Source: Sporosarcina sp. P33 (GTDB lineage Bacteria > Bacillota > Bacilli > Bacillales_A > Planococcaceae). From it: 64,000 nucleotides of DNA. The position numbers were made by a program, and so were the translations under genes. The notes beneath the pieces were generated by a model. The model saw nothing but the letters and a program-made list of their open reading frames with translations, ran no database searches and was not told the origin of the DNA. The stretch is taken from assembly GCF_002077155.1 (NCBI RefSeq), contig NZ_CP015027.1:928501-992500 (forward strand), given 5' to 3'. This document shows, one piece after another, positions 1 through 64,000 of this stretch (its first letter is position 1; each line of letters opens with the position of its first letter).

Positions 1-95
1 CCATTCGTTATTATGCTTCGGGCTTCTCTATGAGCCGCACGTTTCACACCTGCGGCAGGATTAAAGTAGTTCACTACTTTGTCAACTAGATTCAT
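1..95 (-). CDS. Phage portal protein, N-terminal 31 residues (cut by window edge)
   Basis: An ATG at 95 follows a GAGGTG ribosome site and the frame runs open off the left edge, beginning MNLVDKVVNYFNPAAGVKRA. This aromatic, basic start resembles the opening of lambda gpB-type portal proteins, which form the dodecameric ring where DNA enters the capsid. Position supports the call: the order small terminase, large terminase, gpW-like, portal is that of lambda Nu1-A-W-B. Only the first residues are visible, so family membership rests on the N-terminus plus synteny. Confidence 0.75.
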   Translation of the reverse strand, partial: MNLVDKVVNYFNPAAGVKRAAHREARSIITN

Positions 96-108
96 TTTTT
101 CACCTCAA

Positions 109-351
109 TTACAGGTCACGCGGAATAAATCTGCGCACCCTCGAAACGTTCCTGCCCGACTCTATCATTTCCGCTTCCTGTACTTTGTTTCGCCAGTAGT
201 CCAGCATCTTTCGGATTTCGGATATATGCACCCGAGTTAGTGTTCGACTGCCTATTGTGTAACTCTGCCCCTGTGAAACTTGCAATTCAGCCTGCAGCCA
301 AGCATCGAAATGCTCTCTTGCAGTTTTTGAATCAATCAAAGGTTTACTCAC
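109..351 (-). CDS. gpW-like head-tail joining protein (DUF6148-type)
   Basis: An 80-residue protein starting with GTG; its start overlaps the terL stop as GTGA, so translation is probably coupled. The pattern of an acidic-aromatic helix, then SYxIGSRxLTR, then a basic EIRKMLDYW helix matches the short Firmicutes proteins I recall as DUF6148. These sit where lambda has gpW, a protein needed to join heads to tails. No enzyme motif is present. The name comes from length, motif memory and position between terminase and portal. Confidence 0.7.
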   Translation of the reverse strand: MSKPLIDSKTAREHFDAWLQAELQVSQGQSYTIGSRTLTRVHISEIRKMLDYWRNKVQEAEMIESGRNVSRVRRFIPRDL

Positions 352-2117
352 TGACTGCGCCTCCTTCTTCTTCTTTTTCCTGCCGGTTTGGCTATCATTT
401 GATATTCAACATCAAAGTTTGGATTCAGAATCTCGATCGCAGCCGTATTGTATACCCGGAGGTCAAAACCTTCGTTCCGCGCTCTTGTCTGCACCCATTT
501 TTGATACGGGATACCTTTTTCATATCGCGTTTCCAATCGTTCTGCCGTCAACGTGCGGAAGTATTCCAATCCGTACCCTCCGCCTTTTGGATAGTGACAA
601 TAGTTAGGGCCAAACTCTTCCACACGCAAACTGGACATCACTTTGCTTTTTCCTTCATTGACGCCCAATGTAACCAACAACGCTCTCATCGGTTTAGGCC
701 TGCTCGTTCCGGCAATCAGCGGAGTGTACTCACCTTTCCGGCTGGAAGCCCCTTTAATGGCATACACTCTGCGTGCTTCACGCGGATGCACAAACCGGTA
801 AACCTCTTGTGTGAAGTGTCCGCCGCTGTCGATCAGTGTACAGGCTATACCGAACTGCCGGCCGTCAGCTTTCTGCCATGTCTTCAGGAGATACTTATCG
901 AGCTCTTCCCAGATACGGTTCTCATTCAGGTCGCCATGCATGATGTGATACTCGATGCCCCAGCTTTCTTTGCCGACACCCCAGCCCACTACTTCGATTT
1001 CAAAACGATCATCCTGGACGTCGACTGCTGCAGTTAATATCTTTACTCCCTCAGGCACAGGTGCGTCATAATCTTCACGCCGGTTATAAAGCACATCTTC
1101 TTCGAGTTCTTGACCTTCTTCTTCCCAGCTCTCGCCGAGCGAGGTATTCACGAATACTTTCAGCGCTTCCGTCCCTTTTTTCTTCGCCGTTTTGAAATCG
1201 TTGATGATTTCGCCCCAGCGCTTGAACGGACTGATCAATTCATTCAGGTGGAAGCCGCGCATAGCCGATTCCGCAGTGGCGATCCAATGCCCCTCTTGAC
1301 GCTTCCACTCGAATTCATTACTCAAAAAACCGCACTCTGTACAACGGTGCGATTCTGTTTCAAAATCAATTTGACTCCACCGTAATGGTTGCAACGCTTC
1401 ACAGCGAGGACACGGTAAGTTGTAGTATTCCATCGTGCTAAGTTCAAATTCTTTTTCGATCCGCGAAACGCCTTTAACAGTCGGGGTCGATACTTTTATT
1501 TTCTTCCGGTTATAAAAGGCAGTAGTTCTCTTCTCGGCCAAGTCCAGCGGATCCCCTTCGTCACCTGCAGAAGCAGGGAACCGGTCAATCTCATCCGCTA
1601 ACACGATGCGGATCGGACGGGCTGCCAGTCCGGCAGGCGCATTCGCCCCGCCGAGTGCAATGAATCCACCGGGGAAGGATTTAAAAAGAATCGTATTGGA
1701 AGAATCCCGCGTCTTAGAATTTCCTACCCGGTCAGTCAATCTCGGAGTATCCCGAATCATCGGGGCAATACGCTCTTTTGAAAAGTCTTTTGCTTTAGCT
1801 TCCGTCGGCTGGATGAAAAGAATCGGGGAAGGGTCATAGTCGATAAAATAACCGAGACCGTTCAGCAGGATTTCCGACTTTCCCACCTGCGCCGAAGCCA
1901 TAATCACAATGTCTTCGATATATGGATCATTCATGGCGTCCATAATTTCTCTCAAGTAAGGAGTTCTGGACGTTCTCCATTGCCCTGCCTCCGCTGATGA
2001 TTCTCTCGATAGCTTACGATGCTGATCGGCCCATTGCGATACAGTTAAATCTGGAGGAGGGGTAAGTCCCTGGCTGATAATCCTACGGAATAAACCGGCT
2101 GTTTTATTTTCTTTCAA
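348..2117 (-). CDS. terL: Phage terminase large subunit (GpA family)
   Basis: The motor-nuclease that cuts concatemeric phage DNA and pumps it into the prohead. Counting from the TTG start, a Walker A motif (ASAQVGKS) is near residues 74-81 and a Walker B (IVLADE) near 171-176. A four-cysteine zinc knuckle (CPRC...CTEC) lies near 236-262, followed by the nuclease half with a DVQDDRFE motif. The 589-residue length suits lambda gpA relatives. TTG at 2117 is preferred over upstream ATGs because AGAGGAGG sits nine bases before it and the upstream frame lies inside terS. The C-terminus ends in a lysine/arginine-rich tail. Confidence 0.95.
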   Translation of the reverse strand: MKENKTAGLFRRIISQGLTPPPDLTVSQWADQHRKLSRESSAEAGQWRTSRTPYLREIMDAMNDPYIEDIVIMASAQVGKSEILLNGLGYFIDYDPSPILFIQPTEAKAKDFSKERIAPMIRDTPRLTDRVGNSKTRDSSNTILFKSFPGGFIALGGANAPAGLAARPIRIVLADEIDRFPASAGDEGDPLDLAEKRTTAFYNRKKIKVSTPTVKGVSRIEKEFELSTMEYYNLPCPRCEALQPLRWSQIDFETESHRCTECGFLSNEFEWKRQEGHWIATAESAMRGFHLNELISPFKRWGEIINDFKTAKKKGTEALKVFVNTSLGESWEEEGQELEEDVLYNRREDYDAPVPEGVKILTAAVDVQDDRFEIEVVGWGVGKESWGIEYHIMHGDLNENRIWEELDKYLLKTWQKADGRQFGIACTLIDSGGHFTQEVYRFVHPREARRVYAIKGASSRKGEYTPLIAGTSRPKPMRALLVTLGVNEGKSKVMSSLRVEEFGPNYCHYPKGGGYGLEYFRTLTAERLETRYEKGIPYQKWVQTRARNEGFDLRVYNTAAIEILNPNFDVEYQMIAKPAGKRRRRRRSQ

Positions 2118-2658
2118 CGACGCCGGCCTCCTCTGGGCTCTCCACATAAATCTTGTCATCACTCTGCTCATAAAAGACTGCCGGATCATAATCTGACAAA
2201 ATGGTCATCAGCTCTTTGATGTCGCTTCTTAAAGTTTCGCGAATTGCATTGATGTCCGTCTCGCCTAAAACTTTTCCAGCCGAGCGTGTAGGCAAAGACA
2301 ATAACTGCGATCGAAAAAACTCCATCATTTTGTTCATGACTTCTTCCACGTCAGAAGATCGGTGCAATTCACCGGACATGATGTTATATTCCGCTTCCGA
2401 CTTCATGCGCCTAGCTCTGATCCAAAGAGTTTCTTCTCTCAACTTATCAAGATCCGCATCTTCTTCAATCAGCTTGTTTTTTGTGTATTCGTTGAAGCTT
2501 CGAACGCTGGCAACCAAATCATACTTGCCGTGTGACGCTCGAACGATGGCTTTTTCATCCACCAGCTGCTGAATTCTGCGTGCGCTCAAACCCATGATTT
2601 CGCAAATTTCATCTGTCGAAACTAAATAATTTCTTTCCTTCAATCCCTTGCCACTCAT
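2104..2658 (-). CDS. terS: Phage terminase small subunit (Nu1-like)
   Basis: A 184-residue DNA-recognition subunit of the packaging motor. Residues 12-40 form a MerR/Nu1-type winged helix (STDEICEIMGLSARRIQQL), followed by a charged helical region and an acidic C-terminus that probably contacts the large subunit. It overlaps terL by 14 bases and lies immediately upstream of it, as in lambda Nu1-A. The ATG follows GGAGGCGAGGCC. The N-terminal wing is the expected reader of a cos site, which in lambdoid phages lies just upstream of this gene. Confidence 0.88.
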   Translation of the reverse strand: MSGKGLKERNYLVSTDEICEIMGLSARRIQQLVDEKAIVRASHGKYDLVASVRSFNEYTKNKLIEEDADLDKLREETLWIRARRMKSEAEYNIMSGELHRSSDVEEVMNKMMEFFRSQLLSLPTRSAGKVLGETDINAIRETLRSDIKELMTILSDYDPAVFYEQSDDKIYVESPEEAGVVERK

Positions 2659-3101
2659 GGCCTCGCCTCCTTTTACGAAACCGAATTTTCAAAGCGAAAT
2701 GAATCGAAAACGAAATGACCTTTCGAAACATGAAACTAGATCGTTTTTGGGCCTCGCCAGACCCGTATGGAGTTAAAAACGCCCAAAGAACCTATGTTTT
2801 TTCTGAAAATTTTGTAAAATAGCTTGTACCTTAGAGCCACATGGCTTCAAGGCACTTTTTGTGTCACTCAAGATTTTTGCTTCTTCACCCTTAGCGGGCA
2901 AGTGGGAAGAAAACACTGTTGAATGTGCCATTTCCTATGTTTTGTTACATTCAAATAAATCATTTAAACCCTTGATAATTAAGCTTTTTAAGATTTTATT
3001 TAAAATGAATGTGTCGATAAGCCTGATAACGTCCTGTTCAAAGTTATTCAAACGCTATTTATGCGTCGCCTGGCCGCTTAGACGTTCGCCTGGAGGTAAA
3101 G
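2659..3101. other. Non-coding gap upstream of terS; candidate cos/packaging region
   Basis: There is no supported gene in about 440 bases between terS and the next phage gene. The part nearest terS has five CGAAA words at 2676, 2695, 2705, 2711 and 2724, two of them extended to CGAAATGA. Short repeated words beside a Nu1-like gene are what a cosB-type binding cluster would look like. No cohesive-end cut site can be proven by eye. A plus-strand frame at 2861-3370 crosses into the recombinase antisense and has no ribosome site, so I do not call it. Confidence 0.4.
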
Positions 3102-3135
3102 AAAGCACCGCACGAATGAAAGTGTGCAGTGCTTT
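3102..3135 (-). terminator. Terminator after the short recombinase gene
   Basis: A hairpin with arms AAAGCACcGCAC and GTGCaGTGCTTT and a short A-rich loop. On the minus strand the arm is followed by a T-rich run. It lies 35 bases after the recombinase stop and separates that unit from terS. Confidence 0.7.
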
Positions 3136-3169
3136 TATGTACCCTTATATGAGTTCCTACGGCTTCTAT

Positions 3170-3739
3170 TCATATTCCGCTGATCCTGTCCATATCATAA
3201 ATCTTCTGTTCGATCCGCTCCGACATGACTCCGATGTATCGCAAGGTCTCCGTCTGCGAGCCGTGATTGTATATCTCCTGCAACTCAGCTACGTCCTTGT
3301 GCTGCTGGTAGTATCGAAATCCGAATGTCTTGCGCATCGTGTGCGTGCCGATCCGAATCTCAAAACCTAAATCCTCAGATGCTGATTTCAGAATTTCGTA
3401 AGCACGTTTTCTGGAAATCGGTTTTTGCTTTTTGCCTCTTCCAGTTTTGCGGGAAGGGAATAACAATTGCGTCCTTTTCATATTCATGGTGTAGTCTCTC
3501 AATACTTTCTTCAGCTGCGGATGGAGGATGATGCGTTTCATCTTGCTGGTCTTTTTCTCAAACAATACTAAATGCGTTTTCTCTACATCCGCTGCACGCA
3601 GAGGCAGTATGTCAGATATCCGAAGTCCAGTATAGATACCGACCAGGAACATAACATAGTCTCTTTCATTCCGTTCTTTCAGGTAGTTGGCCATCGCCAC
3701 GACATCTTCATCTTCTCGGATCGGTTCCACTGAGTTCAT
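3170..3739 (-). CDS. Short tyrosine recombinase (catalytic domain only)
   Basis: A 189-residue tyrosine recombinase core. Visible catalytic residues, counted from the chosen ATG, are R40 (TGLRISDI), a lysine near 66, H133 and R136 (HTMRKTFG), H159 and the nucleophile Y168 (ETLRYIG). The arm- and core-binding N-terminus of normal integrases is missing; the frame begins just before the catalytic fold. ATG at 3739 overlaps the ArpU stop as ATGA; a GTG at 3751 is an alternative. Relatives next to late regulators are common in Firmicutes prophages. It is probably not the integration enzyme, because a full integrase lies beside ssrA. Confidence 0.85.
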   Translation of the reverse strand: MNSVEPIREDEDVVAMANYLKERNERDYVMFLVGIYTGLRISDILPLRAADVEKTHLVLFEKKTSKMKRIILHPQLKKVLRDYTMNMKRTQLLFPSRKTGRGKKQKPISRKRAYEILKSASEDLGFEIRIGTHTMRKTFGFRYYQQHKDVAELQEIYNHGSQTETLRYIGVMSERIEQKIYDMDRISGI

Positions 3740-4383
3740 AACATCTGCCACCCTTCATCCTTTATTTTCTTTCTCGCCGCTTCGATTGTATAATTAACCG
3801 CCCGTCTGGTTATACCAAGCATTTCACCTATCTGTGAGGCGGAGAAGTCCATAGACACCAATTCCATTACGTCGACTTGTCTTGGAGTCAAGCATTTCTT
3901 TATCTCCTCCACAAGCTCCTTACGTATTTTTTCTTCATACTCTTTGTCTTCACTTTGCTCAGTAGGCCATGGGTCATATGTAGTAAATGATTCATCGTCT
4001 TTCCTTCGCTCAATCCAATGATGCTCAAAAGGTATTTCTCTTTCGTAGTATGCTCGGCGCTCAATACTTCGCGAGACTGGAGGCTCTGTGTTGTAACGGA
4101 TGCAATGGATGCTGTACGTTAGGCTGGATATCATACTGTTGATAATTTCTTTTTCTTGTTTTAAAACTTTATTCTCACTTTTTAGTTTCTTGTATTGCGA
4201 TTCCCATGCACGGACGTCGTCGGCAGTCATATAGATTTCCCCTCTATCTGCACTCGCACCCATTCCCGTATTCTTCATCGTTTCAATTCCATGTTCACAA
4301 TCCGTTATTTTATTATTTAGATTACTTTGCATGGCTCTGGTTAATTTCGCGGTCTTTTTATACTCATCAAGCAACATCTTCAC
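3736..4383 (-). CDS. ArpU/sigma-like late transcription regulator
   Basis: A 215-residue protein. A long coiled middle (residues 35-90) precedes a C-terminal helix-turn-helix with LTPRQVDVMELV and ASQIGEMLGITRRAVNYTIEAARKK, the pattern of sigma-70 region 4 and LuxR-type domains. Phage proteins of this shape at the early/late boundary (ArpU, RinA, LtrC types) activate the terminase-structural operon. The GTG start at 4383 follows GAGGTGACG. A strong terminator lies just upstream, so it probably has its own promoter. Confidence 0.75.
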   Translation of the reverse strand: MKMLLDEYKKTAKLTRAMQSNLNNKITDCEHGIETMKNTGMGASADRGEIYMTADDVRAWESQYKKLKSENKVLKQEKEIINSMISSLTYSIHCIRYNTEPPVSRSIERRAYYEREIPFEHHWIERRKDDESFTTYDPWPTEQSEDKEYEEKIRKELVEEIKKCLTPRQVDVMELVSMDFSASQIGEMLGITRRAVNYTIEAARKKIKDEGWQML

Positions 4384-4444
4384 GTTATCGTCACCTCGTT
4401 AGATTGAATTGTCTTACCGAATGACCTTCTGTTAATATAAAAAA

Positions 4445-4488
4445 GGCGCTAAATCAAATTGTTGACTTCAACAAAATGATTCAGCGCC
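4445..4488 (-). terminator. Terminator ending the phage early unit
   Basis: A long near-perfect hairpin with outer arms GGCGCTaAATCA and TGATTcAGCGCC and inner arms ATTGTTGA and TCAACAA. On the minus strand it is followed by six T. It lies between the early genes and the ArpU-like gene and would stop early transcription unless antiterminated. Confidence 0.85.
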
Positions 4489-4512
4489 CTCGGTTTTTCC
4501 GACTAAGCGTGT

Positions 4513-4713
4513 TTATCTTTTTAGTGTGACCCTATATGCTAGGTTACCTATCTTGTAGTTCTGACAAGGTAATTCTAGTATACCATGTGATGGCAATGGA
4601 ATGGCTTGAACTTTTCCATTTTCGACAATATAAATTACTTTTTCATCCGTCGCATCGATCATCGCTGTCATGTCGCTCTTGTTAACTGGTATGTCTTTTG
4701 CTTTTATGTTCAT
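4513..4713 (-). CDS. Phage protein of unknown function (66 aa)
   Basis: A short acidic-to-basic protein starting at an ATG seven bases after AAGGAGGG. A middle stretch (VIYIVENGKVQAIPLP) suggests a small beta-rich fold. No motif that I recognise. It is the last gene before the early terminator. Start, spacing and position make it a likely real gene. Confidence 0.6.
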   Translation of the reverse strand: MNIKAKDIPVNKSDMTAMIDATDEKVIYIVENGKVQAIPLPSHGILELPCQNYKIGNLAYRVTLKR

Positions 4714-4748
4714 AACGTCCCTCCTTCGTTTTATGTTCGGAAAGTGTA

Positions 4749-4964
4749 TTAGCCGAGACGAGCTTCCCCCTCAACAACATCCGCAATTACTCCCAGCTCT
4801 TCTAATTTCTCGTAAGCTTCCTTCTCGCTGCTGAACGAACACCCTAACTTGGAATCCCTAGTCCATGTGTCATCGTAAGGGTTGTAATAAAAAACAGGCT
4901 TTACAGGTCCACTTGCGCTTTCAATCAAAGCTATAACCCAAACTTTCATAGTAATTACCGTCAA
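4749..4964 (-). CDS. Phage protein of unknown function (71 aa)
   Basis: The TTG at 4964 is six bases after GGAGGG; an internal ATG at 4949 is possible but has no better site. The chain opens with a beta-like hydrophobic stretch (MKVWVIALI), has an aromatic turn (FYYNPYDDTWT) and ends with a helix (SEKEAYEKLEELG). It resembles the small phage proteins I recall that begin KVWVI, but I cannot name a function. Confidence 0.6.
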   Translation of the reverse strand: MTVITMKVWVIALIESASGPVKPVFYYNPYDDTWTRDSKLGCSFSSEKEAYEKLEELGVIADVVEGEARLG

Positions 4965-4998
4965 TGAAGTCCCTCCTTCGCTTTATCCGTCTAATACA

Positions 4999-5145
4999 TC
5001 ACTTCCTGCGCCCTCTATTCGATTCATCCTGTATAAACCGCAAGCCCTGGTACTCAATAACCGTAGGCTTGCCTTTCTTGCGTTTGTGTACTGTGACTGT
5101 GGGTGTCGGATTGATGATGATGGCTCCGTGTTTTCCCGGGATCAT
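4999..5145 (-). CDS. Very short phage protein (48 aa)
   Basis: ATG at 5145 overlaps the stop of the upstream gene as ATGA, a translational-coupling arrangement repeated through this operon. The product is basic, starts MIPGKHGAIIINPTPTV and continues with a lysine-rich patch. No known domain. The coupling, the fully open frame and the exact fill of the space between neighbours support a real gene. Confidence 0.55.
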   Translation of the reverse strand: MIPGKHGAIIINPTPTVTVHKRKKGKPTVIEYQGLRFIQDESNRGRRK

Positions 5146-5369
5146 GCGGACTCACCTGTCTCACTTATTGATACACAAGACAAATCATCCACTCTTACGA
5201 TATGAACCGCATCACCTTCAGTTATTCTTATAACGGAATGCAGATTTTCATTGAACGATTCATCTATAATGTCGATGATTTCAACCAATCCTTTTTGATT
5301 TTCGGGCGTTTCTTCCACATTCATTGTTTGAGTTCCACCACTTTTGTAAAGTAAGTTAATTTTTATCAT
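5142..5369 (-). CDS. Phage protein of unknown function (75 aa)
   Basis: A 75-residue acidic protein whose start overlaps the preceding stop (ATGA) and whose stop overlaps the next start, so it sits in a coupled chain of small early genes. It has alternating beta-like hydrophobics (HSVIRITEGDAVHIVRVDDL) and no catalytic motif. Function unknown. Confidence 0.6.
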   Translation of the reverse strand: MIKINLLYKSGGTQTMNVEETPENQKGLVEIIDIIDESFNENLHSVIRITEGDAVHIVRVDDLSCVSISETGESA

Positions 5370-5593
5370 TCCATCCCCTCCAATAACTTTAGCTGCTCCA
5401 CCAATTCCGGCTCCCGATAATTCCGCGTTACGTCCACACTGTCGAGCATCGCCTGCAGCCGGCGGTTGTTTTCTTCTACTTGAAAACGCTCGGATTGTTC
5501 TACTTCCAATTGCCGATTACAAATTTTTACTTGTTCACTTAACTTGGCGATGAGCACCTTTTGTTCTTCAATCAGATAATTTCGGTTAGGCAT
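5366..5593 (-). CDS. Coiled-coil phage protein (75 aa)
   Basis: Nearly all helix: heptad-like leucine, isoleucine and valine spacing runs from residue 7 to 50 (LIEEQKVLIAKLSEQVKI and after), so a dimeric coiled coil is likely. It overlaps both neighbours by a few bases. No DNA-binding or enzyme motif is seen, and the function is unknown. Confidence 0.6.
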   Translation of the reverse strand: MPNRNYLIEEQKVLIAKLSEQVKICNRQLEVEQSERFQVEENNRRLQAMLDSVDVTRNYREPELVEQLKLLEGME

Positions 5594-5801
5594 GTGGATG
5601 CAACCCCTCTCTCGCTATCGCTTTTATCATGTTAATCTGGAAAGCTGACTCTGTTTTTATTGCCGCTATTTGTTCTAATCGATTCTTCATACGCCTTGTG
5701 ATTTCAAGCAGACGAAACACTTCATCTGCTTGATACTCACTTTCTCCAATAGCCGCTTTTACTGCCAATTTGTGAAGTAGTTCTGTTTCAGTCATAAGCA
5801 A
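5586..5801 (-). CDS. Helical phage protein of unknown function (71 aa)
   Basis: ATG at 5801 (or the second ATG at 5795) overlaps the end of the preceding coiled-coil gene. The product is helical and amphipathic, with no recognised domain. It belongs to the same tightly packed early operon. Confidence 0.55.
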   Translation of the reverse strand: MLMTETELLHKLAVKAAIGESEYQADEVFRLLEITRRMKNRLEQIAAIKTESAFQINMIKAIAREGLHPHA

Positions 5802-6519
5802 AGCCCTCAGCTCTTTCGCTTAATGATACATACCTTTTCGCAAGGGCTAAACTCAATTTTTCCGCATCTTCCAGTATTTTCACCTTATTTTCTAACACTT
5901 GGCATCGGTGTTGCATTTCTTTATAAGCTAAGTCTGCCTCGCAGAACGATTCTTGTTGCTTATCAGCGAGCTTTGTATTTTGGATTGCATTCAATCTATC
6001 AATCTCGTTCTTCGCATTTTCAATTTGACCTCTGAGTACCATGTTTTCCTTCTCTGAGCTATCGAGTTGTTTTTCTGCGTATTCCCTGTCCGTCGCTTCT
6101 TCGTTATGACTGACTTCTAATCTCTTCATTTCAGACTTGATTCTGGTGTATTTTTCTTGGAGCTCTTCGTAATCTCTTGCGTGACTTTCCTTCAATCGAT
6201 TGATTTGTTCTTTCAATAGCTTGATTTCAATAATATTCTCTCCAGCACTTTTCGCTTCTTTTGAGGTTGTTTTTTCTCCCGCCTGTTGCGCCGCTTCCTT
6301 TTTAGATTCACCTGCAGACTTGATTAATCCGGCAGCACGCTTCCATTCGTTGAATCCCGCGTTATGCATTTGGTATTTCCTCATTATCTTTACATCCGAA
6401 ACACCTTGTGCTTTTAAGTCCTGGTACTCGTCAATTGTTATTGGCGCGTTTTTTAAAACTTCTCGTTTCTTATACACTTCTTCCATCATGCGCTTGTTTT
6501 CTTCTTGTTTTGTCGTCAT
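5788..6519 (-). CDS. Phage DNA-binding/coiled-coil protein (243 aa)
   Basis: Residues 26-65 look like a small helix-turn-helix of the type seen in Firmicutes phage early proteins (TIDEYQDLKAQGVSDVKIMR then MHNAGFNEWKR). A low-complexity lysine/glutamate linker follows, then a long coiled coil from about 95 to the C-terminus. That layout suggests a dimeric DNA binder or scaffold, but I know of no assigned role. ATG follows GGAGGAATTGAA. Confidence 0.6.
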   Translation of the reverse strand: MTTKQEENKRMMEEVYKKREVLKNAPITIDEYQDLKAQGVSDVKIMRKYQMHNAGFNEWKRAAGLIKSAGESKKEAAQQAGEKTTSKEAKSAGENIIEIKLLKEQINRLKESHARDYEELQEKYTRIKSEMKRLEVSHNEEATDREYAEKQLDSSEKENMVLRGQIENAKNEIDRLNAIQNTKLADKQQESFCEADLAYKEMQHRCQVLENKVKILEDAEKLSLALAKRYVSLSERAEGFAYD

Positions 6520-6552
6520 TTCAATTCCTCCTATTTCTCCTAGAAATTTGTA

Positions 6553-6813
6553 TCAATTACACACCAATAGCTCTTCAGCTTTAAATATTCCGTTCCGCTC
6601 TTTTCCTTGGAATTCTACTTCGTATTGATTCAATTTCCTGCTAACCCTTTTAACGACTAGTCCTTTTCGTCCTTCGTATTCTTGCAGGTAGTAAAACGTC
6701 TCAACATCATCATCATCTACAGCAGCACGAACCCTTACCTCGTCGTAGATCCGTATGGGTTGTTCGCGAATTATTTCAACCTCTGTCGAAAAAATATCTA
6801 ACTGCTCTTGCAT
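6553..6813 (-). CDS. Phage protein of unknown function (86 aa)
   Basis: ATG at 6813 lies eight bases after AGGAGG. The chain is acidic in the first half and basic in the second, with a beta-rich core (FYYLQEYEGRKGLVVKRVSR) that could be a small SH3-like or barrel fold. No named family recognised. It lies downstream of the dUTPase gene. Confidence 0.55.
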   Translation of the reverse strand: MQEQLDIFSTEVEIIREQPIRIYDEVRVRAAVDDDDVETFYYLQEYEGRKGLVVKRVSRKLNQYEVEFQGKERNGIFKAEELLVCN

Positions 6814-6826
6814 GATAGAGTGCCTC

Positions 6827-6907
6827 CTATTTTCGTATGTTTTCTAACAGCGACAAGCTGGACGCTACCAGCAAAGTCGCCACTAGGAATATATTGATTA
6901 TTGTCAC
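6827..6907 (-). CDS. Possible 26-residue membrane peptide
   Basis: Between the dUTPase stop and the next gene a GTG-started frame encodes a hydrophobic peptide (MTIINIFLVATLLVASSLSL then a short basic tail) that would span the membrane once. There is no clear ribosome site, and the frame could be chance. Recorded because it exactly fills the gap and its stop overlaps the next ribosome site. Confidence 0.25.
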   Translation of the reverse strand: MTIINIFLVATLLVASSLSLLENIRK

Positions 6908-6908
6908 G

Positions 6909-7481
6909 TCAATACCCTGTGTCTTGTCTAACGTGGTTGACTTTGTTTTTGTTGTAGTAGGCTTGCTCTATTTGTTCCCAGGTGAATCCGAGCATTTCAC
7001 CAAGGCCGATAAAGTTTTCAATGATATGGAGATAATTCGGCAAACTTTCGTAGGCAAGCATCGTTCCTACTTTCGTTGAAATGAAGACGAACTGCTTGGC
7101 AATACTTCGGTTATTCACGGGCCTTGCTTCTTTCACTAATAGATGAAATTCCAAATCCAACCCAATCGACAAAATAAAGTGCAAGCAATCCACGTATTCT
7201 TCGAGCAGAGGGTTTTTATCATATTTTGCTATGCTTGAAAATCCATTATCCCCGCATTGTTTTTCTTCGTGATGTGAATACGCTTTGATTCTCGGTTCCC
7301 GATCCACGCTCCAAAATTTAAAACCGCGCCATTCATTCGCACACTCGCCTAGCTCTACCTGCAAAGCCAAAATCTTATCCAACAGCAGGTCCTGTCCTTC
7401 CAACCCCTTCTCTTTCACAATCCGTTCATCCAACTCGCGTTGCATTTCAAACATTTTATTTAAGTCCAATATTTTCTCCAC
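6909..7481 (-). CDS. Dimeric all-alpha dUTPase (MazG-like)
   Basis: A 190-residue enzyme of the phage dimeric dUTPase type, which hydrolyses dUTP to dUMP and pyrophosphate and keeps uracil out of phage DNA. Visible signature residues are the acidic helix ELGECANEW followed by RGFKFW near residues 44-55, and a second metal-binding helix LLEEYVDCLHFILSIG near 95-110. It lies among replication genes, as usual. ATG follows GGTGGAG. Confidence 0.85.
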   Translation of the reverse strand: MEKILDLNKMFEMQRELDERIVKEKGLEGQDLLLDKILALQVELGECANEWRGFKFWSVDREPRIKAYSHHEEKQCGDNGFSSIAKYDKNPLLEEYVDCLHFILSIGLDLEFHLLVKEARPVNNRSIAKQFVFISTKVGTMLAYESLPNYLHIIENFIGLGEMLGFTWEQIEQAYYNKNKVNHVRQDTGY

Positions 7482-7484
7482 CTT

Positions 7485-7670
7485 TTAATTTTCTCTACCT
7501 GCATACTCTCTGTTAGCGCACCCAGAACACAACTTGTGTCGCCAGCAATAACTGTGAGCGTGTGCTATTTCCGCTTTCTTGCATATATGGCACGTGATTT
7601 CTATTACTTCGTTGCGCGATCGTTTAGCTCGTACACACTGATTGTTCGTTCGTCTGCTTTTCGTTTGCAT
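7485..7670 (-). CDS. Small zinc-ribbon-like phage protein (61 aa)
   Basis: Residues 27-51 hold CHICKK and LCSGC, a Cys-X2-Cys pair repeated about 20 residues apart, plus histidines between them; this looks like a zinc-binding treble-clef or ribbon. The start overlaps the end of the upstream DNA-binding gene by about 46 bases in another frame, and the ribosome site is weak. The cysteine pattern is the main reason to accept it. Confidence 0.5.
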   Translation of the reverse strand: MQTKSRRTNNQCVRAKRSRNEVIEITCHICKKAEIAHAHSYCWRHKLCSGCANREYAGREN

Positions 7671-8469
7671 TCACTTCTGCCTCCCCATCGAGCTTGTAAG
7701 GCACACCATTTCTAAACTTGTAGCCCATACGCTCCAACTTACCGCGTATTCCGAGAGCACTTTTATTTAATCTGTAGCCGATATCTTCCATGCTGTATCC
7801 TTTACTTACTAAATCCAGCAATGCTGCAACATCTGCATGTGTATACTTGACTTGGTTATTCAGCCTTACTGGACGTGCTTTCATATCCAGATCCAAGAGC
7901 CTTCGTTTAACAGCACCTTGTGACCTTTTCAGGCGTTGCGCTATTTCTGGATAAGTGAAGCTGTGTGCGTTTACCATGCTTCTAAGCATTCGATCCTCTT
8001 CTTCTGACCAGGGGTTCTTATTTGACTTATCAACATATAGACGCTTCGCCTGATCTGCACTGCGCTTCACTCCCACCCACTCTTCTTCAGCACCGAGCAT
8101 ATTCTTTTCAAACCTTGAGAAATCAATCATTTCTTTGTTCTTTTCAGCCCACTTCCAAAAGTCTTCTATTTTGATGAACATGACACTTTTCTTGGAAGCA
8201 AGCCGTTTATTTACTACTGGCAAGTCGTATACTTTCACCCAATGATTCAGCGCGTTGTAATTAACCCCTATAACTTCTGACAGCTGCAAGAGCGTTAACC
8301 CGTTAAAACATTTACGCGGATCTCCCAGATTAAGACGTGTTGCTTTTATTTTTACGCTGTTAACTGTGCGCCCCAGCTTCTTCGCAATGGTTTTGTAAGA
8401 AATAACACCCCACTGATCTTCCAAATATTCCACTTCTTCAGCGGTCCAATTTTTACGATGTCTATTCAT
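7624..8469 (-). CDS. Phage Myb/SANT-like DNA-binding protein
   Basis: A 281-residue protein with two Myb/SANT-like segments. The first (NWTAEEVEYLEDQWG...ISYKTIAKKLGRTVNSVKIKA) is at residues 8-45 and the second (PWSEEEDRMLRSMVN...YPEIAQRLKRSQGAVKRRLLD) near 155-195; between them is a MerR-like helix (TLLQLSEVIGVNYNALNHWV). ATG at 8469 is eight bases after GGGAGG. An open frame extends upstream to 8805 but lies inside ssb. Probably a sequence-specific regulator or replication accessory protein; the exact role is unknown. Confidence 0.7.
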   Translation of the reverse strand: MNRHRKNWTAEEVEYLEDQWGVISYKTIAKKLGRTVNSVKIKATRLNLGDPRKCFNGLTLLQLSEVIGVNYNALNHWVKVYDLPVVNKRLASKKSVMFIKIEDFWKWAEKNKEMIDFSRFEKNMLGAEEEWVGVKRSADQAKRLYVDKSNKNPWSEEEDRMLRSMVNAHSFTYPEIAQRLKRSQGAVKRRLLDLDMKARPVRLNNQVKYTHADVAALLDLVSKGYSMEDIGYRLNKSALGIRGKLERMGYKFRNGVPYKLDGEAEVNANEKQTNEQSVCTS

Positions 8470-8491
8470 CGTTACTACCTCCCGGACAATA

Positions 8492-8956
8492 TTAGTAGAT
8501 TGGTAAGCCGCCGGAGTTTTCAGGCGGTGCATACTGTTGAGAATGTCCACCGTAATTGCCTGGGCTGTTGTATTTGTTCGTTTGAGTATTGGATTGCGTT
8601 TGTTGTTGAGGTTGCTGTGATCTTTGCTGTGCATTATTACGGGGTTCCAAAAACTGCGTGCTGTCTGCAACAACTTCTGTCGTATACACCCGCTTTCCGT
8701 CCTGGTCTTCAAAGCTGCCTGTTTGAATTCGTCCATCCACTCCTGCCAAACTCCCTTTTCTAAGATAATTTGAAATATTCTCCGCTTGTTTTCTCCATGC
8801 CACACAATTGATAAAGTCTGCTTCGCGTTCGCCTTGATTGTTCGAGAACGCTCTATTCACCGCTAAAGTGAAACGAACGACTGCAATTCCTGCTTGAGTG
8901 TATTTTAGCTCCGGGTCTTTTGTTAGCCTGCCGACAAGTACAACTCTATTTATCAT
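8492..8956 (-). CDS. ssb: Single-stranded DNA-binding protein (phage SSB)
   Basis: A 154-residue SSB. The OB fold occupies residues 1-105 and begins [19 protein letters not shown], with the conserved FTLAVNR and [11 protein letters not shown] segments. A glutamine/asparagine-rich linker follows. The usual acidic tip DDDLPF that recruits host repair and replication proteins is replaced by GGLPIY, keeping only LP. It sits among replication genes of the prophage. Start is supported by AGAGGTAATCAA before ATG. Confidence 0.92.
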
Positions 8957-8976
8957 TTGATTACCTCTATTCTTTT

Positions 8977-9105
8977 TTAAGATCCAAATAACTGGTCGTA
9001 TAATTTAATTAGTTCCTGATCGTTCAATCCTTCTAAGTAATCTAGTGAGTAATTTTTTCTAAGTGTAATGGCTGTAATTAGCGCACCACGTTCTTCTTCA
9101 GGCAT
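8977..9105 (-). CDS. Very short phage protein (42 aa, BH0509-like)
   Basis: ATG at 9105 overlaps the end of the preceding gene. The 42-residue chain opens [20 protein letters not shown] and ends with an acidic helix ([14 protein letters not shown]). This shape (basic helix, then a 'hydroxyl-x-x-L...D-E-E-L-x-x-x-Y-D' helix) recalls the tiny BH0509-family proteins of Bacillus, by memory only. No function is known to me. Confidence 0.5.
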
Positions 9106-9331
9106 GAATTTCACCTCCAAATATTCCGTTTGATCGTTCTGTTATTAACCCGTTCTGCGCTTGCTCCAACACCATGAGCGCGATTTCAAACGGCTTGCGT
9201 TTCAGATTTTTTGCAATGTCTTCGATGTGTTCCCCGTTATTCCATAGCTCGCGGAAAAGTTCTGGTTCGCCTGCTCTGACTGCCCAATCGATATCCATGC
9301 TGTCCAATAGCACTTGATCCATGTCGTTCAC
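9098..9331 (-). CDS. Phage protein with helix-turn-helix-like segment (77 aa)
   Basis: ATG at 9331 is nine bases after AAGGAGTG. Residues 30-55 (LWNNGEHIEDIAKNLKRKPFEIALMV) fit a small helix-turn-helix, as in short Firmicutes phage early proteins. The rest is acidic. It may be a minor DNA-binding protein; the role is unknown. Confidence 0.6.
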   Translation of the reverse strand: MNDMDQVLLDSMDIDWAVRAGEPELFRELWNNGEHIEDIAKNLKRKPFEIALMVLEQAQNGLITERSNGIFGGEIHA

Positions 9332-9336
9332 TCCTT

Positions 9337-9507
9337 TCAGTTCAGCGCGGAAAGTAGAATGTCCATCGCGCCTGATTGATCAGTGTTCGTTTCTTGCTGC
9401 AAACTTTTGAGCGCGTTGTCGAATTGCTGTTCCAGAACTTTGTCCTGCTGGCCGGAATCATTCCAAGCTCCGGCGATCAAAATTAGTTGATTGATGATGT
9501 GCTGCAA
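9337..9507 (-). CDS. Short phage protein, TTG start (56 aa)
   Basis: A TTG at 9507 nine bases after AGGAG opens a 56-residue frame (start LQHIINQLILIAGAW read as Met first) that fills the space between the helicase loader and the next gene. Its last bases carry the next gene's ribosome site. The first 15 residues are a hydrophobic helix and the rest is glutamine-rich and helical. No domain recognised. Confidence 0.55.
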   Translation of the reverse strand: MQHIINQLILIAGAWNDSGQQDKVLEQQFDNALKSLQQETNTDQSGAMDILLSALN

Positions 9508-9519
9508 TTGGCTTCACTC

Positions 9520-10386
9520 CTAAAAATTAATATTTCGTATTCTTTTATCTGAGGTGTTTTCAAACTTAATTACATATGTGTCGCGCAACAGCCTGGAGAC
9601 TGTTTTTGCGTCATACATGCGACACAACGATTCTCGGTCGAGATTGGTAGTGAAGATAGTAGATTTGTCTTGCCTGGAGTCTGCTATGCCTTTTAATATG
9701 CGTATTGTGTAGTCGGAAGCTTTTTTGTCCGTGCCCGTAGCTCCTGTTTCCGCTCCCAGATCATCCAGAACCAGAAAATCAACCTTTGATAGCAGCTGGA
9801 TGAAATACCGCTCTGTGTATATACTTTCTTTGTTTGAGAAACTGTCGCGCACTCTGGATAACATCTCGTCAATGTCGATAAACAAACAAGTGCGATCTTG
9901 ATTATCCGTTTCGTTCATATTCCGGATGATGCTCATAGCCAGATGACTTTTACCGACACCTGGATCGCCATGAAACAATGTATTGAATTTGTTGCCTGAT
10001 CTGTATTGATTGACCGCTTTGATCGCGCGTGCTTTATTCGTCTCTTCTTCAGAGTTCGGTGAACATTCATAGTTTTTGAAGGTTGCACGAATCAATGTTT
10101 TATCTTTAAAGAGGGATTTGCTTTCTAATGTTAAATAGTTTTTACTGAACAACGCGCGGTTAAGTCGAGCAGATTCTTTCTTTTCTAACTCTTCAGTTTC
10201 TCGCTCACTTTCGCATTTAGGACATACTTCTATGCCGTCAAACATAAGCTTTTGATAACGCTTTGTAATCGTCCTGCCTAATGATGCGATTGATTCATGT
10301 TCGCAATAATTAGAAGTTGACTCCATCCGACCAGATTTTTTTAGGTTTTCCATTACGTTGCTCATCGCGTCCGATAGTTTCTGCAT
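9520..10386 (-). CDS. Phage DnaC/DnaI-like helicase loader ATPase
   Basis: A 288-residue AAA+ ATPase that would load the replicative helicase at the phage origin. An N-terminal zinc pair (CPKC) lies near residues 55-58, Walker A GDPGVGKS at 140-147 and Walker B LVLDDLG at 205-211, followed by a sensor-1 asparagine (IFTTNLD) and a C-terminal arginine finger region (SRLLRDTY). ATG at 10386 is chosen because AGGAGG is nine bases upstream. It overlaps the replication initiator gene by 77 bases in another frame. Confidence 0.9.
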   Translation of the reverse strand: MQKLSDAMSNVMENLKKSGRMESTSNYCEHESIASLGRTITKRYQKLMFDGIEVCPKCESERETEELEKKESARLNRALFSKNYLTLESKSLFKDKTLIRATFKNYECSPNSEEETNKARAIKAVNQYRSGNKFNTLFHGDPGVGKSHLAMSIIRNMNETDNQDRTCLFIDIDEMLSRVRDSFSNKESIYTERYFIQLLSKVDFLVLDDLGAETGATGTDKKASDYTIRILKGIADSRQDKSTIFTTNLDRESLCRMYDAKTVSRLLRDTYVIKFENTSDKRIRNINF

Positions 10387-11152
10387 TACGACTAACCTCC
10401 TTTTGATTTAAATAAGATTCAAACTTAGTGCCAAATAGAGTATCTGGACGAATGAACTTACTCATTTTCGAGTCGTTGATCCACTCTTTTGTTTTGATAT
10501 CAATAACTTTGTAAAAGTCTTCTAATCTAAAACCTTCATTCCATCTAGCTTGAATCAAATCTTTTGTTTTTCTGGTAGTTGAACGGTAGTTAGCAGAGGC
10601 TGCGTTGTTGAGATAATTTATTATCTCGACAAAAGGTATTATCTCTTTCTTATTCTTTTCTAGTTCTAATTCTAGTTCTGTTGCGTTACCATTCGTTACT
10701 GTTTCGTTACCTGTAACGCTGTGTAACGTTACATTTTTGTCGACGTTTTTTGACGGAGCGTTGATAGCCTTGAGTTGTCTGTGCCTGGCCACCCTTTCTC
10801 TGGTTTGTTTTCTCATCTTTTCTAGCCCGTCAATGTTCTGGTGCTTCTCCCAATTCGCTATACTTAGGTATGAATGCTCATCCAACTCCAACATTCCAAA
10901 GTCCTTAAACGTCTTGAGCGCCAGACGAACTGTTGCTAGAGGGCGATGAAATATAGCTGCAAGCATCTCCTCTGTGTACGGAATATTTTCGCTTAGGTAT
11001 ATATAACCGCTTGCGTTCGTTTTTCCCGCTTGCGCTAGCAACTTTAACCAAATGACCAATAGCGTGTCAGCTTCGGGCATTTGTTCGATTAGCTTGATCT
11101 TTTCATCATCAAACATGCTGACGCTTAATTTAATCCACTTTACATCTGCCAT
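10310..11152 (-). CDS. Phage replication initiator (replisome organizer family)
   Basis: A 280-residue initiator. Residues 1-110 match the phage replisome organizer N-terminal domain (VKWIKLSVSMFDDEKIKLIEQMP, then a winged-helix pattern). A low-complexity linker with repeated threonine/asparagine and a LELELELEK stretch follows, then a conserved phage C-terminal domain (KTKDLIQARWNEGFRLEDFYKVID). ATG at 11152 has GGAGG six bases upstream. Such proteins bind repeats inside their own gene; the linker-coding DNA here holds a GTTAC repeat cluster. Confidence 0.88.
   Translation of the reverse strand: MADVKWIKLSVSMFDDEKIKLIEQMPEADTLLVIWLKLLAQAGKTNASGYIYLSENIPYTEEMLAAIFHRPLATVRLALKTFKDFGMLELDEHSYLSIANWEKHQNIDGLEKMRKQTRERVARHRQLKAINAPSKNVDKNVTLHSVTGNETVTNGNATELELELEKNKKEIIPFVEIINYLNNAASANYRSTTRKTKDLIQARWNEGFRLEDFYKVIDIKTKEWINDSKMSKFIRPDTLFGTKFESYLNQKEVSRNAETIGRDEQRNGKPKKIWSDGVNF
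10685..10732. repeat. GTTAC/GTAAC repeat cluster inside the initiator gene; possible phage origin
   Basis: Six copies of GTTAC or its complement GTAAC occur in 48 bases, starting at 10685, 10695, 10706, 10713, 10723 and 10728. The first three are 10-11 bases apart, about one helical turn. They encode the threonine/asparagine-rich linker of the initiator. An A/T-rich CTAGTTCTAATTC-type stretch is adjacent at about 10655-10680. Iterons inside the initiator gene are common in Siphovirus origins; binding is inferred. Confidence 0.5.
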
Positions 11153-11261
11153 GATGATCCTCCTTCGTGTTGACAAGATAGTTGTTTTAGGTGATGATTA
11201 GAGTAGTAAATATATCAGCGTCGCTCACTGCTCACCCACACTCCACATGTGAGTGAGCTTT

Positions 11262-11540
11262 TTACATTCTTGCGTGCGCAATATAAAAGGCCCCTTGCTT
11301 GTCCCGCTTTGGAATACCATCGCGGCCGACTCTTCCTGCTGGCAAGACCTGAATGTGATAATCACACTCGTGACATTCAATTTGCGGGATACCCAGGGGG
11401 ATGTAATGACTTCCCTTGTGTCCACATTCGCAGTAATATCTGCATTTATAACGCTTGAATCCGTTGGTTTCTATTTTTATTCCTGTTATCCAAAATTCAG
11501 GCTTACCGTTGATGTACGGTCTTTTAGTAACGTCAAACAT
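11262..11540 (-). CDS. Zinc-ribbon phage protein of unknown function (92 aa)
   Basis: Two cysteine/histidine groups, CECGHKGSH near residues 38-46 and CHECDYH near 56-62, form a likely zinc ribbon inside a beta-rich chain. ATG at 11540 is preceded by AGGTGAGGTAA. It is next to the replication initiator. I know no specific function for this type of small ribbon protein. Confidence 0.6.
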   Translation of the reverse strand: MFDVTKRPYINGKPEFWITGIKIETNGFKRYKCRYYCECGHKGSHYIPLGIPQIECHECDYHIQVLPAGRVGRDGIPKRDKQGAFYIAHARM

Positions 11541-11822
11541 TTACCTCACCTCTTTCGCTAGACTGATAAATTCGTCATACTTATTAAGTACCGTTTGCGG
11601 TATTTTAAGGTTTTTGTTTTCCCGCGAATCATAATATTTACCCGTTTGCGTATCACGCTTATAAATAATAACGGTCCTTACTTTGTACTTTGGCAAGCTC
11701 TCGACGCTTTCTACTTTCGCCTCCACCTTCCAAGATCCACTTTCGCTTCTCCATGTTTCATGTAGTTCCGCAAACGCAACATCTGGTTTACCTATTGGCG
11801 CGATGCATACACTTTTGCTCAT
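11541..11822 (-). CDS. Phage protein of unknown function (93 aa)
   Basis: ATG at 11822 follows GAGGAGGAGTCGAGAA. The chain is mixed alpha/beta with conserved-looking tryptophans (ETWRSESGSWKVEAKV) and a tyrosine-rich basic middle. It starts inside the end of the 48-residue membrane protein gene. No family recognised. Confidence 0.6.
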   Translation of the reverse strand: MSKSVCIAPIGKPDVAFAELHETWRSESGSWKVEAKVESVESLPKYKVRTVIIYKRDTQTGKYYDSRENKNLKIPQTVLNKYDEFISLAKEVR

Positions 11823-11934
11823 TTCTCGACTCCTCCTCCACTTCTTTTCCCGCGTCTGACCACAGGACGCCTAGCATGAATGCGATGATCGGCATTGTAA
11901 TAGCGCACACCAACAAGTATTCGTAATCCGTCAT
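11788..11934 (-). CDS. Small single-span membrane protein (48 aa)
   Basis: ATG at 11934 overlaps the upstream stop as ATGA. Residues 5-25 (EYLLVCAITMPIIAFMLGVLW) are a clear transmembrane segment and the tail is charged (SDAGKEVEEE). The sequence around codon 35 doubles as the ribosome site of the next gene. Phage-encoded one-span proteins of this size exist in many lysogeny regions; the role is unknown. Confidence 0.6.
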   Translation of the reverse strand: MTDYEYLLVCAITMPIIAFMLGVLWSDAGKEVEEESRNEQKCMHRANR

Positions 11935-12263
11935 AATGACGCCACCTCCGAAATGTACTGGTAGTGTTTTGGGTGCGTCTTTTCAATTGCCGCTAATTCT
12001 GAGTCATCAAATATTGTGAAAAACTTAACGCCATACACTTCGTTTGTAAGTGTGTATGGATACTCATAGCCGTTATTATTTTCTACGTCATAATATTTTG
12101 GAGCAAAAGATTCCAAGAATGAAGTTGTTCCAAGTTGCACTCTTGTTCCTAAAGAATCAATATTGATTGCTGTTATTCCGTCTCCAGAATTCTCCGTTTG
12201 GCTATCATCCACAACCGAAGCCAATACATTTATTAGATCAACGGTTTCGTTTACAATGTTCAT
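11931..12263 (-). CDS. Acidic phage protein of unknown function (110 aa)
   Basis: A 110-residue, strongly acidic chain with beta-like segments (INIDSLGTRVQLGTTSFL) and an aspartate-rich C-terminal third. Its ATG overlaps the antirepressor stop and its stop overlaps the next start, so it is part of a coupled chain. No motif recognised; an acidic, DNA-mimic-like composition is notable but proves nothing. Confidence 0.55.
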   Translation of the reverse strand: MNIVNETVDLINVLASVVDDSQTENSGDGITAINIDSLGTRVQLGTTSFLESFAPKYYDVENNNGYEYPYTLTNEVYGVKFFTIFDDSELAAIEKTHPKHYQYISEVASL

Positions 12264-13006
12264 GCTTGCTCACCTTTCTTCTCCATGATTGGAAGGATAT
12301 TTTTGGCTTTAAGAAGTTCGTAGATATACAGCCTTCCTTTTTGCGTCCACTTCGTCATGAGCCTCGTTCCTTCTGATCCGTCTTGCTTTCGGAAAGTGGA
12401 TGTGTGTGACTTTGTGTAGCCTTGACCTTTATGCTTTGCGTAGAGTAACCACTGGCCGTTAATCTTGTACTGGATGCCGTGAGTATTGAGCAGCTTATTG
12501 AATGCATGCGCAGTCATTCCGTAATCATCCGCTATTTGAGTAGTAACCATTAAGTCGGTTGACTTCAAAACTTCGTCGACATAAGTAACTTTTGGCTCCA
12601 TCTCGCTAACTCGCTGGTCGAGTATTTTGTTTTCTAACTGCAACTGCTCTTTTTCTTCTTCTGCTGCTACTAATTGCAAAAGAGCTTCTTTGAAGTTGGT
12701 CGGTAAATTGAATTCCGGTTGTTTGTTTTCAAGTTCTTCAATACGCTTGATAACCTTGTATCTAGTTTTGGCATCGTATTTCAAAGCTAGTTGCATCGCT
12801 CCGTCTTTGCCGAATAAGTAGCAGGGGTATTCTTTGCCGCGACTGTTTGTAAAAGTTGACTGCTCAAAAATGAGCCGTGAGATTTCTTCGCCCAAAGATT
12901 CAATTTCATTACGAATATCGCGCATGACGTTCTTGTGTTCTTTACCTACAATTTCCGCAATGTCTAAACTTGTCATTTGTACTTCCGCTTTCATTAGCTG
13001 ATTCAT
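12260..13006 (-). CDS. Phage antirepressor (Rha N-terminus, KilAC C-terminus)
   Basis: A 248-residue two-domain antirepressor. Residues 8-85 carry the Rha-type DNA-binding pattern (MTSLDIAEIVGKEHKNVMRDIRNEI, then SRGKEYPCYLFGKDGAMQLA). A coiled linker (90-130) leads to a KilAC/ANT domain (TTQIADDYGMTAHAFNKLLNTHGIQY, then TKWTQKGRLYIYELL). Such proteins are made early and bind or displace the repressor. ATG follows GAGGAGGAAATCAT and overlaps the preceding cro-like stop as ATGA. Confidence 0.88.
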   Translation of the reverse strand: MNQLMKAEVQMTSLDIAEIVGKEHKNVMRDIRNEIESLGEEISRLIFEQSTFTNSRGKEYPCYLFGKDGAMQLALKYDAKTRYKVIKRIEELENKQPEFNLPTNFKEALLQLVAAEEEKEQLQLENKILDQRVSEMEPKVTYVDEVLKSTDLMVTTQIADDYGMTAHAFNKLLNTHGIQYKINGQWLLYAKHKGQGYTKSHTSTFRKQDGSEGTRLMTKWTQKGRLYIYELLKAKNILPIMEKKGEQA

Positions 13007-13203
13007 ATGATTTCCTCCTCTTGAAATAAATCATTAAGTGTACAACTGAAGTATTCCGCTAACTTCATAGCTTCTTTTAAAGTAAAATCAGACTTACCAT
13101 TTTCTTTTAATGAATAAGTGGCGTGATTAATATTCAGCACACTCGCGATTTCTTTTTGCTTTACACGCGATTCTCTTCTTTTAACATAGAGTTTGAAATG
13201 CAT
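13003..13203 (-). CDS. Small XRE-family DNA-binding protein (66 aa)
   Basis: A single HTH_3-type helix-turn-helix fills the chain (RRESRVKQKEIASVLNINHATYSLKENGKSDFTLKEAMKLAEYF), ending in an acidic tail. ATG lies after GAGGTGAAGAAGG, and its first codons overlap the end of the upstream cro gene by 43 bases in another frame. It could be a second Cro or an excision-type regulator. Function is inferred from fold and place only. Confidence 0.75.
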   Translation of the reverse strand: MHFKLYVKRRESRVKQKEIASVLNINHATYSLKENGKSDFTLKEAMKLAEYFSCTLNDLFQEEEII

Positions 13204-13430
13204 CCTTCTTCACCTCTAATCTCGGTAATACCGAAGTTTCTAGGTAAAAAAATATCTTCAATCGACATTTTAAAGAATTGACTAACAGCAAACATCTCGT
13301 CCATCTGGAACTGATGTCGACCTCGTTCCTTCATTCCGTATGTCTCTCCCGTGATTCCCAACAGTTTTGCCATGTCTTTCTGCTTCAAACCTCTTTCGCT
13401 ACGCAAGCGAATCAAGTTCCATTGCTTCAT
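13161..13430 (-). CDS. Cro-like XRE-family repressor
   Basis: An 89-residue HTH protein divergent from cI. Residues 5-55 form the helix-turn-helix (LIRLRSERGLKQKDMAKLLGITGETYGMKERG), followed by a segment typical of XRE repressors (MDEMFAVSQFFKMSIEDIF). ATG at 13430 has AGGAGG ten bases upstream; an upstream frame to 13535 overlaps the promoter and lacks a ribosome site. As first gene of the leftward early operon it is the natural Cro counterpart. Confidence 0.82.
   Translation of the reverse strand: MKQWNLIRLRSERGLKQKDMAKLLGITGETYGMKERGRHQFQMDEMFAVSQFFKMSIEDIFLPRNFGITEIRGEEGCISNSMLKEENRV
13222..13234. promoter_or_regulatory. Candidate phage operator 1 (TCGGTAATACCGA)
   Basis: A 13-base palindrome, TCGGTA-A-TACCGA, lies inside the 3' end of the cro gene, 240 bases from the main switch. 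The same half-site TACCGAA recurs in the switch promoter and again at 13622-13628 inside cI. It is probably bound by CI or Cro; binding is not shown. Confidence 0.55.
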
Positions 13431-13463
13431 GTTTTTTTCCTCCTGTCTATTTGCTATGAATCT

Positions 13464-13492
13464 ATCATATTCGTTATTACCGAAGTTGTCAA
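13464..13492 (-). promoter_or_regulatory. Early leftward promoter with operator in the spacer
   Basis: On the minus strand, TTGACA (13487-13492) and TATGAT (13464-13469) are separated by exactly 17 bases, and the spacer is filled by the near-palindrome TTCGTTATTACCGAA (13470-13484). A repressor bound there would block polymerase at the cro promoter, a textbook lysogeny switch. Confidence 0.8.
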
Positions 13493-13523
13493 CGAAATGT
13501 TTCGTTTTTAAGGAATAAATATC

Positions 13524-13551
13524 TTCAAACTGCATAATACTATGGTATAAT
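13524..13551 (+). promoter_or_regulatory. cI promoter
   Basis: TATAAT at 13546-13551 lies 16 bases after a weak TTCAAA at 13524-13529, and GGAAGGAGG follows before the cI start. The good -10 with a poor -35 is usual for a repressor-maintenance promoter that may need activation. Confidence 0.6.
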
Positions 13552-13575
13552 AAGTCCCGGAAGGAGGCCGCACTA

Positions 13576-13980
13576 ATGAAGGAAGATGATTTGTCGAGGT
13601 TTGTTGGAAGTAAAATAAAGTATTACCGAAGAAAGAAGAAACTAACGCAAAGCGAATTAGGAGAGTTGATAGGTAAAAAAAATAACACTGTATCAAATTA
13701 TGAAACCGGTACGATCTCGCCGGAGCAAGATGCTTTATTCGCTATCGCCAAAGCCCTTGATATTAAAGTGGATGATCTGTTCCCAGAAATGAATGTTGTG
13801 GATGACGATAATAACTTTGAACGCGCGTTACGGATGGCGAATGGATTAGAGTTGAAAGAAATGAATTTTTTGAAAGAGTTAATAGAAAAAACCCTCTCCA
13901 TGCAGGGAGAGGATCGGGAAAAGTTTTTAGAAAGCATCAGGTTTACCGTGGAGTATTACGAGAGGATGAATCAAGACTAA
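13576..13980 (+). CDS. CI-type phage repressor (XRE family)
   Basis: A 134-residue repressor on the opposite strand to the early genes. An HTH_3 domain fills residues 8-66 (VGSKIKYYRRKKKLTQSELGELIGKKNNTVSNYETG). The acidic C-terminal half probably dimerises; it lacks the LexA/CI self-cleavage dyad (no Ala-Gly cut site with Ser/Lys pair), so induction would need antirepressor or another route rather than RecA-driven autoproteolysis. ATG follows GGAAGGAGG. A half-operator at 13621-13630 lies early in the gene. Confidence 0.85.
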   Translation: MKEDDLSRFVGSKIKYYRRKKKLTQSELGELIGKKNNTVSNYETGTISPEQDALFAIAKALDIKVDDLFPEMNVVDDDNNFERALRMANGLELKEMNFLKELIEKTLSMQGEDREKFLESIRFTVEYYERMNQD

Positions 13981-14068
13981 TTTTTGAATTTTGGCCGGGC
14001 GGTTTACACTTCTGTTCTTTCAGAAGTTGGACGAAACTCACCAGTGTTTGTACTGCATTGTTTTTCAT
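13943..14068 (-). CDS. Possible 41-residue gene antisense to the cI 3' end
   Basis: ATG at 14068 with AAGGCGG upstream opens a 41-residue frame that overlaps the last 38 bases of cI in the opposite direction. The product is basic and amphipathic (MKNNAVQTLVSFVQLLKEQK...). A hairpin (ACTTCTG/CAGAAGT, 14008-14027) lies within it. It may be chance; listed because it fills an otherwise empty 124-base gap. Confidence 0.25.
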   Translation of the reverse strand: MKNNAVQTLVSFVQLLKEQKCKPPGQNSKISLDSSSRNTPR

Positions 14069-14104
14069 AACATCGCCGCCTTTATAATATTGTGAGGTGT
14101 CTAG

Positions 14105-14329
14105 TTGGCTTACAAAGTCGGAAGATGCCTACTTCGAGAACGCTTGGATGATGCCGGTATAGATCAGGTTATGTTAGCGAAAAGTTTGAATGTGACTAAA
14201 CAACAGGTGAATAAATATGTCACCAACAGACAACGTATGTCACTCGAAACCGCTAAAAATATATCATCTATCGTCCACTGTGAAATTGAAGATTTGTACG
14301 AGTGGATCGAAGTAGGTAATGACGAGTAG
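14105..14329 (+). CDS. Small HTH DNA-binding protein beside the integrase (74 aa)
   Basis: A TTG start five bases after GAGGTG opens a 74-residue XRE-type helix-turn-helix (LLRERLDDAGIDQVMLAKSLNVTKQQVNKYVTNRQRMSLETAKNI). It could be an excisionase/regulator or a second repressor. Position between cI and int suggests lysogeny control; nothing more can be said. Confidence 0.7.
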   Translation: MAYKVGRCLLRERLDDAGIDQVMLAKSLNVTKQQVNKYVTNRQRMSLETAKNISSIVHCEIEDLYEWIEVGNDE

Positions 14330-14418
14330 ATTCATCATCTACTCGCCGACAAAAGTCAGCCGAAGAACTTACCTCCATTATAGCTCAAATTTTCTTAAAT
14401 TAGGTAAAATAAATGTAT

Positions 14419-14465
14419 TTGACTTATTTAATATAGTTACTATATCATGAAAAGAACAAATGTTC
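14419..14465 (+). promoter_or_regulatory. Integrase promoter with LexA-type box
   Basis: TTGACT (14419-14424) and TATATC (14441-14446) are 16 bases apart. Just downstream, GAACAAATGTTC (14454-14465) is a perfect GAAC-N4-GTTC palindrome, the core of the Bacillus LexA (DinR) box. It would sit at about the transcription start, so LexA could repress int and DNA damage could release it. Confidence 0.65.
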
Positions 14466-14490
14466 TAGTTATATTTGAGGAGGTATTCTG

Positions 14491-15561
14491 ATGGCAGTAA
14501 AAAAGGATGACAGCTCGAAAAAATGGTTCTTCTACGGAATGCACCCTAACGGCAAACAATATAAGCGCAGAGGATTCCGGACAAAAAAAGAAGCTCAAAC
14601 CGCAGAATTGAAATACTTGGATGAGTATGAGAATACTGAGCCGGGTGATGATATAACGTTTGAAGTTTTAGCGGAGGAATACTTACAGTGGTATGAAAAG
14701 CGAAGAAAAGCATCCTCGTACATTAAGATCAGCAGCATCATTAATACGCATCTGATTCCGCATTTTGGAGATGTGGATATTAAATCTATCCGGCCGCGCG
14801 ATGTTACGAAATATCAGGACACCATCATAGGAAACTTTAAACCATCCCATGTAAAGAAGATCCATACAACATTGGCTGCCGTACTAAAACATGCAGTAAA
14901 ACAGGAATACTTAAAGACCAACGCCGCGACCATAGCGGGCAATGTAGAATTGGAAGAGGACAAGCATATCAACTACTGGACACTTGATGAGTTTAAACAG
15001 TTTATATCCGTTGTTAACGACCCACTTTATCATGCTTTATTTATGACTTTGTATTATTCGGGGATGAGGAAAGGGGAGTTGCTTGCACTTACTTGGGGAG
15101 ATATAGATTTTGAAAACAATTCAATCCTGGTCAATAAAACCGAATACAACCGAAAGGTTACATCCACAAAAACAAAAGCATCCAATCGAACGATCGTGAT
15201 GCCCGGTCACGTTATGCGGTTGTTATCCGGTTTGAAATCAAAGAATGACAAGATGACCTATGTAGTGTTCGGGGAGTTTCATGATAGTTTGTCGACTTCC
15301 ACACTGGACAGAAGATATGACCGTTATATAGAGGAATCAGGAGTGAAGCGCATTCGCATACACGACTTCCGGCATTCGCACGCCAGTTATCTGATTAACA
15401 AGGGGATTATTATATCTGTGGTAGCTGCCCGCCTGGGTCACAGCGATCCTGCAACTACTTTAAACGTGTACTCTCACCTATATCCGACAACAGAAAAAGA
15501 AGCCGTACTCACAATGGAGGACGACTTCAAGCCTGTGCAGATATTGAAATTCAAATCTTGA
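14491..15561 (+). CDS. int: Prophage integrase (tyrosine recombinase)
   Basis: A 356-residue site-specific recombinase. Residues 1-50 are the AP2-like arm-binding domain (KKWFFYGMHPNGKQYKRRGF), 55-155 the SAM-like core-binding domain, and 165-340 the catalytic domain with R193, K229, H291, R294, H317 and nucleophile Y327 (HDFRHSHASY and LGHSDPATTLNVYSH). All six catalytic positions are present, so it looks active. ATG is preceded by TTGAGGAGGTATTCTG. Lying 52 bases from the ssrA 3' end, it probably integrates the phage there. Confidence 0.96.
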   Translation: MAVKKDDSSKKWFFYGMHPNGKQYKRRGFRTKKEAQTAELKYLDEYENTEPGDDITFEVLAEEYLQWYEKRRKASSYIKISSIINTHLIPHFGDVDIKSIRPRDVTKYQDTIIGNFKPSHVKKIHTTLAAVLKHAVKQEYLKTNAATIAGNVELEEDKHINYWTLDEFKQFISVVNDPLYHALFMTLYYSGMRKGELLALTWGDIDFENNSILVNKTEYNRKVTSTKTKASNRTIVMPGHVMRLLSGLKSKNDKMTYVVFGEFHDSLSTSTLDRRYDRYIEESGVKRIRIHDFRHSHASYLINKGIIISVVAARLGHSDPATTLNVYSHLYPTTEKEAVLTMEDDFKPVQILKFKS

Positions 15562-15589
15562 TTATGCCAATATTATGCCAGCACCTCTG

Positions 15590-15640
15590 TAAACACCGTT
15601 AAATCAACGGTTATGGAGACGGTGGGAGTCGAACCCACGT
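15590..15640. other. Probable attachment site at the ssrA 3' end
   Basis: The integrase stop is followed by a short inverted repeat (ACCGTT/AACGGT, 15596-15613) and then by the T-arm and acceptor end of ssrA. Integration that restores the ssrA 3' end is the usual arrangement, with the core inside the last 20-30 bases. The partner copy lies outside the window, so the core boundaries cannot be set. Confidence 0.6.
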
Positions 15641-15971
15641 CCAAAGGCTCTGCTACTTCAGCGTCTACGCGTGTAGATCGATTATTTAGGTTTCGCGCAA
15701 GCATTCTGCCATCAATCAGGGCGTCCTGTGCGCTATTCCGGGAATCTCTTATGACATCCTCAGAATGCAGATGTCATCGTAGCTCACTATAAGTGAACCT
15801 TACGCCTCCACATGAGCGATGGAAACGGAAGGTAGATTCAACAGCTTACGCTGCGAATGCTAGGTTGTTGTTTGTTTTGCCAGTTATTATTAACTGTCGT
15901 TTCTGACGGAGACGATCCCTCCGACGCGCAGCTCAAGCCCAGACCACCCCTGTCGAATCCGTAACGTCCCC
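15614..15971 (-). ncRNA. ssrA: tmRNA
   Basis: A 358-base tmRNA rescuing stalled ribosomes with SmpB. The 5' end GGGGACG pairs with CGTCTCC before an encoded CCA, forming the acceptor stem. The T-arm GGTTCGACTCCC is intact. Reading from the resume codon GGC, the tag frame gives GKTNNNLAFAA then TAA, so with the charged alanine the degradation tag is A-GKTNNNLAFAA, ending in the LAA-like hydrophobic tail recognised by ClpXP. The 3' end abuts prophage DNA, so the functional gene carries a phage-supplied or restored terminus. Confidence 0.97.
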
Positions 15972-16036
15972 GAAGGAAAGTTCGGAACCCGGGCCCGTTT
16001 CACTTAGAACGGCGGGTCGTACTTGAAACTAACTAT

Positions 16037-16065
16037 AGTATATAATAAATCGGTGCAAATATCAA
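16037..16065 (-). promoter_or_regulatory. ssrA promoter
   Basis: TTGATA (16060-16065) and TATACT (16037-16042) are 17 bases apart on the minus strand. The -35 overlaps the smpB stop codon. About 60 bases separate the likely start from the mature tmRNA 5' end, a leader rich in G/C pairing (CCCGCCGTT/AACGGG) that RNase P must remove. Confidence 0.7.
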
Positions 16066-16529
16066 TCTTGCTGTCTGGCTTTGAATGCCCGCTGCATATC
16101 GCGCTTGTGCTCTTTTTCTTTCAGGTCCTGGCGCTTATCATAGAGCTTCTTCCCTTTACCTACACCAATCAATACTTTGGCGAAGCCGTTCTTTATATAC
16201 ATCTTCAGCGGTACGATCGAATACCCTTGTTCTTTCATCGTCCCAACGAGTGACTTGATCTGCTTTTTGTGCAGCAGCAGTTTCCGCACGCGGACGGGAT
16301 CATGGTTGTGGATGTTTCCCTGCTCATACGGACTGATGTGCATATTGGAAATCCATGCTTCGTTATTACGGATTAAAACAAACGCATCACGCAGCTGGAC
16401 TTTGCCTTTGCGGATGGATTTGATTTCTGTACCTTTTAGCACGATTCCTGCTTCAATCGTTTCTTCAATTGCGTAATCATGATTCGCCTTTTTATTAATT
16501 GCGAGTACTTTACCGGTTCCTTTGGCCAT
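16062..16529 (-). CDS. smpB: SsrA-binding protein SmpB
   Basis: A 155-residue OB-fold partner of tmRNA that positions it on ribosomes stalled without a stop codon. Landmarks are [30 protein letters not shown] in the core and the basic C-terminal tail ([19 protein letters not shown]) that enters the empty mRNA channel. ATG at 16529 follows GGGAGGAAGTTGC; an upstream ATG in frame lies in the rnr 3' region without a site. It sits between rnr and ssrA, as in Bacillus. Confidence 0.97.
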
Positions 16530-16574
16530 GCAACTTCCTCCCCCAACAGAAGACTGGAGCAATGATCTCCAGCC

Positions 16575-18932
16575 TTATTTTTTCTTTGGACGTTTTTTAG
16601 ATTTCTTTGGCATACCTTCATAAAACTTTTTCTTTGGTTTTTCATACTTTTTATTGCGCTTGTCACTGGAACCCTTCGCTCCGCCGCCAGCACTCGGCTT
16701 TCCGCCCTGGCCTCTGCTCTGGCTTCTTCCTTTGCCTGATGCACCGGACTGAATGACTTTTGGTGATGCTTTGCGGGAGCCTCTGAAGTTCTCTTTCATG
16801 CCGACGATTTCAAAGTCTACTGCCTGCTCTTCCGGCTTCACCGAAATAACACGCACTTTCACTTCGTCTCCAATACGGAATTGTTTCGCTGTGCGTTCGC
16901 CGATCATCATCATTTGACGATCGTCGAAACGATAATAGTCGTCGTTCATGTTCTGGACATGCACAAGTCCTTCTATCGTATTCTCCAGCTCTACAAACAT
17001 ACCAAAGTTCGTGACCGATGAAACGACACCTTCAAACTCTTCCCCCACTTTATCCACCATAAACTGTGCTTTCTTCAATGCATTCGTATCACGTTCTGCA
17101 TCGACTGCACGGCGTTCGCGGTCAGACGTGTGCTGCGCAATTTCAGGCAGGCGGGCTGTCCAGTGTCCAATTGTAGATGAGGACAAGTCTTTTTCAAATA
17201 AATACGTGCGGATTAAACGATGCACGATCAAGTCCGGATATCTTCTGATCGGTGCCGTGAAATGTGTATAGAATTCCGTCGACAAACCGAAGTGTCCGAG
17301 ACTTTCCTGATAATATTTCGCCTGCTGCATAGAACGCAATAACATCGTGGAGATGACAGATTCTTCCGGCAGCCCTTCAATCGATTCTACGATTTCCTGC
17401 AATGCGCGCGGATGTACTTGGTTGCCTGATCCTTTGACAACGATCCCGAAATTCGTCAGGAACTCAAAGAAGCGCTGCAGTTTCTCTTCTTTTGGATCTT
17501 CGTGAATTCGGTACAGGAACGGAACTTGCAGCCAGTGGAAGTGCTCTGCCACAGTTTCATTGGCAATCAGCATGAACTCCTCGATTAGGCGTTCTGACAC
17601 GGTGCGTTCCACAATGACCACATCTGTCGGCCATCCTTTTTCATCCACCAAAATTTTCGATTCTTTGAAATCGAAATCGATTGCGCCGCGATCTTGACGC
17701 TTCTGACGGAGTATAGCTGCCAGTTTCGCCATATCGTTCAGCATTGGAACGATTTCTTTATACTTCTCGGATAACTCTTCATCTTTATTGTCGATGATTT
17801 CATATACGTCTGTGTATGTCATCCGATAATTCGAGTTGATGACACTCGGATAAATTTCATGTTCGACCACTTTTCCGTTATGGTCAACTTTCATCTCACA
17901 TGTCAGTGTTAAACGGTCTTCTCCCGGATTCAATGAACAGATTCCGTTAGAGAGACGGTGCGGCAGCATAGGTATCACGCGGTCCGTTAAGTAAACGCTT
18001 GTGCCGCGGTCTGCTGCTTCTGCGTCCATCGGAGAGTTCTCCGTCACATAGTAGCTGACGTCTGAAATATGAACAAACAGGCGATACGATCCGTTTTCTT
18101 CTGTGAATACTGAAATCGCATCATCCAAGTCTTTCGCGTCGGCTCCGTCAATCGTCATCGTCAAGTCATTGCGCAAATCTCTGCGGCCTGCGAAATCGTC
18201 TTCCTGGACTGTTGTCGGCACACTTTTTGCGTGTTCCATCACTTCTGCAGGGAATTCAACTTCAATGCCATGCTTATGAATAATTGACAAGATGTCCACG
18301 CCCGGATCATTTTTGTGGCCGAGTATTTGTGTCACGATGCCTGTTGCGGACTTTTCGTCGTTTGGCCAGTTGGTAATTTCAACGATCACTTTCTGACCGT
18401 CTACGGCTTCCAGTGAATGGCCTTTTTCGATATAAATATCCATCGGCAGTTTTTTATCATCCGGCAAAACAAATCCAAAACCGTCATGTGCCTGGTAGGT
18501 TCCGACTACTTTCGATGTTTTGCGTTCGACAATTTTTGTGATAGCACCTTCGCGGCGGTCACCGAATGAACTGCCCGATACACGGACAAATACGATATCG
18601 CCGTTCATGGCACCATTAATATCGTGCGGCGGGATAAATACATCGTCACCTTCCACGTCTTCCGGCACGACAAAGCCGAAACCTTTTGCGTGCCCGATGA
18701 ATTTACCGCGAAGCAAATTCATTTGTTCAGGGCTGCCGTAGCGATTATTGCGTGAGCGAACGACTTTTCCGTTCTGTTCAAGCTGTACGAGCGTTTTAAC
18801 CAATTCTTTAAATTCTGCCGCCTGTTCCAGACCGAGTTCTTCTTGAATCTCGTGGACAGTGGACGGCTTATAGGATTCTTCTTTTAGTAAAGAAAAAATC
18901 CGTTCTTGTAATTCATTTTCTTTTGAATCCAA
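16575..18932 (-). CDS. rnr: Ribonuclease R
   Basis: A 785-residue processive 3'-5' exoribonuclease that degrades structured RNA and defective messages, including those released by tmRNA. Order: N-terminal helix-turn-helix, two cold-shock domains ([18 protein letters not shown] near 85), the RNB catalytic domain with acidic residues in [13 protein letters not shown] near 270, an S1 domain ([22 protein letters not shown]) and a long lysine-rich tail. The TTG start follows GGAGGAGATGATTGT. It precedes smpB and ssrA, the conserved trans-translation block. Confidence 0.97.
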
Positions 18933-18980
18933 ACAATCATCTCCTCCTATTCTTCCTGTCAGTTATATCTTCCCCTGTTT

Positions 18981-19727
18981 TCACTCCTGCCAATCAAGGG
19001 ATTCTAAGAATTTCAGCACATTTTCGTGAAGCTGTGCTTTTTCCGGGCCGAGTGTAATCACATGTCCGGATTCTTCATACCACTGCAGTTCTTTGTACGT
19101 TGATTCCGCTTCATCATAAATGATTTGGGCAGACTGCGGATCGATTACTTCATCATGCCGTGATTGAACGACCAGCAGCGGTGTATAAATATGGCTGACT
19201 TCTTGCCGCACGCTCTGGACCATCGACTGCAGTCCGTCGAGCCCCGGCATGGATTTCGTTTTCAAATCGTTCATTTCTTCTGTAATCTGTTCTTTTGGCA
19301 TGCCGGCGAACTTTTTGTAGTCGCGCGCATATTTCAACACACCCTGCCACATAAGATCCGTCGTTTTCATCGTCATCGGAGCACACATCGTTACGATGCC
19401 TGTAAGCGGAAATTCCGATGCCAGCTTCAATGAAAATACCCCGCCGAGTGACAATCCGGCAACTGCGATCTCTTCATATCCTGCCTCTTTTAACTTATTA
19501 TATGCACTCAAAACATCTTCCCACCACTGCTCCGGGTTCGTTTTGATCAGCTCTTCCGGCGGCACACCGTGACCTCGGTAATGCGGTGCCAATGACGTGT
19601 AATTATGTTTTTCAAGGAAGCGGCCAAGCATCCGCACGTCTGCAGATGTTCCTGTGAAGCCATGCAATAATAATACCGCACGTTTTCCATGTTCAAAGAA
19701 AAATGGCTTCGGCTGGGCAATTCGCAT
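18981..19727 (-). CDS. est: Carboxylesterase (Est30/YvaK type)
   Basis: A 248-residue alpha/beta hydrolase acting on short-chain esters. The oxyanion/entry motif [13 protein letters not shown] is near residue 20, the nucleophile elbow GLSLGG near 92-97 (Ser94), and the acid and histidine lie in SRHDEVIDP and ESGHVITLG near 190 and 223. It matches the thermostable Est30 carboxylesterases of Bacillales. Its position between secG and rnr is conserved with B. subtilis yvaK. ATG follows AAGGAACGAAAAAC. Confidence 0.93.
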
Positions 19728-19748
19728 GTTTTTCGTTCCTTTCTACGA

Positions 19749-19782
19749 AAAGCGCCTGACCGTTCAAACTTGGTCAGGCGCT
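19749..19782 (-). terminator. Terminator between secG and est
   Basis: Arms AAGCGCCTGACC and GGTCAGGCGCTT flank a ten-base loop, followed on the minus strand by TTTTC. It lies seven bases past secG and gives est-rnr-smpB its own transcript. Confidence 0.85.
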
Positions 19783-19788
19783 TGCATT

Positions 19789-20016
19789 TTATATTTTCAT
19801 AATCGCAATGGTTAAGACAAAGAATAAAACAGATAAGACGATTGTCGTTCGTTGAAGAACGAGGTCTAATCCGCGTGCTTTTTGTTTTCCGAAAAGTTGT
19901 TCTGCCCCTCCGGAGATGGCTCCTGACAGTCCCGCACTCTTACCGGATTGCAATAATACAACTACAATTAATGCTATAGCTACGACTACAAGCGATGCTG
20001 TTAAAACGGCATGCAT
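19789..20016 (-). CDS. secG: Preprotein translocase subunit SecG
   Basis: A 75-residue membrane subunit of the SecYEG channel that aids SecA-driven export. Two transmembrane helices lie at about residues 2-21 and 51-71, joined by the conserved glycine-rich loop [20 protein letters not shown]. The start at M(HAVLTAS) is chosen because GGAGGTGG precedes it; the frame extends eight codons further. It lies downstream of eno and upstream of est, as in B. subtilis. Confidence 0.95.
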
Positions 20017-20125
20017 GTTTTTCCACCTCCAAAATAGCAAGTTACAACATTTCTATTCTAACAAAGCTGATGCCCCGGCACAACCTTTTGTTACAAATTA
20101 TGCCGATTCACCAGCTATTGTACGA

Positions 20126-21433
<1,308 letters not shown>

Positions 21434-22960
21434 TTAGAATAATGGTTTGCCGGTCATTTCAACCGGTTGTGGTATTCCTAACATTTTCAACATCGTAGGT
21501 GCAAGGTCCGCGAGTATGCCGTCTGTGCGCATTACTGCGTCAGGAACCGTAACGATGACAGGCACAGGATTTGTCGTGTGGGCTGTCATTGGCTGTCCGC
21601 CGATGGTGACGACTTCGTCCGCGTTGCCGTGATCCGCCGTAATAATAGCTGATCCGCCTTTCGCAGACAGTGCATCGATGATTCGGCCGAGACACTCATC
21701 GACCGTTTCTATCGCTTTGACTGTCGGTTCGAGCATTCCGCTGTGACCGACCATGTCCGGGTTCGCGAAGTTCAGAATAATCGCATCCTGCCGTTCAGCT
21801 TCGATTTCCGCAACGAGTGCGTCCGTCACTTCATAGGCACTCATTTCAGGCTGCAGATCATACGTCGCAACTTTTGGCGAGTTGATGAGAATCCGGGTCT
21901 CCCCTTCGAACTTCTCTTCGCGCCCGCCGCTCATGAAGAATGTCACGTGCGGATACTTTTCTGTCTCCGCAATCCGCAGCTGGCGTTTGCCGTGGTCTTC
22001 GAGCACTTCGCCGATAGTCTTTGTCAAATTGACATTATGGAATACAATGTCACCAACTACTTCATCATTATAATGCGTAAAGCCTGCAAAATGTAAGTCC
22101 GTAAATTTTTTCACGCCTGTATCAAAGCCGTCGAAGCTTGGTTGTGTCAAAGCGCGTGACAATTGAATCGCACGGTCCGGACGGAAATTGAAGAAGATTA
22201 CTGCATCTCCGTTTTCAATCGCAGCGACCGGCTTGCCGTCCTGCTGTATGACAAAGGGCTCGACAAACTCATCATGTATTTCTTCGGCATAAGAAGCTCT
22301 GACTCCTTCTTCTGCTGATGCACAATGCGGGCCGATTCCGTACACCATGGCGTCATACGTCTTTTGCACACGTTCCCAGCGCTTATCGCGGTCCATCGCA
22401 AAGTATCTTCCGGAAACCGTGGCGATTTGGCCGACGCCAATTTCCTTCATTACATCTTCCGTACGTTTAATATACGGAATAGCAGTTGTCGGACCGACGT
22501 CGCGGCCGTCGAGGAAGGCATGCAAATAGACACGTTCCACACCATGTTCCTTCGCCATTTTCAATAAAGCGAATAAATGTTCATAGTGGCTGTGTACGCC
22601 GCCGTCAGACAGCAGCCCCATCACGTGAAGGACAGATTTCTTTGTCTTGACATGTTCCATCGTCTCAAGCAGCGCAGCATTTTCAAAAAACTCGCCGTCA
22701 CGAATCGATTTATCAATTCGTGTCAGGCTTTGATAGACGATGCGGCCTGCCCCAATATTCAAGTGGCCAACTTCAGAGTTCCCCATTTGTCCTTCAGGTA
22801 ACCCTACCGCTTCCCCGCAAGCTGTTAATGTTGCATGAGGATAGTTTTCCCAGAGCAAATCAAAGTTAGGAATCTTAGCATGCGCCACCGCGTTGCCATA
22901 CGTTTCATCCCGCAGGCCGAAGCCGTCGAGAATAATGAGCGCAACTGGTTTATTCGACAT
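21434..22960 (-). CDS. gpmI: Cofactor-independent phosphoglycerate mutase
   Basis: A 508-residue manganese enzyme that interconverts 3- and 2-phosphoglycerate through a phosphoserine. The serine lies in [15 protein letters not shown] near residue 62; metal ligands appear in ILDGFG at the N-terminus and in ADHGNAD near 443-447 with the later AHTTN. In Bacillus this type is pH-sensitive and shuts down in the acidifying forespore. ATG at 22960 overlaps tpiA by 11 bases, so translation is coupled. Confidence 0.98.
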
Positions 22961-23714
22961 GAGTTCCAGCCTCCACTAATTGAACAAATGCGTCCGGATC
23001 CAGGCTCGCTCCGCCGACTAATGCGCCGTCGATATTGTCTTTGGCAAGTAATTCTGCAATGTTTTCTGGCTTTACGCTGCCGCCGTACTGAATACGGATG
23101 GCATCTGCCGCTTCTGCCGAATACAGTGTTTCGATTTTATGGCGGATCGCCGAACATACTTCATTGGCATCATCGGCAGTTGCTGTCTTGCCTGTCCCGA
23201 TTGCCCAGATAGGCTCGTACGCGATGACTGCCTGCTTCGCGTGCTCAGCAGTGACACCCGAAAATGCTTTTTTCACTTGTGCGGACACGATAGAAACCGT
23301 CTCGTGTGCTTCACGCTGTTCTAATGTTTCACCGACACAAACAATCGGCACCAGGTTGTGATTAAATGCGGCCAGTACTTTCTTATTTACAGTATCGTCT
23401 GTTTCATTGAAATACTGACGGCGTTCAGAATGCCCGAGAATGACGTAGTCTACACCCAGGTTTTCCAGCATCGCCGGGCTGATTTCACCCGTAAACGCGC
23501 CTTCATCCGTATCATGCATTGTTTGAGCGCCTACTTTGATCCCAGTCGTTTCAAAGCGCTGCAGCAAGTCATTAATGTACAGCGCAGGCGGGCAGATGAC
23601 TGCCTCCACTCGATCTGACGCTGTGAGTTTTTCTTTTATGTGTTCTGCAAAATCCGCAGCTTCACCGGACAGTTTGAACATTTTCCAGTTGCCTGCAATT
23701 ATTCGTTTACGCAA
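22950..23714 (-). CDS. tpiA: Triosephosphate isomerase
   Basis: A 254-residue TIM barrel interconverting dihydroxyacetone phosphate and glyceraldehyde 3-phosphate. Catalytic landmarks are GNWKM with Lys near 11, ILGHSERR with His near 95, the catalytic Glu in [11 protein letters not shown] near 168, and the phosphate loop QYGGSV. The TTG start at 23714 has GGAGG eight bases upstream. It overlaps gpmI and follows pgk by 12 bases. Confidence 0.98.
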
Positions 23715-23726
23715 AAGAATTCCTCC

Positions 23727-24914
23727 TCATTCTCTATCTTGTAATACGGCCACTCCCGGCAATTCTTTACCTTCCATGAATTCCAGTGAAGCGCCGCCGC
23801 CAGTGGATACGTGATCCATCTGGTCTCCCACTTCAAACTTTTCGACAGCCGCTGCAGAGTCTCCCCCGCCGATGACGGTATAGGCAGCTGTTTCTGCCAT
23901 TGCGTCTGCCACTGTCTTCGTACCGTTCGCGAAAGGTGCCATCTCGAACACACCCATCGGTCCGTTCCAAATAACAAACTTGGAATCCTTAATGACTTCC
24001 TTATAACGCGCTGCTGTTTCAGGCCCGATATCCAGACCCATCCAGCCTTCCGTAATGCCTTCTACTGAAACGGTTTTCGTTTCCGCATCAGCCGCAAACT
24101 TATTTGCAACGACTGCATCAGTAGGCAAGTACAGATTGACTGATTTTTTCTCAGCCTTTTCGATGAAAGACTTTGCAAGTTCCACTTTATCTTCTTCCAC
24201 TAGTGAATCGCCGGTTTGGTATCCTTGCGCGCGCGTAAATGTGTACGAAAGTCCGCCGCCGATCAGCAAATTGTCGACTTTGTCCAATAAATTATCGATG
24301 ACGCCAATTTTGTCTTTCACTTTCGCACCGCCGATAATTGCCGTGAAAGGACGTTCAGGATGAGATAATGCTTTCCCGAGGACATCCAGTTCTTTTTCTA
24401 ATAAGAAGCCAAGAACGCCCGGTATGTACTCAGCAATACCCGCAGTGGAAGCGTGTGCACGGTGCGCCGTTCCAAATGCATCATTGACGAAAACATCTGC
24501 GAATGAAGCATATTGCTTGGACAGTTCTGCATCATTTGTCTCTTCGCCCGGATTAAAGCGGACGTTTTCAAGCAAAATCACGTCGCCGTCTTTCATTGCC
24601 GCAATTGCCTGCTCCACTTCTTCGCCGATAGATGAATCCAGTTTTTTAACCGGCTTGCCAAGCAATTCGGACAATTTTTCGCCCGCGTTTGTCAAGCGCA
24701 TATCTTCTTTCACTTCACCTTTAGGACGACCCAAATGGCTGGCCAAAATGACTTTTGCCCCTTCTTTCGTCATATGTTCAATTGTCGGCAAAGCCGCTCT
24801 GATCCGCGTGTCGTCCGTTACCTGTCCATCTTCCATCGGCACGTTGAAATCCACACGGCAAAATACGCGCTGGCCGCTTAATTGAATATCTCTGATTGTC
24901 TTTTTCATACCCAT
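23727..24914 (-). CDS. pgk: Phosphoglycerate kinase
   Basis: A 395-residue two-domain kinase making ATP from 1,3-bisphosphoglycerate. Conserved parts are [10 protein letters not shown] near residue 18, SHLGRPKG near 58, [14 protein letters not shown] near 153, and the C-terminal GGGDSAAAV nucleotide loop. The start at M(GMKK) follows GGAGGAGGA; ten residues of extra open frame are not used. An intergenic terminator hairpin separates it from gapA, so it may be expressed at a lower level than gapA. Confidence 0.98.
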
Positions 24915-24946
24915 TGAATTACGTCCTCCTCCAGTTAAATACAAAA

Positions 24947-24972
24947 AGAGGAACGGGTTTCTCCGTTCCTCT
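24947..24972 (-). terminator. Intra-operon terminator between gapA and pgk
   Basis: AGAGGAACGG and CCGTTCCTCT make a ten-pair stem with a six-base loop, followed on the minus strand by TTTTTGT. It lies 76 bases after gapA and 32 before pgk and would end or trim most cggR-gapA transcripts, leaving partial read-through into pgk. Confidence 0.85.
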
Positions 24973-25048
24973 CACCCACATTATTTCATTATAATCGGTT
25001 CGCATGGGAATGGCTACGATTTATAACACTTTCCATGGAATTCTCGTA

Positions 25049-26056
25049 TTATAGGCCTTGTTCGCTCATATAACGCGCTAAATCGATACAGCGGGCGGAG
25101 TATCCTGATTCATTGTCGTACCAGGAAATCACTTTCACCATATTGCCTTCCATAACCATTGTTGACAAACCGTCCACTGTGGAAGAGGCTGTGTTGCCAT
25201 TGTAGTCAATAGATACTAACGGCAATTCACTGAAGAACAGAAGATCTTTCAATTCGCCTTCTGAAGCTTTCTTCAGCGCGCCGTTTACATCTTCTACAGA
25301 TACTTCTTTATCCAATTCTGCTACGAAGTCAACAAGTGAAACGTTTGGTGTCGGTACACGCACAGCCATTCCGTCCAATTTGCCTTGTAGCTCAGGTATA
25401 ACTTTTGTTACCGCTGATGCCGCACCTGTAGATGTCGGAATCATCGACACGCCTGCAGCACGCGCACGTCTGTAGTCGGAGTGCGGAAGATCCAGAATGC
25501 GCTGATCATTTGTATACGAGTGAATCGTCGTCATCATACCGCGCTTCACGCCGAATGTATCATTTAGTACTTTCACGACTGGCGCCAGACAGTTTGTCGT
25601 ACATGAAGCATTCGATACGATGTGATCAGTCGCCGCATCGTACGTTCCTTCATTTACACCCATCACAAGCGTCGTCATTTCACCTTTCGCCGGAGCAGAC
25701 AGGATCACTTTCTTCGCGCCCGCATCGATGTGCTTCTGCAATGCATCTGTCGAACGGAAGACACCTGTACAATCGACTACGATATCTACACCGAGGTCTT
25801 TCCATGGTAAATCAGCAGGATCTTTTTCCGCGAATACGCTAATCTTTTTCCCATTAACAATGAGGGAAGATTCATCTGATTGAACCTCCGCGTCAAACAC
25901 ACCATGCACGGAATCATATTTCAATAAATGAGCAAGCATCGCTGCGTCCGTCAAATCATTGATTGCCACTACTTCCATATCCTCACTTGCAAATGCTTCA
26001 CGCAGCACCAATCGTCCAATTCGTCCAAATCCATTAATCGCCAGTTTTACTGTCAT
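25049..26056 (-). CDS. gapA: Glyceraldehyde-3-phosphate dehydrogenase (glycolytic, NAD)
   Basis: A 335-residue enzyme oxidising glyceraldehyde 3-phosphate with NAD. The dinucleotide site is NGFGRIGR near residue 8-15 and the active cysteine is C152 in SNASCTTNCLAP, with His in the later HSYTNDQ region. Placement straight after cggR marks the glycolytic rather than the gluconeogenic (gapB) enzyme. ATG at 26056 follows GGAGGCGATTCAG. Its transcript probably ends mainly at the terminator before pgk. Confidence 0.98.
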   Translation of the reverse strand: MTVKLAINGFGRIGRLVLREAFASEDMEVVAINDLTDAAMLAHLLKYDSVHGVFDAEVQSDESSLIVNGKKISVFAEKDPADLPWKDLGVDIVVDCTGVFRSTDALQKHIDAGAKKVILSAPAKGEMTTLVMGVNEGTYDAATDHIVSNASCTTNCLAPVVKVLNDTFGVKRGMMTTIHSYTNDQRILDLPHSDYRRARAAGVSMIPTSTGAASAVTKVIPELQGKLDGMAVRVPTPNVSLVDFVAELDKEVSVEDVNGALKKASEGELKDLLFFSELPLVSIDYNGNTASSTVDGLSTMVMEGNMVKVISWYDNESGYSARCIDLARYMSEQGL

Positions 26057-26104
26057 CTGAATCGCCTCCATTAAAGTGGTTATTATCTTTTTGCCTTTCG
26101 GGCA

Positions 26105-27139
26105 TTACATCCTCTTGATCAATGACAGCATTTTTTCTGCTGCCCCTTCATCAGTTACTAAAATTGTATGAGACGGTGCACTCGCCAAATACGACAGCAG
26201 TGCTTCCGCTTTGCTCGCTCCGCCAGCTACCGCAAACACTAACGGTACGTTCTGCAATTGTTCCATCTGAATGCCGACTGTGCGGATTCTGTGAACAATT
26301 TCGCCTTGCTGATTGAAATAAAATCCGAATGCTTCTCCTTTTGCCTGCTGATCCGCAAGAATCTGCTGTTCATCTTCAGGAGAGTTTCGCAATAAGGCCA
26401 TTTTCGCTGCATCTCCAACTCCGTGAATGACGCAATCCGTTTGGCTGTACAAATCCAGCATCTCTTTTGCGGCCGGCTCATGCTGGAATACCGCATGCGC
26501 TTCTTCGCTGAGTGTGTCAGGATAATAAAACGCTTTATATGATGCATCGCAAGTTTCTGCGAATGAAGCCGCAATTACATTTGCCTGCAAGCCCAGTTCT
26601 TCTCCTACGCCGCCTCTTGCCGCGATGAACAGCACATCTTTCAGCTCTTCTGTCGGCATGAATGGAGGAACTGCAGCCACCGAACTGCCGCCGGTTACTG
26701 CGACAATCTTAACGTCTTTTACATGGGCACTAAACTGCTTGGCGGTTTGCATGCCAAGTAATTTCTTTGTTAAAGCGGAATGATCTGCATCACCTTCGAC
26801 TACAAATACGTTTCGGATCGCCAGCTGCTCTGACAGCTTATTGGCAAGCTGCCGTCTGCCCGACTTTTCCTCCATCGTATCATGTAAAACAAAGAGCACT
26901 TCTATACCTTTTTCTGTAGCGGACACGCCTTCTTTTGCGATGTGCACCAATCCCTGATCTTTCAGCAGTTCAAGCATTGTCCGTGTTTCCCGCTCAGAAT
27001 ACCCTGACATGGAACTCAATGTTCTTCTTCCGACAGGCCCGGATGCTTTGATCAGTTTCAACATATGGTACCGTTGCTCAATCAGCAGCGGAAGTTCCGG
27101 TACAAGTGCAAGTTGTGCTTCAGTAAATGATACGTTCAA
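26105..27139 (-). CDS. cggR: Central glycolytic genes regulator CggR
   Basis: A 344-residue SorC/DeoR-type repressor that releases the gapA operon when fructose 1,6-bisphosphate rises. The N-terminal winged helix (LIKASGPVGRRTLSSMSGYSERETRTMLELL) covers residues 25-85, and the sugar-phosphate sensor domain follows (VTGGSSVAAVPPFMP, ARGGVGEELGLQANVIAA). The TTG start at 27139 follows GAGTGATGTAA. It heads the lower glycolysis operon, as in Bacillus, and probably represses its own promoter. Confidence 0.96.
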   Translation of the reverse strand: MNVSFTEAQLALVPELPLLIEQRYHMLKLIKASGPVGRRTLSSMSGYSERETRTMLELLKDQGLVHIAKEGVSATEKGIEVLFVLHDTMEEKSGRRQLANKLSEQLAIRNVFVVEGDADHSALTKKLLGMQTAKQFSAHVKDVKIVAVTGGSSVAAVPPFMPTEELKDVLFIAARGGVGEELGLQANVIAASFAETCDASYKAFYYPDTLSEEAHAVFQHEPAAKEMLDLYSQTDCVIHGVGDAAKMALLRNSPEDEQQILADQQAKGEAFGFYFNQQGEIVHRIRTVGIQMEQLQNVPLVFAVAGGASKAEALLSYLASAPSHTILVTDEGAAEKMLSLIKRM

Positions 27140-27170
27140 TTACATCACTCTTTTCAAGTGGGTTGTTTTT

Positions 27171-27252
27171 GATCCCTGTTGTATATTATCGTCCCACCTA
27201 GGGTAAAAAAATACTATACACGAAGTATAGCATGCACAAGATTAAAACGCAA
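27171..27252 (-). promoter_or_regulatory. cggR-gapA promoter and likely CggR operator
   Basis: On the minus strand TTGCGT (27247-27252) and TATACT (27224-27229) are 17 bases apart. Downstream, between promoter and gene, TGGGAC and AGGGAT (27171-27196) lie 19 bases apart. The known Bacillus operator is two CGGGAC...TGTC half-sites about 20 bases apart, so this is a diverged version; the assignment rests on position more than on sequence. Confidence 0.6.
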
Positions 27253-27254
27253 TA

Positions 27255-27270
27255 AAGAAAGCGCTTTCAA
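27255..27270. promoter_or_regulatory. Near-consensus cre (CcpA) site upstream of cggR
   Basis: On the minus strand the site reads TTGAAAGCGCTTTCTT; it differs from the cre consensus TGWAANCGNTNWCA at one base. It overlaps the stop codon of the glutaredoxin-like gene and lies just upstream of the cggR -35. Binding is inferred. Confidence 0.6.
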
Positions 27271-27500
27271 TGCTCAATTAATTCCAAAATATCTATATAG
27301 CCAATATTTCCATATGCCAATACCTGCCCATCCTGTTCAATGACTGGGATCATCAACATGTATTTTTCATGGATTTCGTCATCTTCTTCTATATTGATAG
27401 TTTGCCACTCAAGCGGATAATCCTCCGCGACCAGCCGCAGCATCCGTTCCGCTTCGTCACACAGCTCACAGCCCGGCCGTGTATAAAACTGAATTTGCAT
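27267..27500 (-). CDS. Glutaredoxin/thioredoxin-like small protein
   Basis: A 77-residue thioredoxin-fold protein starting QIQFYTRPGCELCDEAERML. The CELC pair near residues 11-14 is the redox motif, and MIPVIEQDGQ near 50-58 supplies the cis-proline. It matches the short glutaredoxin-family proteins of Bacillales whose partners are not established. ATG follows GAGGTGAATGACTT. It directly precedes the cggR promoter region; a functional link to glycolysis is not shown. Confidence 0.85.
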   Translation of the reverse strand: MQIQFYTRPGCELCDEAERMLRLVAEDYPLEWQTINIEEDDEIHEKYMLMIPVIEQDGQVLAYGNIGYIDILELIEH

Positions 27501-27593
27501 AAGTCATTCACCTCATTTTTATTATCATTACACGGAATTGGGCTAATTTCTAGAGAAGCGCTCAATCGGTTGTTGAGGCCGCGCCAACCCAAC

Positions 27594-27637
27594 CAAAAAA
27601 AGCGGCGACAACTCACCAACTCGAGTCATCGCCGCTT
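27594..27637 (-). terminator. Terminator of the lemA-TPM operon
   Basis: Arms AAGCGGCGA and TCGCCGCTT with an internal paired CTCGAGT region; the minus strand continues with seven T. Lies 17 bases after the TPM gene. Confidence 0.85.
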
Positions 27638-27653
27638 CACGCACATCAAACTA

Positions 27654-28442
27654 TTACCAGCTTCTGCCTGCGCCGCCGCCACCGCCGGATCCGCCGCCGC
27701 CGAAGCCGCCAAAACCTCCTCCACCGCTGCTTCCGCCGCCAAAACCACCGCCGCCGGGGCCTGGGAAGAATATAGGTCCGCCGCCTGACCGGCCGCCCGG
27801 ACCGCCGCGGCCGCCTCTTCCTCCCCCGCCGAAAAAGATGCGGAAGAGAATGTAGAGAATAACGATAATGACGAAGAATGATGGAGTGCCTATGTCTTCG
27901 CCGCCTTGCTCAGGGTACGTGACCGGCAATTCATCGCCTTCAAGCCCGTACTCTGCTGCGATTTCATTATAGAAGGCTTTATAGACTTCCATAATCGCGA
28001 GATCCGGCTGCTCATCGCGAAGATAAGGCATGGCCAGTTCGTCTATGAATCGTCCCACCTTGCCGTCGGGAAGCGCGCCTTCGAGTCCGTAGCCGGTAGC
28101 GAGATAGAATTCGCGCTTGATGCCGGCTGCCTCGTCTTTTTCAGTCGAGACGACCAGCAGCGCGCCATTATCCATGTCTTTATCGCCTAACTGCAATTCA
28201 CGCAGCGTGCGAAGTGCGTACTCTTCAACAGGCTCGCCTTCCAATGAATATACTGTACGGACAGCGAGTTCTGCCTTGGTTGCTGCCTGCAGACGGATAC
28301 CGTACTCGCGTATTTCTGCTTCCTGTGCGGGTGATAAAATTTCCGCGTCATCTACTACTACTTCTGTAATCGCATGAACTGTCGCAGTACCGGTAAGGGC
28401 AACCAGCGCTGCGATAATGAACATGCAGAAGCGGTTAATCAC
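27654..28442 (-). CDS. TPM-domain membrane protein (YgcG family)
   Basis: A 262-residue protein with a signal/anchor helix (residues 4-24), a TPM domain (VVVDDAEILSPAQEAEIREYGIRL and GYGLEGALPDGKVGRFID) and a transmembrane helix at about 195-212. Its tail is almost entirely glycine, serine and phenylalanine (GGGGFGGGSSGGGG-like). In this family the TPM domain faces outward and the Gly-rich tail ends in ...SW. It overlaps lemA by four bases (GTGA) and pairs with LemA in many genomes; the job is unknown. Confidence 0.88.
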   Translation of the reverse strand: MINRFCMFIIAALVALTGTATVHAITEVVVDDAEILSPAQEAEIREYGIRLQAATKAELAVRTVYSLEGEPVEEYALRTLRELQLGDKDMDNGALLVVSTEKDEAAGIKREFYLATGYGLEGALPDGKVGRFIDELAMPYLRDEQPDLAIMEVYKAFYNEIAAEYGLEGDELPVTYPEQGGEDIGTPSFFVIIVILYILFRIFFGGGGRGGRGGPGGRSGGGPIFFPGPGGGGFGGGSSGGGGFGGFGGGGSGGGGGAGRSW

Positions 28443-29017
28443 TTCACGTCATCCCCGAAATCGACTGATGGCGGTTGTTGCGCCCCTTCGACCGCTTTGA
28501 AGTATTCTTTTTCGTCAAATCCAAAGATAGAAGCGATAATTTTTCCCGGGAATCGTTTGACTTTCCGATTGAAAACGGAAACTACGTCATTATAATCTTT
28601 TCGCGCAACTGCGATGCGGTTTTCCGTTCCCGCGAGTTCATCCATTAACTGCTGGAAGTTCTGATTGGCTTTTAAATCCGGATAGTTCTCGACAACGACG
28701 AGCAGCCTGCTCAATGCGCCTGAAAGCTCGGAGTCTGCGGCTGCCTGTTCTTCAGGGCCTTTCGCACCTGCCATCTTGCTGCGGGCTTCTGCAATGTTCT
28801 CCAGCACTTCTTTCTCATGTGAGGCGTACCCTTTCACTGTATTTACTAAGTTTGGAATTAAGTCCACTCTTCGCTGTAATTGCGTTTCGATCTGCGCATA
28901 CGACTGATCGACGTCCTCTTCCAAATTGACTAACTTATTGTACGAAGGAACGATCATTATCGCCGCAATGACCACTAACACGATAACTCCTATAAGCGGG
29001 CCTGCTATTCTCTTCAT
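28439..29017 (-). CDS. lemA: LemA family protein
   Basis: A 192-residue LemA protein. A single N-terminal transmembrane helix (residues 6-26) is followed by a helical bundle outside or at the membrane, with NKLVNLEEDVDQSYAQIETQLQRRVDLIPNLVNTVKGY as the signature and a later YNDVVSVFNRKVKRFPG. The operon with a TPM protein is widespread and is thought to concern envelope stress, without a proven reaction. ATG follows AAGGAGCAGTGGTCC. Confidence 0.93.
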   Translation of the reverse strand: MKRIAGPLIGVIVLVVIAAIMIVPSYNKLVNLEEDVDQSYAQIETQLQRRVDLIPNLVNTVKGYASHEKEVLENIAEARSKMAGAKGPEEQAAADSELSGALSRLLVVVENYPDLKANQNFQQLMDELAGTENRIAVARKDYNDVVSVFNRKVKRFPGKIIASIFGFDEKEYFKAVEGAQQPPSVDFGDDVK

Positions 29018-29265
29018 GGACCACTGCTCCTTTCTCTCTCATTAGTATGTACTTACCCTTCTTCTTTCACTCGCCAAACTTCCGGCAAGGATATATTCCA
29101 TACAGAGTTTTTGGAAACAGGTGGGTGATCAACCAGTTCACTTCCTATATATAAGCATACTATACGAATAATATGATTCCTCAACCGAAAAAACCCAGCC
29201 AATCCGTCTTTAAGAATATTTTTCATTCCATGCTTTACAGATTATTTTGAGTGAGCTATACTAAT

Positions 29266-29298
29266 AAAGTTGCGTGAGGGAAACTAATGTTTTATATT
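29266..29298 (+). promoter_or_regulatory. Promoter with MntR-type box 1
   Basis: AAAGTTGCGTGAGGGAAACT (29266-29285) matches the Bacillus MntR operator pattern AATTTTGCATGAGGGAAACT that I recall. TTGCGT (29270-29275) and TATATT (29293-29298) are 17 bases apart, so the box covers the -35 and would repress the transporter when manganese is plentiful. Confidence 0.7.
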
Positions 29299-29362
29299 TA
29301 CACTAACATTAAAAAACTATACTGATTAATATGTAAGATAAATACTATTTTCCTTTTACCAT

Positions 29363-29380
29363 AAAGTTGCACGAGGGAAA
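29363..29380 (+). promoter_or_regulatory. MntR-type box 2
   Basis: AAAGTTGCACGAGGGAAA, an almost exact second copy of the upstream box, ends five bases before the ribosome site AAGGAGG of the ATPase gene. Two boxes about 97 bases apart suggest cooperative or roadblock repression. Confidence 0.65.
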
Positions 29381-29399
29381 GAAAAAAGGAGGAAACCTG

Positions 29400-30140
29400 A
29401 TGATTTCACCGATAACGGTTAACAATATTTCCGTTTCATATGACGGCGATGAAGTAGTAAAAGACGTATCGTTTTCATTCGGTCCCGGCAGCCTGATCGG
29501 AGTGCTCGGTCCAAACGGCGCCGGCAAATCGACTTTAATGAAGGCGATGCTCGGCTTAATCCATAAAGATCACGGAGATGTGAAAATCGGCAGTAAGCCG
29601 GTCGATTCTATGCGTAAACAGATCGCATACGTTCCGCAGCGTTCCAATATCGACTGGAACTTCCCTATCATCGTAAAAGACACGGTGTTGCTTGGGACGT
29701 ATCCGAAGACAGGTTTATTCAGACGTCCGCGCAAAGCGGATAAGGAATGGGCAATGGAATGTCTGAAACAGGTAGGCATGGAAAATTTCGCGAACCGCCA
29801 AATCGGTGAATTATCCGGCGGGCAGCAGCAGCGTGTATTCCTTGCGCGCGCACTGGCTCAAAATGCCGATTACTTTTTCCTGGATGAACCATTTGTAGGG
29901 ATCGACGTTTCCAGTGAAGAAATTATCATCGGGATTCTGCGCGAACTGCAGGCTGCCGGCAAAATTATTTTCGTCGTTCACCATGACTTATCCAAAGTGA
30001 AAAGTTACTTTGATGGACTGATTCTTATCAACAAAGAGCTGATCGACGCCGGCCCTGTCAACGAGGTATTCCAGTCAGATAATATGACGAAAGCATACAA
30101 CCGGGAATTTATGCTTGATGGTTTGGGGGTCACACCGTAA
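29400..30140 (+). CDS. mntB: Manganese ABC transporter, ATP-binding protein
   Basis: A 246-residue ABC ATPase powering metal import. Walker A GPNGAGKS is near residue 40-47, the signature LSGGQQQR near 140-147, Walker B DYFFLDEPF near 160-168 and the switch histidine in VVHHDLS near 194. It belongs to the TroB/SitB/MntB class. ATG at 29400 follows AAGGAGGAAACC; codons upstream overlap MntR box 2. The product would pair with the overlapping permease and the lipoprotein downstream. Confidence 0.9.
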   Translation: MISPITVNNISVSYDGDEVVKDVSFSFGPGSLIGVLGPNGAGKSTLMKAMLGLIHKDHGDVKIGSKPVDSMRKQIAYVPQRSNIDWNFPIIVKDTVLLGTYPKTGLFRRPRKADKEWAMECLKQVGMENFANRQIGELSGGQQQRVFLARALAQNADYFFLDEPFVGIDVSSEEIIIGILRELQAAGKIIFVVHHDLSKVKSYFDGLILINKELIDAGPVNEVFQSDNMTKAYNREFMLDGLGVTP

Positions 30141-31000
30141 TGGAATTTATTCAAGACATCATGACGTACGGTTTTCTGCAGAAAGCTCTGATTACGTCGG
30201 TTATGGTCGGTATCATTTGCGGAGTCATCGGCAGTTTCATCGTACTTCGCGGCATGGCTTTAATGGGAGACGCAATTTCCCATGCGGTGCTTCCGGGTGT
30301 GGCTATTTCCTATATGCTCGGCATTAACTATTTCTATGGTGCGGTACTGACAGGTGTGCTGACAGCATTCGGTATTGGCGCGATTTCTCAAAACAGCCGC
30401 ATCAAAAATGACTCCTCTATCGGAATCGTCTTTTCCGCAGCATTCGCACTTGGAATTATTTTAATTACACGGGCAAAAAGTGCCACGGACTTAACGCAAA
30501 TTTTATTCGGTAACGTATTGTCTGTCCGCAGTTCCGATATGTGGGTGACATTAATTATAGGAGCCATCGTCATCTTGGTTGTCGTTCTATTCTTTAAAGA
30601 GCTTCTCGTTTCCAGTTTTGATGAAACGATGGCGGCAGCTTACGGCTTGAAGACGCGTTTGATTCACTATGCCATTATGTTTTTACTGACTTTAGTTACA
30701 GTCGCTTCATTACAGACGGTCGGTGTTATTTTGGTTGTCTCTTTATTGATTACACCAGCTTCCACCGCCTACCTGTTAACGAACCGCTTATCGGTCATGG
30801 TGGTGCTCGCCGCATGTTTCGGTGCGGTATCTTCTATCATCGGACTGTATTTCAGTTTCTTGTACAATATGCCGTCAGGGCCTGTTATTGCATTGGCAAC
30901 GACAGCGATTTTCATTCTGGCATTTCTGTTCTCCCCTAAGCAAGGGGTCATTGTCAGCAAGTTTCGTTCAAAATCTAAACGCAAGGCAATTGCCAGATAA
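30140..31000 (+). CDS. mntC: Manganese ABC transporter, permease
   Basis: A 286-residue integral membrane permease with eight or nine hydrophobic segments and the ABC-3 signature (GMALMGDAISHAVLPGVAISYMLG near residue 38-60). Its ATG overlaps the ATPase stop by one base, so both are made together. Bacillus has two such permeases (MntC, MntD); here only one is present, so it probably forms a homodimer. The symbol follows the Bacillus naming. Confidence 0.9.
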   Translation: MEFIQDIMTYGFLQKALITSVMVGIICGVIGSFIVLRGMALMGDAISHAVLPGVAISYMLGINYFYGAVLTGVLTAFGIGAISQNSRIKNDSSIGIVFSAAFALGIILITRAKSATDLTQILFGNVLSVRSSDMWVTLIIGAIVILVVVLFFKELLVSSFDETMAAAYGLKTRLIHYAIMFLLTLVTVASLQTVGVILVVSLLITPASTAYLLTNRLSVMVVLAACFGAVSSIIGLYFSFLYNMPSGPVIALATTAIFILAFLFSPKQGVIVSKFRSKSKRKAIAR

Positions 31001-31070
31001 GTTACCTACAGAATTAACCGCCACGGCGGAAATATACATTCATTATCCACAAAGGAGTAGTATTCATAAC

Positions 31071-32048
31071 ATGAAAAATTTAGCAAAATGGCTGACATTG
31101 TCTTTGCTCGCTGTCTTTATGCTGGCAGCGTGCGGCAATGATGATGAAGGCAAAAAGACAGAAGGTGCGGATGACGGAGACAAGGCAGCAGAGGCTGGCG
31201 ACAAACTGAAGGTCGTTACATCGTTTACTATCATTGCGGACATGGCACGTGAAATCGGCGGAGACTATGTAGAGGTCTACAATTTGGTGCCGACTGGAAC
31301 AGACCCTCACGAATATGAGCCATTGCCGAATGATATCAAAGCAGCGACTGACGCTGACGTATTATTCTATAACGGACTGAACTTGGAAGGCGGAGAAAAA
31401 GGATGGTTCTTCAAAATGATGGACTCCGTCGGCCAGAAAGATGAAAACATCTACAGTTTGACAGAAGAAGTTGAACCGATGTATCTCGGCAGTGAAGACG
31501 GCCGAGAGGAAGAAATCAATCCGCACGCATTTATCGATCCGGCTGTCGGTGTGAAAATGGCCGAAGCTATGCGCGACGCTTTGATTGAAAAACACCCGGC
31601 GAACGCCGACAAAATCCGAGAGCAAGGCGATACCTATGTTCAGCGTCTGCAGGAACTTGACGATGAATTCGCCGAACGTATCGCAACTGTACCAGAAGAA
31701 AACCGTGTGCTCGTTACCAGTGAACGTGCTTTCCAATACTTGAATGACCATTACGGCCTAAAAGAAGCATTCATCTGGGAAATTGACACAGAAGAGAACG
31801 GTTCACCTAAGCAGATTAAAGAACTCATTCATTACATTAAAGAACATAAAGTTCCTGTCTTGTTCGTAGAATCCAACGTGGACACCCGTCCAATGGAAAC
31901 TGTTTCTGCAGAGACTGGTGTTCCGATTGCGGAAAAGCCGATCTACTCTGATGAAATCGGTAATCCTGGTGACGAGGTCGATACGTATGTGAAGTATTTG
32001 ACCTACAACATGAACCTAATCCATGACGAATTAAGCAAAGAACGATAA
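31071..32048 (+). CDS. mntA: Manganese ABC transporter, substrate-binding lipoprotein
   Basis: A 325-residue cluster A-I metal-binding lipoprotein. The signal peptide ends in the lipobox LAACG. The four metal ligands match the His-His-Glu-Asp set of MntA/PsaA-type manganese proteins: HEYEP, NPHAF, WEIDTEENG and YSDEIG. No long His-rich loop, which argues against a zinc-specific protein. ATG at 31071 follows AAAGGAGTAGTATTCAT; an upstream open frame inside the permease gene is not used. MntR boxes upstream support manganese. Confidence 0.93.
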   Translation: MKNLAKWLTLSLLAVFMLAACGNDDEGKKTEGADDGDKAAEAGDKLKVVTSFTIIADMAREIGGDYVEVYNLVPTGTDPHEYEPLPNDIKAATDADVLFYNGLNLEGGEKGWFFKMMDSVGQKDENIYSLTEEVEPMYLGSEDGREEEINPHAFIDPAVGVKMAEAMRDALIEKHPANADKIREQGDTYVQRLQELDDEFAERIATVPEENRVLVTSERAFQYLNDHYGLKEAFIWEIDTEENGSPKQIKELIHYIKEHKVPVLFVESNVDTRPMETVSAETGVPIAEKPIYSDEIGNPGDEVDTYVKYLTYNMNLIHDELSKER

Positions 32049-32075
32049 ACACTTCAGTCAACCAGCTGAACAAAA

Positions 32076-32106
32076 AGGAAAGCCGCACTCCCCTGCGGCT
32101 TTCCTT
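32076..32106 (+). terminator. Terminator after mntA
   Basis: AAGGAAAGCCGCA and TGCGGCTTTCCTT form a perfect 13-pair stem with a five-base loop and a run of T. It closes the mnt operon before arsR. Confidence 0.92.
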
Positions 32107-32124
32107 TTTTATTTGAAAAAGCCA

Positions 32125-32153
32125 TTGTGTATATAAGTCTTCACTTATATAAT
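32125..32153 (+). promoter_or_regulatory. arsR promoter with ArsR operator
   Basis: TTGTGT (32125-32130) and TATAAT (32148-32153) are 17 bases apart. TATATAAGT-CTTC-ACTTATATA (32130-32151) is a perfect inverted repeat that spans the spacer, the expected binding site of the ArsR dimer. Confidence 0.8.
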
Positions 32154-32182
32154 AATTATATTACTTAATAAAGGAGAGTTCT

Positions 32183-32497
32183 ATGAATTCTGAACAGATG
32201 GAACGCTATTTAAAAACTATTGGCGACAAATCCAGATTGCAGCTGCTGAAGGCTCTTGAACGGGGGCCGTTATGCATTTGCGACTTGAACTTGCTGCTTG
32301 ATGTCTCGCAGCCGGCAGTCAGTCAGCATATGCACAGACTGAAGAAAGACGGTGTTGTGCACGATGAACGGCGCGGACGCTGGGTATACTGGTCGCTGAA
32401 TACGCACCACGCCCACCATGGTCTGCTGCTGGAATTACTGAAGCTGCTGCCGGTGCCTGCAGCTGAAGAGAGCCGGGAGGAAAACGCATGCAAATAA
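32183..32497 (+). CDS. arsR: ArsR-type arsenical-responsive repressor
   Basis: A 104-residue winged-helix repressor. The metal-sensing motif CICDL (C31, C33) lies in the helix before the recognition helix, and [16 protein letters not shown] provides DNA contacts. Arsenite or antimonite binding to the cysteines would free the promoter. ATG follows AAAGGAGAGTTCT. It overlaps arsB by 10 bases, forming a repressor-pump pair with a clear operator upstream. Confidence 0.92.
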
Positions 32498-33780
32498 TAC
32501 TCGCTTTCATCATCTTCCTCCTGACTCTGGTGTTCGTTATTTGGCAGCCGCGCGGATTATCAATCGGCTGGTCCGCAATTGCCGGGGCGATTCTTGCGTT
32601 GCTCGCAGGCGTCGTCAGCTTCACGGATGTAATCGATGTGACATCGATTGTATGGAATGCCACATTGACATTTGTTGCCCTCATTATCATTTCATTAATT
32701 TTGGATGAGATCGGATTTTTCGAATGGTCTGCCTTACATATGGCGCGTTTTGCCAAAGGGAGCGGCGTGCGGATGTTTCTGCTTGTCATCTTGCTCGGCG
32801 CAGGTGTATCGGCTTTATTTGCGAACGACGGTGCAGCTCTGATTCTGACGCCGATTGTGCTCGCCATGGTGCGTGCGCTCGATTTTAAAGAAAAGATGAT
32901 TCTGCCTTTCGTTATGGCATCAGGCTTTATTGCGGATACGACCTCCCTTCCGCTCGTCGTCAGTAATCTGGTGAACATCGTATCTGCAGACTTTTTCGGC
33001 ATTGGTTTCGCAGAATACGCGAGCCGGATGATCATACCGAACTTCTTCAGTCTTGGCGCAAGTATTCTTGTGCTGTATATTTATTTCCGCAAGTCTATCC
33101 CAAAGCGATTTGATGAAGAATTATTGCAGGAGCCTGCCAGCGCCATTCGCGATCATCGCATGTTCCGGATTTCCTGGGTTGTGCTCGGTGTCCTGCTGAC
33201 CGGCTATTTCATCAGTGAATCGCTTGCGCTGCCCGTTTCATTCATCGCGGGATCCGTTGCGATTGTATTTTTGCTGATTGCGCGGACAAGCGATGCAGTG
33301 CAAACCAAAACAGTAATCAAAGGCGCACCGTGGGCTGTCGTGTTTTTCTCGATTGGAATGTATGTAGTGGTGTACGGGCTGCGCAACGCTGGGCTGACAT
33401 CCGCTCTGACCGGATTAATCGAGTGGACATCGAGTCACGGACTGTATGCAGCTACGATCGGCATGGGCTTCATCGCGGCCATTCTATCTTCCATCATGAA
33501 TAATATGCCGACCGTCATGATTGACGCGCTGGCGATACAGGATGCTGCGGTTCCGCCTGATGTACGGGAGGCTTTAATTTACGCCAACATCATCGGCTCA
33601 GACCTCGGTCCAAAGATGACACCAATCGGCTCACTCGCCACACTGCTGTGGCTCCACGTGCTGTCTTTAAAAGGTGTGCGGATTTCTTGGGGCTATTATT
33701 TCAAAGTAGGAGTCATCCTCACCGTGCCGACGTTATTAATTACACTGACCGGGTTATGGTGGTGGCTGACAGTACTGTAA
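32488..33780 (+). CDS. arsB: ArsB/NhaD-superfamily arsenite efflux pump
   Basis: A 430-residue membrane protein with about eleven hydrophobic segments of the ArsB type, extruding arsenite or antimonite. Typical features include [22 protein letters not shown] near residue 107-128 and [13 protein letters not shown] near 335-347. It overlaps arsR, so expression is coupled. No arsenate reductase (arsC) or arsA lies beside it in this window; resistance to arsenate would need one elsewhere. ATG follows GGGAGGAAAACGC. Confidence 0.93.
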
Positions 33781-34445
33781 TATGGCAGGCTGGTATTGAC
33801 GTGAGGACGGCTTATTAAATAATTGGGCCAGATGGTCAAACATACAGAAAATAACAAGCTTGTAGACTATCCAAAGAAATTGGTTATTGGAAATGAGATG
33901 CTCTTGACAAGTCGTTGTAAAGATAGTGTATGGTTTAGGATTCTCCCTGCAGAACCGGACGCTTTCCTGAGGGGGCGCGGCGGACTCGCCAGAATTGCGT
34001 TGGCGATTACGCCTGTCACCCTGATCCTCCAGGAGTCGCCGGTTCTTCCGGGAGAATCCTTGAGTTTGTGTCCGCAGGTCAGTCAGTGTTCGTCCAGAAA
34101 TTGGAGTATGGTAAGTGACTCTATCTGCGCGGTGTGGGTGGAGCTATGAATTGCCTGACTGAATGGACAACAAAGCGATTTTTTTCTCCATTCAGTTCAT
34201 CGAAATAGTTATAGTAGCTAAAAAATTACCGCTTTCTAACTTCAAAAACGGACGCATTGTATCAGACAAGTCTACTCGGCTTTCACTACTTGCAGAGGGC
34301 TATCAAACTGTCTTATGTACACTAAGTCCGGCTGCAGCGCAGATCAACGGTTCCAAACTACTATCTGACTAACTGGGCGCAATTATTGAATAACGATTAC
34401 GCTATTAAAGAGCCGGATTCAAAATAACTTGATCGAAAAATTGCG
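33781..34445. other. Non-coding accessory gap between arsB and arr
   Basis: No supported gene in about 660 bases. It holds the palindromic repeat at 33,938-34,059, an inverted repeat CTGAATGGA/TCCATTCAG at 34,159-34,195, and GGGCGCAAT at 34,375-34,383. Open frames at 33,823-34,149 and 34,163-34,372 lack ribosome sites and recognisable protein features. The T/A-rich part beyond 34,150 looks different from the chromosome on either side and may be decayed mobile DNA. Confidence 0.6.
33938..34059. repeat. GC-rich palindromic repeat, diverged copy
   Basis: Outer arms GGATTCTCCctGcAGAACCGG and the complement GGATTCTCCcgGaAGAACCGG pair over 21 bases with three mismatches. Read on the minus strand the interior is GGCGACTCCTGGAGGATCAG, TGACAGG, CGCGCCCCCTCAGGA and GCGTCCGG. 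The same words, in the same order, occur in the elements at 40,159 and 40,547, so it is a distant member of that family in the opposite orientation. Confidence 0.7.
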
Positions 34446-34467
34446 GACTCCCACTTATATGGGAGTC
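34446..34467 (-). terminator. Terminator between the accessory gap and arr
   Basis: GACTCCCA and TGGGAGTC form an eight-pair stem. T runs occur on both sides, so it can act in either direction; it lies ten bases past the arr stop on the minus strand. Confidence 0.8.
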
Positions 34468-34476
34468 TTTTAAGGA

Positions 34477-34893
34477 TTAATCGTAAATCACATTTTTACC
34501 TTCTTCAGTTAACTTCTTCAAAGACTCCAGCATATTATTTATTTCCTCGTTGGAATGTCTTTCCCATAAACCTAATTCAGCTACTATTTTCAAAGGAGAC
34601 TTTGACCTATACGAGCGTGTCGGATTTCCCGGAAATCTTTTGTCAGTTACATTCGGGTCATTTTCAAATTCACCTAGTGGTTCTACAATATAAATTTTTT
34701 CATTTGCCTTACCTCTTGCTAATTCAGCCCCCCATTTGGCAGCTTCTAGTGTTGCGGTAAAGTATATATAGTTAGCTTTTTTATCTTGGTAATTTGATAA
34801 GTGCTGCGGTTCTAATAAATCACCAATGTTTAGTTCCGCTTTAGTACCGTGAAAAAAAGGACCTTTATCTAATACATCTTTTTTGTCTTCCAT
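34477..34893 (-). CDS. arr: Rifamycin ADP-ribosyltransferase
   Basis: A 138-residue enzyme that transfers ADP-ribose from NAD to the C23 hydroxyl of rifampicin and so inactivates it. The family pattern is clear: GPFFHGTKAEL, IYFTATLEAAKWGAELA, IYIVEPLGEFENDPNVTDKRFPGNPT and SYRSKSPLKIV. Residues aligning with the catalytic His, Tyr and Asp of Arr-ms are H15, Y44 and D79, by memory. ATG follows GGGGGTATAAG. Codon use is more A/T-rich than neighbours and the gene sits in an accessory patch, so it was probably acquired. Resistance in this strain is inferred, not shown. Confidence 0.95.
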   Translation of the reverse strand: MEDKKDVLDKGPFFHGTKAELNIGDLLEPQHLSNYQDKKANYIYFTATLEAAKWGAELARGKANEKIYIVEPLGEFENDPNVTDKRFPGNPTRSYRSKSPLKIVAELGLWERHSNEEINNMLESLKKLTEEGKNVIYD

Positions 34894-35101
34894 TCTTATA
34901 CCCCCTATATTTTTGAGATTGATATATAAGTATAATGCCCAAAAAATAAAAAAACAGTCTATAAATAAGTTGAAAATAACGATATAATTTTAGGAGAGAG
35001 GTTTTGTGTTAAAAAAGAACTAGTAATCAATCGGGCGCGATCCTAAAATAAGGGTTAGGCCGCTAGAGGGCAAATTCAGATAAAGAAATGATTAGTGGGA
35101 G

Positions 35102-35323
35102 TTGAGCGATCTGGTCAAAACAATAACCTTTTCATTTACCAGCAGTGCATTTGCAGGTACTGAGGCCAAGGAGACATTTACGTTTGACGAATTAGAGATT
35201 GATGAAAGCTTGGATGAAAAAGAATTAGAAATTGAAATAAATCGAATTTATAAAGCATGGATCTGGGATAAGCTTAATGTATCGGGGAGTATCGTTATAG
35301 ACGAACCTGGTACCTATCAATAA
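35102..35323 (+). CDS. Small phage-type protein of unknown function (73 aa)
   Basis: A TTG start after AGTGGGAG opens a 73-residue chain: an N-terminal beta strand (KTITFSFTSSAFAGTEAKETF), an acidic helix (ELEIDESLDEKELEIEINRIYKAWIWDKL) and a final strand. This pattern, ending in W-x-W before a beta tail, recalls short phage and plasmid proteins I know as DUF7167-like; low certainty. A terminator follows. It stands alone in low-GC accessory DNA. Confidence 0.6.
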   Translation: MSDLVKTITFSFTSSAFAGTEAKETFTFDELEIDESLDEKELEIEINRIYKAWIWDKLNVSGSIVIDEPGTYQ

Positions 35324-35387
35324 CGTTTGTCCTATAAACGGGTGCGATTTACAGTAGATATATATTACTGCTTACGGTCAATATAAA

Positions 35388-35414
35388 ACGCACAGACATA
35401 ACAAGTCTGCGCGT
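35388..35414 (+). terminator. Terminator after the 73-residue accessory gene
   Basis: ACGCaCAGAC and GTCTGcGCGT flank seven bases, followed by six T. One A/C mismatch in a ten-pair stem. Confidence 0.85.
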
Positions 35415-35534
35415 TTTTTGCTATTTTCATTATTAATTCATATATAGTACATATACTTATTCGCAGGTATTGCCGCTTTCCACCCCCTCTGTCAAACCCG
35501 TCAGTATTACAAAGGACATCCTCTTGTTATTCTC

Positions 35535-36308
35535 TCATCGATTATTCGTAAAGCGTCCCAAAAAGTCCTGCAAGCGTTCGCTATGGGGATTCAGCAAAAT
35601 TTCAGACGGCGGCCCCTCTTCCTCAATCACGCCTTCATTCAAGAACACAACACGATCCGCAATATCGAGCGCGAAGTCCATCTCATGTGTCACAAGAATC
35701 ATTGCCATCTCGCCTTCTTTTGCCAGATCACGAATCACTTCCAGCACTTCCCCGACAAGTTCGGGATCCAGTGCGGATGTGACCTCGTCAAACAGCATGA
35801 CTTGCGGCCTCATCATCAATGCACGCGCCATTGCGACACGCTGCTTCTGACCGCCTGACAGCTGTGCAGGGAACAGCCCGATTTTATCCCCGAGACCGAC
35901 TTTCTCCAGCATTTCGACTGCGGTCTCCTTCACTTTTGCTTTACTTTCATTCTTGACGATGACAGGAGCCAGCATACAGTTTTCAAGAATCGTCATATGC
36001 GGGAACAGATTGAAATGCTGGAATACCATTCCGATATCGCCGCGGATAGAACGCAAATGCTTTTCATCTGCCGTCACCCATTCGCCTTTCTTCTGCATCA
36101 TCCACAAATTTTTTCCATTCACTTCGATGGCACCTGATGTAGGCTCTTCGAGTGTCATCAGCATCCGGATGATCGTCGTCTTTCCGGAACCACTCGGCCC
36201 GATCAGCGCCACTTTTTCAGACGGCCTGATATCCAGGTCAATCCCTTTCAAGACTTCCGTTTTTCCGAATGATTTGTGTACGTCTTTATATTGTACAATC
36301 GGTTCCAC
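35535..36308 (-). CDS. ehuA: Ectoine-type ABC transporter, ATP-binding protein
   Basis: A 257-residue ABC ATPase of the polar-amino-acid family. Walker A GPSGSGKTT near residue 36-44, signature LSGGQKQR near 153-160, Walker B VMLFDEVTSALD near 174-185, switch His in LVTHEM near 213. GTG at 36308 follows GGAGAGGATCAGATC. It completes the ehuBCDA set, which imports the compatible solutes ectoine and hydroxyectoine in other bacteria; substrate here is inferred from family and order. Confidence 0.85.
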   Translation of the reverse strand: MEPIVQYKDVHKSFGKTEVLKGIDLDIRPSEKVALIGPSGSGKTTIIRMLMTLEEPTSGAIEVNGKNLWMMQKKGEWVTADEKHLRSIRGDIGMVFQHFNLFPHMTILENCMLAPVIVKNESKAKVKETAVEMLEKVGLGDKIGLFPAQLSGGQKQRVAMARALMMRPQVMLFDEVTSALDPELVGEVLEVIRDLAKEGEMAMILVTHEMDFALDIADRVVFLNEGVIEEEGPPSEILLNPHSERLQDFLGRFTNNR

Positions 36309-36337
36309 GATCTGATCCTCTCCTTCTTCTCAATTGC

Positions 36338-37021
36338 TTACGCTAACGTTTTTTTGTCGAACCGACGATTATATTTCTTCTCTAATTTATTGATTAATAA
36401 CGCAGACGGGTAGCTCAGCAATAGGAAGAACAATGCCACTACCGTTAACGGCTCTACGTATTTGTAATATTGTGCACCGTAGTCATTGGCGATGTGAAGC
36501 ATAGCTACCACACCGATTGTCGAAGCTAACGGCACTTCTTTGAACATGATGATCAAGTAATTTCCGAGCATCGGGATGGTCGGAGGAATCGCCTGCGGCA
36601 GAATAATCTTCGTCCATTTCTGGCGTGTCGACAGGTTCAGTGCAGTCGATGCTTCCCACTGGCCTTTATCAACAGACTCAATTCCTGAACGATACACTTC
36701 AGACATATACGTGCTGAAATGAATGCCAAGCCCTAAAATAGCAGCCACGAATGGATTAAGGGATACCCCCACGACAGGCATCATCGGCCATGCATAGTAA
36801 ATGAAAAATAACTGTACAAGCGGCGGTGTCGACCGGATAAATTCCGCTATCCAGCCAAACAGCCAGCGCACCGGACGCCAAGGCAGGCGGTTCAAAAATA
36901 CCCAGACAAAGCCAAAGACCGCAGCGAATAAATAGCAAGCCAGCGTCAAACCGAGTGTAATCCATAGCCCTTTAAAAATCAGTGGAATAACGGAAAAAAA
37001 TACGTCCCAACTCCAAGTCAT
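36338..37021 (-). CDS. ehuD: Ectoine-type ABC transporter, permease D
   Basis: A 227-residue polar-amino-acid-type permease with five membrane segments and the EAA motif (GQWEASTALNLSTRQKWTKIILPQAIPPTIP near residue 112-142). Its ATG overlaps the ehuC stop by one base. Together with EhuC it forms the pore. Confidence 0.88.
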   Translation of the reverse strand: MTWSWDVFFSVIPLIFKGLWITLGLTLACYLFAAVFGFVWVFLNRLPWRPVRWLFGWIAEFIRSTPPLVQLFFIYYAWPMMPVVGVSLNPFVAAILGLGIHFSTYMSEVYRSGIESVDKGQWEASTALNLSTRQKWTKIILPQAIPPTIPMLGNYLIIMFKEVPLASTIGVVAMLHIANDYGAQYYKYVEPLTVVALFFLLLSYPSALLINKLEKKYNRRFDKKTLA

Positions 37022-37680
37022 CAGCTAGCCACTCCTTTCTTCGATACGATTTCCATTTTTCTCGTGAAGAAAATCAATGGCAACGCAATAATAAAGTACA
37101 TCACGAGAAGAAGGACGTACACAAGCGGAGATTCCGACAAATGCGTACTTCTGTAAATATTCCCGTAGTACAGTAAATCGGTCAGTCCGATTAACGATAC
37201 CAATGATGTTGCTTTTAATATTTGAATTAAGTAATTGCCGTATTCAGGAAGCATCATGCGCAGTGCTTGAGGAAGGATAATATGGCGCATACGCTGAAAT
37301 TTTGACAGATTCAAAGCAATAGATGCTTCCGTCTGTCCTGCCGCCACTGCCTGTATCGATCCGCGCACAATTTCAGACATGTATGCTCCGTAGTTCAGAG
37401 AGATCGCCAGCACTGCTACCCATACATCGCTTCCCAGGTGGATATTAAATAATCCCGGCAGCGCGTAGGAGAACCAAAACAGCTGTACAATCAGTGAAGT
37501 TCCCCGAAAAATTTCTACAAAAAAACCTGTGAATCCGCTCACGAGAGGATTCGTATTGACACGCGACAGACCTGCAACGAATGCGATAATACTTGCACAA
37601 ATAATCGACAGTATCAGCACTTGCAGCGTAATGCCTAACCCTTGTGCGACAGCGGAAAAAATATCGGGTAAGGAACTCAC
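37021..37680 (-). CDS. ehuC: Ectoine-type ABC transporter, permease C
   Basis: A 219-residue permease with the EAA loop AAGQTEASIALNLSKFQRMRHIILPQALRMMLP near residues 112-144 and about five membrane helices. GTG at 37680 is chosen because GGAG lies eight bases upstream; an in-frame GTG three codons earlier has no spacing. It overlaps ehuD. Confidence 0.88.
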   Translation of the reverse strand: MSSLPDIFSAVAQGLGITLQVLILSIICASIIAFVAGLSRVNTNPLVSGFTGFFVEIFRGTSLIVQLFWFSYALPGLFNIHLGSDVWVAVLAISLNYGAYMSEIVRGSIQAVAAGQTEASIALNLSKFQRMRHIILPQALRMMLPEYGNYLIQILKATSLVSLIGLTDLLYYGNIYRSTHLSESPLVYVLLLVMYFIIALPLIFFTRKMEIVSKKGVAS

Positions 37681-37772
37681 AAAAACCACTCCATTATAGT
37701 TGTTTTAATTGTATTTACATCATTTTGCGTGAAAAAAGTCATGCCGCTGTTGGGCATGACCCGGTTATACTC

Positions 37773-38660
37773 TTAGTAATTGTCGCCGTTACATACACTT
37801 TCTGTCGTAATATCGCTATCTACAATATTCATTTCCTCAGTAAAACCGAAAGGCTCGATCAGTGCCGCAATTTCACCACTGTCTTTCAATTTTTGCAGTT
37901 CTTCGTTATATGCTTCGCGTAATTCATCATCATTGTTCAAGAATGCAGCTGCACCATAACTTGGTACCCCTTCAATATCTGGTTGTTCAAAATCCGTAAC
38001 AAATTCAAGTTTTTCATTATTGGCTGATTCTAAAGCCATCTTAATCGTCATTTCTGTACCGGTTGTCACCGCTGCACGCCCTGATTCGACTGCGGAGAAT
38101 GACGCGGGAATATCCGGAACCATCATAATCTGGTCTTCTGCTACCCCTTCACGAATCATGAAATCTTTTTCTGTTGCACCGCTCATAACTGCTACTTTGA
38201 TATCCGGGTTCGCAGCAATATCTTTATAACTCTTCAAATTCATCGGATTGCCTTTTTCTACAATCAGGCCTTCACCATACGTAATTTCCGGTTCACCAAA
38301 TGACACACTTGAACAACGATCCGGCGTAATCGCCATACCCGCTGTAATGACATCGAATTTCCCTGCTCCCAAGCCCGGGATCAATTGGCCGAAATCAGAC
38401 AGCTGACCGTCTACTTCGTCCACTCCCAAGTTTTCAAAGACCGCTTTGGCAATAGCTACCGCTGCCCCCTGCAATTCGCCATCCTCTTCATACGCATACG
38501 GTTTCTCATTGGCAAAGCCGACTTTGACAACGCCCTTCTCCTTCAAATTATCCAACTTACTTCCACTTTTATCACTTGCAGAATCTGAATCCCCATTACC
38601 GCAAGCTGCCAGTAATAAAAGCATCATCACCGCCAAAACACCGATCGCCGATTTCTTCAT
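37773..38660 (-). CDS. ehuB: Ectoine-type ABC transporter, substrate-binding lipoprotein
   Basis: A 295-residue lipoprotein; the signal ends LAAC with Cys near residue 20. The SBP-3 fold shows FGQLIPGLGAGKFDVITAGMAITPDR and a ligand pocket segment with aromatics. Order ehuB-ehuC-ehuD-ehuA and fold match EhuB proteins for ectoine/hydroxyectoine. ATG at 38660 follows AAGGAGGAGAATT; the upstream in-frame ATG has no site. No ectoine-degrading genes are in view, so the role may be osmoprotection. Confidence 0.88.
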   Translation of the reverse strand: MKKSAIGVLAVMMLLLLAACGNGDSDSASDKSGSKLDNLKEKGVVKVGFANEKPYAYEEDGELQGAAVAIAKAVFENLGVDEVDGQLSDFGQLIPGLGAGKFDVITAGMAITPDRCSSVSFGEPEITYGEGLIVEKGNPMNLKSYKDIAANPDIKVAVMSGATEKDFMIREGVAEDQIMMVPDIPASFSAVESGRAAVTTGTEMTIKMALESANNEKLEFVTDFEQPDIEGVPSYGAAAFLNNDDELREAYNEELQKLKDSGEIAALIEPFGFTEEMNIVDSDITTESVCNGDNY

Positions 38661-38708
38661 AATTCTCCTCCTTGATTTTTTCATCAAATTCTTTTTTACT
38701 TAGTTGAT

Positions 38709-38737
38709 AGACTACCATAGTTAAAATTTGAGTTCAA
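38709..38737 (-). promoter_or_regulatory. ehuB promoter
   Basis: TTGAAC (38732-38737) and TAGTCT (38709-38714) on the minus strand have a 17-base spacer. It is 49 bases from the ehuB start. Confidence 0.6.
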
Positions 38738-38796
38738 ACTGTTTTCGGCGATTTCTTTATTTGTAAAACTATGGATAATAACAACAAACGCTTTCG

Positions 38797-38810
38797 TGAC
38801 AGCGTTTACA
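38797..38810. promoter_or_regulatory. Perfect cre (CcpA) match upstream of ehuB
   Basis: On the minus strand it reads TGTAAACGCTGTCA, matching TGWAANCGNTNWCA at every fixed position. It is about 100 bases upstream of the ehuB start of transcription, which suits either activation or long-range repression. Another cre-like word overlaps to its right. Confidence 0.65.
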
Positions 38811-38975
38811 CCATTCTTTTTTCGACAGTAATTCGTCTAAAATTTATTTTTATATAGGTGAAAAGACAGAGTTTTTTCCTTTTTACCATTCCACTTAGAA
38901 TAATCCCCCAATGTATCAATAACCGTCCTTTTTTCCGCAGTAGTGAATTTATAATGAAAATGAAGAAAAATAAAA

Positions 38976-39013
38976 GAACACAACTCATGGGTAAGCTCCC
39001 AAGAGTTGCGTTC
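38976..39013 (-). terminator. Second terminator downstream of tRNA-Arg
   Basis: GAACacAACTCaTGGG and CCCAaGAGTTgcGTTC form a 14-pair stem with mismatches and a six-base loop; the minus strand then has TTTTATTTTT. Confidence 0.75.
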
Positions 39014-39036
39014 TCCCTATGCTTCATTAAATAAAA

Positions 39037-39089
39037 AATCAGCGGCTGCCCGCAGAATCTGTAAAGATCACTGCAGACAGCCGCTGATT
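39037..39089 (-). terminator. Terminator of tRNA-Arg
   Basis: AATCAGCGGCTG and CAGCCGCTGATT pair perfectly, with a further CTGCA/TGC inner stem, and TTTTTTATT follows on the minus strand. It starts 14 bases after the tRNA. Confidence 0.85.
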
Positions 39090-39103
39090 AGATTAAACCT
39101 TGA

Positions 39104-39175
39104 TGCCCTCGGCGGGAGTCGAACCCACATTTTAAGCTTCGGAGGCTTACGTGCTATCCATTGCACCACGAGGAC
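39104..39175 (-). tRNA. tRNA-Arg (anticodon CCG)
   Basis: A 72-base tRNA. The acceptor arms GTCCTCG and CGAGGGC pair with one G-T; the anticodon loop CTCCGAA gives anticodon CCG (reads CGG) closed by TAAGC/GCTTA. The T-arm GTGGGTTCGACTCCCGC is standard. No CCA is encoded. It is followed by two terminators and stands alone between ehuB and clpP. Confidence 0.96.
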
Positions 39176-39304
39176 TAAACATGTATGATAAAACTTTAGC
39201 CATGATGACTCTGCAAGAGAATAAATTATTTAATTCCCTAAGAGACATCTTCCATTATACCGCAGAATATAATCAAATGCAATGTGTATTTTCAAGGCAA
39301 ATGA

Positions 39305-39321
39305 TTTGACCTTTGTTGACC
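39305..39321 (+). promoter_or_regulatory. CtsR operator and clpP promoter
   Basis: TTTGACC-TTT-GTTGACC matches the CtsR direct heptad operator (TTTGACC-N3-TTTGACC on this strand) with one mismatch. The TTGACC boxes also form -35 elements, with TAAAAT (39330-39335) 18 bases past the first. ClpP synthesis would rise in heat or protein-damage stress. Confidence 0.85.
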
Positions 39322-39407
39322 TTAATAGGTAAAATACAATTATAGTTGAAATTCAAATGGATTTCAACCGAACGAATATTATGAAGTCATTAAAGGAGGA
39401 AGTCTCA

Positions 39408-40001
39408 TTGAATCTAATTCCTACAGTTATTGAACAAACAAACCGCGGTGAACGGGCGTATGACATTTATTCTCGCCTATTGAAAGACCGTATTATCATG
39501 TTAGGCAGCGGCATTGACGATAACGTGGCAAACTCCATCGTTGCACAGCTGCTATTCCTCGAAGCTGAAGATCCGGAGAAAGACATCTCCATCTACATCA
39601 ACAGCCCGGGCGGAAGCATCACAGCAGGTATGGCTATCTACGATACAATGCAGTATATTAAACCTGACATCCGAACAATCTGTGTAGGTATGGCAGCATC
39701 TATGGGTGCATTTTTACTGACAGCCGGTACAGAAGGCAAGCGCTACGCATTGCCAAACGCTGAAGTAATGATTCACCAGCCATTGGGCGGCGCACAAGGT
39801 CAGGCAACTGAAATCGAAATCGCAGCAAAACGCATCCTGCACCTTCGTGAAAAACTAAACCAAATCTTGGCAGACCGCACAGGCCAGCCAATTGACGTTA
39901 TCGCAAAAGACACAGACCGCGACAACTTCATGACTGCCGAACGCGCAAAAGAATACGGACTAATCGACCACGTTCTCGAACGCAACGAACTGAAGAAATA
40001 A
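39408..40001 (+). CDS. clpP: ATP-dependent Clp protease proteolytic subunit
   Basis: A 197-residue serine protease forming the 14-mer chamber served by ClpX/ClpC. The catalytic triad is S98 (GMAASMG), H123 (MIHQP) and D172 (DRDNF). The TTG start is chosen: AAAGGAGG is at 39392-39399, and the protein begins [11 protein letters not shown] as in B. subtilis ClpP. An upstream ATG is in frame but outside the conserved start. CtsR and the tmRNA tag pathway meet here: tagged proteins are degraded by ClpP. Confidence 0.98.
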
Positions 40002-40010
40002 CACCATCAA

Positions 40011-40058
40011 AAGGTTGTCCAGCAAACCATCAAACGGCTTGCTGCGGCAGCCTTTTTT
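40011..40058 (+). terminator. Terminator of clpP
   Basis: Arms AAAAGGTTG...AGCAA and TTGCT...CAGCCTTTT with internal bulges, followed by a T run. It separates clpP from the repeats. Confidence 0.7.
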
Positions 40059-40158
40059 GTTGTTCCTAAACGAACAATGCATAACCAATATAGTCTCGGG
40101 TTTAACAGAAGCATCTGCATTCTGACTTTAGAATATGACACCAGTTGATCGGAGTGGA

Positions 40159-40259
40159 AGGCGGCGACTCAGGGAGGATCAGCCTGACAGGTAAGACAAC
40201 CAAAGGAAGCGTTAGCGACCTGGGTGGCTTACCGCGGGCCCTCCTGAACGCGTCCGCCT
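40159..40259. repeat. GC-rich palindrome, copy 1
   Basis: AGGCGGCGACTCAGGGAGG pairs imperfectly with CCTCCTGAACGCGTCCGCCT, with an inner GGTAAG/CTTACC stem. A similar element recurs at 40,547 and, diverged and inverted, at 33,938. I recall comparable GC-rich interspersed palindromes in Bacillales genomes but cannot name a family. Confidence 0.8.
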
Positions 40260-40341
40260 GGAACGCAGTGAAACGTTGCATCTCCCTTTCCGCTTTAACT
40301 CACTTGAAAACGTAAGAATACGAAAGAAAGCAAGGGTGAAT

Positions 40342-40472
40342 GAGCGGATAACCAACCAGTATGAGCGCTTGCAAAGCCCAATTGAGCGCTGGACAAGAAG
40401 TTATGAGCGGTTACCAGTACACAAAGAGCGCTCGCAAAGTTACTATGATCGCTTATCCAGATTAATGAGCGG
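40342..40472. repeat. GAGCG array A1: seven boxes, 21-base spacing
   Basis: Boxes start at 40342, 40363, 40384, 40405, 40426, 40447 and 40467 (intervals 21,21,21,21,21,20). The sixth reads GATCG. Every interval is 20 or 21 bases, about two helical turns. Read in frame it would give seven-residue repeats such as ERLQSPI and ERWTRSY. Confidence 0.92.
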
Positions 40473-40546
40473 CTGGCCTGACTATTTTACAAATCACGGT
40501 ACAGCACTCATTACTCCAATAACCAGCACAAGTGAAACGGAGTGGA

Positions 40547-40647
40547 AGGCGGCGACTCAGGGAGGATCAGCCCGACAGGTAAGACAACCAAAAGAAGCGT
40601 CAGCGACCTGGGTGGCTTACCGCGGGCCCTCCTGAACGCGTCCGCCT
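40547..40647. repeat. GC-rich palindrome, copy 2
   Basis: Almost identical to the copy at 40,159, shifted by 388 bases. Confidence 0.8.
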
Positions 40648-40729
40648 GGAACGCAGTGAAACGATGCTTCCCCTTTTCCGCTTTAACTCACTTGAAAACG
40701 TAAGAATACGAAAGAACGCAAGGCCGATT

Positions 40730-40860
40730 GAGCGGATAACCAACCAGTATGAGCGCTTGCAAAGCCCAATTGAGCGCTGGACAAGAAGTTATGAGCGGTT
40801 ACCAGTACACAAAGAGCGCTCGCAAAGTTACTATGATCGCTTATCCAGATTAATGAGCGG
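40730..40860. repeat. GAGCG array A2: seven boxes
   Basis: Boxes at 40730, 40751, 40772, 40793, 40814, 40835 and 40855, a 388-base shifted copy of array A1. Confidence 0.92.
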
Positions 40861-41012
40861 CTGGCCTGACTATTTTACAAATCACGGTACAGCACTCATT
40901 ACTCCAATAACCAGCACAAGTGAAAAGCAGCGGAAGGCGGCGACTCAGGGAGGATCAGCCTGACCTGGTTCGCTCATCGCGTTCCCCCCAGCTACGGAAA
41001 ACCACAAAAAAA

Positions 41013-41037
41013 GATGACGAAACCTCACAAGGTCATC
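41013..41037 (-). terminator. Terminator of the crh operon
   Basis: GATGAC and GTCATC form a six-pair stem, and the minus strand then carries seven T. It ends the trailing side of crh and borders the repeat block. Confidence 0.75.
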
Positions 41038-41060
41038 GTCACCCATACCCAAACTTATCC

Positions 41061-41318
41061 TCACTGCTCACTTTCCACTAACTCCGCCAAATTCTGAAGC
41101 GCCAAATCCTCATCAATACCATCCGTACTCAACGTAATCTCCGTACCCTTGGCAATCGCTAAACTCATAATTCCCATGATGCTCTTCGCATTCACCTGGC
41201 GATTATCCTTCTTCAAGTAAATATCCGCTGTGTACTTATTCGCTTCCTGTACAAACAATGCTGCCTGTCTAGCCTGTAAACCGGGTTTAATACCTACTTT
41301 AACTGTTTTTTCTACCAT
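41061..41318 (-). CDS. crh: Catabolite repression HPr-like protein Crh
   Basis: An 85-residue HPr paralogue. Position 15, a phosphorylatable histidine in HPr, is glutamine here (PGLQARQ), so it cannot take part in PTS transfer; Ser46 (NAKSIMG) remains for HPr kinase, whose gene is at 50,527. P-Ser-Crh is a CcpA partner in Bacillus. The start M(VEKTVK) follows AAAAGGAGCACAC. Last gene of the yvcI-rapZ-glmR-whiA-crh block. Confidence 0.96.
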   Translation of the reverse strand: MVEKTVKVGIKPGLQARQAALFVQEANKYTADIYLKKDNRQVNAKSIMGIMSLAIAKGTEITLSTDGIDEDLALQNLAELVESEQ

Positions 41319-41361
41319 ATTGTGTGCTCCTTTTCTTCCTCTTCTATAGAAGGATCTACTA

Positions 41362-42294
41362 TTAGTTTCCACGCAGCCGTTCTGCGATTTCTTCAATCTT
41401 ACGCAAACGATGATTCACTCCGGACTTGCTGACCGGCGTGCCGGTGACCAGCTCACCCAGCTCTTTTAACGTCACGTCTTGATATGCTACGCGCAAGCGG
41501 GCGATTTCCTGCAGTCTTTCCGGTAGTTGATCCAAACCGATCGTCTGCTCAATCAGTTTAATATTTTCCACTTGTCTCTGCGCAGCGCCAATTGTTTTAT
41601 TCAGATTGGCGGTTTCACAGTTCACCAGCCGATTTACACTGTTTCGCATATCGCGCATGATTCGTACGTCCTCGAACTTCATGAGGGATACATGGGCGCC
41701 GATAATGCCAAGAAAATCGGAGATCTTTTCCGCTTCCTTCAAGTATGCAATAAATCCTTTTTTTCGTTCTATGGACTTTGCATTCAGGTGGTAGCGATTC
41801 ATTAACTCGACAAGCGATTGACTGTGTTCCTGGTAGCTGGAGAAGATTTCCAAGTGATAGGAGGAAGTCTCCGGATTATTCACGGAACCTCCTGCCAGAA
41901 AAGCTCCCCGTAAGTATGCGCGTGCACAGCAATCTTTTTCAATTAACTGCGTATCGATTTTATTGATCATTTGAAAGTCATGCGTCATGATGGATAACTC
42001 TTCTAATAAATTCTTTGCCCCTTCTCGGATTCGGCAAATATAGACGTTATTCTTTTTCAGACGCATTTTTTTGCGTACAAGCAATTCCACTTTATACGGA
42101 TACAATGCTTTCACGTTCGAGTACAGCCGGCGCGCAATTGCTGCATTTTCTGTCTGAACGTCAAGGCTCAATTGTTTATTGGAAAAAGACATAACACCGT
42201 TCATGCGGATGAATGCAGCGATTTCAGCTTTCGTGCAGCAGTCATCCGCTTCGATCTGCGTCAGCTCTTTCTTCGTTTTGGATGCAAAAGACAT
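41362..42294 (-). CDS. whiA: Sporulation/cell-division regulator WhiA
   Basis: A 310-residue protein with an N-terminal LAGLIDADG-like domain ([29 protein letters not shown], ...[29 protein letters not shown]) and a C-terminal helix-turn-helix ([25 protein letters not shown]). In Bacillus it supports cell division and chromosome segregation; the nuclease-like residues are not kept as an active endonuclease. It sits directly after glmR, a conserved order. Confidence 0.96.
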
Positions 42295-42335
42295 GATATT
42301 CCCCCTTTTCGGCGATCTTCATATCTATCCGCCTT

Positions 42336-43298
42336 CTACGTTCTCTCTATATAGCTCATCAGCATTTCCGATACATCCGTTGTTTTGTGCATGACCGTTC
42401 CATCAATGATGGTAGCAATCTCCTGCACAAATACTTCCGGCACCAATGCCTGCAGCTTATCCAAATCGTTTTCCACGAGCCATGGCTCATCTTTTTCATT
42501 GAGGTTATGCGTGCGTCTGAACGCCTCTGCGTTATTTACAAGCACTGCATCAAGAAACGGTTCTCCCGCGTGGTCATAGAGCGCCTGCACGTGCTCAGAA
42601 GCGGTATAGCGGTACGTTTCTCCACGTTGTGTAGTTAAATTACCGACATAGACCTTTTTCGCTGCACTTTCCATCACCGCGTCCCGGATGTCCTCGACTA
42701 AAAGTGTGGGCAAAGTACTAGTATACAAGCTTCCTGGTCCAAAAACGATTAAATCTGCATTTTTTATAGTTTCTGCTGTTTCAGGTAATGGTTTAACATC
42801 TTGCGGTGTAATGAAGACTTTACGGATTTTCCTTCCGTAGAGAGGAATTTTTGATTCTCCTGTAATTATTGAACCATCTTCAAGCTCCGCATGCAAGGTT
42901 ATCCGCTGATTTGCAGCAGGCAATACTTTTCCTTTAATATTCAGCACAAGACCCATCTGCTCTACCGCACGGGCAAAATCGCCGGTGATAGTCGTCAGGG
43001 CTGTCAGCATTAAATTTCCGAGAGAATGTCCTTTCAAGCCATCCGAACCGTCAAAGCGGTACTGGAACATCTTCTCGATCAGCGGCTCTACATCTGAAAG
43101 CGCTGCCATAACCTGACGGACGTCTCCAGGCGGCGGGACTTGGTACTGGTCGAATAAACGGCCTGAACTTCCTCCGTCATCCGCCACAGTGACAATGGCT
43201 GTCACGTGAATCGGATGACGTTTTAATCCCCGTACAATATTGGAAAGCCCGGTACCGCCGCCAAATACGACGACTCTTTTCATAGTAGTGGATTGCAT
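42336..43298 (-). CDS. glmR: Gluconeogenesis/cell-shape factor GlmR (YvcK)
   Basis: A 320-residue YvcK/CofD-like nucleotide-sugar binder that directs carbon into peptidoglycan precursors. Motifs: VVVFGGGTGLSNIVRGLK at the N-terminus, VADDGGSSGRLF near residue 45 and GPGSLYTS near 200. M(QSTTMKR) at 43298 lies just after the rapZ stop; a later ATG at 43283 is possible. Neighbour whiA and rapZ make a conserved set. Confidence 0.95.
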   Translation of the reverse strand: MQSTTMKRVVVFGGGTGLSNIVRGLKRHPIHVTAIVTVADDGGSSGRLFDQYQVPPPGDVRQVMAALSDVEPLIEKMFQYRFDGSDGLKGHSLGNLMLTALTTITGDFARAVEQMGLVLNIKGKVLPAANQRITLHAELEDGSIITGESKIPLYGRKIRKVFITPQDVKPLPETAETIKNADLIVFGPGSLYTSTLPTLLVEDIRDAVMESAAKKVYVGNLTTQRGETYRYTASEHVQALYDHAGEPFLDAVLVNNAEAFRRTHNLNEKDEPWLVENDLDKLQALVPEVFVQEIATIIDGTVMHKTTDVSEMLMSYIERT

Positions 43299-43305
43299 AG
43301 TAATG

Positions 43306-44193
43306 TCAACCCTTTCTTTTTTCAACATCCCGATGCGAGACACGTGTCGGGTACTCATCCTTGAAGACACCTGTGAAATATTCAGCAAGCGTCACGGAAC
43401 GGTGCTGGCCGCCTGTACAGCCGAATGCGATTACTGCCTGGCCCTTTCCTTCCTGCTTATACTGCGGTATCAAAAATTTGAATAAATCCGTTAACTTCTC
43501 AATCAGCTCTTTCGTATCCGCCCATTTCAGCACATACTCGGATACTTCGGAATTCAGTCCTGTCAACGGACGCAGCTCCTCCAAATAAAACGGGTTTGGT
43601 AAAAATCGCACATCAAACACGACATCCGCGTCAATTGGCATACCGTGCTTAAATCCGAACGACACAAAATTCAATGTAAAGTTCGGTTCACCGGCTTCAG
43701 AGAATTCGCTGATAATCTTTTCGCGCAACTGCTTCGGTTTTAAATGGGACGTGTCGATGATCGACCGGGAAAGTCCTTTCAGCTCCGTCAGCAAAATGCG
43801 TTCCTTGCGTATTCCTTCGAGCAGCACACCGCCTTCAGATAACGGATGTGATCTGCGTGTTTCTTTATAACGTTTTACAAGCGTTTCATCATTTGAATCC
43901 AGGAACAGCAGACTTGTCTTGACGTCCTCCATCTTAAATAAGCCTTCGAGCGCTGTAATCAATGAATCAAACAAGCTTCCTCCGCGTGTATCCATTACAG
44001 CGGCAATACGTCTCATTTGGTTATCGGATTTCATCATCAAATCCAGGAATGTCACAAACAGTTCAGGCGGCAGATTATCGATGCAATAAAAGCCCATGTC
44101 TTCAAAGCACTGCATGGCCACCGTTTTTCCCGCACCCGACATACCTGTAATAATTACGACTTCATACTCATTTACACTTTGCTGCTGATCCAT
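43306..44193 (-). CDS. rapZ: RapZ-family nucleotide-binding protein (YvcJ)
   Basis: A 295-residue P-loop protein. Walker A GMSGAGKT is at residues 17-24 and a C-terminal domain carries the [10 protein letters not shown] motif near 262. In enterobacteria RapZ tunes glucosamine-6-phosphate synthase; in Bacillus YvcJ binds and hydrolyses nucleotides, with a link to competence. Lies five bases from yvcI and just before glmR. Confidence 0.95.
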
Positions 44194-44198
44194 AAAAT

Positions 44199-44675
44199 TT
44201 ATTCACCTTCCATTGATTGTTGGAGCGATTCACGCAACAAGCGAAATTGCTCTGTATAATAGAACGTCCCATACTGCATACCTTTCTGACTGACCGCAAA
44301 GAGCAAATTCATGCGGTCTCCTTCCGCCATAGGTAATGTATGCAAACTTTCCAACGGATGCCATTCCAATTCCCCTTCAACGGTTGTCTCCAGCAGTTCA
44401 CCAGAGTAATCATGCGCAATAAACGTAAAGAGCAGCCATTCGTTAAGCAGTTCTTTTCCTTCATCATCCATGATCATCATCGTATATACACCTTTAAGAT
44501 GAGGCGCCGCAGCCTGTGCACCTGTTTCTTCTGCAAACTCACGCTGAGCCGCTTCATAGACAGATTCACCTTCGTCTATTTTACCGCCCGGCGCCACATA
44601 CCAGCCACGTCTCGGTTTCTTCAGCAAAAGGACATGACCATCTTTCACCACGAGTAAATTAGCAATTTTTTGCAT
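44199..44675 (-). CDS. yvcI: Nudix hydrolase (YvcI)
   Basis: A 158-residue 8-oxo-dGTP-type Nudix protein. The Nudix box lies near residues 36-58 ([24 protein letters not shown]-x5-E-x7-REUxEE). Substrate unknown. M(QKIANLL) at 44675 follows GTGGGGA; open frame upstream crosses the promoter. First gene of the rapZ-glmR-whiA-crh run. Confidence 0.92.
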
Positions 44676-44746
44676 ATGTAGTTCCCCACTTTTCAAGTAT
44701 GTATGTATAGTATACAATGGTTTCTTCCAAAACGACAAAAAAAGGG

Positions 44747-44779
44747 GGCTGTTTACGGAAGTTTATACCGTAAACAGCC
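44747..44779 (-). terminator. Terminator of trxB
   Basis: GGCTGTTTACGG and CCGTAAACAGCC pair perfectly with a nine-base loop; seven T follow on the minus strand. Confidence 0.92.
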
Positions 44780-44881
44780 ACAAAGTTGCTATATTATGAA
44801 AAGGGGGGGTGTTACTTCTACTTATTATCCCCGCTTTATATTTCCAGCATATTACATACAGATTACGAATTCATTACCTGA

Positions 44882-45922
<1,041 letters not shown>

Positions 45923-45981
45923 TTAAAATCGTACGAGAATTCCCGGTCATTTTCAACTTAAATGCAACATCTGTTTCCGAT

Positions 45982-47505
45982 TTACTCCTCTGTATAAGGC
46001 AGAAACTGCAACAATTCCTTCACATACTTAGAAAGCGTTGAAACTGATACTTGATATTGTTCTGCAAGAGACTTCTTTGTCACACTTTCATCGTGCGAAG
46101 CCTGGAACATATAATCTGCAGCCGCCGCAATCGCCTGAACGTTGCTGAACGCATATTGCTTTTCCAGTGCGTTTTCACATAATGTGAACCACATCTGAAA
46201 CAGCTGCACTCCTTGCTCATCAAGCGGTTTATATTGTTCATAAAGCAAATCGCAAATTGCCAGGGCTTTTTGCAGCGCTTTCTCAAAAGCATCTTCCGCT
46301 TTGAATGAATACTCCAGACTGTGTGCCAGAAACAGCTGCTCCGCCGCGCTCAATTCTTCCACGTTAATATAGCCGGGATGTGAGAGTATCTCCTGCAAAT
46401 GCGAGGACTTTCCCACCAAATATAAACCGAACATTCTCTCACTGCGGTATGGATTGGATATCTTTTCAATCAGAAACGGTACATTCTCTTCAAAGGAATC
46501 TGAATCGAGTGCAGCATCGGCTGATCTCCACGGCTCAAAGCCCTCTTTCGTGGGATCCATCTCCAGAAGCTTTTCGTATGCCTGCTCTGCTATTTTACGG
46601 TTTCCTGTAAAATAGGCAGCATTCGCCAGCCAAAAATAATAGCCGATATCGCCTTCAAAACCGCGTTTTTGCAGACTGCGCAGCCAATGATATGCTTCTT
46701 CATAACGGCCGATCAGCGCAAACGTAGCGCCCAGTTTATAGCGCTGTTCGAATTGATACGGCTTTATTTTGGATAAAAGATTCATCATACGCTTCAGGCG
46801 TTCATGATCTTTACGGTAATAAAAGAATACCGCCAAATTGCACAGCGCATGGATATTCCCTTTTTCTTCGCGCAGCACATCATACAGAATATCTTCTGCA
46901 TGCTGTTCTTCGCCGATATAGAAATACGCAAGTGCCAGATTGTTGTGAACGGCCCAGGTTTTTGGATAGTCCAGCAATAATTTCTCCAGCACAGCAATTG
47001 CTTCCTTAAAGTCGCCCTGCTCCATCATTCGGCGTGCTTTCTCTTGTACGAACAGCACTTCACCGTCTAGCTGTTCCCCTTCTTCAAGGAACATCTCTTC
47101 CTGATCGGCAAATTCTGAGATCTCGTGTGCTTCTTCCACGAACAGGCCGTCCGGTGCCATTTCCACATACTTCAGGGCATATTGTTTCGCTTCACGCAGC
47201 AAACCAAGATGCGCGTGAACTTCCGCTAAATAGAAGGTCGTTTCTTCATTGTCCGGATCCAGATCATCTGCGGTCTGCAGCAGCTCATACGCATCCTCGA
47301 ATCGTCCGACTTCCATGATGAACACGCCATACTCCATATGAGTCAGTGCATCGTCGGGATTCAGATCCAGCGCACGCTTATAATATTTTTCCGCGTCAGA
47401 AAACTGTTCGCGCTGCATCGCTTGCATTGCGCGTTTGCGATAAAAATCACCGTCAGGCAGAAATGATATAATTTTATCTTTTGGTAATCGTTGGTTATTT
47501 TTCAA
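45982..47505 (-). CDS. Tetratricopeptide-repeat protein (YvcD)
   Basis: A 507-residue TPR protein. At least five TPR-like units appear between residues 25 and 290 (AEKYYKRALDLNPDDALTHMEYG, ALAYFYIGEEQHAEDILYD). A helix-turn-helix motif lies at the extreme C-terminus (AEQYQVSVSTLSKYVKELLQF), suggesting protein-protein plus DNA contact. The TTG start at 47505 is six bases after GGAGGA. Synteny with trxB fits yvcD; no reaction is known. Confidence 0.88.
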   Translation of the reverse strand: MKNNQRLPKDKIISFLPDGDFYRKRAMQAMQREQFSDAEKYYKRALDLNPDDALTHMEYGVFIMEVGRFEDAYELLQTADDLDPDNEETTFYLAEVHAHLGLLREAKQYALKYVEMAPDGLFVEEAHEISEFADQEEMFLEEGEQLDGEVLFVQEKARRMMEQGDFKEAIAVLEKLLLDYPKTWAVHNNLALAYFYIGEEQHAEDILYDVLREEKGNIHALCNLAVFFYYRKDHERLKRMMNLLSKIKPYQFEQRYKLGATFALIGRYEEAYHWLRSLQKRGFEGDIGYYFWLANAAYFTGNRKIAEQAYEKLLEMDPTKEGFEPWRSADAALDSDSFEENVPFLIEKISNPYRSERMFGLYLVGKSSHLQEILSHPGYINVEELSAAEQLFLAHSLEYSFKAEDAFEKALQKALAICDLLYEQYKPLDEQGVQLFQMWFTLCENALEKQYAFSNVQAIAAAADYMFQASHDESVTKKSLAEQYQVSVSTLSKYVKELLQFLPYTEE

Positions 47506-47525
47506 TCGAACTCCTCCGAAAAAGT

Positions 47526-47552
47526 AAGAGGAACGCACGGGACGTTCCTCTT
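47526..47552 (-). terminator. Terminator of yvoF
   Basis: AAGAGGAACG and CGTTCCTCTT form a ten-pair stem with a seven-base loop, followed on the minus strand by TACTTTTTC. It sits immediately before the yvcD ribosome site. Confidence 0.85.
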
Positions 47553-47591
47553 TGCAATCTATCCTCTAGTATAGCACAACTGTGTGTCACG

Positions 47592-48116
47592 TCATTCATT
47601 TGCTTTTCGCAATTCACGTTCTGCCATTTCTTCGGCTGTATAAATAATTTTCACAGGATTTCCTCCGGCAAATGCCCCCGCTGGAATATCCCGGTTAACG
47701 AGTGAAGCCGCAGAGACAATCGCACCGTCGCCAATTTTGATACCGGGAAGGATCGTCGTATTGGCCCCGATCAATACATTATTGCCAATTTCCACATCAC
47801 CGATCCGGTATTCATCAATTAGGTATTCATGCGCCAAAATCGTCGTATTAAAGCCGATAATGGAGTTTTCTCCGACAGTAATCCGTTCAGGAAACATGAC
47901 ATCCGGCACGACCATCAGCGCAAATGCTGTATGCTTGCCGACTTTCATGCGCAAAAACAGCCGGTAGAGAACATTTTTCCACGAAACGAATGGTGTATAC
48001 CGGGCAATCTGGATTACGATAAAATTCTTCGCTACTTTACCTATCGAGACAGTACGGTAAATATGCCAAAGGGAATTCGCCTCCCCTTTGGAAGGATGCC
48101 GTTCAGTGCGTCTCAT
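47592..48116 (-). CDS. Left-handed beta-helix acyltransferase (YvoF)
   Basis: A 174-residue hexapeptide-repeat acetyltransferase. Repeats like IGFNTTILAHEYLI, GNNVLIGANTTILPGIKIGDGAIVSAASLVNRDIPAGAFAGGNPVKII show the I-G-x4 spacing and terminal PA-G-x-P loop. Substrate unknown. The ATG overlaps the ppaX stop (ATGA), so the two are coupled. Confidence 0.93.
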   Translation of the reverse strand: MRRTERHPSKGEANSLWHIYRTVSIGKVAKNFIVIQIARYTPFVSWKNVLYRLFLRMKVGKHTAFALMVVPDVMFPERITVGENSIIGFNTTILAHEYLIDEYRIGDVEIGNNVLIGANTTILPGIKIGDGAIVSAASLVNRDIPAGAFAGGNPVKIIYTAEEMAERELRKANE

Positions 48117-48769
48117 AGCTTAATTCCTGCAGTCAGCTTCAATAAGTCAGACATATAGCGCAGCATATAGTCAGGCTTAAATGTCTGCAAATAACTTTCT
48201 CCTTTTAACGCCCATGCGACCGCCGCAGTCCGTACGCCCGCATTTTGCCCGCCCAATATATCATGAAAATTATCCCCGATCATCAGCGATTCCTCCGGCG
48301 TACTTCCAAGGCGTTCCAGTGCCAATAAGATCGGCTCTGGATCCGGCTTCGGATTCGTAATATCATCCAGGCCGATCACCGTTTCAAAGTACGGCGCAAT
48401 TCCAAGCAGACCGATACCTCTTTCCACCATGTCGCGCTTTTTAGTAGAAACAACGGCCATCTTCAGACCAAGATCGTATAATTTGCGAAGCGTATCTGTA
48501 ACACCTTCAAATTCCGTAATATATGCATCGTGATTAGCTATATTCCATTTTCGATATTCATCGATTAATTGATCCGTTTTGTCCGGAGCGATCGATGAAA
48601 AGGTATCATACAATGTAGGTCCGATGAACGGCAGCATGTCTTCCCGCTGAAAACGTCCTGGAAAATGATGATCCAGCACATGCTGGAAAGAAGAAAGGAT
48701 TAATTCATTTGTATCTGCCAGCGTTCCATCGAAATCAAATAATAATGTGGTAATCGGTTGATTAGTCAA
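48113..48769 (-). CDS. ppaX: Pyrophosphatase PpaX (HAD family)
   Basis: A 218-residue HAD-fold pyrophosphatase. Motif I DFDGTLADT, motif II VVSTKKRD and motif III NPKPDPEPI with the later MIGDNFHDI are all present. In Bacillus PpaX hydrolyses pyrophosphate released by HPr kinase/phosphorylase, so neighbour hprK is meaningful. The TTG start at 48769 has AAGGAGG nine bases upstream and overlaps yvoD by eight bases; an earlier ATG lies inside yvoD. Confidence 0.95.
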   Translation of the reverse strand: MTNQPITTLLFDFDGTLADTNELILSSFQHVLDHHFPGRFQREDMLPFIGPTLYDTFSSIAPDKTDQLIDEYRKWNIANHDAYITEFEGVTDTLRKLYDLGLKMAVVSTKKRDMVERGIGLLGIAPYFETVIGLDDITNPKPDPEPILLALERLGSTPEESLMIGDNFHDILGGQNAGVRTAAVAWALKGESYLQTFKPDYMLRYMSDLLKLTAGIKL

Positions 48770-49721
48770 TAACAGCTTCCTCCTTCTCGTGCGGCCGCTT
48801 CCACAACACACTCACTGACAAAGTCAGCGCAATTGCAGTCACCAGCCGGATGATCAATAATGGCCAAATCGGTATACCGAGCGGCAGGAATAATAGTGTA
48901 TCCTCAATAACTGCGTGGCATGCCATCAGGAAAATGAAAGCCAGTGTAATATCGCGCTTTGACACACCGTCTTCCCGAACCGCCTGAATCATGACGCCGG
49001 CCCCATATGCGAGCCCAATTAATATGCCCGCCACCAAAGTCATCGACGCATTTGGCTTCACACCGATCAGTTTTGTAAACGGTGCCAAACTATTTGATAA
49101 ACGATCCAAATAATTGCGGTCTTTCACAAACTGCACAAACAGCATCAGCGGAATCACAATCATCGCAAGCTGCAACACACCAAAAGCCGCCTTTTCCAAA
49201 CCGAGCAGGAATATTTGGACAAACCCTTCCGGAACAGCTTGCGCTTGAGGTGTCAGTCCATATTGTGCAATTTCAGAACCGCCTGTCCAAAACAGATTGA
49301 TGATGATGCCTGCCAGCGCAGCGAGTCCGAGGCGTACGGCAAGCACCAGCCATAACTTGACTCCTACTTTAATCGCAACGGCTGTTTCGATGAACAGATT
49401 ATGCGCAAAGCTGATCATCATCGCAATAATGAATACTTCTTTAACTGTTAATTCTAATGAAATGATGCCGGCAATTCCGGCGTATAAGTTCAGCGTATTT
49501 CCAAGCACAATCGGCACTGCCGCTTCGCCGCGCAAACCAAAAACTTGCATGAGCGGCTCAATCAGCTGCACCAGCCAGGGCAGGACCGGTGTGAATTGCA
49601 ATATGGTTACAAGTAAGGTGATAGGAAAAATAATTTTACCAAGCGACCATGTCGTCTTCAGTCCCACCTGCAGGCCGTCTTTCATTGTGCTGGAGAGTGC
49701 AATATTATTTCTGTTTGTCAT
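48762..49721 (-). CDS. Nucleoside-recognition-domain membrane protein (YvoD)
   Basis: A 319-residue integral membrane protein with about eight to ten hydrophobic helices and the Gate/nucleoside-recognition pattern (ACHAVIEDTLLFLPLG near residue 267). Its role is unknown. It overlaps lgt by 17 bases and ppaX by eight. Confidence 0.88.
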   Translation of the reverse strand: MTNRNNIALSSTMKDGLQVGLKTTWSLGKIIFPITLLVTILQFTPVLPWLVQLIEPLMQVFGLRGEAAVPIVLGNTLNLYAGIAGIISLELTVKEVFIIAMMISFAHNLFIETAVAIKVGVKLWLVLAVRLGLAALAGIIINLFWTGGSEIAQYGLTPQAQAVPEGFVQIFLLGLEKAAFGVLQLAMIVIPLMLFVQFVKDRNYLDRLSNSLAPFTKLIGVKPNASMTLVAGILIGLAYGAGVMIQAVREDGVSKRDITLAFIFLMACHAVIEDTLLFLPLGIPIWPLLIIRLVTAIALTLSVSVLWKRPHEKEEAVID

Positions 49722-50526
49722 CGTAATTCTCTTGTACTTTCATTACATAACGCCGATACAGCAAGATCGCAAGCCCTATCACAACACCTGCGACGGATAC
49801 CATTTGCGCCGCACGCAGACTGCCGATGACATACAGGCTGTCTGTTCGCATGCCTTCAATGAAGAATCGTCCGATTGAATACCATATAACATAAAATAAA
49901 AAGACTTCCCCGCGCTTCATTTTCAGCACTCTGCGGATTACCAGTATGAGAATGAGTCCAACCACATTCCACAGTGACTCATAAAGAAATGTAGGATGAT
50001 AGGTTACGCCTTCAATCGTCATTTGATTCATAATCCAATCCGGAATGATGGTGTTTTCTTTAAATGCTTCCGAAACCGGTCCGCCATGTGCTTCCTGATT
50101 CATAAAATTGCCCCAGCGTCCGATAATTTGACCAATCAATAAACCGGGTGCTGTAATGTCCGCAACTTTCCAAAACGAGACGCCCCGCTTTTTACAGAAT
50201 ATCGCTGCAGTAATTACGGCCCCAATCAGCGCACCGTGTATCGCGATTCCGCCGTTCCAAATCTGAATGATCTGTCCGGGATGTTCCCGATAAAAATCCC
50301 AAGTGAAAATGACGTAATAAATCCTTGCACTGATGATGGAAATCGGAATGGCCCAAATGAGCATGTCCGTCAGAAAGTCCGGGTGCATCCCGCGCTTCAG
50401 CATTTCACGCTGAACCACCATAAAACCTAATATAATCCCAAGGGCAATCAGAATACCGTACCAGCGAATTTCTAAGCTGCCGATACTGACCGCGACAGGA
50501 TTGATTGCTAACATTGATACATTCAC
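49705..50526 (-). CDS. lgt: Prolipoprotein diacylglyceryl transferase
   Basis: A 273-residue membrane enzyme that adds diacylglycerol to lipobox cysteines, the first step in maturing lipoproteins such as MntA and EhuB here. Landmark RWGNFMNQEAHGGP near residue 141-154 plus HPTFLYES near 192 give the active-site signature. GTG at 50526 follows AAAAGGGGCG immediately after hprK; a second start is ATG(LAINP). Confidence 0.97.
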   Translation of the reverse strand: MNVSMLAINPVAVSIGSLEIRWYGILIALGIILGFMVVQREMLKRGMHPDFLTDMLIWAIPISIISARIYYVIFTWDFYREHPGQIIQIWNGGIAIHGALIGAVITAAIFCKKRGVSFWKVADITAPGLLIGQIIGRWGNFMNQEAHGGPVSEAFKENTIIPDWIMNQMTIEGVTYHPTFLYESLWNVVGLILILVIRRVLKMKRGEVFLFYVIWYSIGRFFIEGMRTDSLYVIGSLRAAQMVSVAGVVIGLAILLYRRYVMKVQENYDDKQK

Positions 50527-51477
50527 TTAGTCGCGCCCCTTTTCCATCAATAGTTCTGCATTGTCTGCGATCGCTTGATCCAAACGCTTGGTAAATTCCT
50601 CTGCCGCATTAAACCCAAGACGTTTCATTCGATAATCCATGGCAGCCACTTCGATGATGACCGCAATGTTCCGGCCCGGTCTGACCGGCACTGACAGACG
50701 TGTAATTTGCGAATCCAGTATTTCTACCTTTTCTTCATCGATGCCGAGACGGTCATAATGTTTTTTCTCGTCCCAGATTTCTAAATCGACCGCCAGCAAT
50801 ACCCGCTTATCGTCTTTCACCGCACTTGCTCCGAACAGCGTCATCAAATCAATAATGCCGACACCGCGAATTTCCAGCATATGTTTCAGCAGCTTCGGTG
50901 ACGTTCCAATCAGCACATTATCGGACACTTGTCGTATTTCAACTGAATCATCCGCTACCAGTCTATGCCCTTTTTTAATAAGTTCTAACGCCGTTTCACT
51001 TTTACCGACTCCGCTGCCGCCCGTAATCAGGACACCGACACCGTAGACATCCACCAGTACGCCATGGACTGTCGTCATCGGTGCGAGCTGACCGACCAGA
51101 TAGTTTGTCAGCATGCCGGAAAATTGTGTAGTCTTATAATCCGTACGCAAAACAGGAATGTTTTTCTCTTCCGCCAGCTGGCTTAATTCCTTCGGTCCTT
51201 CCTCACCATGCGCGATAATGAAGGCAGGTGTATCATGCGAACAAAGCCGTTCCAGCCGTTTTCTCCGCGTAATGGCCGGCAATGTTTCCAGGAAAGACAT
51301 TTCCTTGCGGCCGATCAACTGCACACGTTCTGCAGGGTAGTAATCAAAATAGCCGGCCATTTCAAGACCCGGCCGTGAAATATCGCTCATGTGGACTTGC
51401 CTGTGAATACCCTCATGCCCCGCAATCAATTCAAGACCAAAACGGTTCATAATATCTTCTACTGTTAATTCACCCAT
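50527..51477 (-). CDS. hprK: HPr kinase/phosphorylase
   Basis: A 316-residue bifunctional enzyme that phosphorylates or dephosphorylates Ser46 of HPr and Crh in response to glycolytic metabolites, setting CcpA control. The P-loop GGSGVGKS is at residues 153-160, and the capture loop HMLEIRGVGIIDLM near 200 is conserved. ATG at 51477 has GAGG six bases upstream; GTG at 51489 lacks spacing. Operon with lgt, yvoD, ppaX, yvoF. Confidence 0.98.
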   Translation of the reverse strand: MGELTVEDIMNRFGLELIAGHEGIHRQVHMSDISRPGLEMAGYFDYYPAERVQLIGRKEMSFLETLPAITRRKRLERLCSHDTPAFIIAHGEEGPKELSQLAEEKNIPVLRTDYKTTQFSGMLTNYLVGQLAPMTTVHGVLVDVYGVGVLITGGSGVGKSETALELIKKGHRLVADDSVEIRQVSDNVLIGTSPKLLKHMLEIRGVGIIDLMTLFGASAVKDDKRVLLAVDLEIWDEKKHYDRLGIDEEKVEILDSQITRLSVPVRPGRNIAVIIEVAAMDYRMKRLGFNAAEEFTKRLDQAIADNAELLMEKGRD

Positions 51478-51678
51478 GAAGTTCCTCACTTTCTACTGCA
51501 ATGTACATATTTTTTATATTTTATGCTAAAACAGGCTGCCTGCGTTGGCAGTCCGCATTCACCATCTATTTTACCATGAAGGAAACGAAAAGAAATGGAT
51601 TACTCTTTGGGCTGACCGCCTTTTTGTATCCTTCTTCGATTCCTTCTCTATATAAAGGATAAAGGAGAGTGGACAAAA

Positions 51679-52230
51679 TTGACACTAATCATTCTTGATG
51701 CAGGCCATGGCCCCGATACACCCGGCAAACGGACACCCGACGGAAAGATGCGGGAATTTCATTTCAATTCAGCAGTAGCTGCCCTCACAGGAGATTTTTT
51801 AACAAAGGAAGGTGTTACGGTTCGTTTTGCACATGAATCCTCCCGCGATGTGCCGCTAAGCGAACGGACTGCACTGGCCAACCGGCTGCAGGCCGATGCC
51901 TTCGTCTCGATCCACGCCAATGCTTTCGGCAGCGGCTGGAGCACAGCACAAGGAATTGAGACATTCATTTATCCGCAGGCAAGCACAAGTTCCGCCGCAC
52001 TGGCATCATCTGTGCAAAAAGCACTGATCTCCGCCTGCCGAAGACCGGACCGCGGCGTAAAGAAAGCCGACTTTGCTGTACTGCGAGATACGACTATGCC
52101 CGCTATTCTCGCTGAATGCGGCTTCATGTCTCACCAGACAGAAGCCGCCCTGCTGCAAAACAAAACCTATCAGCTGCAATGTGCGAGAGCGATTGCATTC
52201 GGAATTTTGTGCTGGGATTATGGCAGGTGA
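51679..52230 (+). CDS. N-acetylmuramoyl-L-alanine amidase (Amidase_3)
   Basis: A 183-residue zinc amidase that cleaves the lactyl-alanine bond of peptidoglycan. Zinc ligands are in DAGHGPDTPG near residue 7, E in REFHFN near 27, and SIHANAFG near 75; catalytic Glu in LAECGFMSH near 155. TTG follows AAAGGAGAGTGGACAAAA. No signal peptide; it could act inside the forespore or mother cell. The 21-base repeat array starts about 70 bases downstream. Confidence 0.93.
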   Translation: MTLIILDAGHGPDTPGKRTPDGKMREFHFNSAVAALTGDFLTKEGVTVRFAHESSRDVPLSERTALANRLQADAFVSIHANAFGSGWSTAQGIETFIYPQASTSSAALASSVQKALISACRRPDRGVKKADFAVLRDTTMPAILAECGFMSHQTEAALLQNKTYQLQCARAIAFGILCWDYGR

Positions 52231-52300
52231 AATAAAGTGAGTTTGGTAAGGAGGATCGGAGGTGTATTTGTGCATTGAGCTTCTGCTGCAGACGGGTAAT

Positions 52301-52866
52301 GAGCGGTTGCGTTGGATGTATGAGCGGTTATGTTGGGGTATAGAGCGCTTGATGCAATGGTATGAGCGCTTGACGAACGGGTATGAGCGGTTACGCAGCG
52401 GCTATGAGCGGGTAACACGGAGGTATGAGCGGTTGCCATGGAGTATAGAGCGCTCGCTGAAAGGGTATGAGCGCTTGACGAACGGGTATGAGCGGTTACA
52501 CAGCAGCTATGAGCGGGTAACACGGACGTATGAGCGGTTGCCATGCAGTATAGAGCGCTCGCCGCAAGGGTATGAGCGCTTGACGAAAGTTAAGAGCGGT
52601 TACGCAGCAGCTATGAGCGGGTAACGCGGAGGTATGAGCGGTTGCCCTGGAGTATAGAGCGCTCGCTGAAAGGCTATGAGCGCTTGACGAAAGGGTAAGA
52701 GCGGTTACGCAGCAGCTATGAGCGGGTAACACGGACGTATGAGCGATTGCCATGCAGTATAGAGCGCTCGCTGAAAGGGTATGAGCGCTTGACGAACGGG
52801 TAAGAGCGGTTACGCAGCAGCTATGAGCGGGTAACACGGAGGTATGAGCGGTTGGGCCTGTTTCCC
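52301..52866. repeat. GAGCG array B: 27 boxes, 21-base spacing, five-unit higher order
   Basis: GAGCG boxes begin at 52301 and recur 27 times to 52846. All 26 intervals are 21 bases except one of 20 (52574 to 52594). Every fifth box is TAGAGCGC, at 52343, 52448, 52553, 52657 and 52762, giving a 105-base higher-order unit. Units differ after the box but recur at fivefold period. In frame the codons give Glu-Arg heptads, but the 20-base interval and TAT-to-TAA changes (stop codons) break it. A related array lies at 40,342 and 40,730. Confidence 0.93.
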
Positions 52867-52944
52867 TCAAATGATTTTCTCAATCCAACAACAGCCATCG
52901 ATAACATTGATCAGCGCCCCCCCTTCACTGCCACCAAACAAACC

Positions 52945-52988
52945 AAAAAACACCTGTATCGCCGAAAATGGCGGTACAGGTGTTTTTT
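52945..52988. terminator. Bidirectional terminator between array B and yvlB
   Basis: AAAAAACACCTGTA-CGCC and GGCG-TACAGGTGTTTTTT make a long stem with a six-base loop, and both strands have poly-T. It ends yvlB and anything running rightward out of the repeats. Confidence 0.9.
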
Positions 52989-52994
52989 ATGATG

Positions 52995-54086
52995 TCATGA
53001 CATATCGACAGAGTTATAGCGGACTAGTACGGAGCCTGTTTTCGACTCGCCTGTAATATGCAGCGGCGGTTTCGTTTGATCTTCCGTGTTCTTGCTGAAG
53101 CGAATGGTGCGGTGCAGGAACTGCTCCTGTTCCTCTACGCGGGATACATCTTTCAGCTGCAGATCGAGCTTCCCCATATTGGATGTAATTTCACCTTTCA
53201 CGCTCAATGAAGAAGGGAAATATATTTCGACTGCGCCACTGATAGACTTAGCATCCAGGCTTCTTGCGTGTAATGAGGTAGTAGTAAGAGTGACATTGCC
53301 ATTTAATGATTTGGCATCTACTTCATTCACTTCTCCATCGACATACACGCGCCCGTTCAAGGTTTCAGCTTCCAGTTTGTCACCGGTCACTTTCAATAAA
53401 CGGACCATTCCGTTAGCGGTTTCGAGTTCTGCTTCTTCAAATGTTGTGTCAGCACATTCAATTTTTCCATTGGCTGTTTTAATGCGCAAATCCTTAAAAC
53501 CGACTCCTTCAGCCGAACAGCCGCCGTTCAATAAACGGACGGACAGTTTATCGTACATTTTCCCGGCCGGCACGTATAACTGAACATTTACCTGCAGCAT
53601 TTTCAAGTCACTGCCGATACGCAGTTTATTGCCGTCTTTAACAAACAATAACTTATCAAGGAAATGGCTGAGTGCCTCTGCTTCGGAATCATTATTGAAA
53701 TGCTTTACGGAGAACTTCGCCATGATTTCCTCATCTTCTGAAGGATGCAGTTCAACAGTTCCGTGATCGATATGAATGATCAGTTCTTCCACGTCTTCCG
53801 CAGATTTCTTTTCCGTATGTGTAAAGGAGACTGATTTGCTGAATGGTGCTTCGAAATCGAACTCTTTCACACGGTGTACGGCTGTATCCATGAATTGCAT
53901 GAAACGGTCGCCTGCTGTCATGAATTCTTTACGGATATCTTCAAAAAAGTCATCAGCTGAAGAACTTTCTTCAGGTTTTTCCTGATCTGGCTGTTTGCTC
54001 ATCGCTTCCAGCAGCCGTAATGCTTCATCCGCTGTAATTTTTCCTTCTTCGAGCAGCGTAAGTATTCGTGTGCGTTCATTTTGCAT
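52995..54086 (-). CDS. yvlB: DUF4097 family beta-helix-like protein (YvlB)
   Basis: A 363-residue protein. An N-terminal helical segment (LLEEGKITADEALRLLEAMS) leads to an acidic linker, then a DUF4097 region of repeated short strands (TANGKIECADTTFEEAELETANGMVRLLKVTG, LNGRVYVDGEVNEVDAKSLNGNVTLTT), a right-handed helix pattern. In Bacillus the neighbour is linked to envelope stress. M(QNERTRIL) at 54086 follows GAGGAGGAATCCGGAA. Confidence 0.85.
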   Translation of the reverse strand: MQNERTRILTLLEEGKITADEALRLLEAMSKQPDQEKPEESSSADDFFEDIRKEFMTAGDRFMQFMDTAVHRVKEFDFEAPFSKSVSFTHTEKKSAEDVEELIIHIDHGTVELHPSEDEEIMAKFSVKHFNNDSEAEALSHFLDKLLFVKDGNKLRIGSDLKMLQVNVQLYVPAGKMYDKLSVRLLNGGCSAEGVGFKDLRIKTANGKIECADTTFEEAELETANGMVRLLKVTGDKLEAETLNGRVYVDGEVNEVDAKSLNGNVTLTTTSLHARSLDAKSISGAVEIYFPSSLSVKGEITSNMGKLDLQLKDVSRVEEQEQFLHRTIRFSKNTEDQTKPPLHITGESKTGSVLVRYNSVDMS

Positions 54087-54159
54087 TTCCGGATTCCTCC
54101 TCGTTTTGAACAATCTTTTCAGTACCTGTCTATTTATACGGTTAAGCAGAAAGAAAGTT

Positions 54160-57033
54160 TCATTTTCTGCTTTTTCCCGCTTTTTCGATTTGTTCTTTCA
54201 TCCGGTGCCGGTCTCTCTCTAGTATCGTGCGTAAATACTTTCCTGTATAAGAGGCTGGTACTTCTGCCACTTCTTCCGGTGTGCCGACTGCGATGATTTC
54301 TCCGCCCTTATCTCCGCCTTCAGGTCCAATATCGATAATGTGATCAACCGTTTTAATTACATCCAAATTATGTTCGATGACGAGAACGGTATTTCCTCCA
54401 TCAACGAGGCGCTGAAGGACTTCGAGTAACTTGGCGATGTCATGAACATGCAGCCCTGTCGTCGGCTCATCCAGTATATAAAATGACTTGCCCGTCGATC
54501 GTTTATGCAGCTCGGAAGCAAGCTTGACCCGCTGTGCTTCTCCCCCCGACAGCGTAGTCGCAGGCTGGCCTAATTTTATATAGCCAAGACCCACATCGAC
54601 AATCGTTTGCAGTTTACGGCTGATTTTCGGGATATTCTCGAAAAACACTGCCGCTGTTTCAACTGTCATCTCCAGCACGTCCGCAATATTCTTTCCTTTA
54701 TATTGCACTTCAAGTGTTTCGCGGTTATAACGTTTGCCGTGACATACTTCGCACGGCACATAGACGTCAGGAAGGAAATGCATTTCGATTTTAATGATTC
54801 CATCCCCACGGCATGCTTCACAGCGGCCGCCTTTTACGTTAAAGCTGAAACGTCCTTTTTTATAGCCGCGGACTTTTGCTTCATTGGTCATCGCGAAGAC
54901 ATCGCGGATATCATCAAAGACGCCTGTATACGTGGCGGGATTTGACCGCGGAGTCCGGCCGATCGGTGACTGGTCAATATCGATTACTTTTTCCAGATGC
55001 TCAACCCCGCTGATGCTGTCGTATTTCCCGGGCTTCTGTTTAGAACGGTTCAGTTTCTGCGCCAATGTCCTATGCAGGATATCATTGACGAGTGTACTTT
55101 TACCCGAGCCCGAAACACCTGTCACAGCGATAAACTGCCCGAGCGGGAACTCCGCATCAATATGTTTCAGGTTGTTTTCTGAAGCGCCTTTGACTACTAT
55201 GCTACGCTCATCTCGCGGTCTGCGTTCAATTGGAAGCGGAATGAATTTCTTGCCGCTTAAATATTGTCCAGTCAATGATTTCTTATTCTTCATCACCTTG
55301 GCCGGTGTGCCTGCAGCAACTATTTCACCGCCCGCCACGCCTGCACCAGGGCCTACGTCAATTAAATAGTCAGCCGCCATCATCGTATCTTCATCATGTT
55401 CCACCACAATCAGTGTATTGCCGATATCGCGCATGTTTTGCAGGGTTCCGATCAGCCGGTCATTATCGCGCTGATGCAGTCCGATTGACGGTTCATCCAA
55501 AATATAAAGAACGCCTGTCAAACGAGAGCCGATTTGTGTGGCCAGACGGATACGCTGCGCTTCCCCGCCGGACAATGTGCCTGCAGAACGGGACAGGTTC
55601 AAATAGTCCAGTCCGACGTTCACCAGGAAGCCCAGCCGTTCCTGAATTTCTTTCAGAATCATGTCAGCAATTTGCGCGTCTTTCTCAGACAGCTTTAATT
55701 GGTCAAAGAACTTCGTCGTCTCGACAATTGAGCGTTCAGTTATTTTACCGATATGCTGTCCGTCAACCAGCACCGAAAGAGACTCAGGCTTCAAACGGTA
55801 TCCTGTACAGGAAGGACAGGCCCGCTCGGTCATATATTTGCTCATCTGCTCACGGATATAATCAGACGATGTTTCATGATAACGGCGCTCTACGTTGCGT
55901 AAAACTCCTTCAAAATAAATATCACTGTCACGTGTATTGCCGAATTCATTGGTGTAGCGGAACCGGATTTTCTCTTTGCTTGAACCTTTTAATAACTTCT
56001 CCAGATCCGAATCAGCGAGTTCACTGACCGGCACATCCATCGGAATTTTATAATGCTTCGCAACGGTCTTTAACAGTTCCGGATAATATTGAGAACTTGT
56101 CGGTTCCCATGGGGCGACTGCATGCTCCTTTAATGACAGGTCACTGTTCGGAATGACCAGGTCCGGATCGACTTCAAGTTTCATGCCGAGCCCGTCACAC
56201 TCTGGACATGCTCCGAACGGACTGTTGAATGAAAACATGCGGGGTTCCAGTTCCCCAATGGAGAATCCGCAGATCGGACATGCATGGTGCTCACTGAAAA
56301 ACAATTCCTCTTCCCCGATTACGTCCACCAGAACATTACCGTCAGCGAGCCGCAAAGCGGATTCAAGCGAGTCACTGAGCCGTGTCTCAACGCCTTCTTT
56401 CATGACGATCCGGTCAATGACAATTTCAATTGTGTGCTTCTTGTTTTTATCCAGGTCGATATTGTCGTCAAGGTCAATCGTTTCACCATTGACCCGCACA
56501 CGCACATACCCCTGTCTTTTAATATCTTCAAACAGCTTCGCATGCGTCCCTTTACGTTCGGAAATGATAGGCGCCAAAATTTGAATTCTCGTACGCTCCG
56601 GCAATTCCATCACACGGTCCACCATCTGCTGAATTGTCTGTGTGGAGATTTCTATGCCGTGATACGGACAATGCGGTTTCCCCACTCTTGCATACAGCAG
56701 GCGCAAGTAGTCATAAATCTCCGTCACCGTTCCTACTGTCGAACGCGGATTTTTACTGGTAGTTTTCTGGTCGATGGAAATCGCCGGAGACAGTCCTTCA
56801 ATGGAATCCACATCCGGCTTATCCATCTGTCCAAGGAACTGGCGGGCATATGCAGACAATGACTCTACGTAGCGGCGCTGTCCTTCCGCGTAGATCGTAT
56901 CAAAAGCCAATGAAGACTTCCCTGACCCCGATAAACCGGTGAGTACAACTAATTGGTCCCGGGGTATTTTGACGGTAATGTCTCTCAGGTTATTCGCTCT
57001 CGCTCCTTGTATAATCAATTCTTTATTTTTCAT
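54160..57033 (-). CDS. uvrA: Excinuclease ABC subunit A
   Basis: A 957-residue DNA-damage sensor of nucleotide excision repair. Two ABC ATPase modules: Walker [10 protein letters not shown] near 32-39 and GVSGSGKST near 643, signatures LSGGEAQR near 490 and 830. Zinc sites CPICG and CEACRGDG...CEVCHGKR are intact. Eight bases after uvrB. Probably LexA-controlled through the uvrB promoter. Confidence 0.98.
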
Positions 57034-57040
57034 AAGGACT

Positions 57041-59023
57041 CTACCTTTCTGCCTTCAGTTCTATTACGGTATCGCGTAACTCTGCAGCTCTTTCGAAGTC
57101 CAAAGCTTTCGCTGCTTCTTTCATTTCTTTTTCTAATTTCACCAGCAATAAGCCCTTTTCGTCTTTTGACAGCTTCTTGCCTTCTGTCACGCGCTGCAAA
57201 TAGGATTCCGTTTCTTCCGCCACTTGCGTCGCACGAATCGCTTCGCGGATTGGTTTGATAATGGTCGTTGGTGTGATGCCATGTTCTTCGTTATAGGCAA
57301 GCTGGATTTCCCGGCGGCGTTCTGTTTCTCCTATCGCCTTTTGCATGGAATCGGTCATTTTATCTGCGTACATAATGACGCGTCCTTCCGAGTTACGCGC
57401 TGCCCGGCCAATCGTCTGAATCAGAGCGCGCTCTGAACGTAAGAACCCTTCTTTGTCCGCATCCAAAATTGCCACCAATGATACTTCCGGTATATCGATT
57501 CCTTCACGCAATAAGTTGATTCCAATCAGGACATCATACGTCCCGATGCGCAGTTCCCGGATAATTTCTGTCCGCTCAAGCGTCTTGACGTCAGAATGAA
57601 GATACTGCACTTTGATGCCGATGTCTTTTAAGTAGTCCGACAGATCCTCTGACATTTTCTTGGTCAGCGTCGTGATCAGCACCCGTTCATTGCGCTCGAT
57701 GCGCAACTGAATTTCATCCAGCAGATCATCGATTTGTCCTTCGATCGGCCGCACCTCAATAATCGGATCCAGCAAACCTGTCGGACGTATAATCTGCTCG
57801 ACCATTTCATCTGTATGCTCGATTTCATAAGGGCCCGGCGTAGCGGAAATATACATCGCCTGTTTGATATGGTCTTCAAACTCTTCAAACATCAGCGGCC
57901 GGTTATCAAGAGCGGATGGCAGACGGAAACCGTGCTCCACCAGCACTTTTTTACGTGCCTGGTCGCCGTTGTACATACCGCGGATTTGCGGCAACGAAAC
58001 GTGACTTTCATCGACTACGATCAGGAAGTCATCCGGAAAATAATCCAGCAGTGTGTATGGCGTTGCGCCCGCTTCACGCAATGTTAAATGTCTGGAATAG
58101 TTCTCGATGCCGGAACAGAAACCCATCTCCCGCATCATCTCCAGATCATAGCGCGTCCGCTGCTCCAGACGCTGCGCTTCCAGCAGCTTATCGTTGTCAC
58201 GCAAATATTTAAGCTGTTCTTCTAATTCAATTTCTATATTTTCTATAGCCTTCAATAATTTCTCTTCACGCGTAACGAAGTGGGATCCCGGGAAAATCGC
58301 CACATGATCACGGTCTCCAATCACTTCACCTGTTAAGGCGTCAACTTCCCGGATACGCTCGATTTCATCCCCGAAAAACTCCAGGCGGATACAGCGCTCA
58401 TCCCGTGATACCGGAAATACTTCGACTACATCTCCTCTTACGCGGAAAGTACCGCGTGTGAAATTGATGTCGTTGCGCTCGTATTGGATATCTACCAGTG
58501 TCCGCAGCAATTCATTGCGCGGGATCTCCATGCCTTTGCGCAGCGAAAAAACCATTTCGTTATATTCTTCCGGCGAACCTAGACCGTAAATACATGATAC
58601 CGATGCGACTATCAGTACATCATTGCGTTCAAATAACGCACTGGTTGCTGAGTGGCGCAGTTTATCGATTTCATCATTGATGGAAGAATCCTTTTCAATG
58701 AATGTATCCGTCTGCGGCACATATGCTTCTGGCTGATAAAAGTCGTAGAAGCTGACAAAGTATTCCACCGCATTATCGGGGAAAAACTCCTTGAATTCAC
58801 TATATAATTGACCGGCCAGCGTTTTATTGTGAGCAATGACCAGTGTTGGTTTGTTAATTTCCGTCAGTACATTGGAAACGGTAAATGTCTTTCCAGTTCC
58901 CGTCGCACCGAGCAAGGTTTGATGCTTTTTTCCTTCTTTTATTCCGCTGACAAGGCTTGCGATCGCTTTCGGCTGATCTCCCTGCGGCGTATATGGTGCC
59001 TGCAATTGAAATGTTTCGTTCAA
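57041..59023 (-). CDS. uvrB: Excinuclease ABC subunit B
   Basis: A 660-residue helicase-like subunit that verifies damage and recruits UvrC. Walker [10 protein letters not shown] near residue 40, beta-hairpin [20 protein letters not shown] near 92, DEAD-like VVDESHVS near 337, motif [11 protein letters not shown] near 540 and a C-terminal UVR domain ([22 protein letters not shown]). The TTG start follows GGAGTGGAAACAT. A LexA-like box sits at the promoter. Confidence 0.98.
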
Positions 59024-59096
59024 ATGTTTCCACTCCTATTCTTGAACACCTGATCCTTCTATTTTACCACATCCGGCGCTATTTCTAAAGAAATAA

Positions 59097-59146
59097 CGAA
59101 CGTACGTTTTAAACGTATCATATTATGTATTGTATTGTACCCGTAA
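59097..59146 (-). promoter_or_regulatory. uvrB promoter with LexA-like box
   Basis: On the minus strand TTACGG (59141-59146) and TATGAT (59117-59122) are 18 bases apart. CGAACGTACGTTTT (59097-59110) follows as a GAAC-N4-GTTT near-palindrome, one base off the LexA core, at about the transcription start. Confidence 0.65.
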
Positions 59147-59192
59147 CCGGCTGAAAGAAACTTCCCGCGGCGGTATGCAGCACATAAAAAAA

Positions 59193-59221
59193 CACTGCCT
59201 GAATTTTCTTCAGACAGCGTG
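59193..59221 (-). terminator. Terminator of the IDEAL-domain gene
   Basis: CACtGCCTGAA and TTCAGaCAGcGTG pair with small mismatches and a six-base loop, followed on the minus strand by seven T. Confidence 0.85.
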
Positions 59222-59231
59222 CAGTAATAGA

Positions 59232-59489
59232 TTATTTTGATTTCAGTTCATAACTTTGTTCTTTTGTAAATTCAATCAGTTGCTGTGTATACAGGTTGAA
59301 TGCTTCTTCATCGTTTCGATCCAACGCATCGTCGATCAATTCCATGATTCTCGTTTGCGTTTGTTCCCAGTGAATATGTTGCAGAAACAGATCCCAATAG
59401 ATTTCATTCAGCAGCTTTTCCGCTTGGAGAGAAGTGCTGTTATTACCTACCGCTTTCAAAAATTCAGCATATGAGTTGTTATTATTCAT
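59232..59489 (-). CDS. IDEAL-domain protein
   Basis: An 85-residue helical protein with an IDEAL-type segment near its end (MELIDDALDRNDEEAFNLYTQQLIEF), as found in YpiB/YphF-like Bacillus proteins. No reaction known; probably a protein-protein module. ATG at 59489 is chosen because AGGGGTGA precedes it; an in-frame GTG lies inside that site. Confidence 0.75.
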   Translation of the reverse strand: MNNNNSYAEFLKAVGNNSTSLQAEKLLNEIYWDLFLQHIHWEQTQTRIMELIDDALDRNDEEAFNLYTQQLIEFTKEQSYELKSK

Positions 59490-59678
59490 CTCTCTCACCC
59501 CTGATACCTTTTAGTAATTATATATGCAACTGAACTACAAATGCAACAGCTTTTTAACTATTCTAACTTTTGAATCACTTTGACCTGACTGAACAATCTT
59601 TTTACTAGGCAGATATATTCAGACAATTCCGTCACTGAAATGAAATAGTAAACGAAGTGATCAAACTTTCATAATCTC

Positions 59679-60890
59679 TTATATTTCTCTTACTTGCTCT
59701 TTCGTCAATCGAATCGTAGCTTCCCCGATAATGACCGCGATAAGAGCAATCAGTACCGGCGTTATGCCCGGTCCATATAGAGGCAGAGCTGCTGCCAGCA
59801 GAATAACCGCCTGCAGCCAGATTAACTTCCTCACTAACGATCGGACGGCTCTGATTTGAGACTTTTCCTGTTCTTCCGGATACAGTTGATCCATCGTAAA
59901 TTCGACGCCGCCTTCAAGTGCCAGGATGAGCTGCACTGCGGTTGCAAATGCGAGAGCTCCTACGAAGATGAAAGATACAATCGGCAGCGGAATCAGAAAT
60001 GCGCCGAGAGCGGACAGTGCAGTTAACCTGAGCCACAGCCAAAACGTATCGTCCGTCCGAATGAACGTCCGGACAACCAGATAATTCTGGACATCGCGGC
60101 GCCTGAAAGTGGAGCGTTTCATCACGAATTTCAGCCAGCTTCGTTTACTGACCGACCCGACCAGATGCGGAACTTCAGTGAAATAATTAGCAAACCGATA
60201 GAAACGCATCATACGGTTCTGCTCCAATTCTATAAACTGTTCATATGGAAACGGAAAGCGTTCGGCCTGTTTGTCCCAAAACTTCGCATATAGAATCGCT
60301 GCCGCTATTCCGATGATCACGACAACCGGACTCCAGGTAAGTCCAAAGTAAATCGTTAGAAATGCCAAAACAAAACGAATTACGCGGTCAGTCCAGATAA
60401 AGTCGTCATTTGCAATTCGGACATTATACTCTGTCCCTACAAATAAACCTTTGCCAGCAATTATTAGCAGCACTACAAGGAGATAATCAACCCCTGTGCC
60501 GACTTCTGTAGCTTTCAATAAAGGAAGTGCCACTACCATGGCAATCAGCGGCAATGGCAGCTGTGAGAATGCAGACCATGTCAATGAACGTTTCATATAA
60601 TTGGGCAGCTGATTCTCCAGCGGCAGAAAGAAAACGATGTCAGCCGGTTTAAGCAACGTCGTCGGTGCAGCTTTCATCAGCAGTAAAGCAATAATCACGG
60701 ACACAATCAGCGCGGAAGGAAACGTCGCGGGCACTTCTTTCAGCCATTCACTGTACGCATAGCCCCCCGCTCCAATCGCGAACATGAAGACGATAGCCAA
60801 ATGCCCAGTGAATACATAGCGCATATATTTCTGCAGCTCATTGACGTAATGAAAGAACCGCTGCCCCCAAATATCATGCATGTTGTTCAT
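59679..60890 (-). CDS. ecsB: ABC transporter permease EcsB
   Basis: A 403-residue permease with ten or so membrane segments, partner of EcsA. In B. subtilis the Ecs system affects protein secretion, competence and sporulation and is linked to peptide export that feeds intramembrane protease processing. ATG at 60890 overlaps the ecsA end by 17 bases. No ecsC is visible beyond it. Confidence 0.9.
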   Translation of the reverse strand: MNNMHDIWGQRFFHYVNELQKYMRYVFTGHLAIVFMFAIGAGGYAYSEWLKEVPATFPSALIVSVIIALLLMKAAPTTLLKPADIVFFLPLENQLPNYMKRSLTWSAFSQLPLPLIAMVVALPLLKATEVGTGVDYLLVVLLIIAGKGLFVGTEYNVRIANDDFIWTDRVIRFVLAFLTIYFGLTWSPVVVIIGIAAAILYAKFWDKQAERFPFPYEQFIELEQNRMMRFYRFANYFTEVPHLVGSVSKRSWLKFVMKRSTFRRRDVQNYLVVRTFIRTDDTFWLWLRLTALSALGAFLIPLPIVSFIFVGALAFATAVQLILALEGGVEFTMDQLYPEEQEKSQIRAVRSLVRKLIWLQAVILLAAALPLYGPGITPVLIALIAVIIGEATIRLTKEQVREI

Positions 60891-61620
60891 GATCAGTTTC
60901 CTCAGTCATCGCGATATATAAGTCGTCAAGTGTCGCATCTGGGCGTCCGAATGCTCTCCGCAGATCATCCATCGTTCCGTTCGCACGCACACGGCCTTCA
61001 TGCAGCAGAATAATGCGGTCGCAATACTTCTCTGCCGTCGCCAATACGTGTGTCGACATTAAAATAGAAGCTCCCGCATTTTTCCGTTCTATGATTTGAT
61101 CCAGCAGCGCACGAATAGCCAACGGATCCAGACCTACGAATGGCTCATCAATAATATATAATTTCGGTTCCACAAGAAATGCGCACATGATCATGACTTT
61201 CTGCCGCATACCTTTAGAGAAGTGGGCAGGAAACCATTTCAAACGTTTTTCCATGCGGAATTCTTTCAGCAGTTGTTCTGTGCGAATTTCAAATTGCTGC
61301 TTGTCCAGCCCGTATGCCATTGCAGTCAGCTCTAAATGTTCCTGCAGCGTCAGTTCTTCGTATAATACCGGTGTTTCAGGAATATAACTGAATGATTGGC
61401 GATATTGTGCTTTGTCGCTGAACGTCGCACCATTGATTTTGATGGTTCCCTGCAATGGGTTCATCACGCCGATAATATGTTTGATTGTCGTACTTTTACC
61501 TGCGCCATTCAGACCAATCAAGCCGACCAATTCTCCTTCTTCTATCTGGAATGAAAGGTCATGCAAAACTGGTTTGCGCGTATAACCGCCTGTTACATGT
61601 TCTAGTTCTAGGATTGCCAT
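60874..61620 (-). CDS. ecsA: ABC transporter ATP-binding protein EcsA
   Basis: A 248-residue ABC ATPase. Walker A GLNGAGKST near residue 36-44, signature FSKGMRQK near 139-146, Walker B LYIIDEPF near 157-164. Divergent from hit with 120 bases between them, as in B. subtilis. ATG follows GGAGGAAATAGA. Confidence 0.94.
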   Translation of the reverse strand: MAILELEHVTGGYTRKPVLHDLSFQIEEGELVGLIGLNGAGKSTTIKHIIGVMNPLQGTIKINGATFSDKAQYRQSFSYIPETPVLYEELTLQEHLELTAMAYGLDKQQFEIRTEQLLKEFRMEKRLKWFPAHFSKGMRQKVMIMCAFLVEPKLYIIDEPFVGLDPLAIRALLDQIIERKNAGASILMSTHVLATAEKYCDRIILLHEGRVRANGTMDDLRRAFGRPDATLDDLYIAMTEETDHEQHA

Positions 61621-61740
61621 TCTATTTCCTCCTGTCTTCTGTTTTATTTTAGCAAAGAAACTGTAAAATTGCTTTATTCGCCTTCGTTAACTATCTGAAA
61701 ATATGCTACAATACATCCAAACATGAAAGGAAGTGTAGAA

Positions 61741-62166
61741 ATGACCTCATGTATTTTCTGCAAAATTGTAGAAGGAACGATTCCGGGAGAAAAAGTGTAT
61801 GAAGATGAGCACGTCATCGCTTTCATGGACATTATGCCCGTCACAAAGGGGCATGTACTCCTGATTCCAAAAACTCACCGTGAAAATCTTTATGAGTTAA
61901 CTGAAGACGAAGCGGCGAATTTATTTAAAGCGGCACCGAAAATCGCCCATGCACTGAAAGAAGAATTTCAGCCGGCCGGAATGAATCTGGTGCAAAACAA
62001 CGGATCTTTTGCAGGCCAGTCCGTCTATCATTTCCATATGCACTTCATTCCCCGCTATGATAAATCTGACGGACTGAAAGTAGAATTTAATACAAAAGTA
62101 GAGCAATATCCGATGGACGTACTGTCTGAACTGGCTGCTGGCATCTCCAGACGTCTGCAGCAGTAA
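61741..62166 (+). CDS. hit: HIT family nucleotide-binding protein
   Basis: A 141-residue histidine-triad nucleotide hydrolase/transferase. The HIT motif appears as HFHMHFIPR near residue 97-105, and CIFCKIVEG opens the protein with a zinc-binding pair of cysteines. Probably cleaves adenosine phosphoramidates or similar. ATG at 61741 follows AAAGGAAGTGTAGAA; an earlier in-frame ATG overlaps the ribosome site. Confidence 0.95.
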   Translation: MTSCIFCKIVEGTIPGEKVYEDEHVIAFMDIMPVTKGHVLLIPKTHRENLYELTEDEAANLFKAAPKIAHALKEEFQPAGMNLVQNNGSFAGQSVYHFHMHFIPRYDKSDGLKVEFNTKVEQYPMDVLSELAAGISRRLQQ

Positions 62167-62180
62167 CAGATGAATGAAAA

Positions 62181-62248
62181 GAACGGAAGAGGTCGAGATT
62201 TCTTTCTGCATTGCCAACAGCGGACATTCTCTCTTCCGTTCCTTTTTT
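62181..62248 (+). terminator. Terminator of hit
   Basis: GAACGGAAGAG and CTCTTCCGTTC form an eleven-pair outer stem around a 39-base loop, followed by six T. The large loop is unusual but the stem and T run are clear. Confidence 0.75.
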
Positions 62249-62363
62249 CTGATCTGCCAGATGAAATACTTTTGATTGCATAATAATTAATATATTATCT
62301 TGCTCATTTATATCAGAACATGCTTTAATAAAATAATAACTACTAAAAAGGAGTGTTCTCTAT

Positions 62364-62720
62364 ATGAAAGCGTCTACATTCTTTATCGGTCTGGCCGCAG
62401 GTGCTGTTACCTCAGCTGTCACCGTTCTATACTCTACGCCAAAAGCCGGCAGTGAATTGCGGTCAAGCGTGAAAACCGCGTCATTAGAATTAAAGGATAA
62501 GTTAAAAGATGTAAAAGGCCGAGTGGCTGACCTGAAAGACTCTGTGACAGATTTATCAGAGGATGCAAGAGAACTTGTTCCGGAGACCGTGGAGGAGATG
62601 AAAGTTTCCGTTGCAGACTGGAAACGTTCGACGGAACATAATAAAAAGCGTCTGGAGAAAGAAATCTCTGCGATCCAGACAGCATTGGATGATTTGGAAA
62701 AATCGATCAGCACCCGCTGA
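62364..62720 (+). CDS. yhaH: YtxH-domain protein (YhaH)
   Basis: A 118-residue protein with an N-terminal membrane anchor (STFFIGLAAGAVTSAVTVLY, residues 3-22) and a YtxH domain built of long amphipathic helices (LRSSVKTASLELKDKLKDVKGRVADLKDS, then LEKEISAIQTALDDLEKS). Positions next to hit and scoC match yhaH. It is probably a general-stress envelope protein; no reaction is known. ATG follows AAGGAGTGTTCTCT. Confidence 0.88.
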   Translation: MKASTFFIGLAAGAVTSAVTVLYSTPKAGSELRSSVKTASLELKDKLKDVKGRVADLKDSVTDLSEDARELVPETVEEMKVSVADWKRSTEHNKKRLEKEISAIQTALDDLEKSISTR

Positions 62721-62915
62721 TTCCCCTGTCTCTGTGAATCAGGACAGCACCCCGCTTACCGGTATGTAAGAAACAACTGCAGAATATAAGCGGTATTCCG
62801 CCTACTATTCTGCGGGTACTTACACCCAATCTTAATTATTTTATTATTCCGTCTTTTTTATTTGTTGCTTTTTTGGTATAATAAATAAAAAGATTGAAAG
62901 AAAGCAGGTGCCAAG

Positions 62916-63479
62916 ATGGCAGAGCAAAACATTTCACGTAAAGATGCGATGATCTTTAACCAGCGTGTCGCCCAAATGTCGAAAGCATTATGGAAAGCCG
63001 TGGAAAAAGATTGGCAGCAATGGATAAAACCTTATGAACTGAATATTAATGAACATCATATTTTATGGATTGCCTACCACCTGGAAGGCGCCACGATTTC
63101 AGACATCGCCAAATTTGGCGTCATGCATGTTTCGACGGCTTTCAATTTCTCAAAAAAACTGGAACAGCGAAAATTATTATACTTCTCCAAGAAAGACGAT
63201 GACCGGCGCAACACCTACGTGACGGTTACGGATGAGGGGAAAGAGCTGCTAATTGAAATGAATGCGAATTACCATAACGAAGAATACAGCATTCTTCAGG
63301 GCTCTCTTCCCCTTCGCGATATTTATGGAAAATTCCCTGAATTCCTTGAAGTCATGTCTGTTTTACGAAATATTTACGGCGATGATTTCATGGATATTTT
63401 CGAGCGCGGGTTCAAAAATATTGAAAGAACCTACGAAGACTCGAATGATTACCTGCAAAAGACTGAAGTAGAGACATAA
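62916..63479 (+). CDS. scoC: Transition-state regulator ScoC (Hpr), MarR family
   Basis: A 187-residue MarR-fold repressor. The winged helix is at residues 45-100 ([59 protein letters not shown]), followed by a dimerisation tail. In B. subtilis ScoC represses extracellular protease, sporulation and oligopeptide-transport genes. TATAAT lies 40 bases before the start, and AAAGCAGGTGCCAAG precedes ATG. The hit-yhaH-scoC order is conserved. Confidence 0.95.
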
Positions 63480-63563
63480 ATGTGAGTCATTCGCAGTTTG
63501 CTTTTTTCCTTTTGCCCGCAAATTCTGCTATGATAGTACAGAAGCAGAAAGAGGAGGTCTAAA

Positions 63564-63749
63564 ATGGTTATAGCGATCACCATTCTTTTTTCATTGTTCT
63601 ACTTATATCAAATTAATAAAATGACATTTGCTCTTTGCCAATCTAGAGAGATTCCGGAAGAAAAGCAGCCGAAAATTTACCGGACTGTAAACATTCTGAT
63701 TACCATCCTCATTTTATCCTTATATGTAGAAGTATTCTTCAGTGCCTGA
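63564..63749 (+). CDS. Small two-span membrane protein of unknown function
   Basis: A 61-residue protein with hydrophobic segments at 2-16 and 43-59 joined by a basic-acidic loop (SREIPEEKQPKIYRTVNIL). ATG lies after AGAGGAGGTCTAAA, with TATGAT upstream. I do not recognise a family. A strong terminator follows. Confidence 0.7.
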   Translation: MVIAITILFSLFYLYQINKMTFALCQSREIPEEKQPKIYRTVNILITILILSLYVEVFFSA

Positions 63750-63759
63750 CACTATGTAT

Positions 63760-63785
63760 GCCCGCCCCATTACTGGAGGACGGGC
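63760..63785. terminator. Terminator between the small membrane gene and yjcZ-like gene
   Basis: GCCCGCCC and GGACGGGC form an eight-pair stem, then eight T on the plus strand. It lies at the convergent junction and its plus T run overlaps the end of the yjcZ-like gene. Confidence 0.85.
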
Positions 63786-63791
63786 TTTTTT

Positions 63792-63893
63792 TTAGTACAG
63801 GTATGCTGCACCGACAATGATCAATAGAATGAACAAGACAACAATTAGAGCAAAGCCGGATGAACCTGACCCACCTTGAGTGTAGCCGCTCAT
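63792..63893 (-). CDS. YjcZ-type sporulation peptide (33 aa)
   Basis: ATG at 63893 follows AAAGGGGGTGCCTTT and encodes MSGYTQGGSGSSGFALIVVL then a further hydrophobic stretch ending GAAYLY. The short GY-Q-G-G head and single membrane span are the hallmark of small YjcZ-family spore proteins in Bacillales. A CATA-N3-TA box lies upstream, the -10 of sporulation sigma E/K promoters. Confidence 0.85.
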   Translation of the reverse strand: MSGYTQGGSGSSGFALIVVLFILLIIVGAAYLY

Positions 63894-63915
63894 AAAGGCA
63901 CCCCCTTTCACACTG

Positions 63916-63945
63916 TATCCTATGCGAATACAGAAAAAAGCGGTT
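63916..63945 (-). promoter_or_regulatory. Candidate sigma-K/E promoter for the YjcZ-type gene
   Basis: On the minus strand AACC is followed after 17 bases by CATAGGATA (63916-63924). The -10 fits CATANNNTA, and AACC fits the mACm -35 of sigma-K. It is 22 bases from the ribosome site. It supports mother-cell expression during sporulation. Confidence 0.5.
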
Positions 63946-64000
63946 GGGCACTCTTCGGAAACATGGAACCTTTTTATTTTTCATTCGTTATATGATATAG

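Follow-up and report, generated by a model that had tools for sequence, protein, structure and literature searches.

Intergenic GAGCG repeats phased at two helical turns form a chromosomal family in Sporosarcina sp. P33 and its relatives and are putative protein-binding sites

The 27 GAGCG boxes that follow an amidase gene in Sporosarcina sp. P33 are members of a chromosomal family of direct repeats that lie between genes and are helically phased. We tentatively propose, at a probability of about 0.45, that these arrays are putative targets of a DNA-binding protein or oligomer with sequence specificity. This reading is based on the phasing at 21 bp, the conservation of the core amid drifting spacers, the location between genes, the absence of constraint at the protein level and of an RNA fold, the occupation of one gene site in several species, and lineage-specific words. 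Since GAGCG is constant every 21 bp while the intervening letters drift, the arrays suggest a chromosomal protein-binding element.

The window, i.e. the whole stretch of DNA that was analysed, comprises 64 kb (positions 928501–992500) of the P33 genome, which is one contig of 3,235,441 bp. Its relevant features are:

52301–52850, plus strand: GAGCG array with 27 boxes, 21-bp period and 105-bp higher-order unit (box scan, Tandem Repeats Finder)
51679–52230, plus strand: N-acetylmuramoyl-L-alanine amidase gene (Amidase_3; PF01520, E 9.5e-47), upstream of the array
52995–54113, minus strand: convergent gene with DUF4097 and SHOCT-like domains (PF13349, PF22746)
52949–52988, no strand assigned: hairpin with flanking A- and T-runs, between the array and the DUF4097 gene (by eye)
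40342–40430, plus strand: second place, five GAGCG boxes spaced 21 bp apart, first copy (box scan)
40730–40818, plus strand: the same five boxes, second copy of a 388-bp tandem duplication (box scan)

A first-pass annotation had described 27 boxes in which 25 of 26 steps measure 21 bp and the other 20 bp, and every fifth box as TAGAGCGC with a super-period of 105 bases. We confirmed both descriptions; its stated end of 52866 is 16 bases past the final box. In the TAGAGCGC boxes, GAGCG is found at 52343, 52448, 52553, 52657 and 52762, with steps of 105, 105, 104 and 105 bases, and Tandem Repeats Finder independently called a 105-bp unit with 5.2 copies and 90% matches. A GAGCG located 114 bases upstream, within the amidase gene, was also chained by our script and was excluded from the array. 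Pairs of GAGCG boxes at 21 bp were matched 33 times in the window, 25 times in the array and eight times in the second place, compared to 0.18 expected by chance and a maximum of two over 100 shuffles. The first box lies 70 bases after the amidase stop and the last one about 100 bases ahead of the hairpin, which judging by its sequence is likely a two-way intrinsic terminator. The region reads lgt, hprK, amidase, array, DUF4097 gene and uvrA in this order, with the amidase on the plus strand and the other genes on the minus strand. At window positions 40150–40964, the 388-bp tandem duplication (2.1 copies, 96% matches) couples five phased boxes to a GC-rich repeat, and a GC-rich repeat like it also adjoins the P33 arrays at 2607921, 2869850 and 2870208.

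The array had been annotated as a single locus; it is real, but belongs to a set found across the genome and the family. Three-box GAGCG matches occurred 494 times in the P33 chromosome (96 forward, 398 reverse), and the reversed pattern, used as a control, had no three-box match in the whole chromosome. From 20 stretches and the window, which hold 371 of the 494 matches, we located 30 arrays with 5 to 47 boxes each, as counted by the script with some out-of-phase boxes included. The spacing of GAGCG pairs in these stretches was 21 bp in 484 cases, 20 bp in 38, 19 bp in three and 22 bp in a single case. By hand count, 16 of the 30 arrays contain a 20-bp step. The 441 distinct units yielded the consensus WWW-GAGCG-(C/G)-(T/A)T with T-poor spacers.

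To assess how strictly the spacing is kept, we allowed 0–30 free bases between two TGAGCGA words in genome G018, and 27 of the 28 matches fell at 21 bp and one at 27 bp. When a triplet was required to match at its first and third box alone, the middle box was intact in 371 of 412 cases in P33, 80 of 88 in the group g14 (which includes G139 and G145), 51 of 51 in the group g18 (G018, G052 and G036) and, for the word GCGAG, 65 of 65 triplets in G127; these counts favour intact boxes, since the triplet stretches were picked by exact box matches. We then compared the amidase site between species. The amidase was searched in 61 genomes of the genus, all of which matched, many via other amidases, and the comparison covers the best 30 loci of the 61 genomes. 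A phased run is present at 12 of these 30 loci (L071–L078, with shorter runs at L089, L091, L094 and L096) and absent from 18. At five of the array-free loci (L079–L083), a hairpin similar to that between the window array and the DUF4097 gene follows the amidase stop at a distance of about 20 bases or less. The arrays L071–L078, from eight species, gave 374 local alignments of 60 bases or more and an identity no higher than 97%, with both directions counted. Mismatches affected 593 of 16558 core letters (3.6%), 5722 of 18703 letters at the six flank positions and 13768 of 30187 spacer letters (46%), a contrast between core and spacer that is inflated because local alignments register on the cores.

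It had been argued that selection acts on DNA or RNA spacing and not on a protein, based on frame breaks and open antisense frames. Both features are present: TAA stands ahead of three later boxes in the Glu-Arg frame of the window array, and two antisense ORFs (108 aa and 124 aa) overlap it. The part of the argument concerning DNA spacing stood, as no protein-level constraint was found, while the structured RNA that it also allowed did not. An encoded protein of coiled-coil heptads (Tyr/Ile-Glu-Arg-Leu-x-x-x) would agree with the 21 bp, equal to seven codons, and with the hydrophobic first and fourth positions of the P33 units, but we find it scarcely credible. Among unit pairs one letter apart, 36 of 110 changes were synonymous in the Glu-Arg frame (0.33, with 0.34 expected), so that the synonymous share gave no sign of purifying selection on this frame. 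Units bearing a stop in the Glu-Arg frame were below expectation in P33 (34 of 340, 44.5 expected), G110 with G128 (4 of 77, 6.2 expected), the amidase site (1 of 57, 7.6 expected) and g18 (8 of 69, 11.3 expected), and above it in g14 (8 of 49, 5.7 expected) and G127 (1 of 22, 0.6 expected). This depletion in four of six sets, whose units are related to one another, runs mildly against a non-coding reading. Because of the chance-level synonymous share, the stops, which occur in 10% of P33 units, and the frame shifts imposed by 38 steps of 20 bp, we rejected protein coding.

Structured RNA was rejected as well, since the 30 P33 arrays folded much like shuffled sequence and Rfam had no match within window positions 50000–56000. 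When up to 220 bases from the start of each array were folded and compared with 40 base shuffles, z values ranged from -3.2 to 1.6, with means of about -0.5 for the GAGCG strand and -0.3 for the CGCTC strand; single arrays were as low as -3.2 (2313524, on the GAGCG strand) and -2.8 (2607921, on the CGCTC strand). A Rho-utilisation site was also dropped, because the spacers of G033 and G127 are T/C-rich on the box strand, opposite to P33.

Phased arrays in related genomes, proposed as a check by the first-pass annotation, were found. Four-box GAGCG matches occurred in 36 of 151 genomes of the family sample and in 12 of 17 within the genus, P33 included, leaving 115 and 5 genomes, respectively, with no four-box match. 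G000, G002, G039, G110 and G128 are array-rich, whereas G021, G066, G076, G122 and G134 are array-free genomes of the genus. The reversed control pattern was not clean in the family sample, with matches in 13 of 151 genomes. Inspection of four of these 13 (G049, G127, G035 and G099), all lacking four-box matches to GAGCG, established that they carry 21-bp arrays of GCGAG. The word around the box is specific to the lineage. It reads TT(C/G)G(A/T)T-GAGCG-AA(T/A)TT in g18, where it is followed by about five random letters and gives a motif-like logo, TTTTA(T/C)-GAGCG-AATTT in G065, ACC(C/T)-GAGCG in g14 and CC-GCGAG-TATT in G127. A locus of G052 (L258) and one of G065 (L265) contain five boxes each with unrelated spacers, between flanking genes of the same arrangement (461/310 aa and 460/309 aa), from which we infer that they are probably orthologous sites. 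The 3.9-kb P33 stretch L062 is 84% identical to L153 of Sporosarcina sp. P2. Many g18 loci among L249–L268 share a common tail after the last box, near AATCnnnACTTTTGAACT, that resembles an end signature.

A scan of a genome collection resulted in at least 120 stretches containing 146 arrays; among the matches listed, 18 had no open frame. Those from named Bacillales, again among the matches listed, were L104 of Oceanobacillus, L144 of Ornithinibacillus, L169 of Virgibacillus, and L137 and L153 of Sporosarcina, and others came from unrelated taxa, e.g. Kutzneria, Williamsia and Bacteroidetes. Five boxes were also present in 52 viral stretches. The viral sequences inspected consist of 7-bp or similar simple repeats, or of near-identical repeats mostly inside open frames; those with no open frame were L318 and L320 (simple repeats) and L336 (near-identical 21-bp units), and drifting spacers like those of the bacterial arrays were found in none of the sequences inspected.

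The P33 arrays are intergenic. The codon-usage gene caller placed convergent genes around 11 of the 30; as the amidase gene fell under the caller's threshold, the window array was added by reading as a twelfth convergent case. Of the other placements, 13 are tandem against the box strand, four are tandem along it and none is divergent. The remaining array adjoins sequence that we take to be 5S and 23S rRNA genes. A 38-box array (L057, P33 1206934–1207735) adjoins the apparent 5S end of an rRNA operon. The gene on the 3′ side points its 3′ end at the array in 25 of 29 called cases. Assessed by ORF length only, the g18 arrays are convergent in 12 of 20 cases, tandem in five and two, and divergent in one. 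By eye, terminator-like hairpins adjoin many arrays. A hairpin finder scored 25 of 30 P33 arrays in the expected direction and 13 of 30 in the reverse direction on the 3′ side, and 15 of 30 versus 17 of 30 on the 5′ side, but the finder is lenient and the contrast weak.

In P33, dnaA lies at 1,855,661 and the terminus was taken as its antipode. GAGCG is on the lagging strand in 28 of the 30 arrays, comprising all 21 arrays with at least nine boxes and seven of the nine shorter ones. Array 185794, near the assumed terminus, has surroundings with a GC skew suggestive of the other arm and may be a third exception. Hand counts placed GAGCG on the lagging strand at 23 of 31 G110 loci with at least seven boxes, the other eight being opposite, and gave lagging-strand arrays in seven of eight cases in G127 (GCGAG) and 8 of 13 in G018. 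In G039, each of the 50 forward rows falls in the arm expected from the polarity; the reverse rows covered are 50 of 264. A strict replication polarity was rejected, given the eight contrary G110 loci; polarity is a trait of some genomes and not universal. Thus, the position relative to ori and ter, also proposed as a check, yielded a strand bias in P33 that is weaker or absent in relatives. About 75% of the called coding bases in the P33 stretches are on the leading strand (hand sum), and part of the array bias may therefore follow gene direction.

The placement and the strand bias bring two further explanations into play. A protein on the array could form a transcription boundary that stops read-through between convergent genes or after terminators, as would suit the convergent pairs at 12 P33 and 12 g18 arrays, the 3′ ends facing 25 P33 arrays and the hairpins seen by eye. 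We consider this improbable, as many arrays already have adjoining terminators, tandem sites are common (17 of 30 in P33), one g18 array is divergent and the hairpin contrast between sides and directions is weak. The strand bias among P33 arrays is also in line with a word that, like Chi or KOPS, would serve recombination or chromosome translocation, and the GAGCGG of roughly half of the P33 boxes contains AGCGG, the Chi word of B. subtilis. Chi, KOPS and SRS words are short and asymmetric, as GAGCG is, but they are not known to be phased or clustered; words of the Chi and KOPS type occur as scattered single copies, with a preference for the leading strand. In 293,832 bases of P33 outside the arrays, GAGCG is not enriched, with 258 occurrences on the leading strand (269 expected) and 179 on the lagging strand (166 expected), and for this reason such a word was rejected. 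Together with the g18 boxes, which mostly read GAGCGA and whose strand bias is unclear (8 of 13), this makes it very improbable.

We recognised no description of GAGCG arrays in the literature searched. The nearest described repeats found are the STAR elements of Staphylococcus, which are reported to be direct repeats interspersed between genes, with a conserved motif and spacers that vary and are specific to the locus (PMC3532100). In the same report, the 14-bp motif T(G/A/T)TGTTG(G/T)GGCCC(C/A) is separated by spacers of 40–44 bp and has a 5′ start signature, the repeat number depends on the locus (1–7 at the loci quoted), the function is unknown and one locus lies upstream of hprK (PMC3532100). 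Both families are intergenic, genome-dispersed direct repeats with variable repeat number and variable spacers. However, the P33 consensus does not fit the 14-bp motif, and STAR motifs are at least 40 bp apart, whereas GAGCG boxes, with a 5-bp core and a 21-bp period, recur every 20–21 bp up to dozens of times. The window array, like that STAR locus, has hprK nearby, lying between uvrA and hprK, a coincidence that may be due to chance.

Iterons of plasmid replication origins are direct repeats about 21 bp apart that are bound on one DNA face, and they share with the GAGCG arrays the phasing at two helical turns. The GAGCG arrays, in contrast, are chromosomal, occupy many loci per genome and are bound only putatively, and no replication initiator gene is among the genes beside the window array (amidase, DUF4097, hprK, lgt, uvrA). 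Direct-repeat centromeres of plasmid partition systems (parC type) likewise carry a protein array on phased direct repeats; the GAGCG arrays differ from them in having about 30 loci in one chromosome and, at the window array, no partition operon alongside. REP/RAYT elements, short intergenic repeats accompanied by a Y1 transposase, resemble the arrays in being short intergenic repeats in a genome with Y1 transposase matches. However, the GAGCG boxes are direct repeats with no marked fold, and transposase presence does not appear to track the arrays: Y1 matches occurred in 15 of 16 genomes, nine of nine array-rich and six of seven array-poor or array-free. The surroundings of five Y1 genes contained no long array; the phased boxes there amounted to one two-box pair in G018 and one in G052.

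If the arrays are binding sites, a putative protein would read a short GAGCG-centred motif every two turns from one helix face, in the manner of iteron-binding initiators or plasmid centromere-binding proteins. We further infer that it would bind cooperatively along the array and that bound arrays would mark or organise chromosome regions; a chromosome-organising or protein-loading role, as raised by the first-pass annotation, is possible. The arrays lengthen by local duplication, of the 105-bp unit and others, which accounts for the copy number but not for the 21-bp phase. A protein contact each 21 bp on one face would account for the phasing, the preserved core, the drift of the spacers and the lineage word changes, and sites near terminators would keep the putative complex clear of transcription. 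Several observations run against such binding: the distribution is patchy, with rapid expansion and loss that suit a dispensable repeat; the asymmetry between 20-bp and 22-bp steps is not predicted by a plain helical-phase rule; and the inflated core contrast and the stop depletion described above weigh on the same side.

A selfish or neutral satellite is an explanation that we take seriously and nevertheless doubt. A short element would seed sites just after terminators and grow by slippage or unequal exchange; its core and phase would reflect the needs of a copying or mobilising machinery, and the strand bias an orientation-dependent expansion. Higher-order units, variable copy number, dispersed copies of a related element of 6–7 boxes and about 130 bp, the 18 of 30 amidase-site loci lacking a phased run, and the lagging-strand position of all long and most short P33 arrays are in line with it. 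However, the short g18 arrays (4–5 boxes) keep 21 bp despite randomised spacers and show no apparent recent duplication, long G110 arrays are also found on the leading strand, and Y1 transposase matches do not appear to track the arrays. A satellite explains spread and copy number better than protein binding does, and the phase worse. Returning to the binding-site reading, one may conceive of a wider Bacillales element class, which we put forward with some doubt: a lineage word at two helical turns, a reader co-evolving with the shifting word (GAGCG to GCGAG, and flanks), and marks behind terminators whose direction relative to replication would be set in some species.

If a protein reads the arrays, they make visible where a DNA-binding system acts along the whole chromosome in Bacillus relatives, with natural word changes between genera and natural empty sites for testing. 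If they are selfish, they exemplify a helical phase and a five-base core that persist while the spacers drift, and selection on spacing is separable from selection on sequence. In L026 (P33 968842) and similar elements, the unit TGAGCGGATAAC resembles the core of the E. coli lac operator, which we presume to be a chance likeness.
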